DNA from: Actinotalea ferrariae
Lineage (GTDB): Bacteria; Actinomycetota; Actinomycetes; Actinomycetales; Cellulomonadaceae
NCBI RefSeq assembly: GCF_019733465.1
Contig: NZ_JACVQL010000111.1
Coordinates: forward strand, 1 to 45,611
Length of the DNA stretch: 45,611 bases
Direction: 5' to 3'
The notes under the pieces are model-generated. The model did no database searches, was not told the origin of the DNA, and saw only the letters and a program-made list of their open reading frames with translations. The first letter of the stretch is position 1. Every line of letters begins with the position of its first letter. Made by a program: the position numbers and the translations under genes. This document shows, piece after piece, positions 1 through 45,611 of this stretch.

Positions 1-72
1 GAGCGCCGGCGTGCCGCACGCGATGCGCGGCACGAGGCGGCCTACCGCCGCTGGCGCGCCTTCTCGCGCTGA
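1..72 (+). CDS. C-terminal end of a truncated gene (possibly PafC)
   Basis: The reading frame is open from the first base and ends with TGA at 70-72, giving 23 basic residues rich in Arg and Ala that end in RAFSR. The start lies outside the window, so the fragment cannot be identified from its own sequence. In mycobacteria and many other actinobacteria the gene upstream of tatA is pafC, a WYL-domain regulator, so that is the best guess from gene order alone. It could equally be an unrelated gene. Confidence 0.45.
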   Translation, partial: ERRRAARDARHEAAYRRWRAFSR

Positions 73-139
73 GCGGCCCGGGGCGCCACGCCGCGCGGGC
101 GGGCCGCACGTCGTGTCCGGGACCGCTCGTGCCGCGGAC

Positions 140-145
140 TAGCAT
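140..145 (+). promoter_or_regulatory. Putative -10 hexamer for the tatA operon
   Basis: TAGCAT fits TANNNT and lies 29 bases before the tatA GTG. A Shine-Dalgarno-like GGAGGG at 161-166 falls inside the predicted leader, 8 bases before the start. No convincing -35 box was seen. Confidence 0.35.
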
Positions 146-174
146 GAGGCCACTCGACACGGAGGGGCGTCATC

Positions 175-453
175 GTGGGCAACTTGCGAGGCTGGGAGTG
201 GGTCATCCTCCTGGCGATCGTCCTGCTGCTGTTCGGGGCGCGTCGGCTGCCCGACCTCGCCCGCAGCGTCGGACGTTCGATGAAGATCTTCCGGTCCGAG
301 GTCAAGGACATGAAGCAGGACGAGTCGCCGTCGGCGACGGGCGCGACGGGCCCGTCGAGCGCGCCGATGACGCCGCCCCCGCCCGGCGCGCTGCGCACCC
401 CACCGGTGGAGCGCGCCACGACCGACGACGACGGTGAGCGTCCGCGGCCCTGA
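175..453 (+). CDS. tatA: Twin-arginine translocase subunit TatA
   Basis: This 92-residue protein forms the pore-like component of the Tat system, which exports folded proteins across the cytoplasmic membrane. It has the TatA layout: a short N-terminus, one membrane helix (about residues 7-20), the FG hinge, then an amphipathic helix carrying RRLPDLARSVGRSMKIF, and a disordered Pro/Ser/Ala-rich acidic tail. The GTG start is preceded by GGAGGG at 8 bases. It overlaps tatC by 20 bases, so the two are cotranscribed and probably translationally coupled. TatB paralogues look similar, but the small size and the adjacency to tatC and helY match the tatA of the mycobacterial locus. Confidence 0.93.
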   Translation: MGNLRGWEWVILLAIVLLLFGARRLPDLARSVGRSMKIFRSEVKDMKQDESPSATGATGPSSAPMTPPPPGALRTPPVERATTDDDGERPRP

Positions 454-1270
454 GGCGGCGCGCCGGCGGCGCGGCCCGCGTCGCAGCACGGACGGCCGGA
501 TGCCGCTCCGCGAGCACATCCGCGAGCTGCGGACGCGCGCGCTGCTGGCGACCGTCGGCCTGCTCGTCGGCGCCGTCGCCGGCTGGATCTTCTACCTGCC
601 CCTGGTCGAGGTGCTCCAGGAGCCCGTCCTGGCGCTCGCCGAGAGCCGGGACGAGCTGCTCCGGCTGAACTTCGGCGGGGTCGCGACGCCGCTCGACCTC
701 CAGATCAAGGTCTCCCTCTTCGCGGGCGCGATCCTGTCGAGCCCGTGGTGGATGTACCAGCTCTGGGCGTTCATCACGCCGGGGCTCACGCGGCGCGAAC
801 GCTGGACCACGATCGGCTTCCTCGCGGCGGGCGTCCCGCTCTTCCTCGCCGGGGGAGCGGTCGCCTGGTGGCTGCTCCCCAAGGCCGTGGGCCTGCTGAC
901 CGGTCTGACGCCTCCGGGGAGCGCCAACCTCATCGACGCGCAGGGTTACCTCGAGTTCATCATGCGCATGGTCCTCGCGTTCGGCCTCGCCTTCCTCCTC
1001 CCCGTGATCATGGTCGGCCTCAACCTGGCCGGCCTCGTGGCGGCCCGCACCTGGGCGTCCGGCTGGCGCTGGGCCGTCCTCGGCTGCTTCCTGTTCGCGG
1101 CGGTCGCGACACCGACCGCGGACGCGGTCTCGATGTTCACGCTCGCGGTGCCGATGTGCCTGCTCTACGCGGCCGCCGTGGGGCTGTGCGCCCTGCACGA
1201 CCGGCGGGTGGCTCGGCGCACCGGCGCGTTCGACGCCGGGCTCGACGACGCCGGCGGCACCCTCGCGTGA
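434..1270 (+). CDS. tatC: Twin-arginine translocase subunit TatC
   Basis: TatC is the multispanning receptor that recognises twin-arginine signal peptides. The 278-residue product has the family signature MPLREHIRELRTR near the N-terminus, then the hallmark MYQLWAFITPGLTRRER after the first periplasmic loop, and about six hydrophobic segments. The GTG start at 434 lies inside tatA; an in-frame ATG at 500, directly before PLREH, is an alternative that would remove a 22-residue basic extension. Similar basic extensions are usual in actinobacterial TatC, so I keep the longer form. It ends by overlapping the next gene by four bases (GTGA). Confidence 0.95.
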   Translation: MSVRGPEAARRRRGPRRSTDGRMPLREHIRELRTRALLATVGLLVGAVAGWIFYLPLVEVLQEPVLALAESRDELLRLNFGGVATPLDLQIKVSLFAGAILSSPWWMYQLWAFITPGLTRRERWTTIGFLAAGVPLFLAGGAVAWWLLPKAVGLLTGLTPPGSANLIDAQGYLEFIMRMVLAFGLAFLLPVIMVGLNLAGLVAARTWASGWRWAVLGCFLFAAVATPTADAVSMFTLAVPMCLLYAAAVGLCALHDRRVARRTGAFDAGLDDAGGTLA

Positions 1271-2184
1271 GCGGACTGCGCCTCGGCGTCGTCGTCAACC
1301 CGACGGCGGGCAGCGGCCGCGGCTCGGCCGAGGGGCACGCCGTGGTCGCGGCCCTCGCGCGCCGCGGGCACGCCGTGCGCGACCTCACGGGTGCGGACCT
1401 GGCGTCGGCGACGCAGCACGCGCGCCAGGCCGTCGTCGACGGGCTCGACGCGCTCGTCGTCGTCGGCGGTGACGGCATGGTCAACCTCGGCGCGAACGTG
1501 GTCGCCGAGACCGACCTGCCGCTCGGCATCGTGGCCGCGGGCAGCGGCAACGACATCGCGCGCACGCTCGGCCTCCCGCGGCACGACGTCGACGCCGCGG
1601 TCGCGCGCATCGAGGCGGGCCTCGAGCGCGGCCCCCGGCGGATGGACGCGGCCGTCGCGGGTCCTCCCGGCTACGGCGTGCGGCAGTGGTACCTGGCCGT
1701 GCTGTCCGCCGGGTTCGACGCGGCCGTCAACGCGCGTGCCAACACGCTGCGGTGGCCCCGCGGCCCGCTGCGCTACGTCCGCGCGCTCGGGGACGAGCTG
1801 CGCACGTTCCGGCCGTACGGGTACCGCCTGACGCTCGACGAGGAGACGTGGGAGTCGACCGGCACGCTCGTCGCCGTCGCCAACGGCCCGTCGTTCGGCG
1901 GCGGCATGCGCATCGCCCCCGACGCGGACCCGCACGACGGCCTGCTCGACGTCGTCGTCGCCGGACCGCTGACGCGCGCCGGGCTCCTCGCCGTCTTCCC
2001 GAAGGTCTACTCGGGCGGGCACGTCACGCATCCCGCGGTGCAGGTGCTCCGCACGTCCCGCGTCCTCATCGAACCCAGCGGGCTCGGGCCGCACCCGCCC
2101 GTCGCGTTCGTCGACGGCGAGCGGCTCGGCCCCGCGCCGCTGCTCGTCGAGTCGCGACCCGGAGCCGTGCGCGTCCTCGCCTGA
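1267..2184 (+). CDS. Diacylglycerol kinase family lipid kinase
   Basis: This 305-residue protein belongs to the DagK/YegS/LCB5 lipid kinase family, which phosphorylates diacylglycerol or related lipids with ATP. It carries NPTAGSGRG at residues 11-19 in the nucleotide-binding part, the GGDG motif at 67-70, GSGND at 92-96, and the C-terminal GGGMRIAPDADPHDGLLD segment followed by VDGE, all typical of the fold. The GTG start overlaps the tatC stop in a GTGA arrangement, so it is the third gene of a coupled tatA-tatC-kinase operon. The true lipid substrate cannot be read from the sequence. Its presence in a tat operon is not something the Tat pathway requires. Confidence 0.88.
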   Translation: MSGLRLGVVVNPTAGSGRGSAEGHAVVAALARRGHAVRDLTGADLASATQHARQAVVDGLDALVVVGGDGMVNLGANVVAETDLPLGIVAAGSGNDIARTLGLPRHDVDAAVARIEAGLERGPRRMDAAVAGPPGYGVRQWYLAVLSAGFDAAVNARANTLRWPRGPLRYVRALGDELRTFRPYGYRLTLDEETWESTGTLVAVANGPSFGGGMRIAPDADPHDGLLDVVVAGPLTRAGLLAVFPKVYSGGHVTHPAVQVLRTSRVLIEPSGLGPHPPVAFVDGERLGPAPLLVESRPGAVRVLA

Positions 2185-2223
2185 CCCGGGCTGTGTCGGC
2201 GGGTGAGGCCGCAGGTCCGTGCC

Positions 2224-2229
2224 TAGGGT
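2224..2229 (+). promoter_or_regulatory. Leaderless -10 hexamer for helY
   Basis: TAGGGT ends 6 bases before the helY ATG at 2236, which places the expected transcription start on or next to the start codon. This predicts a leaderless mRNA that separates helY from the tat operon. No clear -35 box is visible. Confidence 0.55.
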
Positions 2230-2235
2230 GGAGCC

Positions 2236-5127
2236 ATGTCCTCCCCGGCCGAGCGGTACGCGGCGTCCCGCCGCCGGGCCGCCTTCGCACGCAGCGAGCT
2301 CGCGACCTTCACCGAGGGCTACCCCTTCGGGCTCGACCCGTTCCAGGTCGAGGCGTGCACCGCGCTCGAGGGTGGGCGCGGCGTGCTCGTCGCCGCACCG
2401 ACGGGCGCAGGCAAGACCGTGGTCGGCGAGTTCGCGGTCCACCTCGCGCTCAGCCAGGGCCGCAAGGCGTTCTACACGACGCCGATCAAGGCGCTGAGCA
2501 ACCAGAAGTACGGCGACCTGGCCCGCCGCCACGGCGCCGAGAACGTCGGCCTCCTGACAGGGGACACGACCGTCAACGGCGACGCGCCCGTCGTGGTCAT
2601 GACGACCGAGGTGCTGCGCAACATGCTCTACGCGGGCTCGCGCGCCCTCGACGGGCTGGGCTACGTCGTGATGGACGAGGTGCACTACCTGGCGGACCGG
2701 TTCCGTGGACCGGTCTGGGAGGAGGTGATCATCCACCTGCCCGACGACGTGCAGCTGGTGTCCCTCTCCGCGACCGTCTCCAACGCCGAGGAGTTCGGGG
2801 ACTGGCTGACCATGGTGCGCGGGGACACCGCGGTCGTGGTGAGCGAGACGCGTCCGGTGCCGCTGTGGCAGCACGTGCTGGCGTCCGACGCGCTGTTCGA
2901 CCTCTACGCGGGTCACGTCGACCCCACGGCGCCGGGCGTCGACCCGCCGATCAACCCCGACCTCGCGGTCGCGCTGCGGCGGGGCGACCGCGCGGAGGGC
3001 TGGCGCGGACCGGGGGACCGGGGCTACCGCGGTGGGGGCCGGGCCCGCGCGCAGACCCGCGGGGCGGCCCGGCTCGGTGCGCACCGGCCGCCGCCGCGCT
3101 TCGCCGTGGTCGACCTGCTCGACTCGGGCGGTCTGCTGCCTGCGATCTTCTTCATCTTCTCGCGCGCCGGCTGCGACGCGGCGGTCCAGCAGTGCCTGCG
3201 GGCGGGTCTGCGGCTCACGACCGCCGAGCAGGAGGCGCAGATCCGGGCTGTCGTCGAGGAGCGGTGCTCGGCGATCCCGCCGCAGGACCTGGCCGTGCTC
3301 GGCTACTGGGAGTGGAGCCAGGCGCTCGAGCGGGGCATCGCCGCTCATCACGCCGGCCTGCTGCCGCTGTTCAAGGAGACGGTCGAGGAGCTCTTCTCGC
3401 GCGGCCTCGTCAAGGTCGTGTTCGCGACCGAGACGCTCGCGCTCGGGATCAACATGCCCGCGCGCTCGGTGGTGCTCGAGAAGCTGACCAAGTGGGACGG
3501 CTCGGCCCACGTCGACATCACGCCGGGGGAGTACACCCAGCTCACCGGTCGAGCCGGCCGGCGCGGCATCGACGTCGAGGGTCACGCCGTGGTGGTCGAC
3601 CACGGCGGGCTCGACCCGGTCGCGCTGGCGGGCCTGGCCTCGCGTCGCACGTACCCGCTGCGCTCGAGCTTCCGGCCGACGTACAACATGGCCGTCAACC
3701 TCGTCGCGCAGGTGGGCCGCGACCGCGCGCGCGAGGTTCTCGAGACGAGCTTCGCCCAGTTCCAGGCCGACCGGGCCGTCGTCGGGCTCGCGCGGCAGGC
3801 GCAGGCCCACGCCGAGGCGCTCGAGGGCTACGCGGCCGCGATGCGCTGCCACCTCGGCGACTTCGCGGAGTACGCGGACCTGCGACGCAAGGTGACCGAC
3901 CGCGAGCAGGACCTCTCGCGCGAGGCGGCGCGCTCCCGGCGCTCGGAGGCGCTGGCGAGCCTGCGGGACCTGCGCATCGGCGACGTCGTGGAGATCCCCG
4001 TCGGGCGGCGCGCCGGCTACGCCGTCGTGCTCGACCCGGGCCGCGACGTCGGCCTCGACGGGCCGCGGCCGACCGTCCTCACGGGGGAGCGGCAGGTCCG
4101 CACCCTGTCGGCGGGCGAGCTGTCGGGCGGCATCCGGACGATCACGCGCGTGCGGATCCCGAAGTCGTTCGCACCGCGCAACCCGGGCTCGCGGCGCGAC
4201 CTCGTCTCCGCCATGAACAGCGCCCTGGCCGAGCCGGACCGGTCGGGGCGGGGCTCCGACGGTGCTGGACGCGGCGCCACGCGGCACGACCGGCAGGCGG
4301 GCCGCTCGGGGCGGTCGGCCGCTGCCGACGACACGACGCTCGCCGAGCTGCGCCGGCGCATGCGCAACCACCCGTGCCACGGGTGCTCCGAGCGTGAGGA
4401 CCATGCGCGCTGGGCCGAGCGCTACCACCGGCTGCGCAAGGAGCACGACGCCCTCGTGCGCCGCATCGACGGGCGCACGAGCTCGATCGCGCGCGTGTTC
4501 GACCGCATCTGCGACGTGCTGACGGAGACCGGCTACCTCGAGCTCGTGACGGACGAGGACCGCACCGACGCCGAGGCCGAGGCCGGCCCGGTGCGCGGGC
4601 CGGCGCGCACGCGCGTCACGGCGTCGGGTCAGTGGCTCAGGCGCCTGTACGCCGAGAGCGACCTGCTCGTGGCCGAGTGCCTCCGGACGGGGATCTGGGA
4701 CGGCCTGGACGCGCCGGGCCTCGCCGCCGCGGTGTCGACGGTGGTGTTCGAGGCGCGCCGCGAGGAGCGCGAGGCCGCGCCGCCCGTGCCAGGAGGGCCG
4801 CAGGGCCGCCTCGCACGTGCGCTCGACGAGACCGTGCGCGCGTGGTCGCGGCTCGAGGACCTCGAGCTCGCGCACGGCCTCAGTGCGACCCGCCCGCTGG
4901 ACCTCGGTCTGGTGGAGCCGATCCACCGGTGGACGAGCGGGCGCGGGCTCGCGTCCGTGCTGCAGGGGACGGACCTCGCCGCGGGCGACTTCGTCCGCTG
5001 GTGCAAGCAGGTGATCGACCTGCTGGACCAGATCGGGCAGGCGGCACCGACGCCGGCCACGCGCGCGGCGGCGCGACGCGCGGTGGACCAGGTGCGACGG
5101 GGCGTGGTGGCCTACAGCTCCGTCTGA
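2236..5127 (+). CDS. helY: HelY-type DExH RNA helicase (Ski2/Mtr4-like)
   Basis: A 963-residue ATP-dependent helicase of the Ski2-like superfamily 2, orthologous by sequence and position to mycobacterial HelY (the gene following tatC). Visible motifs are Walker A APTGAGKT (54-61), the DEVH box (147-150), motif III SAT (178-180) and motif VI QLTGRAGRRG in the second RecA domain, followed by a long C-terminal DSHCT-type region with CHGC and SER spacing. A Gly/Arg-rich stretch interrupts the region before the second RecA domain. The likely role is unwinding structured RNA during turnover; the exact substrate is unknown. The ATG start fits the leaderless -10 just upstream. Confidence 0.92.
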   Translation: MSSPAERYAASRRRAAFARSELATFTEGYPFGLDPFQVEACTALEGGRGVLVAAPTGAGKTVVGEFAVHLALSQGRKAFYTTPIKALSNQKYGDLARRHGAENVGLLTGDTTVNGDAPVVVMTTEVLRNMLYAGSRALDGLGYVVMDEVHYLADRFRGPVWEEVIIHLPDDVQLVSLSATVSNAEEFGDWLTMVRGDTAVVVSETRPVPLWQHVLASDALFDLYAGHVDPTAPGVDPPINPDLAVALRRGDRAEGWRGPGDRGYRGGGRARAQTRGAARLGAHRPPPRFAVVDLLDSGGLLPAIFFIFSRAGCDAAVQQCLRAGLRLTTAEQEAQIRAVVEERCSAIPPQDLAVLGYWEWSQALERGIAAHHAGLLPLFKETVEELFSRGLVKVVFATETLALGINMPARSVVLEKLTKWDGSAHVDITPGEYTQLTGRAGRRGIDVEGHAVVVDHGGLDPVALAGLASRRTYPLRSSFRPTYNMAVNLVAQVGRDRAREVLETSFAQFQADRAVVGLARQAQAHAEALEGYAAAMRCHLGDFAEYADLRRKVTDREQDLSREAARSRRSEALASLRDLRIGDVVEIPVGRRAGYAVVLDPGRDVGLDGPRPTVLTGERQVRTLSAGELSGGIRTITRVRIPKSFAPRNPGSRRDLVSAMNSALAEPDRSGRGSDGAGRGATRHDRQAGRSGRSAAADDTTLAELRRRMRNHPCHGCSEREDHARWAERYHRLRKEHDALVRRIDGRTSSIARVFDRICDVLTETGYLELVTDEDRTDAEAEAGPVRGPARTRVTASGQWLRRLYAESDLLVAECLRTGIWDGLDAPGLAAAVSTVVFEARREEREAAPPVPGGPQGRLARALDETVRAWSRLEDLELAHGLSATRPLDLGLVEPIHRWTSGRGLASVLQGTDLAAGDFVRWCKQVIDLLDQIGQAAPTPATRAAARRAVDQVRRGVVAYSSV

Positions 5128-5218
5128 GCGGCGCCCTGTGCTGCGCGCGTGCCCCGTCGCGGTCGCGGGTGGTCGGTCGTGCGTCCGCGCCGGGTCCGGG
5201 GCTGTCCGACGCCTGCGA

Positions 5219-5224
5219 TACGTT
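5219..5224 (+). promoter_or_regulatory. Leaderless -10 hexamer for the amidohydrolase
   Basis: TACGTT ends 6 bases before the GTG at 5231, and it is the main reason for choosing that start over upstream in-frame GTG codons. Confidence 0.55.
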
Positions 5225-5230
5225 CGGCCC

Positions 5231-6883
5231 GTGGCCAGCACCCTCTACCGCAACGGCGTCGTCCACTCGTCCTCCGACCCGTTCGCCGAGGCCCTGGTCG
5301 TCGCCGACGGCCAGGTCGCGTGGCTCGGCAGCGAGGGCACCGTGCACACGGTCCTCGACGGCGTCGACGAGGTCGTCGACCTCGACGGTGCGCTCGTGAC
5401 GCCCGCGTTCGTCGACGCGCACGCTCACGTGCTCCAGACGGGCGTCGCCCTCGACGCGGTCGACCTCTCCTCCGCGGCGGGCGTCACGAGCCTCGCCACC
5501 GCGCTCGACGCCGTCGCGCAGGCGGCCACCAGGGCACGCGGGCTCGGCGCCACCGCCCCGCTCGTGGGCCACGGCTGGGACGAGAGCGCGTGGCCGGAGC
5601 AGCGACCGCCCACGCGCGAGGAGCTGGACCGCGCGACCGGGGGAGCGCCCGTCCACCTGCAGCGCACCGACGTGCACTCGGCCGTCGTGTCGTCGTCGTT
5701 CGCGCGCGTCGCGGGCTGCGAGGACCTGCCGGGCTGGCGCGACGACGGGCTGCTCACCGGTGCGGCCCACCACCGGGCGCTCGAGGTCGTCGCCGCCGTC
5801 GCACGCGAGCACCGCGACCGGCACGAGGCCGCGGCGCTGCGCGCCGCCGCCGCCGCCGGCATCGCCTCGCTGCACGAGCAGAGCACCGCCGAGCTCGACG
5901 ACCTCGCCGGGCTCGCGGCGCTGCTGGACCGGACGCGCGACGCGGCGAGCGGCCTGCCCCTCGTGGTCGGCTACCGGGCGGAGCTGTGCACCACGGAGGA
6001 CGAGGCCAGGGAGCTCCTCGCGGCCGTCCCGGGACTCACCGGGATCGGTGGGGACCTGTGCGTCGACGGCTCCCTCGGGTCGCGGACGGCCGCCCTGCGG
6101 GCGCCCTACGCCGACCTGTCGGCCGGCGCCGCGGACGCCCGCGGGACGCTGCGCCTCACGGCCGAGGACGTCGCGGCCCACGTCGTGGCGGTCACGCGCG
6201 CGAGGAGCCAGGCGGCGTTCCACGTCATCGGCGACCGCGCGATGGACGAGGTCGTCGCCGGGCTCCGCGCGGCCGCCGACCAGGAGGGTGTCGCCGCGGT
6301 GGGCGCCGGCCGGCACCGGCTGGAGCACGCCGAGATGGTCGACGCCCCCGCGCTCGCCGCCATGGTCCTGCTCGGGCTGGTGGCGAGCGTGCAGCCCGCG
6401 TTCGACGCCCGGTGGGGCGGGGCGGACGGGATGTACGCGCGCCGGCTGGGCGCCGGCCGCGCGGAGGCGATGAACCCGCTCGCGGACCTCGCCGCCGCCG
6501 GCGTGCCGCTCGCGTTCGGCTCCGACGCGCCCGTCACACCGTTCGACCCGTGGGGTGCCGTGCTCGCAGCGATCTCCCACCACGACCCGGGCCAGCGCAT
6601 CTCGGCGCGTGCGGCCTTCCGCGCCCACACGCGGGGTGGCTGGCGGGCGGCGGGGCTGGACCACACGGGTGCGGGGGAGATCCGGCTCGGGGCACCGGCG
6701 TCGCTCGCGGTGTGGCGCGCCGCGAGCCTCGCGGTGCAGGCGCCCGACGGCAGGCTCGCGGCCTGGAGCACCGACCCACGGGCCGGGACGCCGCTCCTGC
6801 CCGAGCTCGGCGAGGGCATCGCACGGCCGGTCTGCCTGCGCACGCTGCGCGACGGCGTCGTGCTCCACGACGTGCTGGGCTGA
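5231..6883 (+). CDS. Amidohydrolase family 3 (YtcJ-like) metal-dependent hydrolase
   Basis: A 550-residue metal-dependent hydrolase of the YtcJ branch of the amidohydrolase superfamily. It begins with the usual small beta-sandwich (residues 1-58), then DAHAH with metal ligands His64 and His66, a CVDGSLGSRTA segment typical of YtcJ, FHVIGDRAMD, RLEHAEMV and the GSDAPVTPFDPWGAV motif carrying the catalytic/metal Asp. These match the family pattern throughout, so it should be active. Members hydrolyse amides such as N-substituted formamides or exoenzyme esters; the substrate here is not predictable. The GTG start at 5231 is chosen because the -10 hexamer TACGTT lies 6 bases before it. It appears monocistronic. 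Confidence 0.88.
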   Translation: MASTLYRNGVVHSSSDPFAEALVVADGQVAWLGSEGTVHTVLDGVDEVVDLDGALVTPAFVDAHAHVLQTGVALDAVDLSSAAGVTSLATALDAVAQAATRARGLGATAPLVGHGWDESAWPEQRPPTREELDRATGGAPVHLQRTDVHSAVVSSSFARVAGCEDLPGWRDDGLLTGAAHHRALEVVAAVAREHRDRHEAAALRAAAAAGIASLHEQSTAELDDLAGLAALLDRTRDAASGLPLVVGYRAELCTTEDEARELLAAVPGLTGIGGDLCVDGSLGSRTAALRAPYADLSAGAADARGTLRLTAEDVAAHVVAVTRARSQAAFHVIGDRAMDEVVAGLRAAADQEGVAAVGAGRHRLEHAEMVDAPALAAMVLLGLVASVQPAFDARWGGADGMYARRLGAGRAEAMNPLADLAAAGVPLAFGSDAPVTPFDPWGAVLAAISHHDPGQRISARAAFRAHTRGGWRAAGLDHTGAGEIRLGAPASLAVWRAASLAVQAPDGRLAAWSTDPRAGTPLLPELGEGIARPVCLRTLRDGVVLHDVLG

Positions 6884-6917
6884 GGCCTGTGAGTCGCGCC
6901 ACGGCAGTGTCCCGGGC

Positions 6918-6951
6918 CGGTCGGGGCCGGGCGGCCTCGGCCCGGCGACCG
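6918..6951 (+). terminator. Putative terminator hairpin after the amidohydrolase
   Basis: An outer 5-bp stem (CGGTC/GACCG) encloses an inner 6-bp stem (CCGGGC/GCCCGG) with a 7-base loop, 34 bases after the stop codon. There is no U-tract, which is common in high-GC actinobacteria. Confidence 0.45.
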
Positions 6952-7054
6952 ACGACGCGACACGCGGGCGACACGCCGCAGATCGCGGGATCACCCGTTC
7001 GGATCCGGGTCCCGGTGACCTGCGGAGATGGCCCTGACCTGCGCCGACACACGC

Positions 7055-7082
7055 TTGACTCGACCGGCTGACCGAGTAGGTT
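7055..7082 (+). promoter_or_regulatory. Promoter TTGACT-N16-TAGGTT
   Basis: A -35 box TTGACT (7055-7060) and a -10 box TAGGTT (7077-7082) are separated by 16 bases. This is one of the few consensus-like sigma-A promoters in the window. The predicted start near 7089 lies 270 bases ahead of lnt, and it points into the hairpin region. Confidence 0.6.
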
Positions 7083-7162
7083 TCGGGTGTTCCTCCCCGC
7101 GGTCGTCGCGGTCCGAGCCGCCCTCGAGGTGGCACGGGTCGCCCCCGGCGAGGGCACCGGCT

Positions 7163-7279
7163 TGGCCCGCATGTTCAGTAGACAACGGACGACGACGCGC
7201 CCCCCAGGTCGCCGTCGTCCGGTCCGAAGGACATGCGGGCCAGTCGGTCGGTGCCCCGCAGCGTGCGTCCCCCACGCGC
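7163..7279 (+). ncRNA. Candidate structured RNA with two C-rich hairpin loops
   Basis: The outer stem pairs 7163-7174 with 7231-7242 (12 bp, perfect: TGGCCCGCATGT with ACATGCGGGCCA). An inner stem pairs 7186-7194 with 7213-7221 (9 bp, perfect: CGGACGACG with CGTCGTCCG). The apical loop contains CCCCCC at 7200-7205. A second hairpin pairs 7263-7268 with 7274-7279 around a CCCCC loop. Two hairpins with C-run loops recall the actinobacterial 6C RNA, but I cannot confirm membership. The upstream promoter supports transcription of this strand. The 5' end would be near 7089; the 3' end is uncertain. Confidence 0.5.
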
Positions 7280-7348
7280 CCCGCCTCCGTCATCACGACG
7301 GCAGGCGCGCGCCCGGGCCGGGAGGCCGGTGCACCCCACGCGCGCGAC

Positions 7349-7354
7349 TACCCT
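7349..7354 (+). promoter_or_regulatory. Leaderless -10 hexamer for lnt
   Basis: TACCCT ends 6 bases before the lnt GTG at 7361 and supports that start over in-frame starts further upstream. Confidence 0.55.
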
Positions 7355-7360
7355 GGGACC

Positions 7361-8944
7361 GTGCCCTTCACCCCACCCGGACGGCTGTGGAGCCTCGTCC
7401 TCGCCGTCGGCGCGGGCCTGCTCGCCGACGCCGGCTTCCCCGGTCTCGGGTGGTGGCCGCTCACGTTCGTCGGGATCGCCCTGCTGTTCCTCGCGATGGG
7501 ACGCGACAGCGCCCGGTGGAACGCGCTCGTCGGACTGGTCTTCGGGCTGACGTTCTTCCTCCCGCACCTCACCTGGGTCCAGGGCTCCGTCGGGCTCGTG
7601 CCGTGGGTGGCGCTCTCCACGGTCGAGGCGGCGTCGGTCGCGGCGGTCGGTGCCGCCTGGGCGTGGGCGCGCCGCGGGGCGGTCATCTGGTCCGCCGCGC
7701 GCTACCAGGTGCCGGTGTTCGCGCTCCTGTGGGTCGCCGCCGAGGAGCTACGTCAGGTCGCGCCGTTCGGTGGGTTCCCGTGGGGACGCCTGGCGTTCTC
7801 GCAGGCGGACTCGCCGCTGGGGCGCTGGGCGTGGGCCGGCGGGGCGCCGCTCGTGTCGCTCCTCGTGGTGGTGGTCGGCGTCGTGCTGGCCCTCGGGCTG
7901 ATCTCCCTGCGACGCATCGACGTCGGGGCTGCGAGCGGGCACGTGCTCCTCGCCGCGGCCGTGCTCGGGGCCGGCTGGCTCCTGCCGCTCGACACCGCCG
8001 CGCAGGAGGGGCACCTCGAGATCGGCGCCGTCCAGGGCAACGTGCCGGACCGGGGCCTCGACGCCTTCCAGCAGCAGCGCGAGGTCCTCGAGAACCACGT
8101 GACCGGGACGCACGCGCTCCTCGACCGGGTGTCTCCTGGCGAGCTGGACGTCGTCGTCTGGCCCGAGAACGGCTCCGACATCGACCCGCGCGTCGACCCC
8201 GCGGCGGGGACGGCCGTCCTCGAGGCGGCGCGCGCGCTCGACGCACCCATCCTCGTCGGGACGCAGGAGTTCCCGGAGACCGGCGGGCGCTACAACGTGT
8301 CCCAGCTGTGGGACCCCGAGCTCGGCCCCGTGGACTCGTACGCCAAGCAGCACCCGGCCCCCTTCGCCGAGTACGTGCCGATGCGCGACCTCGCCCGCCG
8401 GTTCTCCGACGCCGTCGACCGTGTCTCCACGGACATGCTGCCCGGCCAGGAGGTCGGGCTGATCGAGCTGGAGTCGGCGCGTCTCGGGCGGACGGTCGGC
8501 CTCGGTGACGTGATCTGCTTCGAGGTGGCCTACGACGACCTCGTGCGCGACGCGGTGCTGGCCGGGGGAGAGGTGCTCCTCGTCCAGACCAACAACGCGA
8601 CGTTCGGGCGCACCGACGAGTCGACGCAGCAGCTCGCCATGAGCAGGCTGCGCGCGATCGAGCACGGTCGCGCGACGATCCAGATCTCGACCGTCGGGGT
8701 GAGCGGGGTCATCACCCCGAGCGGCGTCCTGACCCAGGAGACCGGCCTGTTCACGGCCGAGCAGATGGTCGCCTCGCTGCCGCTCCGGAGCGAGCTCACG
8801 CCGGCCACCCGCTTCGGTGACGCGGTCGCCTGGGTCCTGCGGGTGCTCGGGCCGCTCACCGTGCTGGCCGGCATCGCCGGGGCCCGGCGCACCCCCCGCG
8901 CCGAGCGCCCGACGACGCGGCGCGCGCTGGAGCACGCGGCGTGA
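7361..8944 (+). CDS. lnt: Apolipoprotein N-acyltransferase Lnt
   Basis: Lnt adds the third acyl chain to the N-terminal diacylglyceryl-cysteine of lipoproteins at the outer face of the membrane. The 527-residue protein has about six N-terminal membrane helices (residues 8-205), then a nitrilase-type catalytic domain with the triad Glu269 (in WPEN), Lys329 (in YAKQHPAPF) and Cys386 (in GDVICFEV), followed by a final membrane helix near 465-485. These positions agree closely with E. coli Lnt. The GTG start is set by the -10 hexamer 6 bases upstream. It overlaps ppm1 by four bases; in M. tuberculosis the same two domains are fused in one Ppm1 protein. Confidence 0.93.
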   Translation: MPFTPPGRLWSLVLAVGAGLLADAGFPGLGWWPLTFVGIALLFLAMGRDSARWNALVGLVFGLTFFLPHLTWVQGSVGLVPWVALSTVEAASVAAVGAAWAWARRGAVIWSAARYQVPVFALLWVAAEELRQVAPFGGFPWGRLAFSQADSPLGRWAWAGGAPLVSLLVVVVGVVLALGLISLRRIDVGAASGHVLLAAAVLGAGWLLPLDTAAQEGHLEIGAVQGNVPDRGLDAFQQQREVLENHVTGTHALLDRVSPGELDVVVWPENGSDIDPRVDPAAGTAVLEAARALDAPILVGTQEFPETGGRYNVSQLWDPELGPVDSYAKQHPAPFAEYVPMRDLARRFSDAVDRVSTDMLPGQEVGLIELESARLGRTVGLGDVICFEVAYDDLVRDAVLAGGEVLLVQTNNATFGRTDESTQQLAMSRLRAIEHGRATIQISTVGVSGVITPSGVLTQETGLFTAEQMVASLPLRSELTPATRFGDAVAWVLRVLGPLTVLAGIAGARRTPRAERPTTRRALEHAA

Positions 8945-9765
8945 CGGGAGGTGCTGCGGGCGCCGCCGTCCGGGTCGTGGTGGTGGTGCCGACGTACGAC
9001 GAGGCGCTCACGCTCCCCGGCACCCTCCGGCGACTGCGCGACGCGGTGCCGGACGCCGACGTCCTGGTGGTCGACGACGGCAGCCCCGACGGCACGGGCG
9101 AGCTCGCCGAGCAGGCCGCCGCCGCCGACGCCGCCGTGCACGTGCTGCACCGGCCCGGGAAGGCCGGTCTCGGCTCGGCCTACGTGGCCGGGTTCCGCTG
9201 GGCCCTCGCGCGCGGCTACGACGTCGTCGTCGAGATGGACGCCGACGGCTCGCACCAGCCGGAGGAGCTCCCGTCGCTGCTCGCGGCTCTGCGGGTGCCG
9301 GACGGTGACGGACCTGACCTCGTGCTCGGGTCGCGCTGGGTGCCGGGCGGGACGGTCGTCAACTGGCCGCGTCGCCGCGAGGTGCTCTCCCGCGGAGCGA
9401 ACCTCTACACGCGGTGGGCCACCGGCCTGCCGCTGGGCGACGCGACGGCGGGCTTCCGGGCGTACCGCGCCAGCACGCTCGCGCGCGTCCCGCTGGCCGA
9501 GGTCGCGTCGCAGGGGTACTGCTTCCAGATCGACATGGGGCTGCGGGTGCACGACGCGGGCGGGCGGATCGCCGAGGTGCCCATCCGGTTCGTCGAACGC
9601 GAGCTCGGCCGGTCGAAGATGACGGGGGAGATCGTGCGCGAGGCCCTCGTCCGGGTCACGGCGTGGGGGATCGAGCGGCGCGCACTCGGCGTACGGCGGT
9701 TCCTCGCCGCGCGGACCGGAGGCGCATCGCGCAGGGACGACGAAGGCCGCCACCCGGTGGGGTGA
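8941..9765 (+). CDS. ppm1: Polyprenol monophosphomannose synthase
   Basis: A 274-residue GT2-family enzyme that transfers mannose from GDP-mannose to polyprenyl phosphate, providing the donor for lipoglycan and protein mannosylation. It shows the GT-A signatures VVPTYDEALTLP at the N-terminus, VVDDGSPDGT, the DADGSHQPE metal-binding motif, LGSRWVPGG and a late PIRFVERELGRSKM. The GTG start overlaps the lnt stop (GTGA), so translation is coupled. No membrane helices are visible, as expected for the separate catalytic domain. Lnt next door is thought to anchor or stimulate Ppm1 in mycobacteria, which the coupling here echoes. Confidence 0.93.
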   Translation: MTGGAAGAAVRVVVVVPTYDEALTLPGTLRRLRDAVPDADVLVVDDGSPDGTGELAEQAAAADAAVHVLHRPGKAGLGSAYVAGFRWALARGYDVVVEMDADGSHQPEELPSLLAALRVPDGDGPDLVLGSRWVPGGTVVNWPRRREVLSRGANLYTRWATGLPLGDATAGFRAYRASTLARVPLAEVASQGYCFQIDMGLRVHDAGGRIAEVPIRFVERELGRSKMTGEIVREALVRVTAWGIERRALGVRRFLAARTGGASRRDDEGRHPVG

Positions 9766-9771
9766 CGGCCT
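9744..9771. terminator. Hairpin between convergent ppm1 and rbpA
   Basis: AGGCCG (9744-9749) pairs with CGGCCT (9766-9771), with an inner CCAC/GTGG stem. It overlaps the last codons of ppm1 and could end transcription from both sides. Confidence 0.4.
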
Positions 9772-9795
9772 CGGTCGACGATCGGACGCGCGCGC

Positions 9796-10140
9796 TCAGG
9801 CGGAGCGGCGCAGCTTGCCCGCGCGGAGCAGCTCGAGCCGCTCCGCGAGCAGCTCCTCGAGCTCACCCACGGTGCGGCGCTCGAGCAGCATGTCCCAGTG
9901 CGTACGGGGTGCCTTCCCGGCCTTCGGCTCAGGCTTGCTCGCGTCGCGCAGGAGAGCCTCCTCGCCGCAGCGGCACTCCCAGACCACCGGGACGTCTGCC
10001 TCGGCGGAGAACGGGAGGATGATCGTGTGCCCGTTCGGGCAGTCGTAGAACGCCTGGAACCGAGGGGCGAACTCCACGCCCTCGTCGGACTCCATGCTGT
10101 GAGCGCCGATGCGCATGCCGCGCAGTGATCGGTCAGCCAT
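9796..10140 (-). CDS. rbpA: RNA polymerase-binding protein RbpA
   Basis: RbpA binds the beta subunit and the principal sigma factor and stabilises the open complex; it also modestly protects against rifampicin in Streptomyces. The 114-residue product has the family's N-terminal SLRGMRIGAHSMESD segment, the central core beginning FYDCPNGHTIILPFSAEADVP with Cys pairs in ECRCGEE, and the C-terminal sigma-interaction helix THWDMLLERRTVGELEELL. A strong Shine-Dalgarno AAGGAGG sits 7 bases before the ATG. A sigma-R-type promoter lies about 75 bases further upstream, matching the known control of rbpA by the thiol-stress sigma factor in Streptomyces coelicolor. Confidence 0.95.
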   Translation of the reverse strand: MADRSLRGMRIGAHSMESDEGVEFAPRFQAFYDCPNGHTIILPFSAEADVPVVWECRCGEEALLRDASKPEPKAGKAPRTHWDMLLERRTVGELEELLAERLELLRAGKLRRSA

Positions 10141-10221
10141 CGCGTGACCTCCTTGGCCGCTGGGCGGGCGGGGAGGGTCGCTCCCGCCCGGTCGAACTCG
10201 TCGTCTGTCGTCCCCTGGCTC

Positions 10222-10247
10222 AACGTGCCCGGGCGGGCCGATGTTCC
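10222..10247 (-). promoter_or_regulatory. Sigma-R/SigH-type promoter of rbpA (GGAAC-N18-GTT)
   Basis: On the minus strand GGAAC (10247-10243) is followed after exactly 18 bases by GTT (10224-10222). This matches the known sigma-R/SigH consensus GGAA(T/C)-N18-GTT. The predicted leader is about 75 bases long and includes the Shine-Dalgarno site. Confidence 0.65.
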
Positions 10248-10429
10248 GGTGGGGCGTGAAGGTCCGGTGAACGTGCTGGCATGGGCAACCCCTCGCCGCC
10301 ACCGCGCCGCGCGGTGCTCGTCGAACGACCGTCCGGCCCTCGTCGAGAGCCTCGCGACGCCATGCCAGGTGGCTCCCGACCACCGTCCCCCGGGAGGCCC
10401 ACCCCTGCAACTCGACAGGGTCGCCGACG
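10248..10429. other. Intergenic DNA upstream of the rbpA promoter
   Basis: This lies between the rbpA promoter and the stop codon of the ABC exporter gene. I see no gene, repeat or strong hairpin here. Confidence 0.5.
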
Positions 10430-12577
10430 TCAGGCGTCGCGTCGTCCGGGCTGGGCGAGGACGACGCCGTCGGTGAACATGACGCCGTCCGCGAAGCGCG
10501 CCTCGACCCTGCCCCCGCCGAACTGCTCGGCGTGCAGCCGCGCGTACAGCCCGCCCTGCTCGAGCAGCTCCTCGTGCGTGCCGCGCTCCGCGATGCGGCC
10601 GGCGTCGACCACCACGATTACGTCGGCGTGCCGGATGGTCGAGAGCCGGTGGGCGATCGCGATGGTCGTCCGCCCGGCCATGACCTCGGTGAGCGCCTGC
10701 TGGACCAGGCGCTCCGAGGCGGTGTCCAGCGCCGACGTCGCCTCGTCGAGGATGAGGATGCGCGGGTCCTTGAGCAGCACGCGTGCGATCGCGAGGCGCT
10801 GCTTCTCGCCGCCGGACAGCCGGTAGCCGCGCTCGCCGACCGTGGTGGCGTACCCGTCGGGGAAGGCCATGATGCGGTCGTGGATGTTGGCCGCCCGCGC
10901 CGCGTCGGCGAGCTCGGCGTCGGAGGCGTCGGGGCGCGCGTAGCGCAGGTTGTCCGCGATGCTCGCGTGGAACAGGTACGGGTCCTGCGTCACCATCCCC
11001 ACCGCGTCCGCCACGGTCGCGAGCGTGAGGTCCCGCACGTCGTGCCCGTCGATGAGCACGGCCCCCGCGTCGACCTCGTACAGCCGCGGCACGAGGTAGC
11101 TGAGCGTGGTCTTGCCGGCCCCCGACGGGCCGACGAACGCGGCCAGCTGCCCGGCCTCGATCCGCAGCGACACCCCGCGGACGGCCCAGCTGCGGCTACG
11201 GGGCAGACCCGGGTGCCCGGGCGGCCCCTCGCCGGACGCGGCGGCGCCGGCCGCGTCCTCAGAGGCCTCCGAGCCTTCCGGAGCGCCGTCGTCGTCGGCC
11301 TGCGACGCGGGCGTCGCGTCGCCGTCGGAGGATGACGGGACCGGCCCCGGACGGCCGCCGCCCCCGGTCACCGGACCGCCGCCCAGCGCCGCGAGGCCGA
11401 GCATCGCCCCCCGTCCGCCGCCCATGCCCATGCCGCCGCCCCGCCCGCGCTCGGCCGGTGAGGGTGCCGGCGCGACGAGCCTCGGGGGAGGGGGGTAGGA
11501 GAACCAGACGTCCGCCATCTCGACGTCGCCGCGGATCTGCGTGACGTCGAGCGACCGCGCACCCGGTGCGTCGCGGATCGCCGGGACCAGGTCGAGGTAC
11601 TCGAAGATGCGGCGGAACAGCGCGAGCGAGGTCTGCACGTCGAGCGCCACGCGCATGAGGGAGACCATCGGCATGAGCAGCCGCGCCTGGAGGGTCGAGA
11701 AGGCGACGAGCGTGCCGGCGGAGATCGCGGTGCCGCCCTCGAGCATGAAGCCGGCAGCGAGGTAGACGAGGGCCGGCGTGATCGCCATGAACGCGGTGAC
11801 GACGCCGAAGAATCCCTGGCCCGCCATCGCCTGACGGACCTGGAGGTCGACCTGGCGCTCGTTCTCGTCGCGGTACCGCGCGATCTCGGCGTCGGCCCGG
11901 TTGAACACCTTCGAGAGGAGCACGCCGGAGACGCTCAGCGCCTCCTCCGTGATCGCCGTCATGTCGGACAACGACTCCTGCGTCTTGCGCGCGAGCACCT
12001 GCCGGCGGGCGCCCACGCGGCGCTGCAGCACCAGGAAGATCGGCATCAGCGCGACCGAGATCACGGTGAGCTGCCACGAGAGCAGGAGCATCGCGACGAG
12101 CGAGGCGATCACCGTGACGGAGTTCGACAGGATGCTCGCCGCCGTCGTCGTCAGGACCGACCGGACACCACCCACGTCGTTGGCGAGCCGCGACTGGATG
12201 GAGCCCGTCTTGGTCGCCGTGAAGAACGCGAGCTCCATGCGTTCGAGGTGCTCGAACAGCCGCCCCCGCAGGTCCGCCATCGCACGGTTGCCGACCGACG
12301 TCGTGAGGTACGTCTGGCCGACGCCGATCGCAGCGCTGAGCAGCGGGACGGCGACCATCGCCGCCACGAGGACGCCCAGGAGGCGCAGGTCGACGCCGCT
12401 GCCGTCCACCGGGAACAGGGCGCGGTCGAAGACCGCCTGCGTCAGGAAGGGCGTGATGATGCCGAGGCCGGCCCCCACGACGATCGTCACCGCGACCAGC
12501 ACGAGCTGCGCGCGGTACGGGGAGAGCAGCCCTCCGATCCGCCGCAGCAGCGGCCCGGTCGCGGCGGTCACGGCCAT
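10430..12577 (-). CDS. ABC exporter, fused membrane and ATPase domains, with a long disordered insert
   Basis: A 715-residue half-transporter of the multidrug/lipid exporter type. The membrane domain (about 20-310, six helices) ends in the usual coupling region, and the ATPase has Walker A GPSGAGKTT (483-491), LSGGE signature (588-592), Walker B ILILDE (607-612) and the H-loop His643. The odd feature is a stretch of about 100 residues (362-462), rich in Gly, Pro, Asp and Ser, placed between the A-loop Tyr361 (FSYPPP) and the strand leading to Walker A. The ATG overlaps the upstream UPF0303 stop by one base (TGATG), so they are coupled. The substrate is unknown. Confidence 0.9.
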   Translation of the reverse strand: MAVTAATGPLLRRIGGLLSPYRAQLVLVAVTIVVGAGLGIITPFLTQAVFDRALFPVDGSGVDLRLLGVLVAAMVAVPLLSAAIGVGQTYLTTSVGNRAMADLRGRLFEHLERMELAFFTATKTGSIQSRLANDVGGVRSVLTTTAASILSNSVTVIASLVAMLLLSWQLTVISVALMPIFLVLQRRVGARRQVLARKTQESLSDMTAITEEALSVSGVLLSKVFNRADAEIARYRDENERQVDLQVRQAMAGQGFFGVVTAFMAITPALVYLAAGFMLEGGTAISAGTLVAFSTLQARLLMPMVSLMRVALDVQTSLALFRRIFEYLDLVPAIRDAPGARSLDVTQIRGDVEMADVWFSYPPPPRLVAPAPSPAERGRGGGMGMGGGRGAMLGLAALGGGPVTGGGGRPGPVPSSSDGDATPASQADDDGAPEGSEASEDAAGAAASGEGPPGHPGLPRSRSWAVRGVSLRIEAGQLAAFVGPSGAGKTTLSYLVPRLYEVDAGAVLIDGHDVRDLTLATVADAVGMVTQDPYLFHASIADNLRYARPDASDAELADAARAANIHDRIMAFPDGYATTVGERGYRLSGGEKQRLAIARVLLKDPRILILDEATSALDTASERLVQQALTEVMAGRTTIAIAHRLSTIRHADVIVVVDAGRIAERGTHEELLEQGGLYARLHAEQFGGGRVEARFADGVMFTDGVVLAQPGRRDA

Positions 12578-13086
12578 CAGCGCGTCGTCCTCGCCTGCTC
12601 GCCGCAGAGCTCCTCGAGCGCCTCGACCACCAGCGCGTGGTCCTCGGCCTGGGGGAGCCCGGACACCGTGACCGTGCCCACGATCCCGACGTCCCGCACG
12701 GTGAGCGGGAACGAGCCGCCGTGTGCGGCGTACTCCTGGACCGGGAGGCCGGTCTGCTCCTCGAAGGTGCGCCCGGCACGCCGGGCCTTGAGCCCGAGCA
12801 GGAAGGACGGCGCCCCGAAGCGGTCGACCACGCGGGTCTTGCGCTCGACCCACGTGTCGTTGTCCGGCGTCGTGCCCGGCCGTGACGCGTGGAACAGCTG
12901 GTGACCGTGACGGCGGATGTCCACGGTGATGGGCAGGTCACGTTCGCGCCCGAGCTCGACCAGGCGGCACCCGAGCGCCCAGGCGTCGTCGTTGTCGAAG
13001 CGCACGAGCTGGAGGCGCTCCTGCTGCTCGGTCACCTCCGCGACGAGGCGGTCGAGGTCGGCGTCCTGCTGGTCTGCTCCGGGCAT
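12577..13086 (-). CDS. UPF0303 / GlcG-HbpS-like protein
   Basis: This 169-residue protein resembles the UPF0303 family (heme-degrading-domain or GlcG/HbpS-like fold), whose members are annotated as heme-binding but have few tested functions. Recognisable family segments include DLPITVDIRRHGHQLFHAS, WVERKTRVVDRFG and the C-terminal YAAHGGSFPLTV and GTVTVSGLPQAEDHALVVEAL. I chose the ATG at 13086 because GGAGGA lies directly upstream; starts further upstream would add residues without a family match. It ends inside the start of the ABC exporter and follows the MFS gene by 54 bases, so the three probably form one operon. A heme role is inference only. Confidence 0.8.
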   Translation of the reverse strand: MPGADQQDADLDRLVAEVTEQQERLQLVRFDNDDAWALGCRLVELGRERDLPITVDIRRHGHQLFHASRPGTTPDNDTWVERKTRVVDRFGAPSFLLGLKARRAGRTFEEQTGLPVQEYAAHGGSFPLTVRDVGIVGTVTVSGLPQAEDHALVVEALEELCGEQARTTR

Positions 13087-13140
13087 CTGTCCTCCAGTCG
13101 GTGGGGCTCCAGCCTGCCGCACTCCACCGACATGCACGCG

Positions 13141-14409
13141 TCACGGCTCGGGCGAGCGTGCGTCGTAGTCGAGGAACCGGCGCTGCGTGAGCGCGAGGCA
13201 CGTGACGACGACGACGCACGCCGTGCCTCCGGCGACGGCGGCGAGCCACTCCGTGGTCAGCTCCGCGGTCCATCCGAGCAGGAGGTCGCCGAGCCGGGGC
13301 CCGCCCGCGACCACCACGACGAAGATCCCCTGGAGGCGCCCGCGCAGCACGTCGGGCGTGGCGGCCTGGAGGATCGTCTGCCGGAAGACCGAGCTGATCG
13401 TGTCCGCCGCCCCGGCGAGCACCATGCAGCCGGCCGCGAGCCAGACGAGCGCCCCGGCGTGCGCCTCGCCGGCCGGAGCCGACGCGACGACCACCCCGAA
13501 GGCGACCACGGCCAGGCCCCAGCCGACGACCGAGACCACGACGGCACGCCCCTGCCGGTGGACCGCACCCAGGGGTCCGGAGAGCAGCCCGGAGAGGATC
13601 GCGCCGACGGCGATCGCCGCGACCAGCACGCCGACGGTCCCGGCGCCGCCGCCGAGCCGCGTGGCGGCGATCGCGGGGAACAGCACGCGCGGCATCGCGA
13701 GGACCATCGCGGACAGGTCGACGAGGAACGTCATCCGCACGTTCGGCCGGGTCCGCAGGAACCGCAGCCCCTCGAGCACAGAGCCGAGCCCTGCGCGCCG
13801 CACCTCGCCCTCGGGCGGCATCGGCGGCAGTGCGGCCAGCGAGACGAGAGCGACCACGAGCAGCACGGCCTCGACGGCGTAGGCGCCCACGTAGCCGCCC
13901 GCGGCCACCAGGGCCCCGGCGGCGAGCGGCCCGACGGTGGCGCTGACCCCGAACGAGAGGCTCGCGAGCGCGTTGGCGGCCGGGAGCAGCTGCGGGGTGA
14001 GCAGGCGGGGGATGACGGCGGTCCGAGCGGGGGAGCTCACCGCGAACAGACCGTTCTGCACCGCGACGAGCGCGTAGAGCACCCGGACGTCGGAGAGCTC
14101 GGCGGCGGCTTGGCCGACGAAGCACAGCGCGACGACGACGAGCCCGACGGCCGTGACCAGCACGACGCGGCGGCGGTCGTACGCGTCCACGAGCGCGCCG
14201 CCGTAGAGGCCGAGGAGCAGGAGCGGCACGAGGGCGAACAGCCCGACGAGGCCGACGCTGAGCGAGGACCCCGTGAGGTCGTACACCTGCAGACCGACGG
14301 CCACCGTCGTCAGGTGCGTGCCGACGGCCGAGAGCGACGTCCCGGCCCACATCCACCGGTAGGCACGGCTGGCACGCAGGGGAGCGAGGTCGACGAGCAG
14401 GCGAGGCAC
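13141..14409 (-). CDS. MFS exporter
   Basis: A 422-residue major facilitator superfamily protein of the drug/enterobactin-exporter type (MFS_3-like). It has about twelve hydrophobic segments, with the conserved loop GGALVDAYDRRRVVL between helices 2 and 3, and the start RAYRWMWAGTSLSAVGTHLTTVAVGLQVYDLTGS in two halves typical of this branch. The tail RRFLDYD is also typical. The GTG start sits 6 bases after CAGGAT, and a strong terminator hairpin for the upstream gene stands just before it, so it starts its own unit and probably leads into UPF0303 and the ABC exporter. Substrate unknown. Confidence 0.87.
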   Translation of the reverse strand: MPRLLVDLAPLRASRAYRWMWAGTSLSAVGTHLTTVAVGLQVYDLTGSSLSVGLVGLFALVPLLLLGLYGGALVDAYDRRRVVLVTAVGLVVVALCFVGQAAAELSDVRVLYALVAVQNGLFAVSSPARTAVIPRLLTPQLLPAANALASLSFGVSATVGPLAAGALVAAGGYVGAYAVEAVLLVVALVSLAALPPMPPEGEVRRAGLGSVLEGLRFLRTRPNVRMTFLVDLSAMVLAMPRVLFPAIAATRLGGGAGTVGVLVAAIAVGAILSGLLSGPLGAVHRQGRAVVVSVVGWGLAVVAFGVVVASAPAGEAHAGALVWLAAGCMVLAGAADTISSVFRQTILQAATPDVLRGRLQGIFVVVVAGGPRLGDLLLGWTAELTTEWLAAVAGGTACVVVVTCLALTQRRFLDYDARSPEP

Positions 14410-14415
14410 CGGGAC

Positions 14416-14421
14416 ATCCTG
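14416..14421 (-). promoter_or_regulatory. Leaderless -10-like hexamer for the MFS gene
   Basis: CAGGAT (a CANNNT variant) ends 6 bases before the GTG at 14409. Confidence 0.35.
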
Positions 14422-14441
14422 CTCGGTCGGGCGCCGGGGCG

Positions 14442-14479
14442 GCGTGGTGGTCCGGACGGTGTGCGCCGGACCACCACGC
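14442..14479 (-). terminator. Strong terminator hairpin after the secreted-protein gene
   Basis: GCGTGGTGGTCCGG (14442-14455) pairs perfectly over 14 bp with 14466-14479, leaving a 10-base loop. It separates the secreted-protein gene from the MFS gene on the same strand. Confidence 0.65.
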
Positions 14480-14546
14480 GGGCCCCAGGGATCATGGCCC
14501 GGGAGTCACGGAGCGCGACCCGCGGACCAGGCGGCGGGGGAGAGGG

Positions 14547-14951
14547 TCAGGAGATGATGATGATCGGTCCGCCGCCCTCGCCCGGGCCGTCGCCCGGGGC
14601 CTCGCCCGGGACCTCGGAGCCGTCACCGACGCAGGTGATGACGTGGCTGAGGTCCTTGCCGGTCGAGTGCGCGTACGCGACGCCCGCCTCGGGCGCGACG
14701 ACGACGTCCTGGGCGGACGCGCCGCTGCCCGCCTTGAGCACGAGGACCGTGGGCGTGCCGTCGACGGTGAACGTCTTGTGGCCGTCACGCAGCTCGACCT
14801 TCGAGCACGTGCCGAAGCCCGCGGCCTCCCAGTAGGCGACCTTGTTGGGGGCCGGGTCGTTCTTCGGGGCCGGCTTGGCCGCGAGGGCCGGCGTGCCGGC
14901 CGCGAGGACGAGGAGGCCGCTGAGGGCGGCGACGGTGAGGGTCTTCTTCAT
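14547..14951 (-). CDS. Small secreted protein of unknown function
   Basis: A 134-residue protein with a clear Sec signal peptide: MKKT start, hydrophobic core, and a likely cleavage after ALA at about residue 24. The mature part is about 110 residues, with two cysteines (in GTCSKV and ITCVGD) that could form a disulfide, and a YWEAAGFGTCSKVEL segment. It ends in a Gly/Pro/Glu-rich tail followed by PIIIIS. I do not recognise the family. GGAGGA lies 3 bases before the ATG, and a strong hairpin follows the stop, so it is monocistronic. It may be a surface or secreted small domain; no function can be assigned. Confidence 0.8.
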   Translation of the reverse strand: MKKTLTVAALSGLLVLAAGTPALAAKPAPKNDPAPNKVAYWEAAGFGTCSKVELRDGHKTFTVDGTPTVLVLKAGSGASAQDVVVAPEAGVAYAHSTGKDLSHVITCVGDGSEVPGEAPGDGPGEGGGPIIIIS

Positions 14952-15075
14952 GGTTCCTCCGACGGAGATCGGGGCCGCGCTCGTGCGTGACCTTCGGGTT
15001 GCGCTCCGCCAGCCCCCTCGGCAGTCGGATCACCCACCTGTCGGCCGGTCCGGCGCCCGTCTGAGCGTTCGGCGC

Positions 15076-15615
15076 CTACTCGCCGGTCGACCCGTCCACC
15101 TGCTCGCGCAGCAGGTCGGCGTGACCGTTGTGCCGGGCGTACTCCTCGATCATGTGGGTGAGGATCCAGCGGAGGCTCGGCGCCCGGCCGTCGCGCAGCG
15201 GTCGATCGGCGAGCCGGTCGAGGCCGCCGTCGGCGAGCGCCTCGGCGACCGCCGCGCGGGACCGACCGACGGCGTCCGCCCAGAGCATGCGCAGCTCTGC
15301 GGGGGAGTCCTGGGCAGCCGAGTGCCAGTCCCAGTCCTCGTCGGCGTCCCAGTCGACCGTGTCCCACGGCGCTGCCCGGTCGCGTCCGTGCAGGCGGAAC
15401 GAGAACCAGCTGTCCTCGACGTACGCGAGGTGCTTGAGCATCCCGCCGAGCGTCATGGTGGACGGCCCGAGGGTGGTGCTCAGCCCGGCCGCGTCGAGGG
15501 CGGCGCACTTCCACGCGAGCGTCGCGCGGTGGAAGTCGAGGAACCCCAGCAGCGTCGCGGTCTCGTCGCCCGCGAGCGGCGGTTCCGGCCGTCCCTGCTC
15601 GTCGATGTCGGTCAT
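15076..15615 (-). CDS. DinB/DUF664 family protein
   Basis: A 179-residue DinB-like four-helix-bundle protein of the DUF664 branch. It shows the expected metal-ligand pattern: His in MLKHLAYVEDSWF, and the C-terminal pair in LTHMIEEYARHNGHADLLRE. Members of this superfamily are metal-dependent thiol transferases such as those using mycothiol or bacillithiol, so a thiol-linked role is possible but not shown. The ATG at 15615 sits 7 bases after CACGCT, suggesting a leaderless message. It is divergent from the AraC gene with an 84-base intergenic region. Confidence 0.87.
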   Translation of the reverse strand: MTDIDEQGRPEPPLAGDETATLLGFLDFHRATLAWKCAALDAAGLSTTLGPSTMTLGGMLKHLAYVEDSWFSFRLHGRDRAAPWDTVDWDADEDWDWHSAAQDSPAELRMLWADAVGRSRAAVAEALADGGLDRLADRPLRDGRAPSLRWILTHMIEEYARHNGHADLLREQVDGSTGE

Positions 15616-15622
15616 GGCTCAG

Positions 15623-15628
15623 AGCGTG
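15623..15628 (-). promoter_or_regulatory. Leaderless -10-like hexamer for the DinB gene
   Basis: CACGCT (a CANNNT variant) ends 7 bases before the ATG at 15615. Confidence 0.35.
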
Positions 15629-15686
15629 CCATCCCGAGCGACTGTCGGGCATCGATCGGGCCTGCCGCGGCGGCTGCCCCCTGTGG

Positions 15687-15692
15687 CACGAT
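15687..15692 (+). promoter_or_regulatory. Leaderless -10-like hexamer for the AraC gene
   Basis: CACGAT ends 7 bases before the GTG at 15700. The same hexamer stands before the SRPBCC-Arr gene. Confidence 0.4.
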
Positions 15693-15699
15693 CGAGGAC

Positions 15700-16149
15700 G
15701 TGGCCGGCACGCCCTTGGACGACCAGCGCCTGCGCGACCTCGCGCGCCTGCGCCGCGTCAAGGACCGGATGGATCGCGAGTACGCCCAGCCGCTCGACGT
15801 CGAGGCGCTGGCTCGCGGCGTCCACATGTCCGCAGGCCACCTCTCACGCGAGTTCCGCCGCGCGTACGGGGAGTCGCCGTACGCCTACCTGATGACGCGG
15901 CGGATCGAGCGCGCGATGGCGCTGCTGCGGATCGGTGACCTGAGCGTCACCGAGGTCTGCTTCGCCGTCGGCTGCTCGTCGCTGGGGACCTTCAGCACAC
16001 GCTTCACCGAGCTCGTCGGCGTGCCGCCGAGCGTGTACCGGCGGGAGGCGGCGCGCGCGACGGCGGGCATGCCGTCGTGCGTGGCCAAGCAGGTCACCCG
16101 ACCGGTCAGGAATCGAGAAGCACCGGCGGTGGAGACGTCCCTAGCGTGA
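15700..16149 (+). CDS. AraC-family transcriptional regulator (DNA-binding domain only)
   Basis: At 149 residues this protein is little more than an AraC/XylS double helix-turn-helix domain (about residues 20-115). The first HTH is seen at VEALARGVHMSAGHLSREFRRAYGESP and the second at LSVTEVCFAVGCSSLGTFSTRFTELVGVPPSVYRR, which is the usual signature. No effector-binding domain is present. The GTG start is placed by the hexamer CACGAT 7 bases upstream; starts further upstream would run through the divergent DinB promoter. It is followed after five bases by the VOC gene, whose own -10 overlaps its stop codon. Stand-alone AraC proteins of this kind often sit beside the VOC gene they control; that is inference here. 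Confidence 0.88.
   Translation: MAGTPLDDQRLRDLARLRRVKDRMDREYAQPLDVEALARGVHMSAGHLSREFRRAYGESPYAYLMTRRIERAMALLRIGDLSVTEVCFAVGCSSLGTFSTRFTELVGVPPSVYRREAARATAGMPSCVAKQVTRPVRNREAPAVETSLA
16142..16147 (+). promoter_or_regulatory. Leaderless -10 hexamer for the VOC gene
   Basis: TAGCGT ends 7 bases before the ATG at 16155. It overlaps the last codons and stop of the AraC gene, so the VOC gene may have its own promoter despite the tight spacing. Confidence 0.5.
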
Positions 16150-16154
16150 CGGGC

Positions 16155-16565
16155 ATGGACATCACGGTTCACCACACCTTCCTCCCGCACCACGACCCGG
16201 AGACCTCGCTGGCCTTCTACCGCGACACCCTGGGCTTCGAGGTCCGCAACGACGTCGGCTACGGCGGCATGCGCTGGATCACCGTCGGCCCGCCAGGTCA
16301 GCCGGACACGTCGATCGTGCTGCACCCGCCGTTCGCCGACCCCGGCATCACCGAGGACGAGCGCCGCACGATCACCGAGATGATGGCGAAGGGCACCTAC
16401 GCCGGCGTGGTGCTCGCGACCCGGGACCTGGACGACGTGTTCGCGCGCCTCGTGGCCGCCGACGCCGAGGTGGTCCAGGAGCCGACCGACCAGCCCTACG
16501 GCATCCGCGACTGCGCCTTCCGCGACCCCGCGGGCAGCATGGTGCGCATCCAGCAGCTGGCCTGA
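16155..16565 (+). CDS. VOC family (glyoxalase/dioxygenase-like) protein
   Basis: A 136-residue vicinal-oxygen-chelate protein made of paired beta-alpha-beta-beta-beta units. It contains the start ITVHHTFLPHHDPETSLAFYRDTLGFEVRND, the middle ADPGITEDERRTI insert, VVLATRDLDDVFARL, and the end RDCAFRDPAGSMVRIQQ. Members include glyoxalases, fosfomycin-resistance enzymes and bleomycin-binding proteins. Likely metal ligands are His7 and the Glu/Gln at equivalent positions, but I cannot assign the substrate. It directly follows the AraC regulator and is convergent with helR, with a 7-base gap. Confidence 0.87.
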   Translation: MDITVHHTFLPHHDPETSLAFYRDTLGFEVRNDVGYGGMRWITVGPPGQPDTSIVLHPPFADPGITEDERRTITEMMAKGTYAGVVLATRDLDDVFARLVAADAEVVQEPTDQPYGIRDCAFRDPAGSMVRIQQLA

Positions 16566-16572
16566 GGCGCGC

Positions 16573-18741
16573 TCAGGGGCTCGTGAGCACCACGAGCCTC
16601 TGGGTCGCGCGGGTCATGGCCACGTAGCGGTCGACGGCGCCGGCAGTACCCGAGCCGAGGTCGTCGGGGTCGACGAGCACGACCAGGTCGAACTCGAGGC
16701 CCTTCGCCAACGCCGGCGTGAGCGACCGGACGCGCGACGACGCCTCGAACGTCGGGTCGCCGATGACGCACGCCGTCCCCTCGGCGTGGTCGGCGAGCCA
16801 TGCGTCGACCGTCGCGGCGAGGTCGGCCCTCGACCCGTGGACGACCGGGACGCCGGTGCTGCGGACCGACGTGGGGACGTTGGCGTCCGGCAGCGCTGCG
16901 CGGATGACCGGTTCCGCCTCGCTCATGACCTCGACGGGGGTGCGGTAGTTGATCGCGAGCGACGCGATCGTCACCTCCGCGAGCCCCACCCGACGGAGCC
17001 GCTCCTCCCAGGACTCGGTGAACCCGCGTCGGGCCTGGGCGCGGTCGCCGACGACCGTCATGCTCCGCGAGGGGCAGCGCCGCAGCAGCATCTGCCACTC
17101 GGCGTCGGTCAGCTCCTGCGCCTCGTCGACCACGATGTGCGCGAACGGCCCGGCGAGCGCGTCGGGACCCCCGTCGGGCGTGCCCGTGGTGTCGACCAGC
17201 GCCGTCTGGAGGTCCTGGCCGCGCAGCATCGACATCACACGCATCTCCGTGTCGTCCGACGCGATGAGGTCGCGCACGACGTCGTCCATCCGCTCACGCT
17301 CGGCAGCGGCGGCCGCCTCCTGCCGGCGCCTGCGCCGCGAGGCCTCCGGGTCGCCGAGGCGCTGCCGTGCCGCGTCGAGGAGCGGCAGGTCCGCGGTCGT
17401 CCAGGACTGGGCGTCGGCTCGGCGCAGGGCGCGGACCTCCTCGGGCGCCAGCCACGGGGCGCAGAGGCGGAGGTAGGCGGGCACCGACCAGAGGTCGCCG
17501 ACCAGCTCGCCCGGGTCGAGCACCGGCCACGCACGGCCGAACGCCCGGGCCAGGTCGCGGTTGCGGGCCAGCGACCTGCGGACGAGGTCCGCGGGGGAGT
17601 CCTCCTCCTCGTGCTTGTCGACCAGCACGTCGAGCAGCGACTCCCAGATGACGTCGCGCGCCTCGTTGTGGGGCGTGCCGGGGTCCGGCGCCGCGAACGC
17701 CTCGGCCCAGTCCTCGGCACCGACCCAGACGTCGGACCACTCGGTCTCGACCAGCAGCCCCTCGGTCGGCGCCTTCTCGTAGAACCGCACGGCGGGCTCG
17801 ATCGCGGCCACCATCGCCGCCGATGACTTCAGCCGCGCGACGACGACGTCGTCCTCGGTACGGGCGGTGCTGCCCTCGGGGACGAGGTCACGCAGCGTGC
17901 ACGTCTGCACGCCCTCCTCGCCGAGGCGGGGCAGCACGTCGGCGACGTGGTCCAGGTAGGGCCGGTGCGGGCCGACGACGAGCACGCCGCCCCTGCGGTG
18001 CCCGAGCCGAGGGTCGGAGTAAAGCAGGTAGGCCGCCCGGTGCAGCGCGACCACGGTCTTCCCGGTGCCCGGGCCGCCGTCGACGACGAGCGCACCTCGC
18101 GAGCCGGCGCGGATGATGGCGTCCTGGTCGGCCTGGATCGTCCCGAGCACGTCCCGCATGCGCCGGGACCTGGTCGCGCCGAGGCTCGCGATGAACGCGG
18201 ACTCGTCGTCGAGCGCGAGCCGACCGTCGAGTCCCTCGAGGCCGTCCGGGGAGAAGGCCTCGTCCCAGTAGTCGCTGATCCTGCCTCGGGTCCACCGATA
18301 CCTCCGCCGGCTCCGCAGACCCATGGGATCGGCATGCGTCGCGCCGAAGAACGGTTCGGCGGCGGGGGAGCGCCAGTCGAGGAGCAGCCGGCGACCGGCG
18401 CGGTCGGTGAGGCCGAGGCGCCCGACGTAGAGCGCCTCCTCATCGCCGTCCCCGCCGGCCGTGATCATCCTGCCGAGGCACAGGTCGAGGCCGAACCGGC
18501 GAAGCGTCCGCAGGCGAGCGGTCAGCCGGCGGACCTCCTGGTCGCGGTCGAGCGCCGCCTGCCCGCTCCGCCCGGGAGCCCTGCGAGCCGCGTCGAGGCG
18601 CTCCGAGAGCGCGTCGATCGTGTGATCGAGGGTCTCGGCGATGGCGGCGAAGTGGCGCTCGTCCGCGGCGACGAGCCGGGGCGCCGCCTTGGCGGCGAGG
18701 TGCTCGGGCAGGTTGAAGGGGCTGGTTGTCAGCGTGGTCAC
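16573..18741 (-). CDS. helR: RNA polymerase recycling ATPase HelR (rifamycin resistance)
   Basis: A 722-residue superfamily 1 helicase-like ATPase of the HelR group, which displaces rifamycin-bound RNA polymerase from DNA in Streptomyces and mycobacteria. The N-terminal arm begins with SPFNLPEHLAAKA and the coiled-coil-like segment 25-80 expected to enter the polymerase channel. Then come LCLGRM, WRSPAAEPFF, Walker A GGPGTGKT (222-229), DEAQ (539-542), GDRAQ, KGLEFD (680-685) and YVAMTRATQ (706-714). GGAG lies 8 bases before the GTG start. A 19-bp inverted repeat resembling the rifamycin-associated element is located in the predicted leader region. No truncation is visible, so it should be functional. 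Confidence 0.93.
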   Translation of the reverse strand: MTTLTTSPFNLPEHLAAKAAPRLVAADERHFAAIAETLDHTIDALSERLDAARRAPGRSGQAALDRDQEVRRLTARLRTLRRFGLDLCLGRMITAGGDGDEEALYVGRLGLTDRAGRRLLLDWRSPAAEPFFGATHADPMGLRSRRRYRWTRGRISDYWDEAFSPDGLEGLDGRLALDDESAFIASLGATRSRRMRDVLGTIQADQDAIIRAGSRGALVVDGGPGTGKTVVALHRAAYLLYSDPRLGHRRGGVLVVGPHRPYLDHVADVLPRLGEEGVQTCTLRDLVPEGSTARTEDDVVVARLKSSAAMVAAIEPAVRFYEKAPTEGLLVETEWSDVWVGAEDWAEAFAAPDPGTPHNEARDVIWESLLDVLVDKHEEEDSPADLVRRSLARNRDLARAFGRAWPVLDPGELVGDLWSVPAYLRLCAPWLAPEEVRALRRADAQSWTTADLPLLDAARQRLGDPEASRRRRRQEAAAAAERERMDDVVRDLIASDDTEMRVMSMLRGQDLQTALVDTTGTPDGGPDALAGPFAHIVVDEAQELTDAEWQMLLRRCPSRSMTVVGDRAQARRGFTESWEERLRRVGLAEVTIASLAINYRTPVEVMSEAEPVIRAALPDANVPTSVRSTGVPVVHGSRADLAATVDAWLADHAEGTACVIGDPTFEASSRVRSLTPALAKGLEFDLVVLVDPDDLGSGTAGAVDRYVAMTRATQRLVVLTSP

Positions 18742-18809
18742 GTCATCAGCTCCGGGATCCGGCGCGCCGGGGGCGGCGCTTCGAGGTCACGGAGTCTGCG
18801 CCACGACGG

Positions 18810-18828
18810 GGGCCTTGCGGCAAGCCCG
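18810..18828. promoter_or_regulatory. Rifamycin-associated element (RAE)-like inverted repeat upstream of helR
   Basis: The plus strand reads gggccttgcggcaagcccg (19 bp), built around CTTGC-G-GCAAG. A palindrome of this kind, CTTGCGGCAAG or its complement, is the core of the published RAE as I recall it. It lies 69-87 bases before the helR start and just downstream of a possible -10 TATAGA (minus strand, 18841-18836). Confidence 0.65.
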
Positions 18829-18835
18829 CGGGTGC

Positions 18836-18841
18836 TCTATA
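18836..18841 (-). promoter_or_regulatory. Possible -10 hexamer for helR
   Basis: TATAGA on the minus strand lies just upstream of the RAE-like repeat. The last base is not the usual T, and no -35 box is clear. Confidence 0.3.
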
Positions 18842-18889
18842 GGTTGAGGACGAGGGGCAGGACCGGCGCCGGCAGCCGGCCGCCATCCG

Positions 18890-18895
18890 TAGGCT
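18890..18895 (+). promoter_or_regulatory. Leaderless -10 hexamer for the HAD gene
   Basis: TAGGCT ends 7 bases before the GTG at 18903. Confidence 0.5.
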
Positions 18896-18902
18896 GCTTC
18901 CT

Positions 18903-19544
18903 GTGACTCGCCTCGTCTGGGACATGGACGGGACGCTGCTCGACTCCACGCACGTGGTCCCGGAGGCCTTCGTCGCGACGGTGCGTGAGCTCGGCGTCGA
19001 CGACGTCGATCACGAGAGAGTCGTCGCGGCGTACTCGTTGGGAGTGCCGGAGGTGATGCTCGAGCACCTGGTCGGGAGGCCGCTGAGCGATGCTGAGGTC
19101 GGCCTCTACTACGACCGCCTCCTCGGCAGCAGCGTCACGGCCTACGCGGGCGTGCTGGAGACTCTTCGCGCACTCCGGGCGCGTGGGTTGCCGATCGTCA
19201 TCTTCACCGGTGCCAGCACTCGTGCCGCACGGACGCTGCTGGCGTCAGCGGGCATCACGTACGACGTCCTGGTGGGTGGCGACCAGGTCGCGCGTCCCAA
19301 GCCTGCGCCGGACGGTCTCCTCGAGGCGGCACGTCGTCTGGCCGTCGACCCGGCCGATCTCGTCTACATCGGTGATGCGCCCACCGACCTCCGAGCAGCC
19401 AGATCCGCCGGGGCTCGCGGTGCTGCTGCCACGTGGGGGCATCTGTACCGAGCGGACGAACCTGCCGACGTGCACCTGCTGGAGCCCGCGGACGCCCTGG
19501 ACCTCTTGGCCGCCCGGGGTCCCCACCCGGACGATCGCCGATAA
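18903..19544 (+). CDS. HAD-family hydrolase (phosphoglycolate phosphatase-like)
   Basis: A 213-residue haloacid dehalogenase-type phosphatase with all four motifs: I DMDGTLLDS (nucleophile Asp7, acid Asp9), II FTGAS, III KPAP with the catalytic Lys, and IV GDAPTDL. A helical cap occupies roughly residues 17-85, as in the Gph/PGP subgroup. The GTG start follows a -10 hexamer by 7 bases. It is divergent from helR and convergent with the FMN-barrel gene. The substrate is not predictable. The gene ends at the edge of an AT-rich patch unlike the surrounding DNA. Confidence 0.88.
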   Translation: MTRLVWDMDGTLLDSTHVVPEAFVATVRELGVDDVDHERVVAAYSLGVPEVMLEHLVGRPLSDAEVGLYYDRLLGSSVTAYAGVLETLRALRARGLPIVIFTGASTRAARTLLASAGITYDVLVGGDQVARPKPAPDGLLEAARRLAVDPADLVYIGDAPTDLRAARSAGARGAAATWGHLYRADEPADVHLLEPADALDLLAARGPHPDDRR

Positions 19545-19566
19545 GGGACATTATGTCATTACGACG
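19545..19566. other. AT-rich patch with a short perfect palindrome
   Basis: Just after the HAD stop codon lies a stretch that is about 70% A+T in an otherwise very GC-rich region. It contains the 11-base palindrome GACATTATGTC (19547-19557). It could be the end of a decayed mobile element or a binding site; I cannot assign it. Confidence 0.4.
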
Positions 19567-19572
19567 GTGGAG

Positions 19573-19612
19573 AGCGGCTGCCTCAGCGCTCCCCGGCTCC
19601 CGCTGAGCCGCT
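19573..19612. terminator. Hairpin at the end of convergent HAD and FMN-barrel genes
   Basis: CTCAGCG (19582-19588) pairs with CGCTGAG (19601-19607), extended by AGCGG/CCGCT across a 4-base bulge. It overlaps the stop codon of the FMN-barrel gene and could end both transcripts. Confidence 0.4.
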
Positions 19613-20122
19613 CGGGGTGAAGCGCCAGCGCGTCGGACGCGTCGCGAACTCGGCCTCGCGTTCGATCACCGCGAGCACGCGCTGCGGACGCACCTCGACG
19701 ACGAGGTTCGCGAGCACGAACGCCGTGTCCAGGTCTGCCGACTCGGGCCGGTACTTGTCGACGTAGCGCTGCGCCCACAGCTCCCGGCGCTCGTCGTCCT
19801 GCACGACCTCCGCGCGGCCCTGGAGCGTCACGCACTCGACCGTGTCCTCGATCGCCACCGCGACGCGCGGGTTCTGCGCCAGGTTCCTCGCCTTGTGCGC
19901 CGTCGGGCCGCACGAGAAGGCGAACAGGTGTTCGACGTCGTCCCAGACGCCCCACACGGGCAGCGCGTGCGGCTGGCCTGCCGCCGACGCCGTCACGACC
20001 CAGTAGCTCCGGCTCCCGCCCAGCCTGGCGGCGGCCCACGACCACGGCAACGGCCGCCAGGTCTCGGCGCGCACGCCGTAGTCGGGCATCCTGGGCATCT
20101 CGGCGATCGGTTCCTCACGCAT
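19583..20122 (-). CDS. Pyridoxamine 5'-phosphate oxidase family (FMN/F420-binding split barrel) protein
   Basis: A 179-residue split-beta-barrel protein. Family features are SRSYWVVTASAAGQPHALPVWG, FAFSCGPTAHKARNL (a phosphate- and flavin-binding segment with the Lys), NPRVAVAIEDTVECVTLQGRAEVV, and YVDKYRPE in the C-terminal half, ending with a PTRWRF motif. Such proteins bind FMN, heme or F420 and often act as detoxifying oxidoreductases; a PdxH-like role is unlikely. The ATG start is 6 bases after the -10 hexamer TACGGT, suggesting a leaderless message. Confidence 0.87.
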   Translation of the reverse strand: MREEPIAEMPRMPDYGVRAETWRPLPWSWAAARLGGSRSYWVVTASAAGQPHALPVWGVWDDVEHLFAFSCGPTAHKARNLAQNPRVAVAIEDTVECVTLQGRAEVVQDDERRELWAQRYVDKYRPESADLDTAFVLANLVVEVRPQRVLAVIEREAEFATRPTRWRFTPSGSAGAGER

Positions 20123-20128
20123 GCCGGC

Positions 20129-20134
20129 ACCGTA
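20129..20134 (-). promoter_or_regulatory. Leaderless -10 hexamer for the FMN-barrel gene
   Basis: TACGGT on the minus strand ends 6 bases before the ATG at 20122. Confidence 0.5.
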
Positions 20135-20234
20135 CGACCAGGCTCCGACACGGCCCTTCCCGACGAGGCTCGGTCGCGCCTGGTCGACGCACTGCCCCGC
20201 TGCTCCCGGACGCCCACGCCGGGCCCCCGAGCAT

Positions 20235-20699
20235 TCAGAGCTCCAGCGTCATGAACGTGCTGGCCCGGCTCGGGACATAGGTGTCGAACGGCCCGCACGC
20301 GGTGAACCCCGCCGACGCGTACAGGGCGCGTGCAGCGGCGAAACCGGGCTGCGTGCCCGTCTCGAGGCTGATCCGCCGCGCTCCGCGGGCGCGCGCCTCG
20401 TCGAGCAGGTGGGTGAGCAGCGCCCTCGCCACTCCCCTGCCGCGCGCCTCGGCGGCTGTGTGCATCGACTTCAGCTCGAGGTGCTCGGGGCTGAGCGTCT
20501 TGAGCGCGCCGACGCCGACCACCGTGCCCTGGCTACGGACCGCGTAGAAGGTGATGGCCGGGTCGGTCAGCGCCTGGACGTCGAGCGCGTGCACGTCCTC
20601 AGGGTCGCTCTGCTCGAGCATCAGGGCGAGGTGACGCTTCAACAGGCTCGTGATCGCCGGCTCCCGAGGGTCGTCGACCGTGATCGTCAGCTCGGTCAC
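20235..20699 (-). CDS. GNAT family N-acetyltransferase (first of pair)
   Basis: A 154-residue acetyltransferase with the acetyl-CoA pyrophosphate loop ARGRGVARALLTHLLDEA (motif A) and a preceding LELKSMHTAAEA strand, then ISLETGTQPGFAAARALYASAGF (motif B) in the C-terminal half. The N-terminal LKRHLALMLEQSDPEDVHALDV segment resembles the PhnO/YitI-type subgroup. Its GTG start overlaps the stop of the preceding acetyltransferase in a GTGA arrangement, so the two are coupled. Substrate unknown. Confidence 0.88.
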   Translation of the reverse strand: MTELTITVDDPREPAITSLLKRHLALMLEQSDPEDVHALDVQALTDPAITFYAVRSQGTVVGVGALKTLSPEHLELKSMHTAAEARGRGVARALLTHLLDEARARGARRISLETGTQPGFAAARALYASAGFTACGPFDTYVPSRASTFMTLEL

Positions 20700-21187
20700 G
20701 CTGCGCCGCCGAGTTCCAGCGCCCACCGCTCCTCGGTCCGCGACGGGTCCCTCGGGAGCGGCATCGTGTCGCCGGTCGGCGCGAACCCCGCCGCGCGGAA
20801 CGTGGCCGCCGCGGCGTCGTTCCCGCGCATCTGCCAGAGCGTCAGGCGCGCGGCGCCGTCGGCCGCCGCCCATGCCGCAGCCGCCCCGAGCAGCGCACGG
20901 CCGGTGCCCCGCCGGCGTGCCTCGGGCCGCACCCAGAACGACACGACGTGGCGCTCGGTCTCGTCGGCGCCCGGCTCCTGGATGACGCACACCAGGCCGA
21001 CGTCGACGCCCTCGTCGCGCGCGACGAACCACGGGCTCGAGCGCAGGCGCATGCGCCAGTGCATCTCCTTGAACCCCTCCTCGCGCGCGAGGCTCGAGCC
21101 GAACGCGTCGGGGTCGGTGCGGAGGGCGTCGACGCGGATGCGCCCGAGGCGCTCCCACTCGTCCTCGGTCAGCTGGTCGACGATCAT
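20696..21187 (-). CDS. GNAT family N-acetyltransferase (second of pair)
   Basis: A 163-residue acetyltransferase with the typical start LTEDEWERLGRIRVDALRTDPDAFGSS, the core VVSFWVRPEARRRGTGRALLGAA (motif A, with RRRGTG as the CoA loop) and motif B in LTLWQMRGNDAAAATFRAAGF. It is the upstream member of the pair and feeds directly into the next gene through a four-base overlap. The ATG start is 6 bases after CATCAT, a CANNNT variant, which suggests a leaderless transcript. Substrate unknown. Confidence 0.88.
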   Translation of the reverse strand: MIVDQLTEDEWERLGRIRVDALRTDPDAFGSSLAREEGFKEMHWRMRLRSSPWFVARDEGVDVGLVCVIQEPGADETERHVVSFWVRPEARRRGTGRALLGAAAAWAAADGAARLTLWQMRGNDAAAATFRAAGFAPTGDTMPLPRDPSRTEERWALELGGAA

Positions 21188-21193
21188 CCGGCC

Positions 21194-21199
21194 ATGATG
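21194..21199 (-). promoter_or_regulatory. Leaderless -10-like hexamer for the GNAT pair
   Basis: CATCAT on the minus strand ends 6 bases before the ATG at 21187. Confidence 0.35.
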
Positions 21200-21259
21200 C
21201 CGGGCGGCACCCGGTGGACGTGCGCGCCGCTCCGCAGGACGGCGTGGGACCCTGGAGCC

Positions 21260-21532
21260 ATGACGACGCCCGGGGACGACGAGCGCACGTGGGCCGGCAA
21301 CCAGCCCCTCGACCAGCGGTGGTGGTGGTCCCCCGCGCTGATGATCGTCGTCGGCGTCGTCGTGATCGCGTTCCAGGTCTCCGCCTACACCGGTGACGGC
21401 GGCACCTGGCTCAACGCGGTCATGATCGCGGTGGGCGCGGCCGTCGTCGTGGCGGGGCTGTTCTCCCTGCGCAAGGCGCACCGGACCAAGGACGCGCCGC
21501 CGCAGGGCACCGCTCCCCCGCCGGAGAGCTGA
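21260..21532 (+). CDS. Small two-helix membrane protein
   Basis: A 90-residue protein with two hydrophobic segments (about residues 26-43 and 53-69), a WWWSP motif just before the first, and a short basic loop RKAHRTK after the second. The tail is Pro-rich. I do not recognise a named family. The ATG is preceded by GGAG and by GACCCT 6 bases upstream, so the message is either leaderless or nearly so. It faces the 56-residue gene at 21565 from the opposite strand. Confidence 0.75.
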   Translation: MTTPGDDERTWAGNQPLDQRWWWSPALMIVVGVVVIAFQVSAYTGDGGTWLNAVMIAVGAAVVVAGLFSLRKAHRTKDAPPQGTAPPPES

Positions 21533-21538
21533 CGATCA

Positions 21539-21581
21539 GCCCGTCGGCGGGCCGACCAGCGGGGTCAGCTCCCTGACCCGC
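21539..21581. terminator. Tandem hairpins between convergent genes
   Basis: GCCCG/CGGGC (21539-21552) is followed by a stem of about nine pairs with one bulged G (21559-21581) that overlaps the stop of the 56-residue gene. Confidence 0.35.
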
Positions 21582-21735
21582 CCGTGCCCTCGGTGTGGCG
21601 CGGCGCCTGCCGCGCCACGTCCGCGATCTCCTCCTCGGGCCGCGGCGGCACGGACTCGTCCGCCTCGATGTGCGGCACCTCCACCTCCGGGCCGACGTGG
21701 CCGTGGGGGTCCGGAGCGATGGTCCCGTCCGTCAT
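21565..21735 (-). CDS. 56-residue acidic gene coupled to pyruvate carboxylase
   Basis: A short open frame encodes an acidic, Pro/Glu/His-rich polypeptide (starts MTDGTIAPDPHG, contains VEVPHIEADESVPPRPEEE, ends GGSGS). It is not a shadow of a larger gene: the pyruvate carboxylase stop lies only 9 bases upstream, and AGGAG sits directly before the ATG with good spacing. It has no recognisable domain, no membrane segment and no cysteine. Its position makes it cotranscribed with pyc. It may be a small accessory or regulatory protein, but that is inference. Confidence 0.55.
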   Translation of the reverse strand: MTDGTIAPDPHGHVGPEVEVPHIEADESVPPRPEEEIADVARQAPRHTEGTGGSGS

Positions 21736-21744
21736 GTCCGTCTC

Positions 21745-24700
21745 CTAGCCGATCACGAGCACGAGGTCGCCGCCCTCGAGCTGCTGCACACCACCGATGG
21801 CCACCCGCTGGACCTTGCCCGCGACCGGGGTGGTGATCGAGGCCTCCATCTTCATGGCCTCGATCGTGGCCACGGACTGGCCGGCCTCGACCGTCTGCCC
21901 CTCCTGCACGAGCGGCGTGACCGCCCCGGCGAACGGCGCGGCGATCTGGCCGGGCGTGCCGGGATCGGCCTTCTCCGCGGCGGCCTGGTCGACCTCGACG
22001 CTCCGGTCGCGGACCTGCAGCGGGCGCAGCTGACCGTTGAGCGTGAACATCACCGTGCGCATGCCGCGCTCGTCCGGCTCGCCCACCGCCTCCATCCCGA
22101 CGAGCAGCCGGACCCCGCGGTCGAGTTGCACCTCGACCTCGGTCGCGGGCTTCATCCCGTAGAGGTAGCGCGCCGTGTCGAGCACGCTCACGTCGCCGAA
22201 CGCGGCGCGGAACTGCTCGAAGTCCTTGGTGGGCCCGGGGAACAGGAGGTGGTTCAGCCGGTTGCGTCGCGTCGCCGAGTCCGCCGCGAGGTCGCGGTGG
22301 TCCTCCTCGGTCAGCGGCGTCACGCCGCGGCGCGGGCTGCGCCCCTGGAGCGCCTTGGTCCGGAACGGCTCGGGCCACCCGCCGGGCGGGTCGCCGAGCT
22401 CCCCGCCGAGGAAGCCGACCACGGAGTCGGGGATGTCGAACTCCTCCGGCGCCTCGGCGAACCGGTCCGGGTCCGCCCCGCGCGCGACGAGGTGCAGGGC
22501 GAGGTCGCCGACGACCTTGCTGGACGGCGTGACCTTGACGAGCCGCCCGAGGAGGCGGTCCGCCGCGGCGTACATCGCCTCGATCTGCTCGAAGCGGTCC
22601 CCCAGGCCCAGCGCGATCGCCTGCTGGCGCAGGTTGGACAGCTGCCCGCCCGGGATCTCGTGGTCGTACACGCGCCCCGTCGGCCCGGCCAGCCCCGACT
22701 CGAACGGCGCGTAGATCTTGCGCACCGCCTCCCAGTAGGGCTCCATGTCGCAGACCGCACGCAGGCTCAGGCCCGTGTCGCGCTCGGTGTGCTCGAGCGC
22801 GGCGACCAGGGCCGAGAGCGGCGGCTGGCTCGTCGTGCCGGCCATCGCGGCGCTCGCCGCGTCGACCGCGTCCACGCCGGCGTCGACAGCCGCGAGCAGC
22901 GTCGCGAGCTGCCCGCCGGCCGTGTCGTGGGTGTGCAGGTGCACGGGCAGGTCGAACCGCTCACGCAGCGCGGTCACGAGCCGGTGCGCCGCCGCCGGAC
23001 GGAGGAGTCCGGCCATGTCCTTGATCGCGAGCACGTGCGCGCCCGCCTCGACGATGCGGTCGGCGAGCTGCAGGTAGTAGTCGAGCGTGTAGAGGTCCTC
23101 GGCCGGGTCGAGCAGGTTGCCCGTGTAGCAGAGGGCGACCTCGGCGACCGACGTGCCGACCTCGCGCACCGCCTGGATCGCGGGGCGCATCTGCTCGACG
23201 TCGTTGAGCGCGTCGAAGATCCGGAAGATGTCGATGCCCGTCGCCGTCGCCTCGCGGACGAAGGCCTCGGTGACCTCGGTCGGGTACGGCGTGTACCCGA
23301 CGGTGTTGCGGCCCCGGAGGAGCATCTGCAGCGCGACGTTCGGGAGCGCCTCGCGCAGGTAGGCCAGCCGGTCCCACGGGTCCTCGCCGAGGAAGCGCAG
23401 GGCGACGTCGTAGGTCGCCCCGCCCCAGGCCTCCACGCTGAGCAGGCCCGACGTCGCCCGGGCGACGTACGGCGCCGCCGTGACGAGGTCGAACGTGCGC
23501 ACGCGCGTGGCGAGAAGCGACTGGTGGGCGTCGCGGAACGTCGTGTCCGTCACCGCGACGGCCGTCTGCTCGCGCAGCGCGCTCGCGAAGCCCTGCGGGC
23601 CGAGCTCGAGCAGGCGCTGCCGGCTCCCCGCGGGCGGGGCGACGCTCAGGTCGACGGCCGGGAGCTTGCGCTGCGGCTCGAGCACGTGCGCGGGGTTGCC
23701 GTGCGGCCGGTTGACCGTCACGTCGCCGAGGTAGGCGAGCATCTTGGTGCCGCGGTCGGCGCTCTCCTTGGCCGCGAGCAGCTCGGGACGCTCGTCGATG
23801 AACGACGTCGACAGGTCCCCCGCCACGAACTCGGGGTCGTCGAGAACGGCCTGGAGGAACGGGATGTTGGTCCGGATGCCGCGGATGCGGAACTCGGCCA
23901 GGGCACGGCGTGCCCGGCGGACCGCGGTCGGGTAGTCCCGCCCGCGGCACGTGAGCTTGACCAGCATCGAGTCGAAGTGGCCGCTGATCTCGGCGCCCGC
24001 CGAGGCGGTCGCGCCGTCGAGGCGCACGCCGGCACCGCCGGGCGAGCGGTAGGCGATGATGCGGCCCGTGTCCGGCCGGAAGCCGTTCGCCGGGTCCTCG
24101 GTCGTGATGCGCGTCTGCAGCGCCGCGCCGTTGACGCGCACGGTGTCCTGCGAGATGCCGAGGTCCGCGAGGCTCTCCCCCGCCGCGATCCGCAGCTGGG
24201 ACTGCACGAGGTCGATGTCGGTGACCTCCTCGGTCACCGTGTGCTCGACCTGGATGCGCGGGTTCATCTCGATGAACACGTGCTGACCGGCGCGCTCCCC
24301 CACCGTGTCGACGAGGAACTCGACGGTGCCGGCGTTGACGTAGCCGATGCTGCGGGCGAACGCGACGGCGTCGCGGCACAGGGCCTCGCGCAGCTGCGGG
24401 TCGAGGTTGGGCGCCGGCGCGATCTCGATGACCTTCTGGTGGCGGCGCTGGACCGAGCAGTCGCGCTCGAACAGGTGCACGACCTCCCCCGTCGAGTCCG
24501 CCAGGATCTGCACCTCGATGTGGCGCGGGCGCAGCACCGCCTGCTCGAGGAAGACCGTCGGGTCGCCGAACGCGCTGTCGGCCTCGCGCATCGCGGCCGC
24601 GAGGGCGTCGGGCAGCTCCGCGCGCGTGTCGACGCGGCGCATGCCGCGCCCGCCACCACCCGCGACGGCCTTGACGAACACGGGGAAGCCGATCTCGTCC

Positions 24701-25143
24701 GCGGCCGCCAGCAGGGTGTCGACGTCGGACGAGGGGTCGGACGACGCGAGCGTCGGGATCCCGGCCGCCTTGGCCGCCCGCAGCGCGGTGACCTTGTTGC
24801 CCGCCATCTCGAGCACCTCGGCCGGCGGGCCGACGAAGGCGATCCCCGCCTCCGCGCACGCGCGGGCGAGCTCGGGGTTCTCCGACAGGAAGCCGTAGCC
24901 CGGGTAGACGGCGTCGGCGCCGGACTCGCGCGCGACGCGGATGATCTCGGCGACGTCGAGGTAGGCGCGCACCGGGTGACCCGGGCTGCCGATGGAGTAC
25001 GCCTCGTCCGCCTTGAGCCGGTGCTCGGAGCTGCGGTCCTCGTAGGGGAACACCGCCACCGTGCGGGCGCCGAGCTCGAAGGCGGCACGGAAACCGCGCA
25101 CGGCGATCTCAGCGCGGTTGGCGACGAGGACCTTGGAGAACAC
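21745..25143 (-). CDS. pyc: Pyruvate carboxylase
   Basis: A 1132-residue, single-chain pyruvate carboxylase, the anaplerotic enzyme converting pyruvate to oxaloacetate with biotin and ATP. The biotin carboxylase domain starts with FSKVLVANRAEIAVRGFRAAF and includes the glycine-rich GGGGRGM loop and EMNPRIQVEHTVTE. The carboxyltransferase domain includes DTTFRDAHQSLLATRVRT and a KDMAG segment. Biotin attaches to Lys1098 in AMKME, 35 residues from the C-terminus, in a BCCP domain. The length matches the usual about 1130. The GTG start follows GAGGTGA. In other actinobacteria pyc is often a single-gene operon; here a small gene follows. Confidence 0.96.
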   Translation of the reverse strand: MFSKVLVANRAEIAVRGFRAAFELGARTVAVFPYEDRSSEHRLKADEAYSIGSPGHPVRAYLDVAEIIRVARESGADAVYPGYGFLSENPELARACAEAGIAFVGPPAEVLEMAGNKVTALRAAKAAGIPTLASSDPSSDVDTLLAAADEIGFPVFVKAVAGGGGRGMRRVDTRAELPDALAAAMREADSAFGDPTVFLEQAVLRPRHIEVQILADSTGEVVHLFERDCSVQRRHQKVIEIAPAPNLDPQLREALCRDAVAFARSIGYVNAGTVEFLVDTVGERAGQHVFIEMNPRIQVEHTVTEEVTDIDLVQSQLRIAAGESLADLGISQDTVRVNGAALQTRITTEDPANGFRPDTGRIIAYRSPGGAGVRLDGATASAGAEISGHFDSMLVKLTCRGRDYPTAVRRARRALAEFRIRGIRTNIPFLQAVLDDPEFVAGDLSTSFIDERPELLAAKESADRGTKMLAYLGDVTVNRPHGNPAHVLEPQRKLPAVDLSVAPPAGSRQRLLELGPQGFASALREQTAVAVTDTTFRDAHQSLLATRVRTFDLVTAAPYVARATSGLLSVEAWGGATYDVALRFLGEDPWDRLAYLREALPNVALQMLLRGRNTVGYTPYPTEVTEAFVREATATGIDIFRIFDALNDVEQMRPAIQAVREVGTSVAEVALCYTGNLLDPAEDLYTLDYYLQLADRIVEAGAHVLAIKDMAGLLRPAAAHRLVTALRERFDLPVHLHTHDTAGGQLATLLAAVDAGVDAVDAASAAMAGTTSQPPLSALVAALEHTERDTGLSLRAVCDMEPYWEAVRKIYAPFESGLAGPTGRVYDHEIPGGQLSNLRQQAIALGLGDRFEQIEAMYAAADRLLGRLVKVTPSSKVVGDLALHLVARGADPDRFAEAPEEFDIPDSVVGFLGGELGDPPGGWPEPFRTKALQGRSPRRGVTPLTEEDHRDLAADSATRRNRLNHLLFPGPTKDFEQFRAAFGDVSVLDTARYLYGMKPATEVEVQLDRGVRLLVGMEAVGEPDERGMRTVMFTLNGQLRPLQVRDRSVEVDQAAAEKADPGTPGQIAAPFAGAVTPLVQEGQTVEAGQSVATIEAMKMEASITTPVAGKVQRVAIGGVQQLEGGDLVLVIG

Positions 25144-25201
25144 GACTCACCTCAGACATAGGCAGGGGGCAGCAGCACGTTAGCGGGATCAGGCACGAGG
25201 A

Positions 25202-25232
25202 CGCCCGGCGTCCGGGAGTCGGACGCCGGGCG
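25202..25232 (-). terminator. Terminator hairpin between merR and pyc
   Basis: A perfect stem of 13 bp (CGCCCGGCGTCCG with its complement) and a 5-base loop sits between the merR stop (25295) and the pyc start (25143). There is no U-tract. It would separate the regulator cluster from pyc. Confidence 0.6.
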
Positions 25233-25294
25233 GGAGCCTTCGGCGGTACGCGGACGGCGCGGTGGCAGCTCGGCCCGCCGGCCGGACGGGACCG

Positions 25295-25876
25295 TCAGCC
25301 CGCGGTGCGTGCGCGGCGGCGCTGGGCGAGCTCGTCGTCGGCCGAGTGTGCGACGTCGTCGCCCGCGCGCTCCGTGGGCAGCGACGCGAGCGTCCCCTCC
25401 ACCTCGCGCCACACGCGGCCCACGGCGATGCCGAACACGCCCTGGCCGCCCTGGACGAGGTCGATGACCTCGTCCGCGGACGTGCACTCGTAGACGCTCG
25501 CGCCGTCGCTCATGAGCGTGATCTGGGCCAGGTCCTCGACCCCGCGCTCGCGCAGGTGCCCGACGGCCGTGCGGATCTGCTGGAGCGAGACGCCGGTGTC
25601 GAGCAGGCGCTTGACGACCTTGAGCACGAGGATGTCGCGGAAGCTGTAGAGGCGCTGCGTCCCCGAGCCGCTCGCGGGCCGGATCGTGGGCTCGACGAGG
25701 CCGGTGCGCGCCCAGTAGTCGAGCTGACGGTACGTGATCCCCGCCGCGCGGCACGCCGTCGGGCCGCGGTAGCCCGTGGTCGTGTCGAGGTCGGGCAGCT
25801 CGTCGCCGAAGAGCAGGCCCTGCGCGCGCTGCGGGACGCCGACGGCCTCCTCGGCCGTGTCTCCGGTGCCGCTCAC
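25295..25876 (-). CDS. MerR-family regulator (Rv1830-like)
   Basis: A 193-residue MerR-family regulator matching the second MerR of the actinobacterial garA cluster. The HTH is at about residues 33-100: TGYRGPTACRAAGITYRQLDYWARTGLVEPTIR and the wing GSGTQRLYSFRDILVLKVVKRLL. A C-terminal dimerisation region follows, with a short basic tail. The GTG start has GGAGGGA 7 bases upstream. A consensus-like promoter at 25964-25992 gives it its own transcript, separate from bfn. A palindrome upstream of that promoter may be an operator or activator site. Confidence 0.87.
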   Translation of the reverse strand: MSGTGDTAEEAVGVPQRAQGLLFGDELPDLDTTTGYRGPTACRAAGITYRQLDYWARTGLVEPTIRPASGSGTQRLYSFRDILVLKVVKRLLDTGVSLQQIRTAVGHLRERGVEDLAQITLMSDGASVYECTSADEVIDLVQGGQGVFGIAVGRVWREVEGTLASLPTERAGDDVAHSADDELAQRRRARTAG

Positions 25877-25963
25877 GGGTCGCTCCCTCCGTCATCCTGC
25901 AGATCCGACGTCCGCCGCCCCCTCGGTGGTCCGAGCCGGCGCTTCACAGGATGTCCACACGTC

Positions 25964-25992
25964 ACGCTAGGCCTGGGGGGTGGGGCAGTCAA
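25964..25992 (-). promoter_or_regulatory. Promoter TTGACT-N17-TAGCGT for merR
   Basis: On the minus strand TTGACT (25992-25987) and TAGCGT (25969-25964) are separated by exactly 17 bases. The predicted leader is about 80 bases. Confidence 0.6.
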
Positions 25993-26033
25993 CGACGTGG
26001 CTCGCGACGCGCCGCGGCGTGTCGCATCCGCGT

Positions 26034-26060
26034 GTCTCACCTTCGACCTCAGGTTGAGAC
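26034..26060. promoter_or_regulatory. Imperfect palindrome upstream of the merR promoter
   Basis: GTCTCACCT (26034-26042) and AGGTTGAGAC (26051-26060) are near-perfect inverted copies across an 8-base spacer, and the spacer extends an internal ACCTCAGGT palindrome. MerR-family sites have this kind of dyad. It lies 42 bases upstream of the -35 box, so activation or binding by the neighbouring FtsR are possible. Confidence 0.45.
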
Positions 26061-26099
26061 AGGCGGCCTGACGTGGGGCTCCGGTACCCGGACCGGGCC

Positions 26100-26654
26100 T
26101 CACCGCCCCTCGGGGCCGTCGTCGTCCTCCCCCGGCTCCCCCGCCTCTCCGGGGACTTCGGTGCCGCCCTCGGCCGCCGTCTCGAAGTCGTCGGCGCTGA
26201 CCGTGTCGAGGAAGGCGCGGAACTCCTCGACCTCGTCCTCGGACGTGTGCTCCTCGACCTCGAGCCCGGACTCGGCGAGGACCTCCGGCACGCACAGGAC
26301 GGGGCAGCCGATCCGGACCGCGACCGCGATCGCGTCGGACGCGCGCGAGTCGACGCGGCTCTCGTCCGCCATGACGAGCTCGGCGTGGAAGACGCCGTCG
26401 AGCAGCGCGACGATCTCGACCCGGTCCAGGCCCGCCGAGCACTCCTGGATGACGGACGCCAGCAGGTCGTGCGTCATCGGTCGGGGCGGGACCACGCCCT
26501 GCTGCGCCGTGGCGATCGCCGACCCCTCGGTGACGCCGACGACGATCGGCAGCAACCGGCGTCCGGTCAGGTCGAGCAGCAGCACCACCACCTGGTCGAG
26601 GGGAGCCTGCCGGCGCACCCCGAGCACCTCCACCGGCACCAGGTCGTCGCGCAT
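26100..26654 (-). CDS. Bifunctional nuclease family protein (DUF151)
   Basis: A 184-residue DUF151/BFN-fold protein, the Rv1829-like member of the garA cluster. Family features are LLPIVVGVTEGSAIA, PPRPMTHDLLASVIQ and SRASDAIAVAVRIG. The ATG at 26654 is chosen because the hexamer TAGCGT ends 7 bases before it; the in-frame GTG three codons upstream would be inside the promoter. The C-terminal 45 residues are acidic and likely disordered. Homologues in plants have nuclease activity; the actinobacterial role is unclear. It lies downstream of ftsR but appears to have its own leaderless promoter. Confidence 0.88.
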   Translation of the reverse strand: MRDDLVPVEVLGVRRQAPLDQVVVLLLDLTGRRLLPIVVGVTEGSAIATAQQGVVPPRPMTHDLLASVIQECSAGLDRVEIVALLDGVFHAELVMADESRVDSRASDAIAVAVRIGCPVLCVPEVLAESGLEVEEHTSEDEVEEFRAFLDTVSADDFETAAEGGTEVPGEAGEPGEDDDGPEGR

Positions 26655-26661
26655 GACGCCC

Positions 26662-26667
26662 ACGCTA
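26662..26667 (-). promoter_or_regulatory. Leaderless -10 hexamer for the bifunctional nuclease gene
   Basis: TAGCGT on the minus strand ends 7 bases before the ATG at 26654. Confidence 0.5.
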
Positions 26668-26711
26668 CGACGGTCGGGAGCACCTCGGCACCCGCAGGGC
26701 GGAGGTCGCCG

Positions 26712-27500
26712 TCAGCGGGTCAGGCCGGCGACGCCGGAGCGCAGGAAGGCGGTGTGCAGCTGCCCGCACAGCTCGCCGACCTCGGCCGCGACCGTGGCCG
26801 CGTGCGCCTGCGCCGCCACCGCACGCTGCCCGCGCAGCGGCGCGACGATCTGCTCGACGACGGAGACCTGCCGCTCGGCCGCGAGCCGGAAGGAGCGCAG
26901 GTGCCGTGGTTCGACGCCGTGCTCCGCGAGCGCGGCGGCCAGCGTGACGACCTCGCGCGCCCACGGGTCGAGGTGCCCGGACGGGCTGACCGTGAGCACT
27001 CCGGCCTCGACCAGCTGGTCGACGAGCGCCGGGTCCGCGCCGGTCTCGGCGAGCGTCGCCGCCGTCGTGCGACCCGGGGCGGTGGACGAGGCGCGCTCGC
27101 CGTCGGACGTCGCGAGCCGGGGGGTGAGCGGCTCGTCGCTCTGACCGGCGTCGAGGGCCGCCAGCTGCTCGCCGATGACCTTGAGCGGCAGGTAGCGGTC
27201 GCGCTGCTGCCGCAGCACGAACCGGAGCCGTTCGACGTCGGCCGGGCTGTACTGCCGGTAGCCGCCCGCGCTGCGTCGCGGCTCGACGAGGCCCTGCTCC
27301 TCGAGGAAGCGCAGCTTCGAGGGCGTCACGGTCGGGAAGTCGCCGCCCAGGTCCGCGAGCACGTCCGAGATGCGCATGGTCGCCTCGGTCGACACCCCGT
27401 GCGGCCAGCGCTCGACGAGGTGCGGCCGTGAGGCCTGCGGAGCCCGCGCCGCGGGGTCGACGTGCTGACGCTCCTCCGCTCGGCGAGGAGCAGGGCTCAC
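26712..27500 (-). CDS. ftsR: MerR-family regulator FtsR (Rv1828-like)
   Basis: A 262-residue MerR-type regulator matching FtsR, which in corynebacteria activates ftsZ. The winged HTH is at about residues 42-115, with the family-specific start MRISDVLADLGGDFPTVTPSKLRFLEEQ and the wing RRSAGGYRQYSPADVERLRFVL. The C-terminal part carries the usual WAREVVTLAAALAEHGVEPRHLRSF segment. The GTG overlaps the garA stop by four bases (GTGA), so it is coupled to garA. The first 40 residues are unconserved, and an internal start near residue 36 cannot be excluded. Confidence 0.87.
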   Translation of the reverse strand: MSPAPRRAEERQHVDPAARAPQASRPHLVERWPHGVSTEATMRISDVLADLGGDFPTVTPSKLRFLEEQGLVEPRRSAGGYRQYSPADVERLRFVLRQQRDRYLPLKVIGEQLAALDAGQSDEPLTPRLATSDGERASSTAPGRTTAATLAETGADPALVDQLVEAGVLTVSPSGHLDPWAREVVTLAAALAEHGVEPRHLRSFRLAAERQVSVVEQIVAPLRGQRAVAAQAHAATVAAEVGELCGQLHTAFLRSGVAGLTR

Positions 27501-27970
27501 TGCCCGGTGCCCGCCCCGGCGCCGCGCGCCGGGCTGGGGTGGAACGTCATCCGGAACTTGCCGATCTGGACCTCGTCACCCGCGCGGAGCAGCGCCTGCT
27601 CGATCCGGGTGCGGTTGACGTACGTCCCGTTGAGCGAGCCGACGTCGCGGACCACGAAGCCGTCGCGCTCACGGACGAACTCGACGTGCTTGCGCGAGAC
27701 CGTCACGTCGTCGAGGAAGATGTCGGCGTTCGGGCTGCGGCCGGCCACCGTCCGGTCGGCGTCGAGCAGGAAGCGGGCGCCCGCGCTCGGGCCGCGCTGC
27801 ATGATCAGGAGGGCTGAGGTCGGCGGCAGCGCCGCGACGGCGTTGTGCTCCTCGGCCGTGAGCCCGGCACTGGGCGCGTCCGTGTCGACCGACCCGATGA
27901 CGCCCTCGCCGAAGCTCATCGTGGTGTCGGCTGACGCCCACCGCGGCTCGGACGCATCGCGTTCGGTCAT
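27497..27970 (-). CDS. garA: FHA-domain protein GarA (OdhI-like)
   Basis: A 157-residue protein with one FHA domain (about residues 70-145) and a short N-terminal tail. The tail carries the conserved phosphorylation motif with Thr16 and Thr17 in DTTMSF, which serine/threonine kinases such as PknG/PknB phosphorylate in homologues. The FHA core shows GRSPNADIFLDDVTVSRKHVEF and VGSLNGTYVNR. Homologues inhibit 2-oxoglutarate dehydrogenase and control glutamate dehydrogenase until phosphorylation closes the FHA on the tail. GGAGGA lies 3 bases before the ATG. It begins a short run with ftsR (four-base overlap); gcvH, which precedes it in mycobacteria, is absent. Confidence 0.93.
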   Translation of the reverse strand: MTERDASEPRWASADTTMSFGEGVIGSVDTDAPSAGLTAEEHNAVAALPPTSALLIMQRGPSAGARFLLDADRTVAGRSPNADIFLDDVTVSRKHVEFVRERDGFVVRDVGSLNGTYVNRTRIEQALLRAGDEVQIGKFRMTFHPSPARGAGAGTGQ

Positions 27971-28014
27971 CGTTCCTCCCCTGCACCGGTGGTCACGGTC
28001 ACATCGTCGTCCGA

Positions 28015-28030
28015 GGACACCCTATGCGGA
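28015..28030 (-). promoter_or_regulatory. Possible -10 hexamer for garA
   Basis: TAGGGT on the minus strand gives a leader of about 45 bases that includes the GGAGGA site. No -35 box is clear. Confidence 0.3.
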
Positions 28031-28052
28031 CGGGGCGTCGCTCCGCAGTCCC

Positions 28053-28940
28053 TCATCCGGCCTCAGCCGCGGGCACCGGGGTGGCGAACTGCGGCGGCTC
28101 GACCTCGCGGACGGCGTCGACCGTGACGGTCGTGCGCGCCTCGACCGTGCTCTCCCCGCCCGAGCCGCGGACCACCGCGAGCGCTCCCCCGGGCATGTTG
28201 AGCGCGGGGATGATGACCTCGGGGTCGCCGATCGCGCGCCAGCGGTAGGGCGGCTCGAGAAGCGTGCCGTCCACCGACACGCCGTCGGGGGTGTCGACGA
28301 CGTACGTGGACGCCGTGACGCGCAGGTCGTTGATCTGGACGGCCTCGGCGCCGGCGTTCCGGAGCTCCTCGAGGACGTTGTAGAGCACGAGCGCGGGGAC
28401 CTGCCGGTCCGCGTCGCGGATCGTGAGCTCGACCCCGGGACCCTCGGCGGGCAGCCGGCCGGCGAGGATCCCCTGCTGGGCCGCGCGCTCGGTCGCCGCC
28501 TCGCGGGCGGCACGCCGGGTGTCGGAGCCCGTGGCGAGCTCGGCGCGCTGGCTCCGCAGCTCGACGGCCTGGTCCTCGAGCTCCTCGGTGCGCTGCGTGA
28601 CCTCGTCGAGGATCCGCACGAGCTCGTCCTGGCGCAGCGACGACAGGCCGTCGCTGCGGTTCTGCTGGACCTGGACGACGATCGCGAAGCCGAGCAGCGC
28701 GCACAGCAGTCCCGCCAGGACCTGCGCCCGCGTCGCCCGGGGCGCGAGGGCGCGCCCGATGGCGCGCCAGGACCGCGACGTCGAGGCCGCAGGTGCAGGC
28801 GCGGGCGCAGGCGCAGGCGCGGGCGCGGTGCCGGCGTCGGGGACGTCCGGGACGTCGGGTGTGGGCTGCTCGGGTGTGGGCTGCTCGGGCGTGGGCTGCT
28901 CGGGCGTGGGCTGCTCGGGCGTGGGCTGCTCGGACGTCAC
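28053..28940 (-). CDS. DUF881 membrane-anchored protein with a PT-rich repeat head
   Basis: A 295-residue protein of the DUF881 family (Rv1825-like). Residues 4-28 are five tandem copies of a QPTPE repeat, followed by an Ala/Pro repeat (36-51), one membrane helix (about 73-92), a coiled coil (95-150) and the C-terminal DUF881 domain with GPGVELTIRDADR, ELRNAGAEAVQINDLRV and GDPEVIIPALNMPGG. The protein should be anchored in the membrane with the domain outside. It is the second DUF881 gene of the cluster and lies one base after sbp. The repeat is in the coding DNA as five near-identical 15-base units. Confidence 0.9.
   Translation of the reverse strand: MTSEQPTPEQPTPEQPTPEQPTPEQPTPDVPDVPDAGTAPAPAPAPAPAPAASTSRSWRAIGRALAPRATRAQVLAGLLCALLGFAIVVQVQQNRSDGLSSLRQDELVRILDEVTQRTEELEDQAVELRSQRAELATGSDTRRAAREAATERAAQQGILAGRLPAEGPGVELTIRDADRQVPALVLYNVLEELRNAGAEAVQINDLRVTASTYVVDTPDGVSVDGTLLEPPYRWRAIGDPEVIIPALNMPGGALAVVRGSGGESTVEARTTVTVDAVREVEPPQFATPVPAAEAG
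28861..28934 (-). repeat. Tandem repeat of five 15-base units in the DUF881 gene
   Basis: Units of gtgggctgctcggg(t/c) on the plus strand, the last one incomplete, encode PTPEQ on the minus strand. The units differ in a single base, which suggests recent expansion and possible copy-number variation between strains. Confidence 0.85.
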
Positions 28941-28941
28941 G

Positions 28942-29274
28942 TCAGGCCTTGAAGAGGTGGCGCCTGATGGCGGCGGCGTTGGAGAAGATCCGGATGCCGA
29001 GGACGACGACGACGGCCGTCGAGAGCTGGGTGCCCACGCCGAGCTGGTCGCCCAGGAAGACGATCAGCGCCGCGACGACGACGTTGGACAGGAAGGAGAC
29101 GAGGAACACCCGGTCGTCGAAGTTCCCGTCGAGCAGCGCGCGCAGACCGCCGAAGAGCGCGTCGAGCGCCGCGACGACGGCGATCGGCAGGTACGGCTGC
29201 AGCGCCGTCGGCACGGTCGGCTCCAGGAACAGGCCCACGGCCGCACCGATGATCAGGCCGATGACGGCGATCAT
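28942..29274 (-). CDS. sbp: Small basic protein (sbp, DUF1290)
   Basis: A 110-residue membrane protein with three or four hydrophobic segments and the DUF1290 signature IAVVAALDALFGGLRALLDGNFDDRVFLVSF in two parts, ending in the basic IRRHLFKA tail. It matches Rv1824 in the mycobacterial cluster and is found between the two DUF881 genes, as here. The ATG overlaps the stop of the upstream DUF881 gene (ATGA). Its function is unknown; homologues are linked to the cell-division/sporulation gene set. Confidence 0.92.
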   Translation of the reverse strand: MIAVIGLIIGAAVGLFLEPTVPTALQPYLPIAVVAALDALFGGLRALLDGNFDDRVFLVSFLSNVVVAALIVFLGDQLGVGTQLSTAVVVVLGIRIFSNAAAIRRHLFKA

Positions 29275-30155
29275 GACGTCCCCTCCTCGCTCGTGGCCGC
29301 CACAGACTGTGCCACACCGGTGCCCGGCACCACGGCGTGGCGCAGCGTCGGCGTCGTGCCCCCGGGCAGCTCGACCTCGCCCGCCCGCAGGGAGACGCCG
29401 ATCTCGAAGTTGCCGGTGAGCGTCGTGAGGTGGTTCGCGGCCGTCGTGCGCGCGAACGCGGTCTGCATCGCCTGCGCGTCCCCGACGACCTCGATCCGGT
29501 AGGGGGACACGAGCGGCACGAGATCGACGAGCACGGCGGGGCCGACGCCGCGGATGGCACTGGAACCCGTGAGCCGCTGCCCGTTGATCGCGATGCCCTC
29601 CGCCCCCGCCGCCCAGAGGCCGTTGGTGACGATCTGCAGGTCGATGTCCTGGACGCGTCGGCGCGGGTCGACGTCGTCGGGGTCGGTGACGGGCGCGTCG
29701 GTGAGCTCGAGGACCAGGCCGCTCCCCTCCAGCCCGGTGCTGCCCGAGAGCACCTCCAGCTCCGCGAGGGTCGCGAAGAGCTCGGGGTCGGCGGACGCCA
29801 GGGCGTCGGACTGGATCTGCGCGACCTCGGCCGCGAGCTGCTCGTTGGTGGCCTGGAGCGCGTCGGCCTCGGCCGTGCGGTCGGCGATCTGCTCCTGCAG
29901 CAGCGAGCGCGCCCCGGTGCCGACCGGTTCGGGCGTCCGCAGCGAGGCGACGGCGCTCGCGGTCACGAGCCCCAGGGCGACCGCGACGACGAGGTGGGCG
30001 GTGGCGCGGCGCGTGCGGGCCGCGGGCGTGCGCACCGGGACCGGCCGCGCCGCCGCCTCGGCGTAGCCCGCGTCGACGGGTCGGTACATGACGTCGTTGA
30101 GCAGGCTCATCGAGGCGTCCGGCCGCTGCGGCGGCCGGACCTGCCGAGCGCTCAC
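29271..30155 (-). CDS. DUF881 membrane-anchored protein (Rv1823-like)
   Basis: A 294-residue DUF881-family protein. It starts with LLNDVMYRPVDAGYAEAA, has one membrane helix (about residues 50-72), a coiled coil near 80-120 (RSLLQEQIADRTAEADALQATNEQLAAEV split across heptads) and the C-terminal domain with GSGLVLELTDAPV, VTNGLWAAGAEGIAINGQRL and RIEVVGDAQAMQTAF. The GTG at 30155 overlaps the pgsA stop in a GTGA arrangement; an ATG at 30110 is a possible alternative. It ends in an ATGA overlap with sbp. No enzymatic role is known. Confidence 0.88.
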   Translation of the reverse strand: MSARQVRPPQRPDASMSLLNDVMYRPVDAGYAEAAARPVPVRTPAARTRRATAHLVVAVALGLVTASAVASLRTPEPVGTGARSLLQEQIADRTAEADALQATNEQLAAEVAQIQSDALASADPELFATLAELEVLSGSTGLEGSGLVLELTDAPVTDPDDVDPRRRVQDIDLQIVTNGLWAAGAEGIAINGQRLTGSSAIRGVGPAVLVDLVPLVSPYRIEVVGDAQAMQTAFARTTAANHLTTLTGNFEIGVSLRAGEVELPGGTTPTLRHAVVPGTGVAQSVAATSEEGTS

Positions 30156-30760
30156 CGGCGCGACCCCCGTCGCCGGGCCAGCTCGCGCCAGGCCTGGCGC
30201 AGGTAGATGCCGGCGGCCAGCCAGTACAGGCCCATCCCCCACCACGCGAAGGCCCAGCCGGCCACCCCCGCGACGTCGCCGAGCACCCCCTCCGACTGCG
30301 CGAGGAGCAGCAGCGGGAACGCGTACAGGAGCGCGAACGTGCCCGTCTTGCCGACGAAGTGGACGGGCAGCGGACCGACCCCGCGCCGAACGAGGACGAG
30401 CAGCACGCCGGCGAGCAGGAGGTCGCGTCCGACGACGGCGACGAGCAGCCACCCCGGGATCGCGCCCCGGGCCGCGAGGCCGATGAGCGTCACCAGGATG
30501 AACAGCCGGTCCGCCGAGGGGTCGAGGAGCTCGCCGAGCCGCGACCGCTGGTCGAGAGCGCGCGCGAGGACGCCGTCGAGCCAGTCGCTGGCACCCGCCA
30601 CGGCGAGCACCACGAGTGCCCAGCCGTCCTCGCCGCGCAGCAGCAGGACCGCGAACACCGGGACGAGGAGCAGGCGCGCGGCGCTGATCGCGTTGGGCAG
30701 CGTGAGCACCCCGTGGCGACCGGTGCGGCGGCCCGCGGGGGCGTGGCCGAGGTCAGTCAC
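30152..30760 (-). CDS. pgsA: CDP-alcohol phosphatidyltransferase (PgsA-like)
   Basis: A 202-residue integral membrane enzyme with the CDP-alcohol phosphotransferase signature D-x2-DG-x2-AR-x8-G-x3-D-x3-D, seen here from SDWLDGVLARALD to LGELLDPSADR (all four Asp present). It has about five membrane helices and starts with TLPNAISAARLLLVPVF, typical of PgsA. It would make phosphatidylglycerol phosphate or a related lipid; Rv1822, the counterpart, is the second PgsA-like protein of mycobacteria, so cardiolipin-type synthesis is also possible. A possible -10 TAGGAT lies about 40 bases before the GTG start. Confidence 0.9.
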   Translation of the reverse strand: MTDLGHAPAGRRTGRHGVLTLPNAISAARLLLVPVFAVLLLRGEDGWALVVLAVAGASDWLDGVLARALDQRSRLGELLDPSADRLFILVTLIGLAARGAIPGWLLVAVVGRDLLLAGVLLVLVRRGVGPLPVHFVGKTGTFALLYAFPLLLLAQSEGVLGDVAGVAGWAFAWWGMGLYWLAAGIYLRQAWRELARRRGSRR

Positions 30761-30806
30761 TTCCCGACCGCCCCCTGCCCTGCCTCGCCCGACGTCACCG
30801 CCCGCG

Positions 30807-30812
30807 ATCCTA
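30807..30812 (-). promoter_or_regulatory. Possible -10 hexamer for pgsA
   Basis: TAGGAT on the minus strand lies 46 bases before the GTG at 30760. The -35 region is not convincing. Confidence 0.35.
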
Positions 30813-30883
30813 CGGCGCCCGCACGACGCGCCGGGGCACGCGTCCGGCGCGTCCCGCCGGCGGCCTCGACCGCGGCGGCAGGT

Positions 30884-32305
30884 TCACCCCTCGAGCTCGA
30901 GCCGGACCGTCCGCGTCGCGACGTCGGCCTGGGCCACGCGCACGCGGACGCGCTCCCCGGCCGGGAGGTCCCGCTCGGCGGTCCGCGCCACGACGGCCGG
31001 CTCGGTGAGCGCCACGGTGCGTGCGTCGAGCGCGACCCCCTCCAGCACCGTGCCCACCAGCGGCTCGAGCAGCGCGGCCTCGACCAGGTCGGTGCACGCA
31101 CGGTCGACGGCGTTCGCCCGCGCGGTGCCGACCGCCATCTCCTCGCCGAGGCGCGGCAGGGCCTCGAGGACCCAGCCGGGGACGTCCCGTCCGGCCTGGA
31201 CGGCCAGGCTCACCTCGAGCCCGTACCGGTCCACGAGGCGTCGCAGCGGGGCCGTGACGTGCGCGTAGGGGGCGCCCACGGCGCCGTGCACCTTGTCCGC
31301 GGGCGGCTCCCCCTCGAACGGCGTCCACGCCGCGCCCCGGAAGAGGCTCGTCGCGGCGTCGAGGAACGCGGACGTGGACGGCAGCGTCCGGTCGAGCCCG
31401 TCGAGGACGGCCCCGTAGGACGCGCCGTCGGGCCACGGGACGCCGAGTGCGCGCGCGGTGGCACGCAGGGACGCGACGGCCTCGGCATCGGCCGCCGGCA
31501 TCGTGCGCAGCACGCCGACGCCGCCCTGGGTCATCAGGGTGGCGGCGGCCATGCCGGTCATGAGCGACAGCTGCGCGTTGTGGTCCTCGACCGGCAGCGG
31601 CGCGCGGCGCACGAGCTCCCAGCCACCTGCGCCGCGGCGGACCTCCTGCTCGGGCAGCCCGAGCGACACCCCGCCGCGTGCGCGCTCGAGCGCGAGCCGC
31701 CGCCCGCCGATCTCGACGAGCAGCGCGAGCACGTCGTCGCGGTCGACGCCGGCATCGAGGCGTGCCTGCGCACCGGCGTAGTCGAGCTGTGCGCGGCTCC
31801 GGACGGTCGCGCGCTCGACGGCGACGTCGGCGACCTCCCCGTCCTCGGCCAGCTCGAACGACCAGACGACGGCGGGCCGGTCCTGGCCGGGGAGCAGGGA
31901 CCCGGCGCCCTCGCTGATCTCGGCCGGGTGCAGCGGGACGCGCGTGTCCGGGCAGTAGACGGTCGTCACGCGCTCGTGGACCGCCCGGTCCAGCGCGCCC
32001 CCGGGCACCACGAACGCCGCCGTGTCGGCGATGGCGTACCGGACGCGGTACCCGCTCGCGCGGCGCTCGAGGTGCATCGCCTGGTCGAGGTCGGTCGAGC
32101 CGGCGGGGTCGAGCGTCACGAACGGGACGTCGCGGAGGTCGCGCCGCTCGCCGTCGACGGGCGGCCGGCTCCCCGCCGCCGCGGCACGTGCCTCGGCGAG
32201 GGCCTCGGGCGGGTGCTCGACGGGCACCTCGAGCTCGCGGCGGACCGCCTCGAACCCCGCGGCGAGGCCGTCGGGGGACGCGAGACGTCGTCGTGGCGCG
32301 GGCAC
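30884..32305 (-). CDS. RNB-domain ribonuclease (RNase II-like)
   Basis: A 473-residue protein that is essentially the RNase II/RNB catalytic domain without the usual cold-shock and S1 domains. The active-site segment FVTLDPAGSTDLDQAM has Asp66, Asp72 and Asp74 where RNase II has Asp201, 207 and 209; the fourth Asp (210) is replaced by Gln75. Other motifs are YRVRYAIADTAAFV, VYCPDTRVPLHP, ISEGAGSLLPGQDRPAV and AHVTAPLRRLVDRYG. It would degrade single-stranded RNA 3' to 5'. The GTG start follows a -10 hexamer by 6 bases and is divergent from the DUF4126 gene. Confidence 0.88.
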   Translation of the reverse strand: MPAPRRRLASPDGLAAGFEAVRRELEVPVEHPPEALAEARAAAAGSRPPVDGERRDLRDVPFVTLDPAGSTDLDQAMHLERRASGYRVRYAIADTAAFVVPGGALDRAVHERVTTVYCPDTRVPLHPAEISEGAGSLLPGQDRPAVVWSFELAEDGEVADVAVERATVRSRAQLDYAGAQARLDAGVDRDDVLALLVEIGGRRLALERARGGVSLGLPEQEVRRGAGGWELVRRAPLPVEDHNAQLSLMTGMAAATLMTQGGVGVLRTMPAADAEAVASLRATARALGVPWPDGASYGAVLDGLDRTLPSTSAFLDAATSLFRGAAWTPFEGEPPADKVHGAVGAPYAHVTAPLRRLVDRYGLEVSLAVQAGRDVPGWVLEALPRLGEEMAVGTARANAVDRACTDLVEAALLEPLVGTVLEGVALDARTVALTEPAVVARTAERDLPAGERVRVRVAQADVATRTVRLELEG

Positions 32306-32311
32306 GCGACC

Positions 32312-32317
32312 ACCCTA
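32312..32317 (-). promoter_or_regulatory. Leaderless -10 hexamer for the RNB ribonuclease
   Basis: TAGGGT on the minus strand ends 6 bases before the GTG at 32305. Confidence 0.55.
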
Positions 32318-32356
32318 CGGAACGGCGGCGGCACGGCCAGCGGTGCGGGTGGGTGC

Positions 32357-32362
32357 CATGCT
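32357..32362 (+). promoter_or_regulatory. Leaderless -10-like hexamer for the DUF4126 gene
   Basis: CATGCT ends 6 bases before the ATG at 32369. It stands back to back with the RNB promoter in a 63-base divergent region. Confidence 0.4.
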
Positions 32363-32368
32363 GCTCCC

Positions 32369-32971
32369 ATGCTCGAGCTGCTCACCGGCGCCGGTCTGGC
32401 GACCGCCTCCGGCCTCAACGCCGCGCTCCCGCTGCTGATCCTCGGGGCGCTCGACCGGTGGACGCCGCTGGTCGAGCTGCCGGAGAGCTGGCAGTGGGTC
32501 TCGAACGGCTGGGTCCTGGTGGTCCTCGGGGGCCTGCTGCTCCTCGAGGTGGTCGCCGACAAGGTCCCCGGCGTCGACAGCGTCAACGACGTCGTGCAGA
32601 CCGTCGTCCGGCCGACGGCGGGCGGGCTGGCCTTCGGCGCGGGGTCCGGCTCGCAGACGGTCGCGGTGACCGACCCCGCGGCGTTCTTCACGTCCGGCTC
32701 CTGGGTGCCGGTCGCGATCGGCGTGCTCCTCGCGCTGACGGTGCACACCGGCAAGGCGCTCGGCCGGCCCGTCGTCAACGCCGCGACGGCGGGCGTGGGT
32801 GCACCGCTCGCGAGCACCCTCGAGGACCTCACCAGCCTCGGCCTGACGATCGCCGCCCTGCTCGTGCCGGTCCTCGTCGTCGTGGGCCTCGGCCTGCTGG
32901 CCTGGGCCGGCGTCCGCACCATCCGACGACGACGGCGGCGCCGCGCGCTGCGCCCGGCAGGAGGACTCTGA
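32369..32971 (+). CDS. DUF4126 membrane protein
   Basis: A 200-residue protein with four or five hydrophobic segments matching DUF4126. The start LTGAGLATASGLNAALPLLILG and the DKVPGVDSVNDVVQTVVRPTAGGLAFG core are typical. The C-terminal helix is followed by an Arg-rich stretch (RRRRRRR). The function is unknown. The stop overlaps the LLM start by one base (TGATG), so translation is coupled, and AGGAGGAC precedes that start. Confidence 0.85.
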   Translation: MLELLTGAGLATASGLNAALPLLILGALDRWTPLVELPESWQWVSNGWVLVVLGGLLLLEVVADKVPGVDSVNDVVQTVVRPTAGGLAFGAGSGSQTVAVTDPAAFFTSGSWVPVAIGVLLALTVHTGKALGRPVVNAATAGVGAPLASTLEDLTSLGLTIAALLVPVLVVVGLGLLAWAGVRTIRRRRRRRALRPAGGL

Positions 32972-33999
32972 TGCGATTCGGCTACCACGTCGGCTACTGG
33001 GCGGCGGGGCCGCCACCCGGTGCGGTCGACGCCGTGGTCGCGGCCGACAGGCTGGGCTTCGACTCCGTGTGGACGGCCGAGGCGTACGGCTCCGACGCGC
33101 TCACCCCGCTCGCGTGGTGGGGCAGCCGCACCGAGCGCATCCGCCTGGGGACCGCCATCGCGCAGATCTCCGCGCGGACGCCGACGGCGGCCGCGATGGC
33201 AGCGCTCACCATGGACCACCTCAGCGACGGCCGCTTCATCCTGGGCCTCGGGGCGTCCGGGCCGCAGGTCGTCGAGGGCTGGTACGGCCAGCCCTACCCG
33301 CGTCCGCTCGCACGCACGCGCGAGTACGTCGACGTCGTGCGTCAGGTGCTGCGGCGCGACGAGCCCGTCGTGGCCGACGGCGACTTCTACCAGCTGCCGT
33401 ACCGCGGCGGCACCGGCCTCGGCCGCCCGCTGCGCTCCACGGTGCACCCGCTGCGCCCGCGGCTGCCCGTCCACCTCGCGGCGGAGGGCCCGAAGAACGT
33501 GGCGCTCGCGGCCGAGGTCGCCGACGGCTGGTTGCCGCTGTTCTACGCCCCGAGCGTCGACGGCTTCTACCGCGAGGCGCTCGCCGAGGGGTTCGCCCGC
33601 CGGTCGCCCGACCTCCCGCCGCCGGACGCCTTCGAGGTGAGCGCGACCGTCCCGGTCGTCGTGCACGACGACGTCGAGCGCGCGGCCGACGTCGTGCGCC
33701 CGTTCGTCGCGCTGTACGTGGGCGGGATGGGCGCCTCGACGGCCAACTTCCACCGGGACATGGTCGAGCGCCTCGGGTACGTGCGTGAGTGCGAGGCCGT
33801 GGCGGCGCTGTTCGCCGAAGGGCGCCGTGCCGAGGCCGCCGCGGCCGTCCCGACGGCCCTCGTGCAGGACATCGCGCTCGTCGGACCGCCGGCCGCGATC
33901 CGCGACCGCCTCGCCGCCTGGGACGACACGGTCGTCACGTCGATCCTCGTCCAGGGTGACGCGGCGGCGCTCCGGGCGGTCGCCGACCTCCTCGGGTGA
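32971..33999 (+). CDS. LLM class F420-dependent oxidoreductase (Rv3520c-like)
   Basis: A 342-residue TIM-barrel flavin/F420-dependent oxidoreductase of the luciferase-like monooxygenase superfamily. It matches the Rv3520c/TIGR03559 group as I recall it, with the start RFGYHVGYWAAGPP, SVWTAEAYGSDALTPLAWWG, LGTAIAQISARTP, LGLGASGPQVVEGWYGQPY and AAEGPKNVALAAEVADGWLP. The best Shine-Dalgarno site of the window, AGGAGGAC, lies 4 bases before the ATG, which overlaps the DUF4126 stop. The substrate is unknown. It is convergent with the GH13 gene, 15 bases apart. Confidence 0.9.
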   Translation: MRFGYHVGYWAAGPPPGAVDAVVAADRLGFDSVWTAEAYGSDALTPLAWWGSRTERIRLGTAIAQISARTPTAAAMAALTMDHLSDGRFILGLGASGPQVVEGWYGQPYPRPLARTREYVDVVRQVLRRDEPVVADGDFYQLPYRGGTGLGRPLRSTVHPLRPRLPVHLAAEGPKNVALAAEVADGWLPLFYAPSVDGFYREALAEGFARRSPDLPPPDAFEVSATVPVVVHDDVERAADVVRPFVALYVGGMGASTANFHRDMVERLGYVRECEAVAALFAEGRRAEAAAAVPTALVQDIALVGPPAAIRDRLAAWDDTVVTSILVQGDAAALRAVADLLG

Positions 34000-34014
34000 C
34001 CGGACGGGAGCGGC

Positions 34015-35694
34015 TCAGGCCAGCTGCCTGCTGTCGGGCCCGATGACCCGGTACCAGCGGTAGCCGTAGCCCTCGAGCGGCAGCTCCGCGCGAGCACGCT
34101 CGTCGAGGTCGACCTCGCCGTTCTCGATGAGCTCGACCAGGCGGTGGCCGGCGCGCTCGGCGTCCAGCGCCACGGGCACGGTGACCGGGTCGGAGGACAG
34201 GTTGTGCAGCGTCATGACGGCGCCGCCGTCGAGCTCGCTGAGCAGGGCGACGACGGACGGGTGCGGCTGGTCGAGCACCCGCACGGGCGCCCAGCCGAGC
34301 TCGGGGCACTCGCGGTAGCGCCGCACCAGCAGCGAGATGAACGTCAGCAGCGAGTCGGGGTCGCGCCGCTGCGCCCGCACGTTGACGTGGGCGGGGCCGT
34401 AGCCGTCGCCGGTGAGGGGCGAGGGCAGCTGCGACGCGCGGGCACGCGAGAACCCGCCGTTCGCGTCGTCCGACCACTGCATCGGCGTCCGGACCGCGAG
34501 GCGCCCCGGCACGTCGAGGTTCTCCCCCATCCCGATCTCCTCGCCGTAGAACAGCGTGGGCGTGCCCGGCAGCGCGAAGAGCAGCGAGTACACGAGCCGG
34601 ACGCGCCTCGGGTCGCCGTCGACCATCGGGGGCAGGCGCCGCCGCAGCCCACGTCCGTAGAGCTGCATCTCGGGGTCGGGACCGAAGGCCGCGAAGACCT
34701 CCTGCCGCTCGGGTTCGCTCAGCTTGTCGAGCGTGAGCTCGTCGTGGTTGCGCACGAAGGTGGCCCACTGGCAGTCGGCCGGGATCTCCGGCCGGTCGAG
34801 CAGCGCCTGGACCAGCGGGCCGGCGTCCTGCCGCGCGAGCGACAGGTACATCTTCTGCATCGCGATGAAGTCGAACATCATCGTCAGCTCGTCGCCGTCG
34901 CCCTCCCCGAAGAAGAGGCGCTGCTGCTCGTGCGGGAGGTTCACCTCACCGAGGAGGATGCCGCTGCCGGTCCGCCGGCCCAGGAAGGACCGCAGCGACC
35001 GCAGGTAGTCGTGCGGGTCGCCGAGGGCCTCGACCTGCTCGTCGCCCGCGCCGACCGTCTCGAGGAAGAACGGCACGGCGTCCACGCGGAAGCCGTCGAG
35101 CCCCAGCTCGAGCCAGTAGCCCATGACCTTGGCGATCTCGTCACGGACCTTCGGGTTCGCGACGTTGAGGTCGGGCTGGTGCTTGTAGAAGCGGTGCAGG
35201 TAGTACTCGCCCGTCTTCTCGTCCAGCTCCCAGATGCTCGTCTCCTGGTCCGGGAAGACGACCTCCTTCGACGTGTCGGGCGGCGGGTCGCTCCGCCAGA
35301 CGTAGAAGTCCCGGTACGGGCTGTCCTTGCTGGACCGGGCGGAGCGGAACCACGGGTGCCTGTCCGACGTGTGGTTGACCACGATGTCCGCGATGACGCG
35401 CATGCCGCGGTCCTTCGCGGTGCGGATGAGCTCGACCAGGTCGCCGGGCGTGCCGAGTCGCGGGTCGACCCCGTAGAGGTCGGTGACGTCGTAGCCGTCG
35501 TCCCGATCTGTCGTCGGGTAGAACGGCATGAGCCACAGGCACGTCACGCCGAGCTCGGCGAGGTGGTCGATGCGCTGCGCGAGGCCCTGGAAGTCGCCCG
35601 TGCCGTCGCCGTCCCAGTCGAGGTAGGTCTCGACGTCGAGGCAGTAGATGACGGCGTTCTTCCACCACAGGTCGCCGGTGTCGGTGATCCTCAT
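34015..35694 (-). CDS. GH13 alpha-amylase family protein (trehalose synthase-like)
   Basis: A 559-residue glycoside hydrolase 13 enzyme with the TreS-like layout. Conserved regions are I DIVVNH (103-108), II GFRVD with the nucleophile Asp205, III GEVN with the acid/base Glu250, and IV FVRNHDE with Asp318. It begins LWWKNAVIYCLDVETYLDWDGD, has the DLNVANPKV segment and a short C-terminal beta domain. All catalytic residues are present. Trehalose synthase, maltosyltransferase and oligosaccharide-acting enzymes share this layout, so the reaction is not certain. The ATG overlaps the stop of the upstream LLM gene by four bases. Confidence 0.88.
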   Translation of the reverse strand: MRITDTGDLWWKNAVIYCLDVETYLDWDGDGTGDFQGLAQRIDHLAELGVTCLWLMPFYPTTDRDDGYDVTDLYGVDPRLGTPGDLVELIRTAKDRGMRVIADIVVNHTSDRHPWFRSARSSKDSPYRDFYVWRSDPPPDTSKEVVFPDQETSIWELDEKTGEYYLHRFYKHQPDLNVANPKVRDEIAKVMGYWLELGLDGFRVDAVPFFLETVGAGDEQVEALGDPHDYLRSLRSFLGRRTGSGILLGEVNLPHEQQRLFFGEGDGDELTMMFDFIAMQKMYLSLARQDAGPLVQALLDRPEIPADCQWATFVRNHDELTLDKLSEPERQEVFAAFGPDPEMQLYGRGLRRRLPPMVDGDPRRVRLVYSLLFALPGTPTLFYGEEIGMGENLDVPGRLAVRTPMQWSDDANGGFSRARASQLPSPLTGDGYGPAHVNVRAQRRDPDSLLTFISLLVRRYRECPELGWAPVRVLDQPHPSVVALLSELDGGAVMTLHNLSSDPVTVPVALDAERAGHRLVELIENGEVDLDERARAELPLEGYGYRWYRVIGPDSRQLA

Positions 35695-36665
35695 GCGGTC
35701 GCCCCGATCCCCTTGAGCTGTGGGAGCACGTGCTCGCCGAACGCGTCGACGAAGGCCTCCTGCTCCTGTCCGACGTGGTGGAGGTAGACCTCGTCGAAGC
35801 CGATCGAGGCGAGCTCGGCGATCCACGCGGTCTGCTGCGCGAGGTCCGACGAGACCAGCACGGACTTGTGCACGTCCTCGGGACGCACGTGCGACGACGC
35901 GACGTCGAAGTGCTCCGGCGTCGCGAGGTCCCAGCAGACGGGCGGCGGGAAGACGTTCGAGCGCCACTGGTCGAACGCGATGTGCTCGGCCTCGGCCTGG
36001 TCGGGCGCCCAGGAGACGTGCACCTGGAGCGCGAGCGGCCCGCGCCCGCCCTCCTCCCGGTAGGCGGCGACCATCTCGCGCAGCACCTCGTGAGGCTGGT
36101 TGATGGTGATGAGCCCGTCGGCCCACGACGCGCACCGCCGCGCGGTGGCGACGGTCACGGCCGGCCCGATGAGCGCGGGCGGCTCCTCGGGCAGCGTCCA
36201 GATCCGGGCGCGGTCGACCGTCACGAGGCCGTGGTGGGTGACCTCCTCCCCCGCGAGGAGGCGCCGGATCACCCCGACGGTCTCGACCAGGCGGTCGTCG
36301 CGGACGTCCTTCACCGGCCAGGGGTCGCCGGTGATGTGCTCGTTCGCGTTCTCGCCCGAGCCGAGCGCGGCCCAGAACCGGCCGGGGAACATGGCGGCGA
36401 GCGTCGCCGCGGCCTGGGCGATGATCGCCGGGTGGTACCGCTGGCCCGGGGCGTTCACGACGCCGAAGCGCAGCGACGTCGTCGCGAGCGCGGCGCCGAG
36501 CCAGGACCAGGCGAACCCGGAGTGGCCCTGGCGCGCGCTCCACGGCGCGAAGTGGTCGGAGCACATCGCCGCGTCGAAGCCCGCCTGCTCGGCCTGCTGC
36601 ACCGCGCGCAGCAGCGCGGCGGGATGAACCTGCTCGTGGGAGGCGTGGTAGCCGATCGTGGTCAC
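35691..36665 (-). CDS. LLM class flavin-dependent oxidoreductase (TIGR03885-like)
   Basis: A 324-residue TIM-barrel oxidoreductase. Its start TTIGYHASHEQVHPAALLRAVQQAEQAGFDAAMCSDHFAPWS and the sections GFAWSWLGAALATT, VNAPGQRYHPAIIAQAAATL, LGSGENANEHITGDPWP and QVHVSWAPDQAEAEHIAFDQW resemble the subgroup thought to use FMN rather than F420. The GTG start has a TAGACA hexamer 6 bases upstream, weak because the last base is A. It overlaps the GH13 gene (ATGA), so the two are made together. Substrate unknown. Confidence 0.88.
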   Translation of the reverse strand: MTTIGYHASHEQVHPAALLRAVQQAEQAGFDAAMCSDHFAPWSARQGHSGFAWSWLGAALATTSLRFGVVNAPGQRYHPAIIAQAAATLAAMFPGRFWAALGSGENANEHITGDPWPVKDVRDDRLVETVGVIRRLLAGEEVTHHGLVTVDRARIWTLPEEPPALIGPAVTVATARRCASWADGLITINQPHEVLREMVAAYREEGGRGPLALQVHVSWAPDQAEAEHIAFDQWRSNVFPPPVCWDLATPEHFDVASSHVRPEDVHKSVLVSSDLAQQTAWIAELASIGFDEVYLHHVGQEQEAFVDAFGEHVLPQLKGIGATA

Positions 36666-36763
36666 GCACCGTGTCTACCGGTCCTCCCCGGCCGACGCGC
36701 GTCGGGCGACCCCCCGGGCGGCCGCCCTGCGACGCCGGGGCAGCGATGACAGACTCTCCTGGC

Positions 36764-37828
36764 GTGAGCACACCGACGCAGAACGCGAGCAGCAGCCGAC
36801 CGCACCGCGCCGCACGCCTCGAGGACAGGTTCAACGCCCTCGTCGCGCGCAAGCTGGCGGAGCGCGGCTGGGTCCCCCGCGTCGAGCCCTACACCGGGTA
36901 CGGCGCCGACGGGTGGGTCCGGGTCATGGCGCGCACGCTCCTCGCGCCGCCGGACTCGGAGCCGCGCGAGGTGGCCGAGCGCGACGCCGCGTCGGCCCAG
37001 CGCGCCGTGCGCGGGTGGCGGTCGTTCGTCACGGCGCAGGTGCCCGCGACCGAGGTCGAGGTGCAGGCCGGGAGCCGGCGTCACGTGCTCCGGTCCGACC
37101 GCGGCGGGTACATCGACCAGATCGTCGAGTCGGACCTCGAGCCCGGCTGGCACGACGTCACGCTGACCGTCAGCGGGCGCAGCATCACGGCGCCCGTGCT
37201 GGTCGTCGCCCCGGACCAGCGGACGGCCCTGGTGAGCGACATCGACGACACGGTCATGGTCACGGCGCTCCCGCGCCCCCTGCTCGCCGCGTGGAACAGC
37301 ATGGTGCTGCACGAGAACGCGCGCCGCGTGGTGCCCGGCATGGCCGCCCTGTACCGGCGGTGGAACGAGGCCAACCCCGGCTCGCCCACGTTCTACCTGT
37401 CCACGGGCGCGTGGAACGTGGCACCGGCGCTGCGGCGCTTCCTCGCGCGGCACGGCTACCCGGCCGGACCGCTGCTGCTCACCGACTGGGGCCCGACCAA
37501 CACCGGATGGTTCCGCAGCGGGCAGCAGCACAAGCGGGACACCCTGCGCCGCCTGCTCCAGGAGCTCCCGCAGATCAGCTGGGTCCTCGTGGGCGACGAC
37601 GGTCAGCACGACCCGCAGATCTACGGCGACATCGCCGCCGAGCACCCGGACCGGATCACCCTCGTCGCCATCCGCCAGCTGACGCCGGCCGAGCAGCTGC
37701 TCGCGCACGGCACGCCGGCGCCGGCGGAGGACGACGACGTCGCCGCCCGCGCCGCGACGCCGCTCGTGGTGCACGGCGGCGACGGCAACGAGATCGCGCT
37801 GCGCCTCATCGACGCCGGGGTGCTCTGA
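36764..37828 (+). CDS. App1-type phosphatase domain protein (DUF2183)
   Basis: A 354-residue protein with the conserved App1/DUF2183 phosphatidate phosphatase-like domain. The key motif is VSDIDDTVMVT, with DxDxT supplying the nucleophile and general acid; later motifs are FYLSTGAWNVAP, LLTDWGPTNTGWF and LVGDDGQHDPQIY, which fit a HAD-like phosphatase. The N-terminal third carries a beta-rich segment around TGYGADGWVRVMAR, as usual. In-frame ATG at 36746 is an alternative start; the hexamer CAGACT ends 8 bases before the GTG at 36764. Yeast App1 dephosphorylates phosphatidate, but the bacterial substrate is untested. Confidence 0.87.
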   Translation: MSTPTQNASSSRPHRAARLEDRFNALVARKLAERGWVPRVEPYTGYGADGWVRVMARTLLAPPDSEPREVAERDAASAQRAVRGWRSFVTAQVPATEVEVQAGSRRHVLRSDRGGYIDQIVESDLEPGWHDVTLTVSGRSITAPVLVVAPDQRTALVSDIDDTVMVTALPRPLLAAWNSMVLHENARRVVPGMAALYRRWNEANPGSPTFYLSTGAWNVAPALRRFLARHGYPAGPLLLTDWGPTNTGWFRSGQQHKRDTLRRLLQELPQISWVLVGDDGQHDPQIYGDIAAEHPDRITLVAIRQLTPAEQLLAHGTPAPAEDDDVAARAATPLVVHGGDGNEIALRLIDAGVL

Positions 37829-37838
37829 GCGCGCCGCG

Positions 37839-37861
37839 GCGCGCCCGGTGACGGGCGGCGC
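37839..37861. terminator. Hairpin between convergent App1 and threonine aldolase genes
   Basis: About nine base pairs with one bulged base and a GTGA loop, immediately after the App1 stop and next to the aldolase stop. Confidence 0.45.
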
Positions 37862-38920
37862 TCAGCGCGCGAGCTCCTCCGCGAGGGCAGCGGCGAAGGC
37901 GTCGACGTCGGCCTCGGTCGTGTCGAAGGCGCACATCCAGCGCACCTCGTTCCTGGCGGCGTCCCAGTCGTAGAACCGGAACCGCTCGCGCAGGCGGTCG
38001 GCGACGCCCGGCGGCAGCGCGGCGAACACCGCGTTGGACTCGACGGCCTGGACGACCTCGACGCCGGGGAGCACGGCGACGGCGTCCCGCAGGCGGAGCG
38101 CCATCGCGTTGGCGTGCTGCGCCGAGCGCAGCCACAGGTCGCCCTCGAGGAGGGCGAGGAGCTGCGCGGACAAGAAGCGCATCTTCGAGCCCAGCTGCAT
38201 GTTCATCTTCCGCAGGTAGGTGAGCCCCTGGGCGGCCTCGGGGTCGAGCACGACGACGGCCTCGGCGCCGAGCAGGCCGTTCTTCGTGCCCCCGAACGAG
38301 ACGACGTCGACGCCGACGTCGGTCGTGATCGCCCGCAGCGGGACGCCGAGCGTCGCGGCGGCGTTGGCGATCCGGGCGCCGTCCATGTGGACGCGCATCC
38401 CCCGCTCGTGCGCGTGGTCGCACAGCGCGCGGAGCTCGTCGGGCGTGTAGCAGGTGCCGAGCTCGGTCGTCTGCGTGAGGGAGACGACGAGCGGCTGCGC
38501 GCGGTGCTCGTCGCCCCAGCCCCACGCCTCCTGGTCGACGAGCTCGGGGGTGAGCTTGGCGTCGGGCGTCGGGACGGTGAGGAGCTTGATCCCCGCGACG
38601 CGCTCGGGCGCGCCGTTCTCGTCGGTGTGGATGTGCGCGTTGCGCGTGCAGACGACGGCGCCCCACGGCGGCAGCATCGCCTGCAGCGAGAGCACGTTGG
38701 CGCCCGTGCCGTTGAAGACGGGGAAGACCTCGACCGCCCGCCCCAGGTGCTCGGCCATCACCTCGTGGAGGCGTGCCGTGTAGACGTCCTCCCCGTAGGA
38801 GACCTGGTGCCCGCCGTTGGCCGCGGCGACTGCGGCCAGCACCTCCGGGTGGACGCCGGCGTAGTTGTCCGAGGCGAAGCTCTTGAGGGCAGGGTCGTGC
38901 AGCTGGTGCGTGGTCGTCAC
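37862..38920 (-). CDS. Low-specificity L-threonine aldolase family protein
   Basis: A 352-residue PLP enzyme of the beta-eliminating lyase / threonine aldolase fold that splits L-threonine or allo-threonine into glycine and acetaldehyde. The PLP lysine is Lys213 in SFGGTK, preceded by HMDGARIAN (178-186), NGTGANV (70-76) and SYGED in the N-terminal part. The length and order fit the family. The GTG start has GAGGAT 7 bases upstream. A perfect 9-bp hairpin ends the DUF6421 gene just ahead, so it probably has its own promoter. Confidence 0.9.
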   Translation of the reverse strand: MTTTHQLHDPALKSFASDNYAGVHPEVLAAVAAANGGHQVSYGEDVYTARLHEVMAEHLGRAVEVFPVFNGTGANVLSLQAMLPPWGAVVCTRNAHIHTDENGAPERVAGIKLLTVPTPDAKLTPELVDQEAWGWGDEHRAQPLVVSLTQTTELGTCYTPDELRALCDHAHERGMRVHMDGARIANAAATLGVPLRAITTDVGVDVVSFGGTKNGLLGAEAVVVLDPEAAQGLTYLRKMNMQLGSKMRFLSAQLLALLEGDLWLRSAQHANAMALRLRDAVAVLPGVEVVQAVESNAVFAALPPGVADRLRERFRFYDWDAARNEVRWMCAFDTTEADVDAFAAALAEELAR

Positions 38921-38927
38921 GCGGGAG

Positions 38928-38933
38928 ATCCTC
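38928..38933 (-). promoter_or_regulatory. Leaderless -10-like hexamer for the aldolase gene
   Basis: GAGGAT on the minus strand ends 7 bases before the GTG at 38920. It is weaker than TANNNT, but the upstream terminator supports a promoter here. Confidence 0.35.
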
Positions 38934-38938
38934 TCATC

Positions 38939-38960
38939 GCGCGCGGGCCCTCCCGCGCGC
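38939..38960 (-). terminator. Terminator hairpin after the DUF6421 gene
   Basis: GCGCGCGGG pairs with CCCGCGCGC (9 bp, perfect) around a 4-base loop. It stands between the DUF6421 stop (38963) and the aldolase promoter. Confidence 0.55.
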
Positions 38961-38962
38961 CC

Positions 38963-40849
38963 TCAGCCGTCGGCGGCCTGCTCGGAGCCGGACGTCGTGT
39001 CGGTGCGACCGGTGATCCCCGCGGTCGAGGCGACGACGTCGCCGATCCGGCGGGTGAGCGCCTCGTAGAACATCGACAGCGGGAACTCGTCGGGCAGCAC
39101 GGCGTCGGTCAGGCTCTTGAGGGGGCCGTCGATCGGCAGCGCGTCCGGGCCCTTGGCCCAGGTCGACGCGGGGTGCGGCGTGAGCGTCGAGGACACGAGC
39201 GCGTACGCGGCGAGCCAGTGGGCGATCTTGGGCCTGTCGATCGACCGCCAGTAGAGGTCCTCGATCTCGCGGCCGAGCGCGAGCACGACGTCGGGCAGCG
39301 CGGCCCAGTCGATGCTCAGCCGGTTGTCGGTCCAGTGCAGGACGTGGTGCTGGTGCAGCCAGGCGAAGAGCAGCTGGCCGCCGAGACCGTCGTAGTTCTT
39401 GACGCGGCTGCCGGTGATCGCGAAGCGGAAGATCCGGTCGAACACGACCGCGTACTGCACGAGGCGGGCGTGCGGCACGGTGTCCTCGAGCGCGACCGCC
39501 TCGCGGAACGCGACGAGGTCGCAGCGCAGCTCCTCGAGGGCGTAGAGGAAGTACGGCATCCGCTGCTTGATCATGAACGGGTCGAAGGGCAGGTCGCCGC
39601 GCATGTGCGTGCGGTCGTGGATGAGGTCCCACATCACGAAGGTCTCCTCCGCGAGGCGCTGGTCGGCGAGCAGCCGGGCGGCGTCCGGCGGCAGGGCGAG
39701 CCGGGTCGTCCCGGCCGCGGCCCGCACCACGCGCCGGAAGCGCGCGGCCTCGCGGTCGGCGAAGATCGCGCCCCAGGTGAAGGTCGGCAGCGAGCGCATC
39801 GCCACGGTCTCCGGGAACAGGACCGCGGAGTTCGTGTCGTACCCCGCGGTGAAGTCGACGAACCGGATGGGCACGAACATCGCGTTCGAGTAGCTGCCGG
39901 CCTCGAGGTCGGCGACGAAGTCGGGCCACACGACCTCGACGAGCACCGCCTCGAGGTGGCGGTCCGGGCTGCCGTTCTGCGTGTACATCGGGAAGACGAC
40001 GAGGTGCTGCAGCCCGTCGACCCGGTCGCGCTGCGGCTGGAACGCCACGAGCGAGTCGAGGAAGTCGGGGACGCCGAGGCCGTCGTCGACCCACCGCGCG
40101 AGGTCGGCGTCGAGCGCGGCGAGGTAGGCGTCGTCGTGCGGGAACAGCGGGCGCAGCTCCGTCACTGCTGAACGCACCTCGGCCACGAGCTCACCGGCCG
40201 CGGCGTGGTCCGCCTCCTCCGGCACCGACCCGTCCTTGGCCTGGAGCGGCTGGAGGCGGCCGACGGCGTCCTTCAGCCGCGTCCACGCCGGGTGCGCGAC
40301 GGCCCCCGGCTCGTCCGCGTCCTCGGGCGCAGTCGCCGACGAGGAGGCGACGGGCGCGCACCACGCCTCGAGGTTGCGGCGCAGCGCGGCCGTCGACGGG
40401 GTGTCCGCGAGGTCGGCGGCGACCACGGCGACCCTGCCGTGCGGGCCGTCGCCGATCGCGCCGACGACGGCGCCGGCGGCGCTGCGCACGAACGGGGCCG
40501 CCGTGCCGTCGAGCTCGAGCCGGGCACCGGCCGTGCCCTCGAGGTCCTCGACCCGGGCGCCCAGGTCCTGGTCGGTCAGCGCGAGCGGTCCCGCGAGGTC
40601 CAGCACGAGCGGCCCGGGGTCGGCCGGGGTCGGGACGACCTCGATGCCGCGGTCACGCAGCACGGCGGCGACCGCGGGGTCCCAGGGCCCGGCCCCGAGC
40701 ACGACCAGGCCGTTGCCCGCCTCGAGCCGCGTGACCTGCGCGACGGCCGCGTAGGGGTCGTCCGCGGGGGTGACGACGACCACCGCGGGCCCGTCCTCCG
40801 GCGCGGACGGCAGAGGGACGGCGCTGACCTGGACAGACGGGCTGGACAT
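38963..40849 (-). CDS. DUF6421 family protein with a metalloprotease-like motif
   Basis: A 628-residue cytoplasmic protein that I recognise as DUF6421, common in actinobacteria. Residues 20-165 look like an alpha/beta (Rossmann-like) fold; from about 190 a conserved region starts with RLKDAVGRLQPLQAKDGSVP. Residues 411-415 read HDRTH and 439-445 read EELRCDL, 24 residues later, the spacing of a zinc gluzincin with Asp replacing Glu. This may be a metal-binding hydrolase site, but that is inference. The ATG follows GAGGAGACCC; an ATG at 40861 is an alternative. A consensus-like promoter lies just upstream. Confidence 0.8.
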   Translation of the reverse strand: MSSPSVQVSAVPLPSAPEDGPAVVVVTPADDPYAAVAQVTRLEAGNGLVVLGAGPWDPAVAAVLRDRGIEVVPTPADPGPLVLDLAGPLALTDQDLGARVEDLEGTAGARLELDGTAAPFVRSAAGAVVGAIGDGPHGRVAVVAADLADTPSTAALRRNLEAWCAPVASSSATAPEDADEPGAVAHPAWTRLKDAVGRLQPLQAKDGSVPEEADHAAAGELVAEVRSAVTELRPLFPHDDAYLAALDADLARWVDDGLGVPDFLDSLVAFQPQRDRVDGLQHLVVFPMYTQNGSPDRHLEAVLVEVVWPDFVADLEAGSYSNAMFVPIRFVDFTAGYDTNSAVLFPETVAMRSLPTFTWGAIFADREAARFRRVVRAAAGTTRLALPPDAARLLADQRLAEETFVMWDLIHDRTHMRGDLPFDPFMIKQRMPYFLYALEELRCDLVAFREAVALEDTVPHARLVQYAVVFDRIFRFAITGSRVKNYDGLGGQLLFAWLHQHHVLHWTDNRLSIDWAALPDVVLALGREIEDLYWRSIDRPKIAHWLAAYALVSSTLTPHPASTWAKGPDALPIDGPLKSLTDAVLPDEFPLSMFYEALTRRIGDVVASTAGITGRTDTTSGSEQAADG

Positions 40850-40882
40850 GGGTCTCCTCATGGCGGGGGCCGAAGTTACTGC

Positions 40883-40912
40883 ACGGTACGGTTCGGCCTC
40901 CGACCGGGTCAA
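40883..40912 (-). promoter_or_regulatory. Promoter TTGACC-N18-TACCGT for the DUF6421 gene
   Basis: On the minus strand TTGACC (40912-40907) and TACCGT (40888-40883) are 18 bases apart. The leader is about 30 bases and contains the GAGGAG site. Confidence 0.55.
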
Positions 40913-41017
40913 CGACCGCACGGGGACGCGCCGACCGCTGCGGCCCCGCGCCGCCGCCGACGACGACCTGACGTGGCTGACGACGCGAGCACCGTGGTCA
41001 CGACCGGCCGGCGGTGG

Positions 41018-41023
41018 CACGAT
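41018..41023 (+). promoter_or_regulatory. Leaderless -10-like hexamer for the SRPBCC-Arr gene
   Basis: CACGAT ends 6 bases before the ATG at 41030. Confidence 0.4.
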
Positions 41024-41029
41024 CCGTCG

Positions 41030-41827
41030 ATGACCTTCGACTCCCGGCACCTCAGCGTCCGCGTCGACCGGCCCGTCGCGCAGGTCTACGCGTTCGCGTC
41101 CGACCCCGCCAACCTCCCTGGGTGGGCGCCGGGGCTCGGCACCTCGGTCGTCCACGAGGGGGACGCCTGGTTCGTGGAGACCCCCGGCGGCCGCGCGCGG
41201 ATCACGTTCGCCCCGCCCAACGAGCTCGGGGTGCTGGACCACGACGTGGTGACCCCGTCGGGCCGCACGGTGCACGTGCCGATGCGGGTGGTCGCGTACC
41301 GCGAGAGCAGCGAGGTGATCTTCACGCTGCGGCCCGAGCCCGGCGCGACCGACGCCGACCTCGAGGCGGACGCCGCGCTCGTCGCCGCGGACCTGGCGCG
41401 CCTCAAGGAGGTGGTCGAGCGAGAGCTGCCCGACCCGGGTCCCTTCTTCCACGGCACGCGGGCGGACCTCCAGCCCGGGGACCTCGTCGAGCCCGGACGT
41501 GCTTCGAACTTCGGCGCTCGTCGCGCGGCCGCCTTCGTCTACCTCACGGCCACGCTCGACGCGGCGACGTGGGGCGCCGAGCTCGCGGCGGGCGACGGCC
41601 CCGGGCGCATCTACCGGGTCGAGCCCACCGGGGGCGTCGAGGACGACCCGAACCTCACGAACGCCCGGTTCCCCGGCAACCCGACCCGGTCCTACCGCAC
41701 CCGCGAGCCCCTGCGGGTCGTCGGCGAGCTCACGGGCTGGGTCGGGCACCCGCCGGAGGCGCTCCGGGCGATGCGCGAGCACCTCGCCGAGCTCGAGCGC
41801 CAGGGCGTCGAGGCCGTCGAGGACTGA
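41030..41827 (+). CDS. arr: SRPBCC domain fused to Arr rifampin ADP-ribosyltransferase
   Basis: One 265-residue frame joins two domains. Residues 1-130 form an SRPBCC (START-like) domain, with HLSVRVDRPVAQVYAFASDP at the start and the FAPPNELGVLDHDV strand in the middle. Residues 137-258 are a complete Arr domain: FFHGT, GRASNFGARR, VYLTATLDAATWGAELA, YRVEPTGGVEDDPNLT, RFPGNPTRSYRTREPLRVVGE. His141, Tyr171 and Asp206 keep the spacing of the catalytic His19, Tyr49 and Asp84 of M. smegmatis Arr. The Arr domain should transfer ADP-ribose from NAD to rifamycins. No frameshift lies between the domains. A terminator hairpin follows, so it is monocistronic. The partner domain's role is unknown. Confidence 0.93.
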   Translation: MTFDSRHLSVRVDRPVAQVYAFASDPANLPGWAPGLGTSVVHEGDAWFVETPGGRARITFAPPNELGVLDHDVVTPSGRTVHVPMRVVAYRESSEVIFTLRPEPGATDADLEADAALVAADLARLKEVVERELPDPGPFFHGTRADLQPGDLVEPGRASNFGARRAAAFVYLTATLDAATWGAELAAGDGPGRIYRVEPTGGVEDDPNLTNARFPGNPTRSYRTREPLRVVGELTGWVGHPPEALRAMREHLAELERQGVEAVED

Positions 41828-41828
41828 T

Positions 41829-41855
41829 CCGGTCCGGGGCGCGTACCGGGACCGG
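41829..41855 (+). terminator. Terminator hairpin after the SRPBCC-Arr gene
   Basis: CCGGTCCGG pairs with CCGGGACCGG over about nine base pairs with one bulged G and an 8-base loop. It follows the stop by one base. Confidence 0.5.
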
Positions 41856-41868
41856 CGGCGTCGGTGCG

Positions 41869-41874
41869 TACAGT
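41869..41874 (+). promoter_or_regulatory. -10 hexamer for the zinc-ribbon SDR gene
   Basis: TACAGT gives a predicted leader of about 37 bases that contains GAGGA 6 bases before the GTG at 41918. No -35 box is clear. Confidence 0.45.
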
Positions 41875-41917
41875 TCTCCGGGCGCTGCGCGCGCCCATCC
41901 CCGATCGAGGACCCGCC

Positions 41918-43468
41918 GTGCCCCCCACCACCGCCCCCGCCACGCCCGAGACGTCAGGCGTCCCCACCGACCCCACGAGTGCGTCCGTCGACGCGGCCGG
42001 CGACGGGCTCGTCGACGTGGCCGGCATCGACCCGGCGGCGCTCGCGGCGTGCCTCGACGTGCTCGCGCAGGCCGAGCGCCTGCCCGAGGACCACCCGGAT
42101 GCGCTCGCCCTGCGCCGCGCGACGGCCCGGCTCTTCAAGGCGGTCAAGAAGCAGCGCCGGCTGGACCGGCGGGCCGCCGTCAGCGCGTCGGACGCCGCCG
42201 TCGTCGCGGCGACCGCGACCGGCAGCCCGCGCCGGATCGACGACGAGACCGCGGGGCTCCCGCTCGTCTCCGAGGCCCGGGGCGCGAGCGCCGGGACGCT
42301 GCTCCGGGCGCGGGCCTGCTACATCTGCAAGGAGCCGTACACGCGGGTCGACGCGTTCTACCACCAGCTCTGCCCCGCGTGCGCGGAGCTGAACCACGCG
42401 AAGCGCGACGCGCGCACCGACCTCACCGGGCGCCGGGCGCTGCTCACGGGGGGCCGGGCCAAGATCGGCATGTACATCGCGCTGCGCCTGCTGCGTGACG
42501 GCGCGCACACCACTATCACCACGCGCTTCCCGCGCGACGCGGTGCGCCGGTTCTCGTCGATGCCCGACGCGCACGAGTGGCTCGACCGCCTCACCGTCGT
42601 CGGGATCGACCTGCGGGACCCGGCGCAGGTCGTCGCCCTGGCCGACGAGGTCGCCGCCGCGGGGCCGCTCGACATCCTCATCAACAACGCCGCGCAGACG
42701 GTCCGGCGCTCGGCCGGCGCGTACGCACCGCTCGTCGAGGCGGAGCGGGCGCCGCTCCCGGACGGACCGCTCCCCCACCTCGTGACCTTCGAGCACGCGA
42801 GCGACGCGCACCCCGCGGCCCTCGTCAGCTCCGTGGGCACGACGGCGGTCGCCCACCACGACGACGACGCGGTCTCGGCCGCCGGCCACCTGACCGCGGA
42901 GGCGCTGCGGGCCGGTTCGTCGTCGCTCGCGCGGCTCGACCGCGGGGACGCGATCGACGCGGGCGGGCTGCTGCCGGACCTCCACGACACGAACAGCTGG
43001 GTCGCGACCGTGGACCAGGTCGACCCCCTCGAGATGCTCGAGGTGCAGCTGTGCAACGAGACGGCGCCGTTCATCCTCGTCAGCCGGCTGCGGCCGTCGC
43101 TCGCCGCCTCCCCCGCGCGTCGGACGTACGTCGTCAACGTCTCCGCGATGGAGGGTGTCTTCTCGCGCGGCTACAAGGGGCCCGGCCACCCGCACACCAA
43201 CATGGCCAAGGCCGCCGTCAACATGCTCACCCGGACGAGCGCCGGCGAGCTGCTCCGTGACGGCATCCTCATGACCAGCGTCGACACCGGGTGGATCACG
43301 GACGAGCGCCCGCACCCGACCAAGGTGAGGCTCGCCGAGGAGGGCTTCCACGCGCCGCTCGACCTCGTCGACGGCGCCGCGCGCGTCTACGACCCCATCG
43401 TCCGCGGCGAGGCGGGCGAGGACGTGCACGGCGTGTTCCTCAAGGACTACAAGTTCGCAGGCTGGTGA
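41918..43468 (+). CDS. SDR-fold protein with an N-terminal zinc ribbon and atypical active site
   Basis: A 516-residue protein of the short-chain dehydrogenase/reductase fold with an unusual N-terminal region. Residues 134-155 form a four-cysteine ribbon (CYIC, then CPAC), just before the NAD(P)-binding start TGGRAKIG (177-184). The core has DILINNAAQ (252-260) and the catalytic-type Ser409 in NVSAMEG. Where Tyr of YxxxK is expected the sequence has Thr427 in TNMAK, so the canonical Tyr is missing. GAGGA lies 6 bases before the GTG; upstream starts lack such a site. DUF6421 and SDR genes lie near each other in some actinobacteria. It may be an inactive or altered enzyme. Confidence 0.82.
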   Translation: MPPTTAPATPETSGVPTDPTSASVDAAGDGLVDVAGIDPAALAACLDVLAQAERLPEDHPDALALRRATARLFKAVKKQRRLDRRAAVSASDAAVVAATATGSPRRIDDETAGLPLVSEARGASAGTLLRARACYICKEPYTRVDAFYHQLCPACAELNHAKRDARTDLTGRRALLTGGRAKIGMYIALRLLRDGAHTTITTRFPRDAVRRFSSMPDAHEWLDRLTVVGIDLRDPAQVVALADEVAAAGPLDILINNAAQTVRRSAGAYAPLVEAERAPLPDGPLPHLVTFEHASDAHPAALVSSVGTTAVAHHDDDAVSAAGHLTAEALRAGSSSLARLDRGDAIDAGGLLPDLHDTNSWVATVDQVDPLEMLEVQLCNETAPFILVSRLRPSLAASPARRTYVVNVSAMEGVFSRGYKGPGHPHTNMAKAAVNMLTRTSAGELLRDGILMTSVDTGWITDERPHPTKVRLAEEGFHAPLDLVDGAARVYDPIVRGEAGEDVHGVFLKDYKFAGW

Positions 43469-43509
43469 GTCGGCCCACCAGGGCGTGAGCTTGTCGTCAC
43501 CGCATCGGC

Positions 43510-43535
43510 CGCGTCGCCGCGAGGAACGCGACGCG
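43510..43535 (+). terminator. Terminator hairpin after the SDR gene
   Basis: CGCGTCGC (43510-43517) pairs perfectly with GCGACGCG (43528-43535), loop of 10 bases, 42 bases after the stop. A weaker hairpin follows at 43546-43560. Confidence 0.45.
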
Positions 43536-43590
43536 CCGTGCGTGTCCGGCGTCACGCCGGTCCTCCGGGACGCGGCGGACGCCCGGCCGG

Positions 43591-43596
43591 TAGGGT
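43591..43596 (+). promoter_or_regulatory. -10 hexamer for deaD
   Basis: TAGGGT predicts a transcription start near 43603, about 165 bases before the deaD GTG. Confidence 0.45.
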
Positions 43597-43602
43597 GGAC
43601 CA

Positions 43603-43767
43603 CGAATCCCCAGGAGCACGTCGCCCTTCCCTGTGTGTGACCGCCGGACACCGGCGGCTGTGTGCAGCCGGCCCAGAGCCGGCCGATCGAGAGTTCGGGA
43701 CAGCGACGGACGACCACGCCGACCGCGGCGCGGACCCGCCTGGACCACCTCGACCGATGCGGACACC
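43603..43767 (+). promoter_or_regulatory. Long structured 5' leader of deaD
   Basis: Two hairpins lie in the leader: CCGCCGG/CCGGCGG with an ACA loop (43641-43657), and GCCGGC/GCCGGC with a CCAGA loop (43667-43683). Cold-shock RNA helicase genes such as E. coli deaD carry long regulatory leaders, so these may sense temperature or helicase level; that is inference. No gene is visible here. Confidence 0.5.
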
Positions 43768-45609
43768 GTGACCACCACTGCCTCCACCCTGCCCTCTGCC
43801 GCCGACCGTCCCGCCCCGGGCGCACGCCCCGAGCACGGCGCGACCCCCGAGCGCGAGCTCGACCTCGTCGACCTCGGGCTGCCCGAGCCGATCCTGCGCG
43901 CGGTGCTCGACCTCGGGTTCACGCGCCCGACGCCCATCCAGCAGGCCGCTATCCCCGCGCTCCTGAGCGGCCGCGACATCACCGGCGTCGCCCAGACGGG
44001 GACCGGCAAGACCGCCGCCTTCGGGCTGCCGCTGCTCGCCGCCGTCGACCCCGAGCTCCGCCAGGTCCAGGCCGTCGTGCTCACCCCGACCCGCGAGCTC
44101 GCCATGCAGGTGGCCGAGGCGCTCGAGACGTTCGCCCAGCACCTCCCGGGCGTCGACGTCGTCGCCGTGTACGGCGGTTCCCCGTTCCTGCCGCAGCAGC
44201 GGGCGCTCGCTCGGGGCGCGCAGATCGTCGTCGGCACGCCCGGCCGCGTCATCGACCACCTCGAGCGCCGCACGCTGCGTCTCGACGAGGTGCGCTTCCT
44301 GGTCCTCGACGAGGCCGACGAGATGCTCCGCATGGGCTTCGCCGAGGACGTCGACTCCATCTTCGGACGCGCCCCGGAGAAGCGTCAGGTCGCGCTCTTC
44401 TCCGCGACCATGCCGCCTCCGATCGTGCGCGTCGCCAACCAGCACCTCAAGGACCCGGTGCAGATCGCGACGTCGCGCCAGGCGTCCACGGTCGCCAACG
44501 TCCGCCAGACCTTCGCGGTCGTGCCGTTCCGGCACAAGATCGGTGCGCTCGCGCGCGTCCTGGCGACGTCCGACGCCGACGCGGCCATCGTCTTCACACG
44601 GACGCGCGGGGCGGCCGAGGAGGTCGGTGTCGCGCTCGCCGACCGCGGCATCTCCGCGGCCACCATCTCGGGCGACGTCGCCCAGAAGGACCGCGAGAAG
44701 CTCGTCGAGCGCCTGCGCGCAGGGAGCCTCGACGTGCTCGTCGCGACCGACGTCGCCGCACGCGGGCTCGACGTCGAGCGGATCGGCCTCGTCGTGAACT
44801 TCGACGTGCCGACGGAGCCCGAGGCGTACGTGCACCGCATCGGACGCACGGGCCGCGCCGGTCGGACCGGCACCGCCATGACGTTCGTGACCCCGAACGA
44901 GCAGGGCCGGCTCCGTGCGATCGAGCGCACGACGCGCCAGCGGCTCGAGGAGGTCGCCGTCCCCTCGCCGGCCGACGTCTCCGCCCACCGGGTCGCCGCG
45001 CTCCTGGGACGCACCGGCGCCCGGGTCGAGGCCGGACGGCTGGACATGTACCGCACGGCCGTGTCGGCCTTCCTCGCGGAGTCCTCGATGGACGCCGCCG
45101 AGCTCGCGGCGGTGCTCGCCGCGCTCGCCGTCGGCGACGAGGGCCCCCAGCCGAGCGACGAGATCGAGGCGACGCCGCTGCAGAAGGCCCGCGGCGCCTC
45201 GGCCGACGACGGCCGGATCTCCTTCACGAGCGAGGAGCGGGCCCGTACCGCCGCACGCCGGCCCACGCGCGGCACCCGCTACCGGGTCGCCGTCGGGCAC
45301 ACGCACGGGGCGCGTCCCGAGGCGATCGTCGGCGCGCTCACGGGTGAGGGCGGGCTGAGCGGCAAGGACCTCGGCAAGATCGACATCTTCGCGAGCTTCA
45401 GCCTCGTCGAGATCGACGCCGACCTCTCCCCCGAGGCGTTCCGCCGCCTCGGCGGCGCCCGCGTCGCCGGGCGGCCGCTGCGGATCAGCGTCGACGAGGG
45501 CCCGCGGGGCCACTCCGCGGCCCGGGCGACGGCGCACCCCGGCAGCAAGCACCCGGCTGCCAAGCAGACGGGGCCGCGCCGGCCCGCGGCACGCGCACCG
45601 CGCGTCTGA
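43768..45609 (+). CDS. deaD: DEAD-box RNA helicase DeaD/CsdA
   Basis: A 613-residue DEAD-box helicase with two RecA domains (about 35-380) and a C-terminal DbpA/CsdA-type RNA-binding domain (about 503-580). Motifs: Q motif FTRPTPIQQ, I AQTGTGKT (75-82), Ia PTRELA (107-112), II DEAD (181-184), III SAT (212-214), VI HRIGRTGRAGR (356-366). The C-terminal domain reads YRVAVGHTHGARPEAIVGAL to PLRISVDEG, followed by a basic tail. This layout is that of cold-shock helicase DeaD, active in ribosome assembly and mRNA decay. The GTG at 43768 is preferred over upstream in-frame codons, which lie in the leader. It ends just before the window edge. Confidence 0.92.
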   Translation: MTTTASTLPSAADRPAPGARPEHGATPERELDLVDLGLPEPILRAVLDLGFTRPTPIQQAAIPALLSGRDITGVAQTGTGKTAAFGLPLLAAVDPELRQVQAVVLTPTRELAMQVAEALETFAQHLPGVDVVAVYGGSPFLPQQRALARGAQIVVGTPGRVIDHLERRTLRLDEVRFLVLDEADEMLRMGFAEDVDSIFGRAPEKRQVALFSATMPPPIVRVANQHLKDPVQIATSRQASTVANVRQTFAVVPFRHKIGALARVLATSDADAAIVFTRTRGAAEEVGVALADRGISAATISGDVAQKDREKLVERLRAGSLDVLVATDVAARGLDVERIGLVVNFDVPTEPEAYVHRIGRTGRAGRTGTAMTFVTPNEQGRLRAIERTTRQRLEEVAVPSPADVSAHRVAALLGRTGARVEAGRLDMYRTAVSAFLAESSMDAAELAAVLAALAVGDEGPQPSDEIEATPLQKARGASADDGRISFTSEERARTAARRPTRGTRYRVAVGHTHGARPEAIVGALTGEGGLSGKDLGKIDIFASFSLVEIDADLSPEAFRRLGGARVAGRPLRISVDEGPRGHSAARATAHPGSKHPAAKQTGPRRPAARAPRV

Positions 45610-45611
45610 GC

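Follow-up and report, generated by a model that had tools for sequence, protein, structure and literature searches.

In the helR locus of Actinotalea ferrariae, a rifamycin-associated element (RAE) is found at the centre of a wider conserved unit, in which two -10-like hexamers, one on each strand, lie at mirror positions about the dyad of the palindrome. The composite unit, its symmetry and its constancy across unrelated rifamycin genes are shown by the comparison of related loci. With regard to function, we tentatively favor, at somewhat less than an even chance, a reading in which the RAE would be the shared -35 region of two mutually exclusive divergent promoters, with rifamycin tipping the balance between them. 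RAEs are described, in the excerpts of the literature consulted, as 19-bp palindromes located before actinobacterial rifamycin-resistance genes, including helR (PMC8655204; PMC10719064; PMC10194278).

The RAE Palindrome at the helR Locus

The window, i.e., the whole stretch of 45,611 nucleotides that was analyzed, harbors a 19-bp palindrome at positions 18810-18828 (GGGCCTTGCGGCAAGCCCG on the plus strand, or CGGGCTTGCCGCAAGGCCC when read on the helR strand, from 18828 to 18810). It is located between helR (16573-18741, minus strand) and a divergent open reading frame (18903-19544, plus strand) encoding a HAD-family hydrolase (Pfam PF00702 and PF13419). The 11-bp core of the palindrome, at 18814-18824, reads CTTGCGGCAAG on the plus strand and CTTGCCGCAAG on the helR strand, approximately 70-72 bp upstream of the helR start codon, and its dyad centre is at 18819. 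The corresponding pattern, CTTGCNGCAAG, occurs only once in the 4,260,250-base (4.26 Mb) genome, precisely at helR, and the reversed CTTGCNGCAAG pattern, used as a control, gives three matches per strand in the same genome. The core was compared both with relatives and with the 19-mer consensus that we take to be that of the RAE, which it matches and on which no count depends. The initial annotation had reported an RAE-like palindrome between helR and its divergent neighbor, and this is borne out by the position and the genomic uniqueness of the core as well as by its sequence, the same element being carried by relatives before helR, rox, rph, rgt, and arr. The element is a further RAE of the known kind, correctly spotted from the letters, just upstream of a rifamycin-resistance gene.

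The identity of that gene likewise stands. It encodes a protein of 722 aa with a GTG start, which is assigned by sequence family to HelR (class II HelD), with 1242.9 bits for NCBIfam NF041254 (motor_HelR) against a cut-off of 750 and a phmmer E-value of 3.6e-102 against the HelD structure from M. smegmatis (6yxu). A second HelD-type gene, 40 per cent identical, can be found on another contig (G000:C412:10883-13054; L003 and L004); it is without an RAE core, since the sole genomic occurrence of the core is at helR. Regarding general scans, an inverted-repeat search of the window did not return the palindrome, and sigma-70 promoter and terminator consensus scans of positions 18600-19000 detected nothing, so that neither of the promoters predicted below is backed by them. 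An inverted repeat of 14 nt (18752-18765 and 18866-18879), 79 per cent complementary, spans the helR promoter region, possibly by chance in GC-rich DNA.

Distribution of the Motif and Genes Located Behind It

Among the helR orthologue loci fetched by protein, the core is found in 17 of 18: it is exact in 16, has one mismatch in L010 and is absent from L020. All 30 of the best-scoring family loci, of which the window is one, carry it as well, exactly in 24 and with a single mismatch in 6. These two sets overlap (L005 reads as L034 does, and L022 as L029). Class-wide, the pattern GGNCTTGYNRCAAGNCC matches in 135 of 296 genomes and its backwards control in 52 of 296, among the matches listed. From these listed matches and other sources, a sample of 127 motif sites was examined, namely 30 and 40 from the class search, 29 from 29 hand-picked genomes and 28 fetched from the listed matches of both searches. 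Assignment of downstream genes by longest ORF was dropped, as it gave wrong frames in some GC-rich loci, in favor of tblastn with seven references (HelR, Rox, Rph, Rgt, Arr, an ABC and an MFS transporter). In the NCBIfam check of these references, rox, rph, and arr scored above their cut-offs; the best match of the rgt reference was Rgt, at 624 bits, below the cut-off of 800.

The gene directly behind the motif is HelR at 59 of the 127 sites, Rox at 28, Rph at 16, Rgt at 12, and Arr at 5, with a drrA-type ABC transporter at 3 and a DHA2 MFS transporter at 1. For 124 of the 127 sites, the gene is thus assigned to one of seven references, which are enzymes, motors or transporters and include no regulator. 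The other three are L109 and L163, which also have no conserved flanks, and L114, where an intact RAE composite precedes a rox-like start that seemingly loses its frame (by eye, a broken rox). In L103, L105, and L107, the RAE composite lies directly before drrA-type ABC transporter genes (L103 scanned, L105 and L107 assigned by similarity), which may be regarded as candidate rifamycin-responsive exporters, and in L060 a DHA2-family MFS efflux gene is located behind the composite. A similar reading frame of 338-359 aa is divergent from helR in L123, L155, and L157; in L123, it is an Rv2578c-type radical SAM gene.

For the positional counts, loci of more than 80 per cent identity were dropped within each set, which reduced the helR-first set from 46 to 38, the motif-first set from 123 to 111, and the outside-class set from 15 to 12. 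Left out of the counts were L020 (no site), L037 and L055 (the window itself), L109, L114, and L163, and, from the outside-class set, L208 and two further sites. The 111 non-redundant motif-first loci comprise HelR 54, Rox 26, Rgt 12, Rph 10, Arr 5, ABC 3, and MFS 1. The helR-first set was collected by protein similarity and its loci were aligned by the core alone, so its flanks are free of selection. Since the loci are akin to one another and a species may occur in more than one set, the counts do not represent independent events.

A Wider Conserved Unit with Mirror Symmetry

In an ungapped profile of 113 non-redundant sites out of 125, the window included, conserved blocks extend past the published 19 bp. 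With position 0 at the first C of CTTGC and the dyad centre at position 5, the helR side displays CANAAT at 26-31, and the far side displays TANNTT on the other strand at -16 to -21. The anchor letters of these two putative -10 elements are equidistant from the dyad centre, with -11A at +/-22 and -7T at +/-26. Of the offsets from 10 to 49, a single one, offset 22 (A, accompanied by T at 26), is occupied on the two strands alike in most loci; the runner-up reaches 3 of 111 motif-first and 0 of 38 helR-first loci. With the window excluded, 107 of 111 motif-first and 36 of 38 helR-first loci have the two -10-like hexamers intact. Of the six loci that depart from this, four (L022, L023, L112, and L155) look like one-base shifts, from which a 20-bp outward spacer seems to be tolerated, and L100 and L111 have lost letters.

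On the helR side, the sense NANNNT downstream of the RAE is filled in 109 of 111 motif-first loci, with A at -11 in 110 and T at -7 in 109, and the -12 base is C in 101 and T in 2. On the outward side, the -12 base is T in 109 of 111, with A at -11 in 109 and T at -7 in 110; the predicted outward start, seven bases beyond the -10, is G in 106 and is followed by G in 104. Conservation also concerns the arms of the palindrome outside the -35 letters, with G at -5 in 102 of 111, G at -4 in 108, and C at +14 in 100, none of these letters being selected by the search pattern. In the outside-class non-redundant loci, found by a search that did not require the arms, G is present at -5 to -2 in 12 of 12.

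In the window, the predicted helR promoter consists of a -35 TTGCCG at 18818-18823 (minus strand), which overlaps the RAE, and of a -10 CAGACT at 18793-18798 placed after a 19-bp spacer, the spacing at which the helR-side -10 is conserved; the transcription start zone would be at 18786-18788, from the -10 spacing. The predicted divergent promoter mirrors it about the dyad, with a -35 TTGCGG at 18815-18820 (plus strand) that overlaps the helR -35, a 19-bp spacer, a -10 TAGGTT at 18840-18845, and a presumed start G at 18852. The two predicted -10s are separate, with 41 bp between them, and the predicted starts are approximately 65 bp apart. The HAD-hydrolase start codon lies 51 bp past the predicted outward start; in the Actinotalea genome, the divergent promoter, if transcribed as presumed, could serve this gene.

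The initial annotation had placed the RAE downstream of a possible helR -10, TATAG. This string is present, as stated; its conserved letters, however, suit a -10 on the opposite strand. On the upstream side of the RAE, an antisense TANNNT is present in 108 of 111 loci, against only 22 of 111 for the best sense TANNNT position. In the direction of helR, the final base of TATAGC (-7) is never T (0 of 111) and is C in 106. A conserved sense -10 upstream of the RAE was ruled out on these grounds (no more than 22 of 111 and 2 of 38 loci). As the sense -10 lies downstream of the RAE and none is conserved upstream, the RAE most likely overlaps the helR -35, as published for promoter P2 of M. smegmatis, and the promoter layout first proposed is most likely wrong.

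The Composite as a Tag for Rifamycin Genes

The composite pattern of the wider unit, searched with up to three mismatches, gives one site in the genome of the strain, at helR. In the 200 family genomes listed, it gives 107 sites, with no match for the backwards control, and 106 of these precede helR, rox or rgt. Directly upstream of helR are 87 of the 107, spanning 86 of 92 helR genomes. The other 20 comprise 12 sites before rox, 4 before rgt, 3 before helR sequences that did not pass as full helR, and one (L224) without an assigned gene, its core being too diverged for the assignment script. Six helR genomes are without an adjacent composite; G027 and G057 hold an RAE with a shifted spacer (L023 and L029). 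In G052, G148, G151, and G176, and likewise at L020, no composite was detected upstream of helR, through incomplete sequence or loss. Phylum-wide, a mirror pattern without arms matches in 43 of 396 genomes, against 3 for its backwards control. Outside the class there are 18 sites, of which 13 precede rox, one precedes rph and one precedes arr. The remaining three, L208, which has no reference gene, and two others, have no arms and by their letters look like chance matches. The composite can thus be used as a specific tag for finding new rifamycin-response genes.

A Hairpin at the Predicted Outward Start

The outward start was set from the -10 alone. On the outward strand, 48 of 109 motif-first loci have a stem of at least 7 bp starting at +1 to +4, and in 38 it starts exactly at +1; a T-rich tail (4 or more T within the following 8 nt) comes after 34 of the 48 hairpins, against 26 of 1626 background 8-mers. 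An earlier count gave 50 stems in 111 loci; the comparison values were 30 of 554 for upstream positions and 129 of 2220 for shuffles. Over all three sets, the 50 stems located exactly at +1 have 19 different 7-nt arms with the pairing kept, e.g., at pair 3, which is C-G in 34, A-T in 15, and G-C in 1; a single arm sequence is common to 15 of the 50. Comparison thus shows a terminator-like structure at the putative outward start in a large minority of loci. It is rarer in the helR-first set (14 of 38, with a T-run in only 5 of the 14) and rarer still outside the class (2 of 12). No hairpin of at least 7 bp was found at the outward +1 in 61 of 109 motif-first and 24 of 38 helR-first loci, nor in the window (L055), where the HAD-hydrolase gene is found instead. 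The hairpin might alternatively insulate neighboring genes, but the position of its T-run, on the flank that faces away from helR, agrees with transcription departing from the RAE. Two further roles were considered and set aside, namely a trans-acting RNA made from the outward hairpin, since the arm sequences vary between loci, and a transcribed RNA hairpin formed by the RAE, since both predicted starts lie outside it.

Proposed Mechanism and Alternative Readings

We infer that both promoters are active and mutually exclusive, and that rifamycin shifts their balance. The gene-ward promoter (TTGCCG-19 bp-CAGACT, minus strand) would lead to helR, and the outward promoter (TTGCGG-19 bp-TAGGTT, plus strand) would fire away from it; since their -35s overlap, only one polymerase could be accommodated at a time. 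The outward promoter would then be a futile competitor that holds helR low. It looks futile because it has the better -10, with T at -12, and because a hairpin follows it in many relatives. Rifamycin would lift the occupation of the outward promoter, allowing polymerase to load toward helR, either because polymerase is arrested or destabilized there or by way of a dimeric regulator that shares the palindrome. This shift of balance is the weakest step of the mechanism, as exclusion by itself would bring about induction only where polymerase carrying rifamycin departs from the outward promoter more quickly than the free enzyme does. A further version, in which RNA polymerase would itself be both the reader of the RAE and the rifamycin sensor, the futile outward promoter and its built-in terminator would occupy the shared -35 so that the resistance gene stays off, and the drug-bound enzyme would fail there and vacate the site for the gene-ward promoter, with no dedicated regulator, appears rather unlikely to us; if true, it would explain why the RAE-reading factor is described as unknown in the available text of reviews (PMC12802891; PMC10719064).

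Against shared -35 competition stand the loci that have no hairpin at the outward +1, the window among them, the conserved arms, which contacts with sigma do not explain and a dimeric regulator would, and the M. smegmatis start P1, located approximately 20 bp upstream of the RAE (PMC10719064), which is not visible here as a conserved sense -10. The classical alternative, which we rank behind competition as quite possible and as a strong rival, is an operator, i.e., a dimeric regulator binding the RAE over the helR -35, with the mirror promoter secondary; in its simplest form, a repressor would be released when rifamycin is present. It is in keeping with a palindrome whose conserved G and C arms exceed the -35 letters, with the presence of these arms in every non-redundant outside-class locus, and with the factor that reviews, in the parts available, presume to exist (PMC12802891; PMC10719064). 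However, it leaves unexplained both the second -10, which 108 of 111 loci keep at precisely the mirrored place, and the terminator-like hairpin at the predicted outward start, and no regulator is among the genes assigned behind the motif sites. The G and C arms nevertheless speak for a dimeric protein on the palindrome, which may act alone or alongside the competition.

Three other readings have much less in their favor. If the TATAG upstream of the RAE were the helR -10, the RAE would be transcribed or would act as an operator over +1; the string is in the window and common in relatives, but the missing -7T, the near invariance of the antisense letters and the better sense -10 downstream of the RAE make this layout very improbable. 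A convergent dual-promoter alarm of the B. subtilis helD type, which involves the same protein family, the same signal and two promoters (PMC12802891), is less credible still, as the two conserved -10s are oriented outward. As for a chance palindrome in GC-rich DNA, two of the 127 sites (L109 and L163) and the backwards-control matches of the class-wide search could be cited for it, but the core occurs once in the Actinotalea genome, exactly at helR, and the composite stands directly upstream of helR in nearly all helR genomes of the family sample; together with the lack of backwards composite matches in the 200 family genomes, this refutes chance, to which we give practically no credence. Shared -35 competition thus remains the tentatively preferred reading. 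With the mirror layout found at seven gene types (in three loci only for ABC and one for MFS), it offers an alternative to an unseen regulator; RAE-mediated rifamycin sensing is described as open in the excerpts available (PMC12802891; PMC10719064), a question that the layout makes testable.

Comparison with Known Systems

No description of a mirror -10 or of an outward promoter was found in the searched portions of the literature on RAE, helR and bidirectional promoters, the original RAE papers aside, and the RAE goes unmentioned in the consulted part of PMC11464796; the main text of PMC13246000 likewise contained nothing of what was looked for. The mirror-promoter architecture of the RAE class, absent from that searched literature, is what the present comparison adds. 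The element shares with the published RAE its 19-bp palindrome, its location upstream of helR and its overlap, here predicted, with the -35 of the helR promoter. In M. smegmatis, deletion of the upstream half of the RAE abolished the rifampicin induction of helD, and the -35 of promoter P2 overlaps the RAE (PMC10719064); the genes most induced after 20 min of rifampin include a rox homologue, MSMEG_2174 (a helicase), and two arr genes (PMC6529629). The published element, as far as the available accounts go, is a palindrome with sense-strand promoters only, to which a mirror -10, a putative outward promoter and a hairpin are added here.

The helD/pps rifampicin alarm of B. subtilis also has two opposed promoters before a HelD-type gene, with competition as a possible sensor; induction was abolished, however, once the pair had been shortened to the point of polymerases colliding, which speaks against the competition reading (PMC12802891). 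In B. subtilis, the promoters are convergent and spaced, facing each other, whereas the conserved -10s found here are directed outward and the predicted promoters are divergent, with overlapping -35s. The bidirectional promoters of E. coli have in common with the RAE unit the DNA symmetry, the divergent transcription and the mutual exclusion of polymerases, as proposed here; competition is described there when one direction is strongly activated, in favor of the reading preferred here, and basal activity was too low for it in the five promoters tested, which speaks against that reading (PMC12825309). In E. coli, the -10 is shared and the starts are mostly 18 bp apart, also 10 or 23 bp (PMC12825309), whereas the RAE unit has separate -10s, a predicted shared -35, predicted starts much further apart, and, in many relatives, a hairpin.
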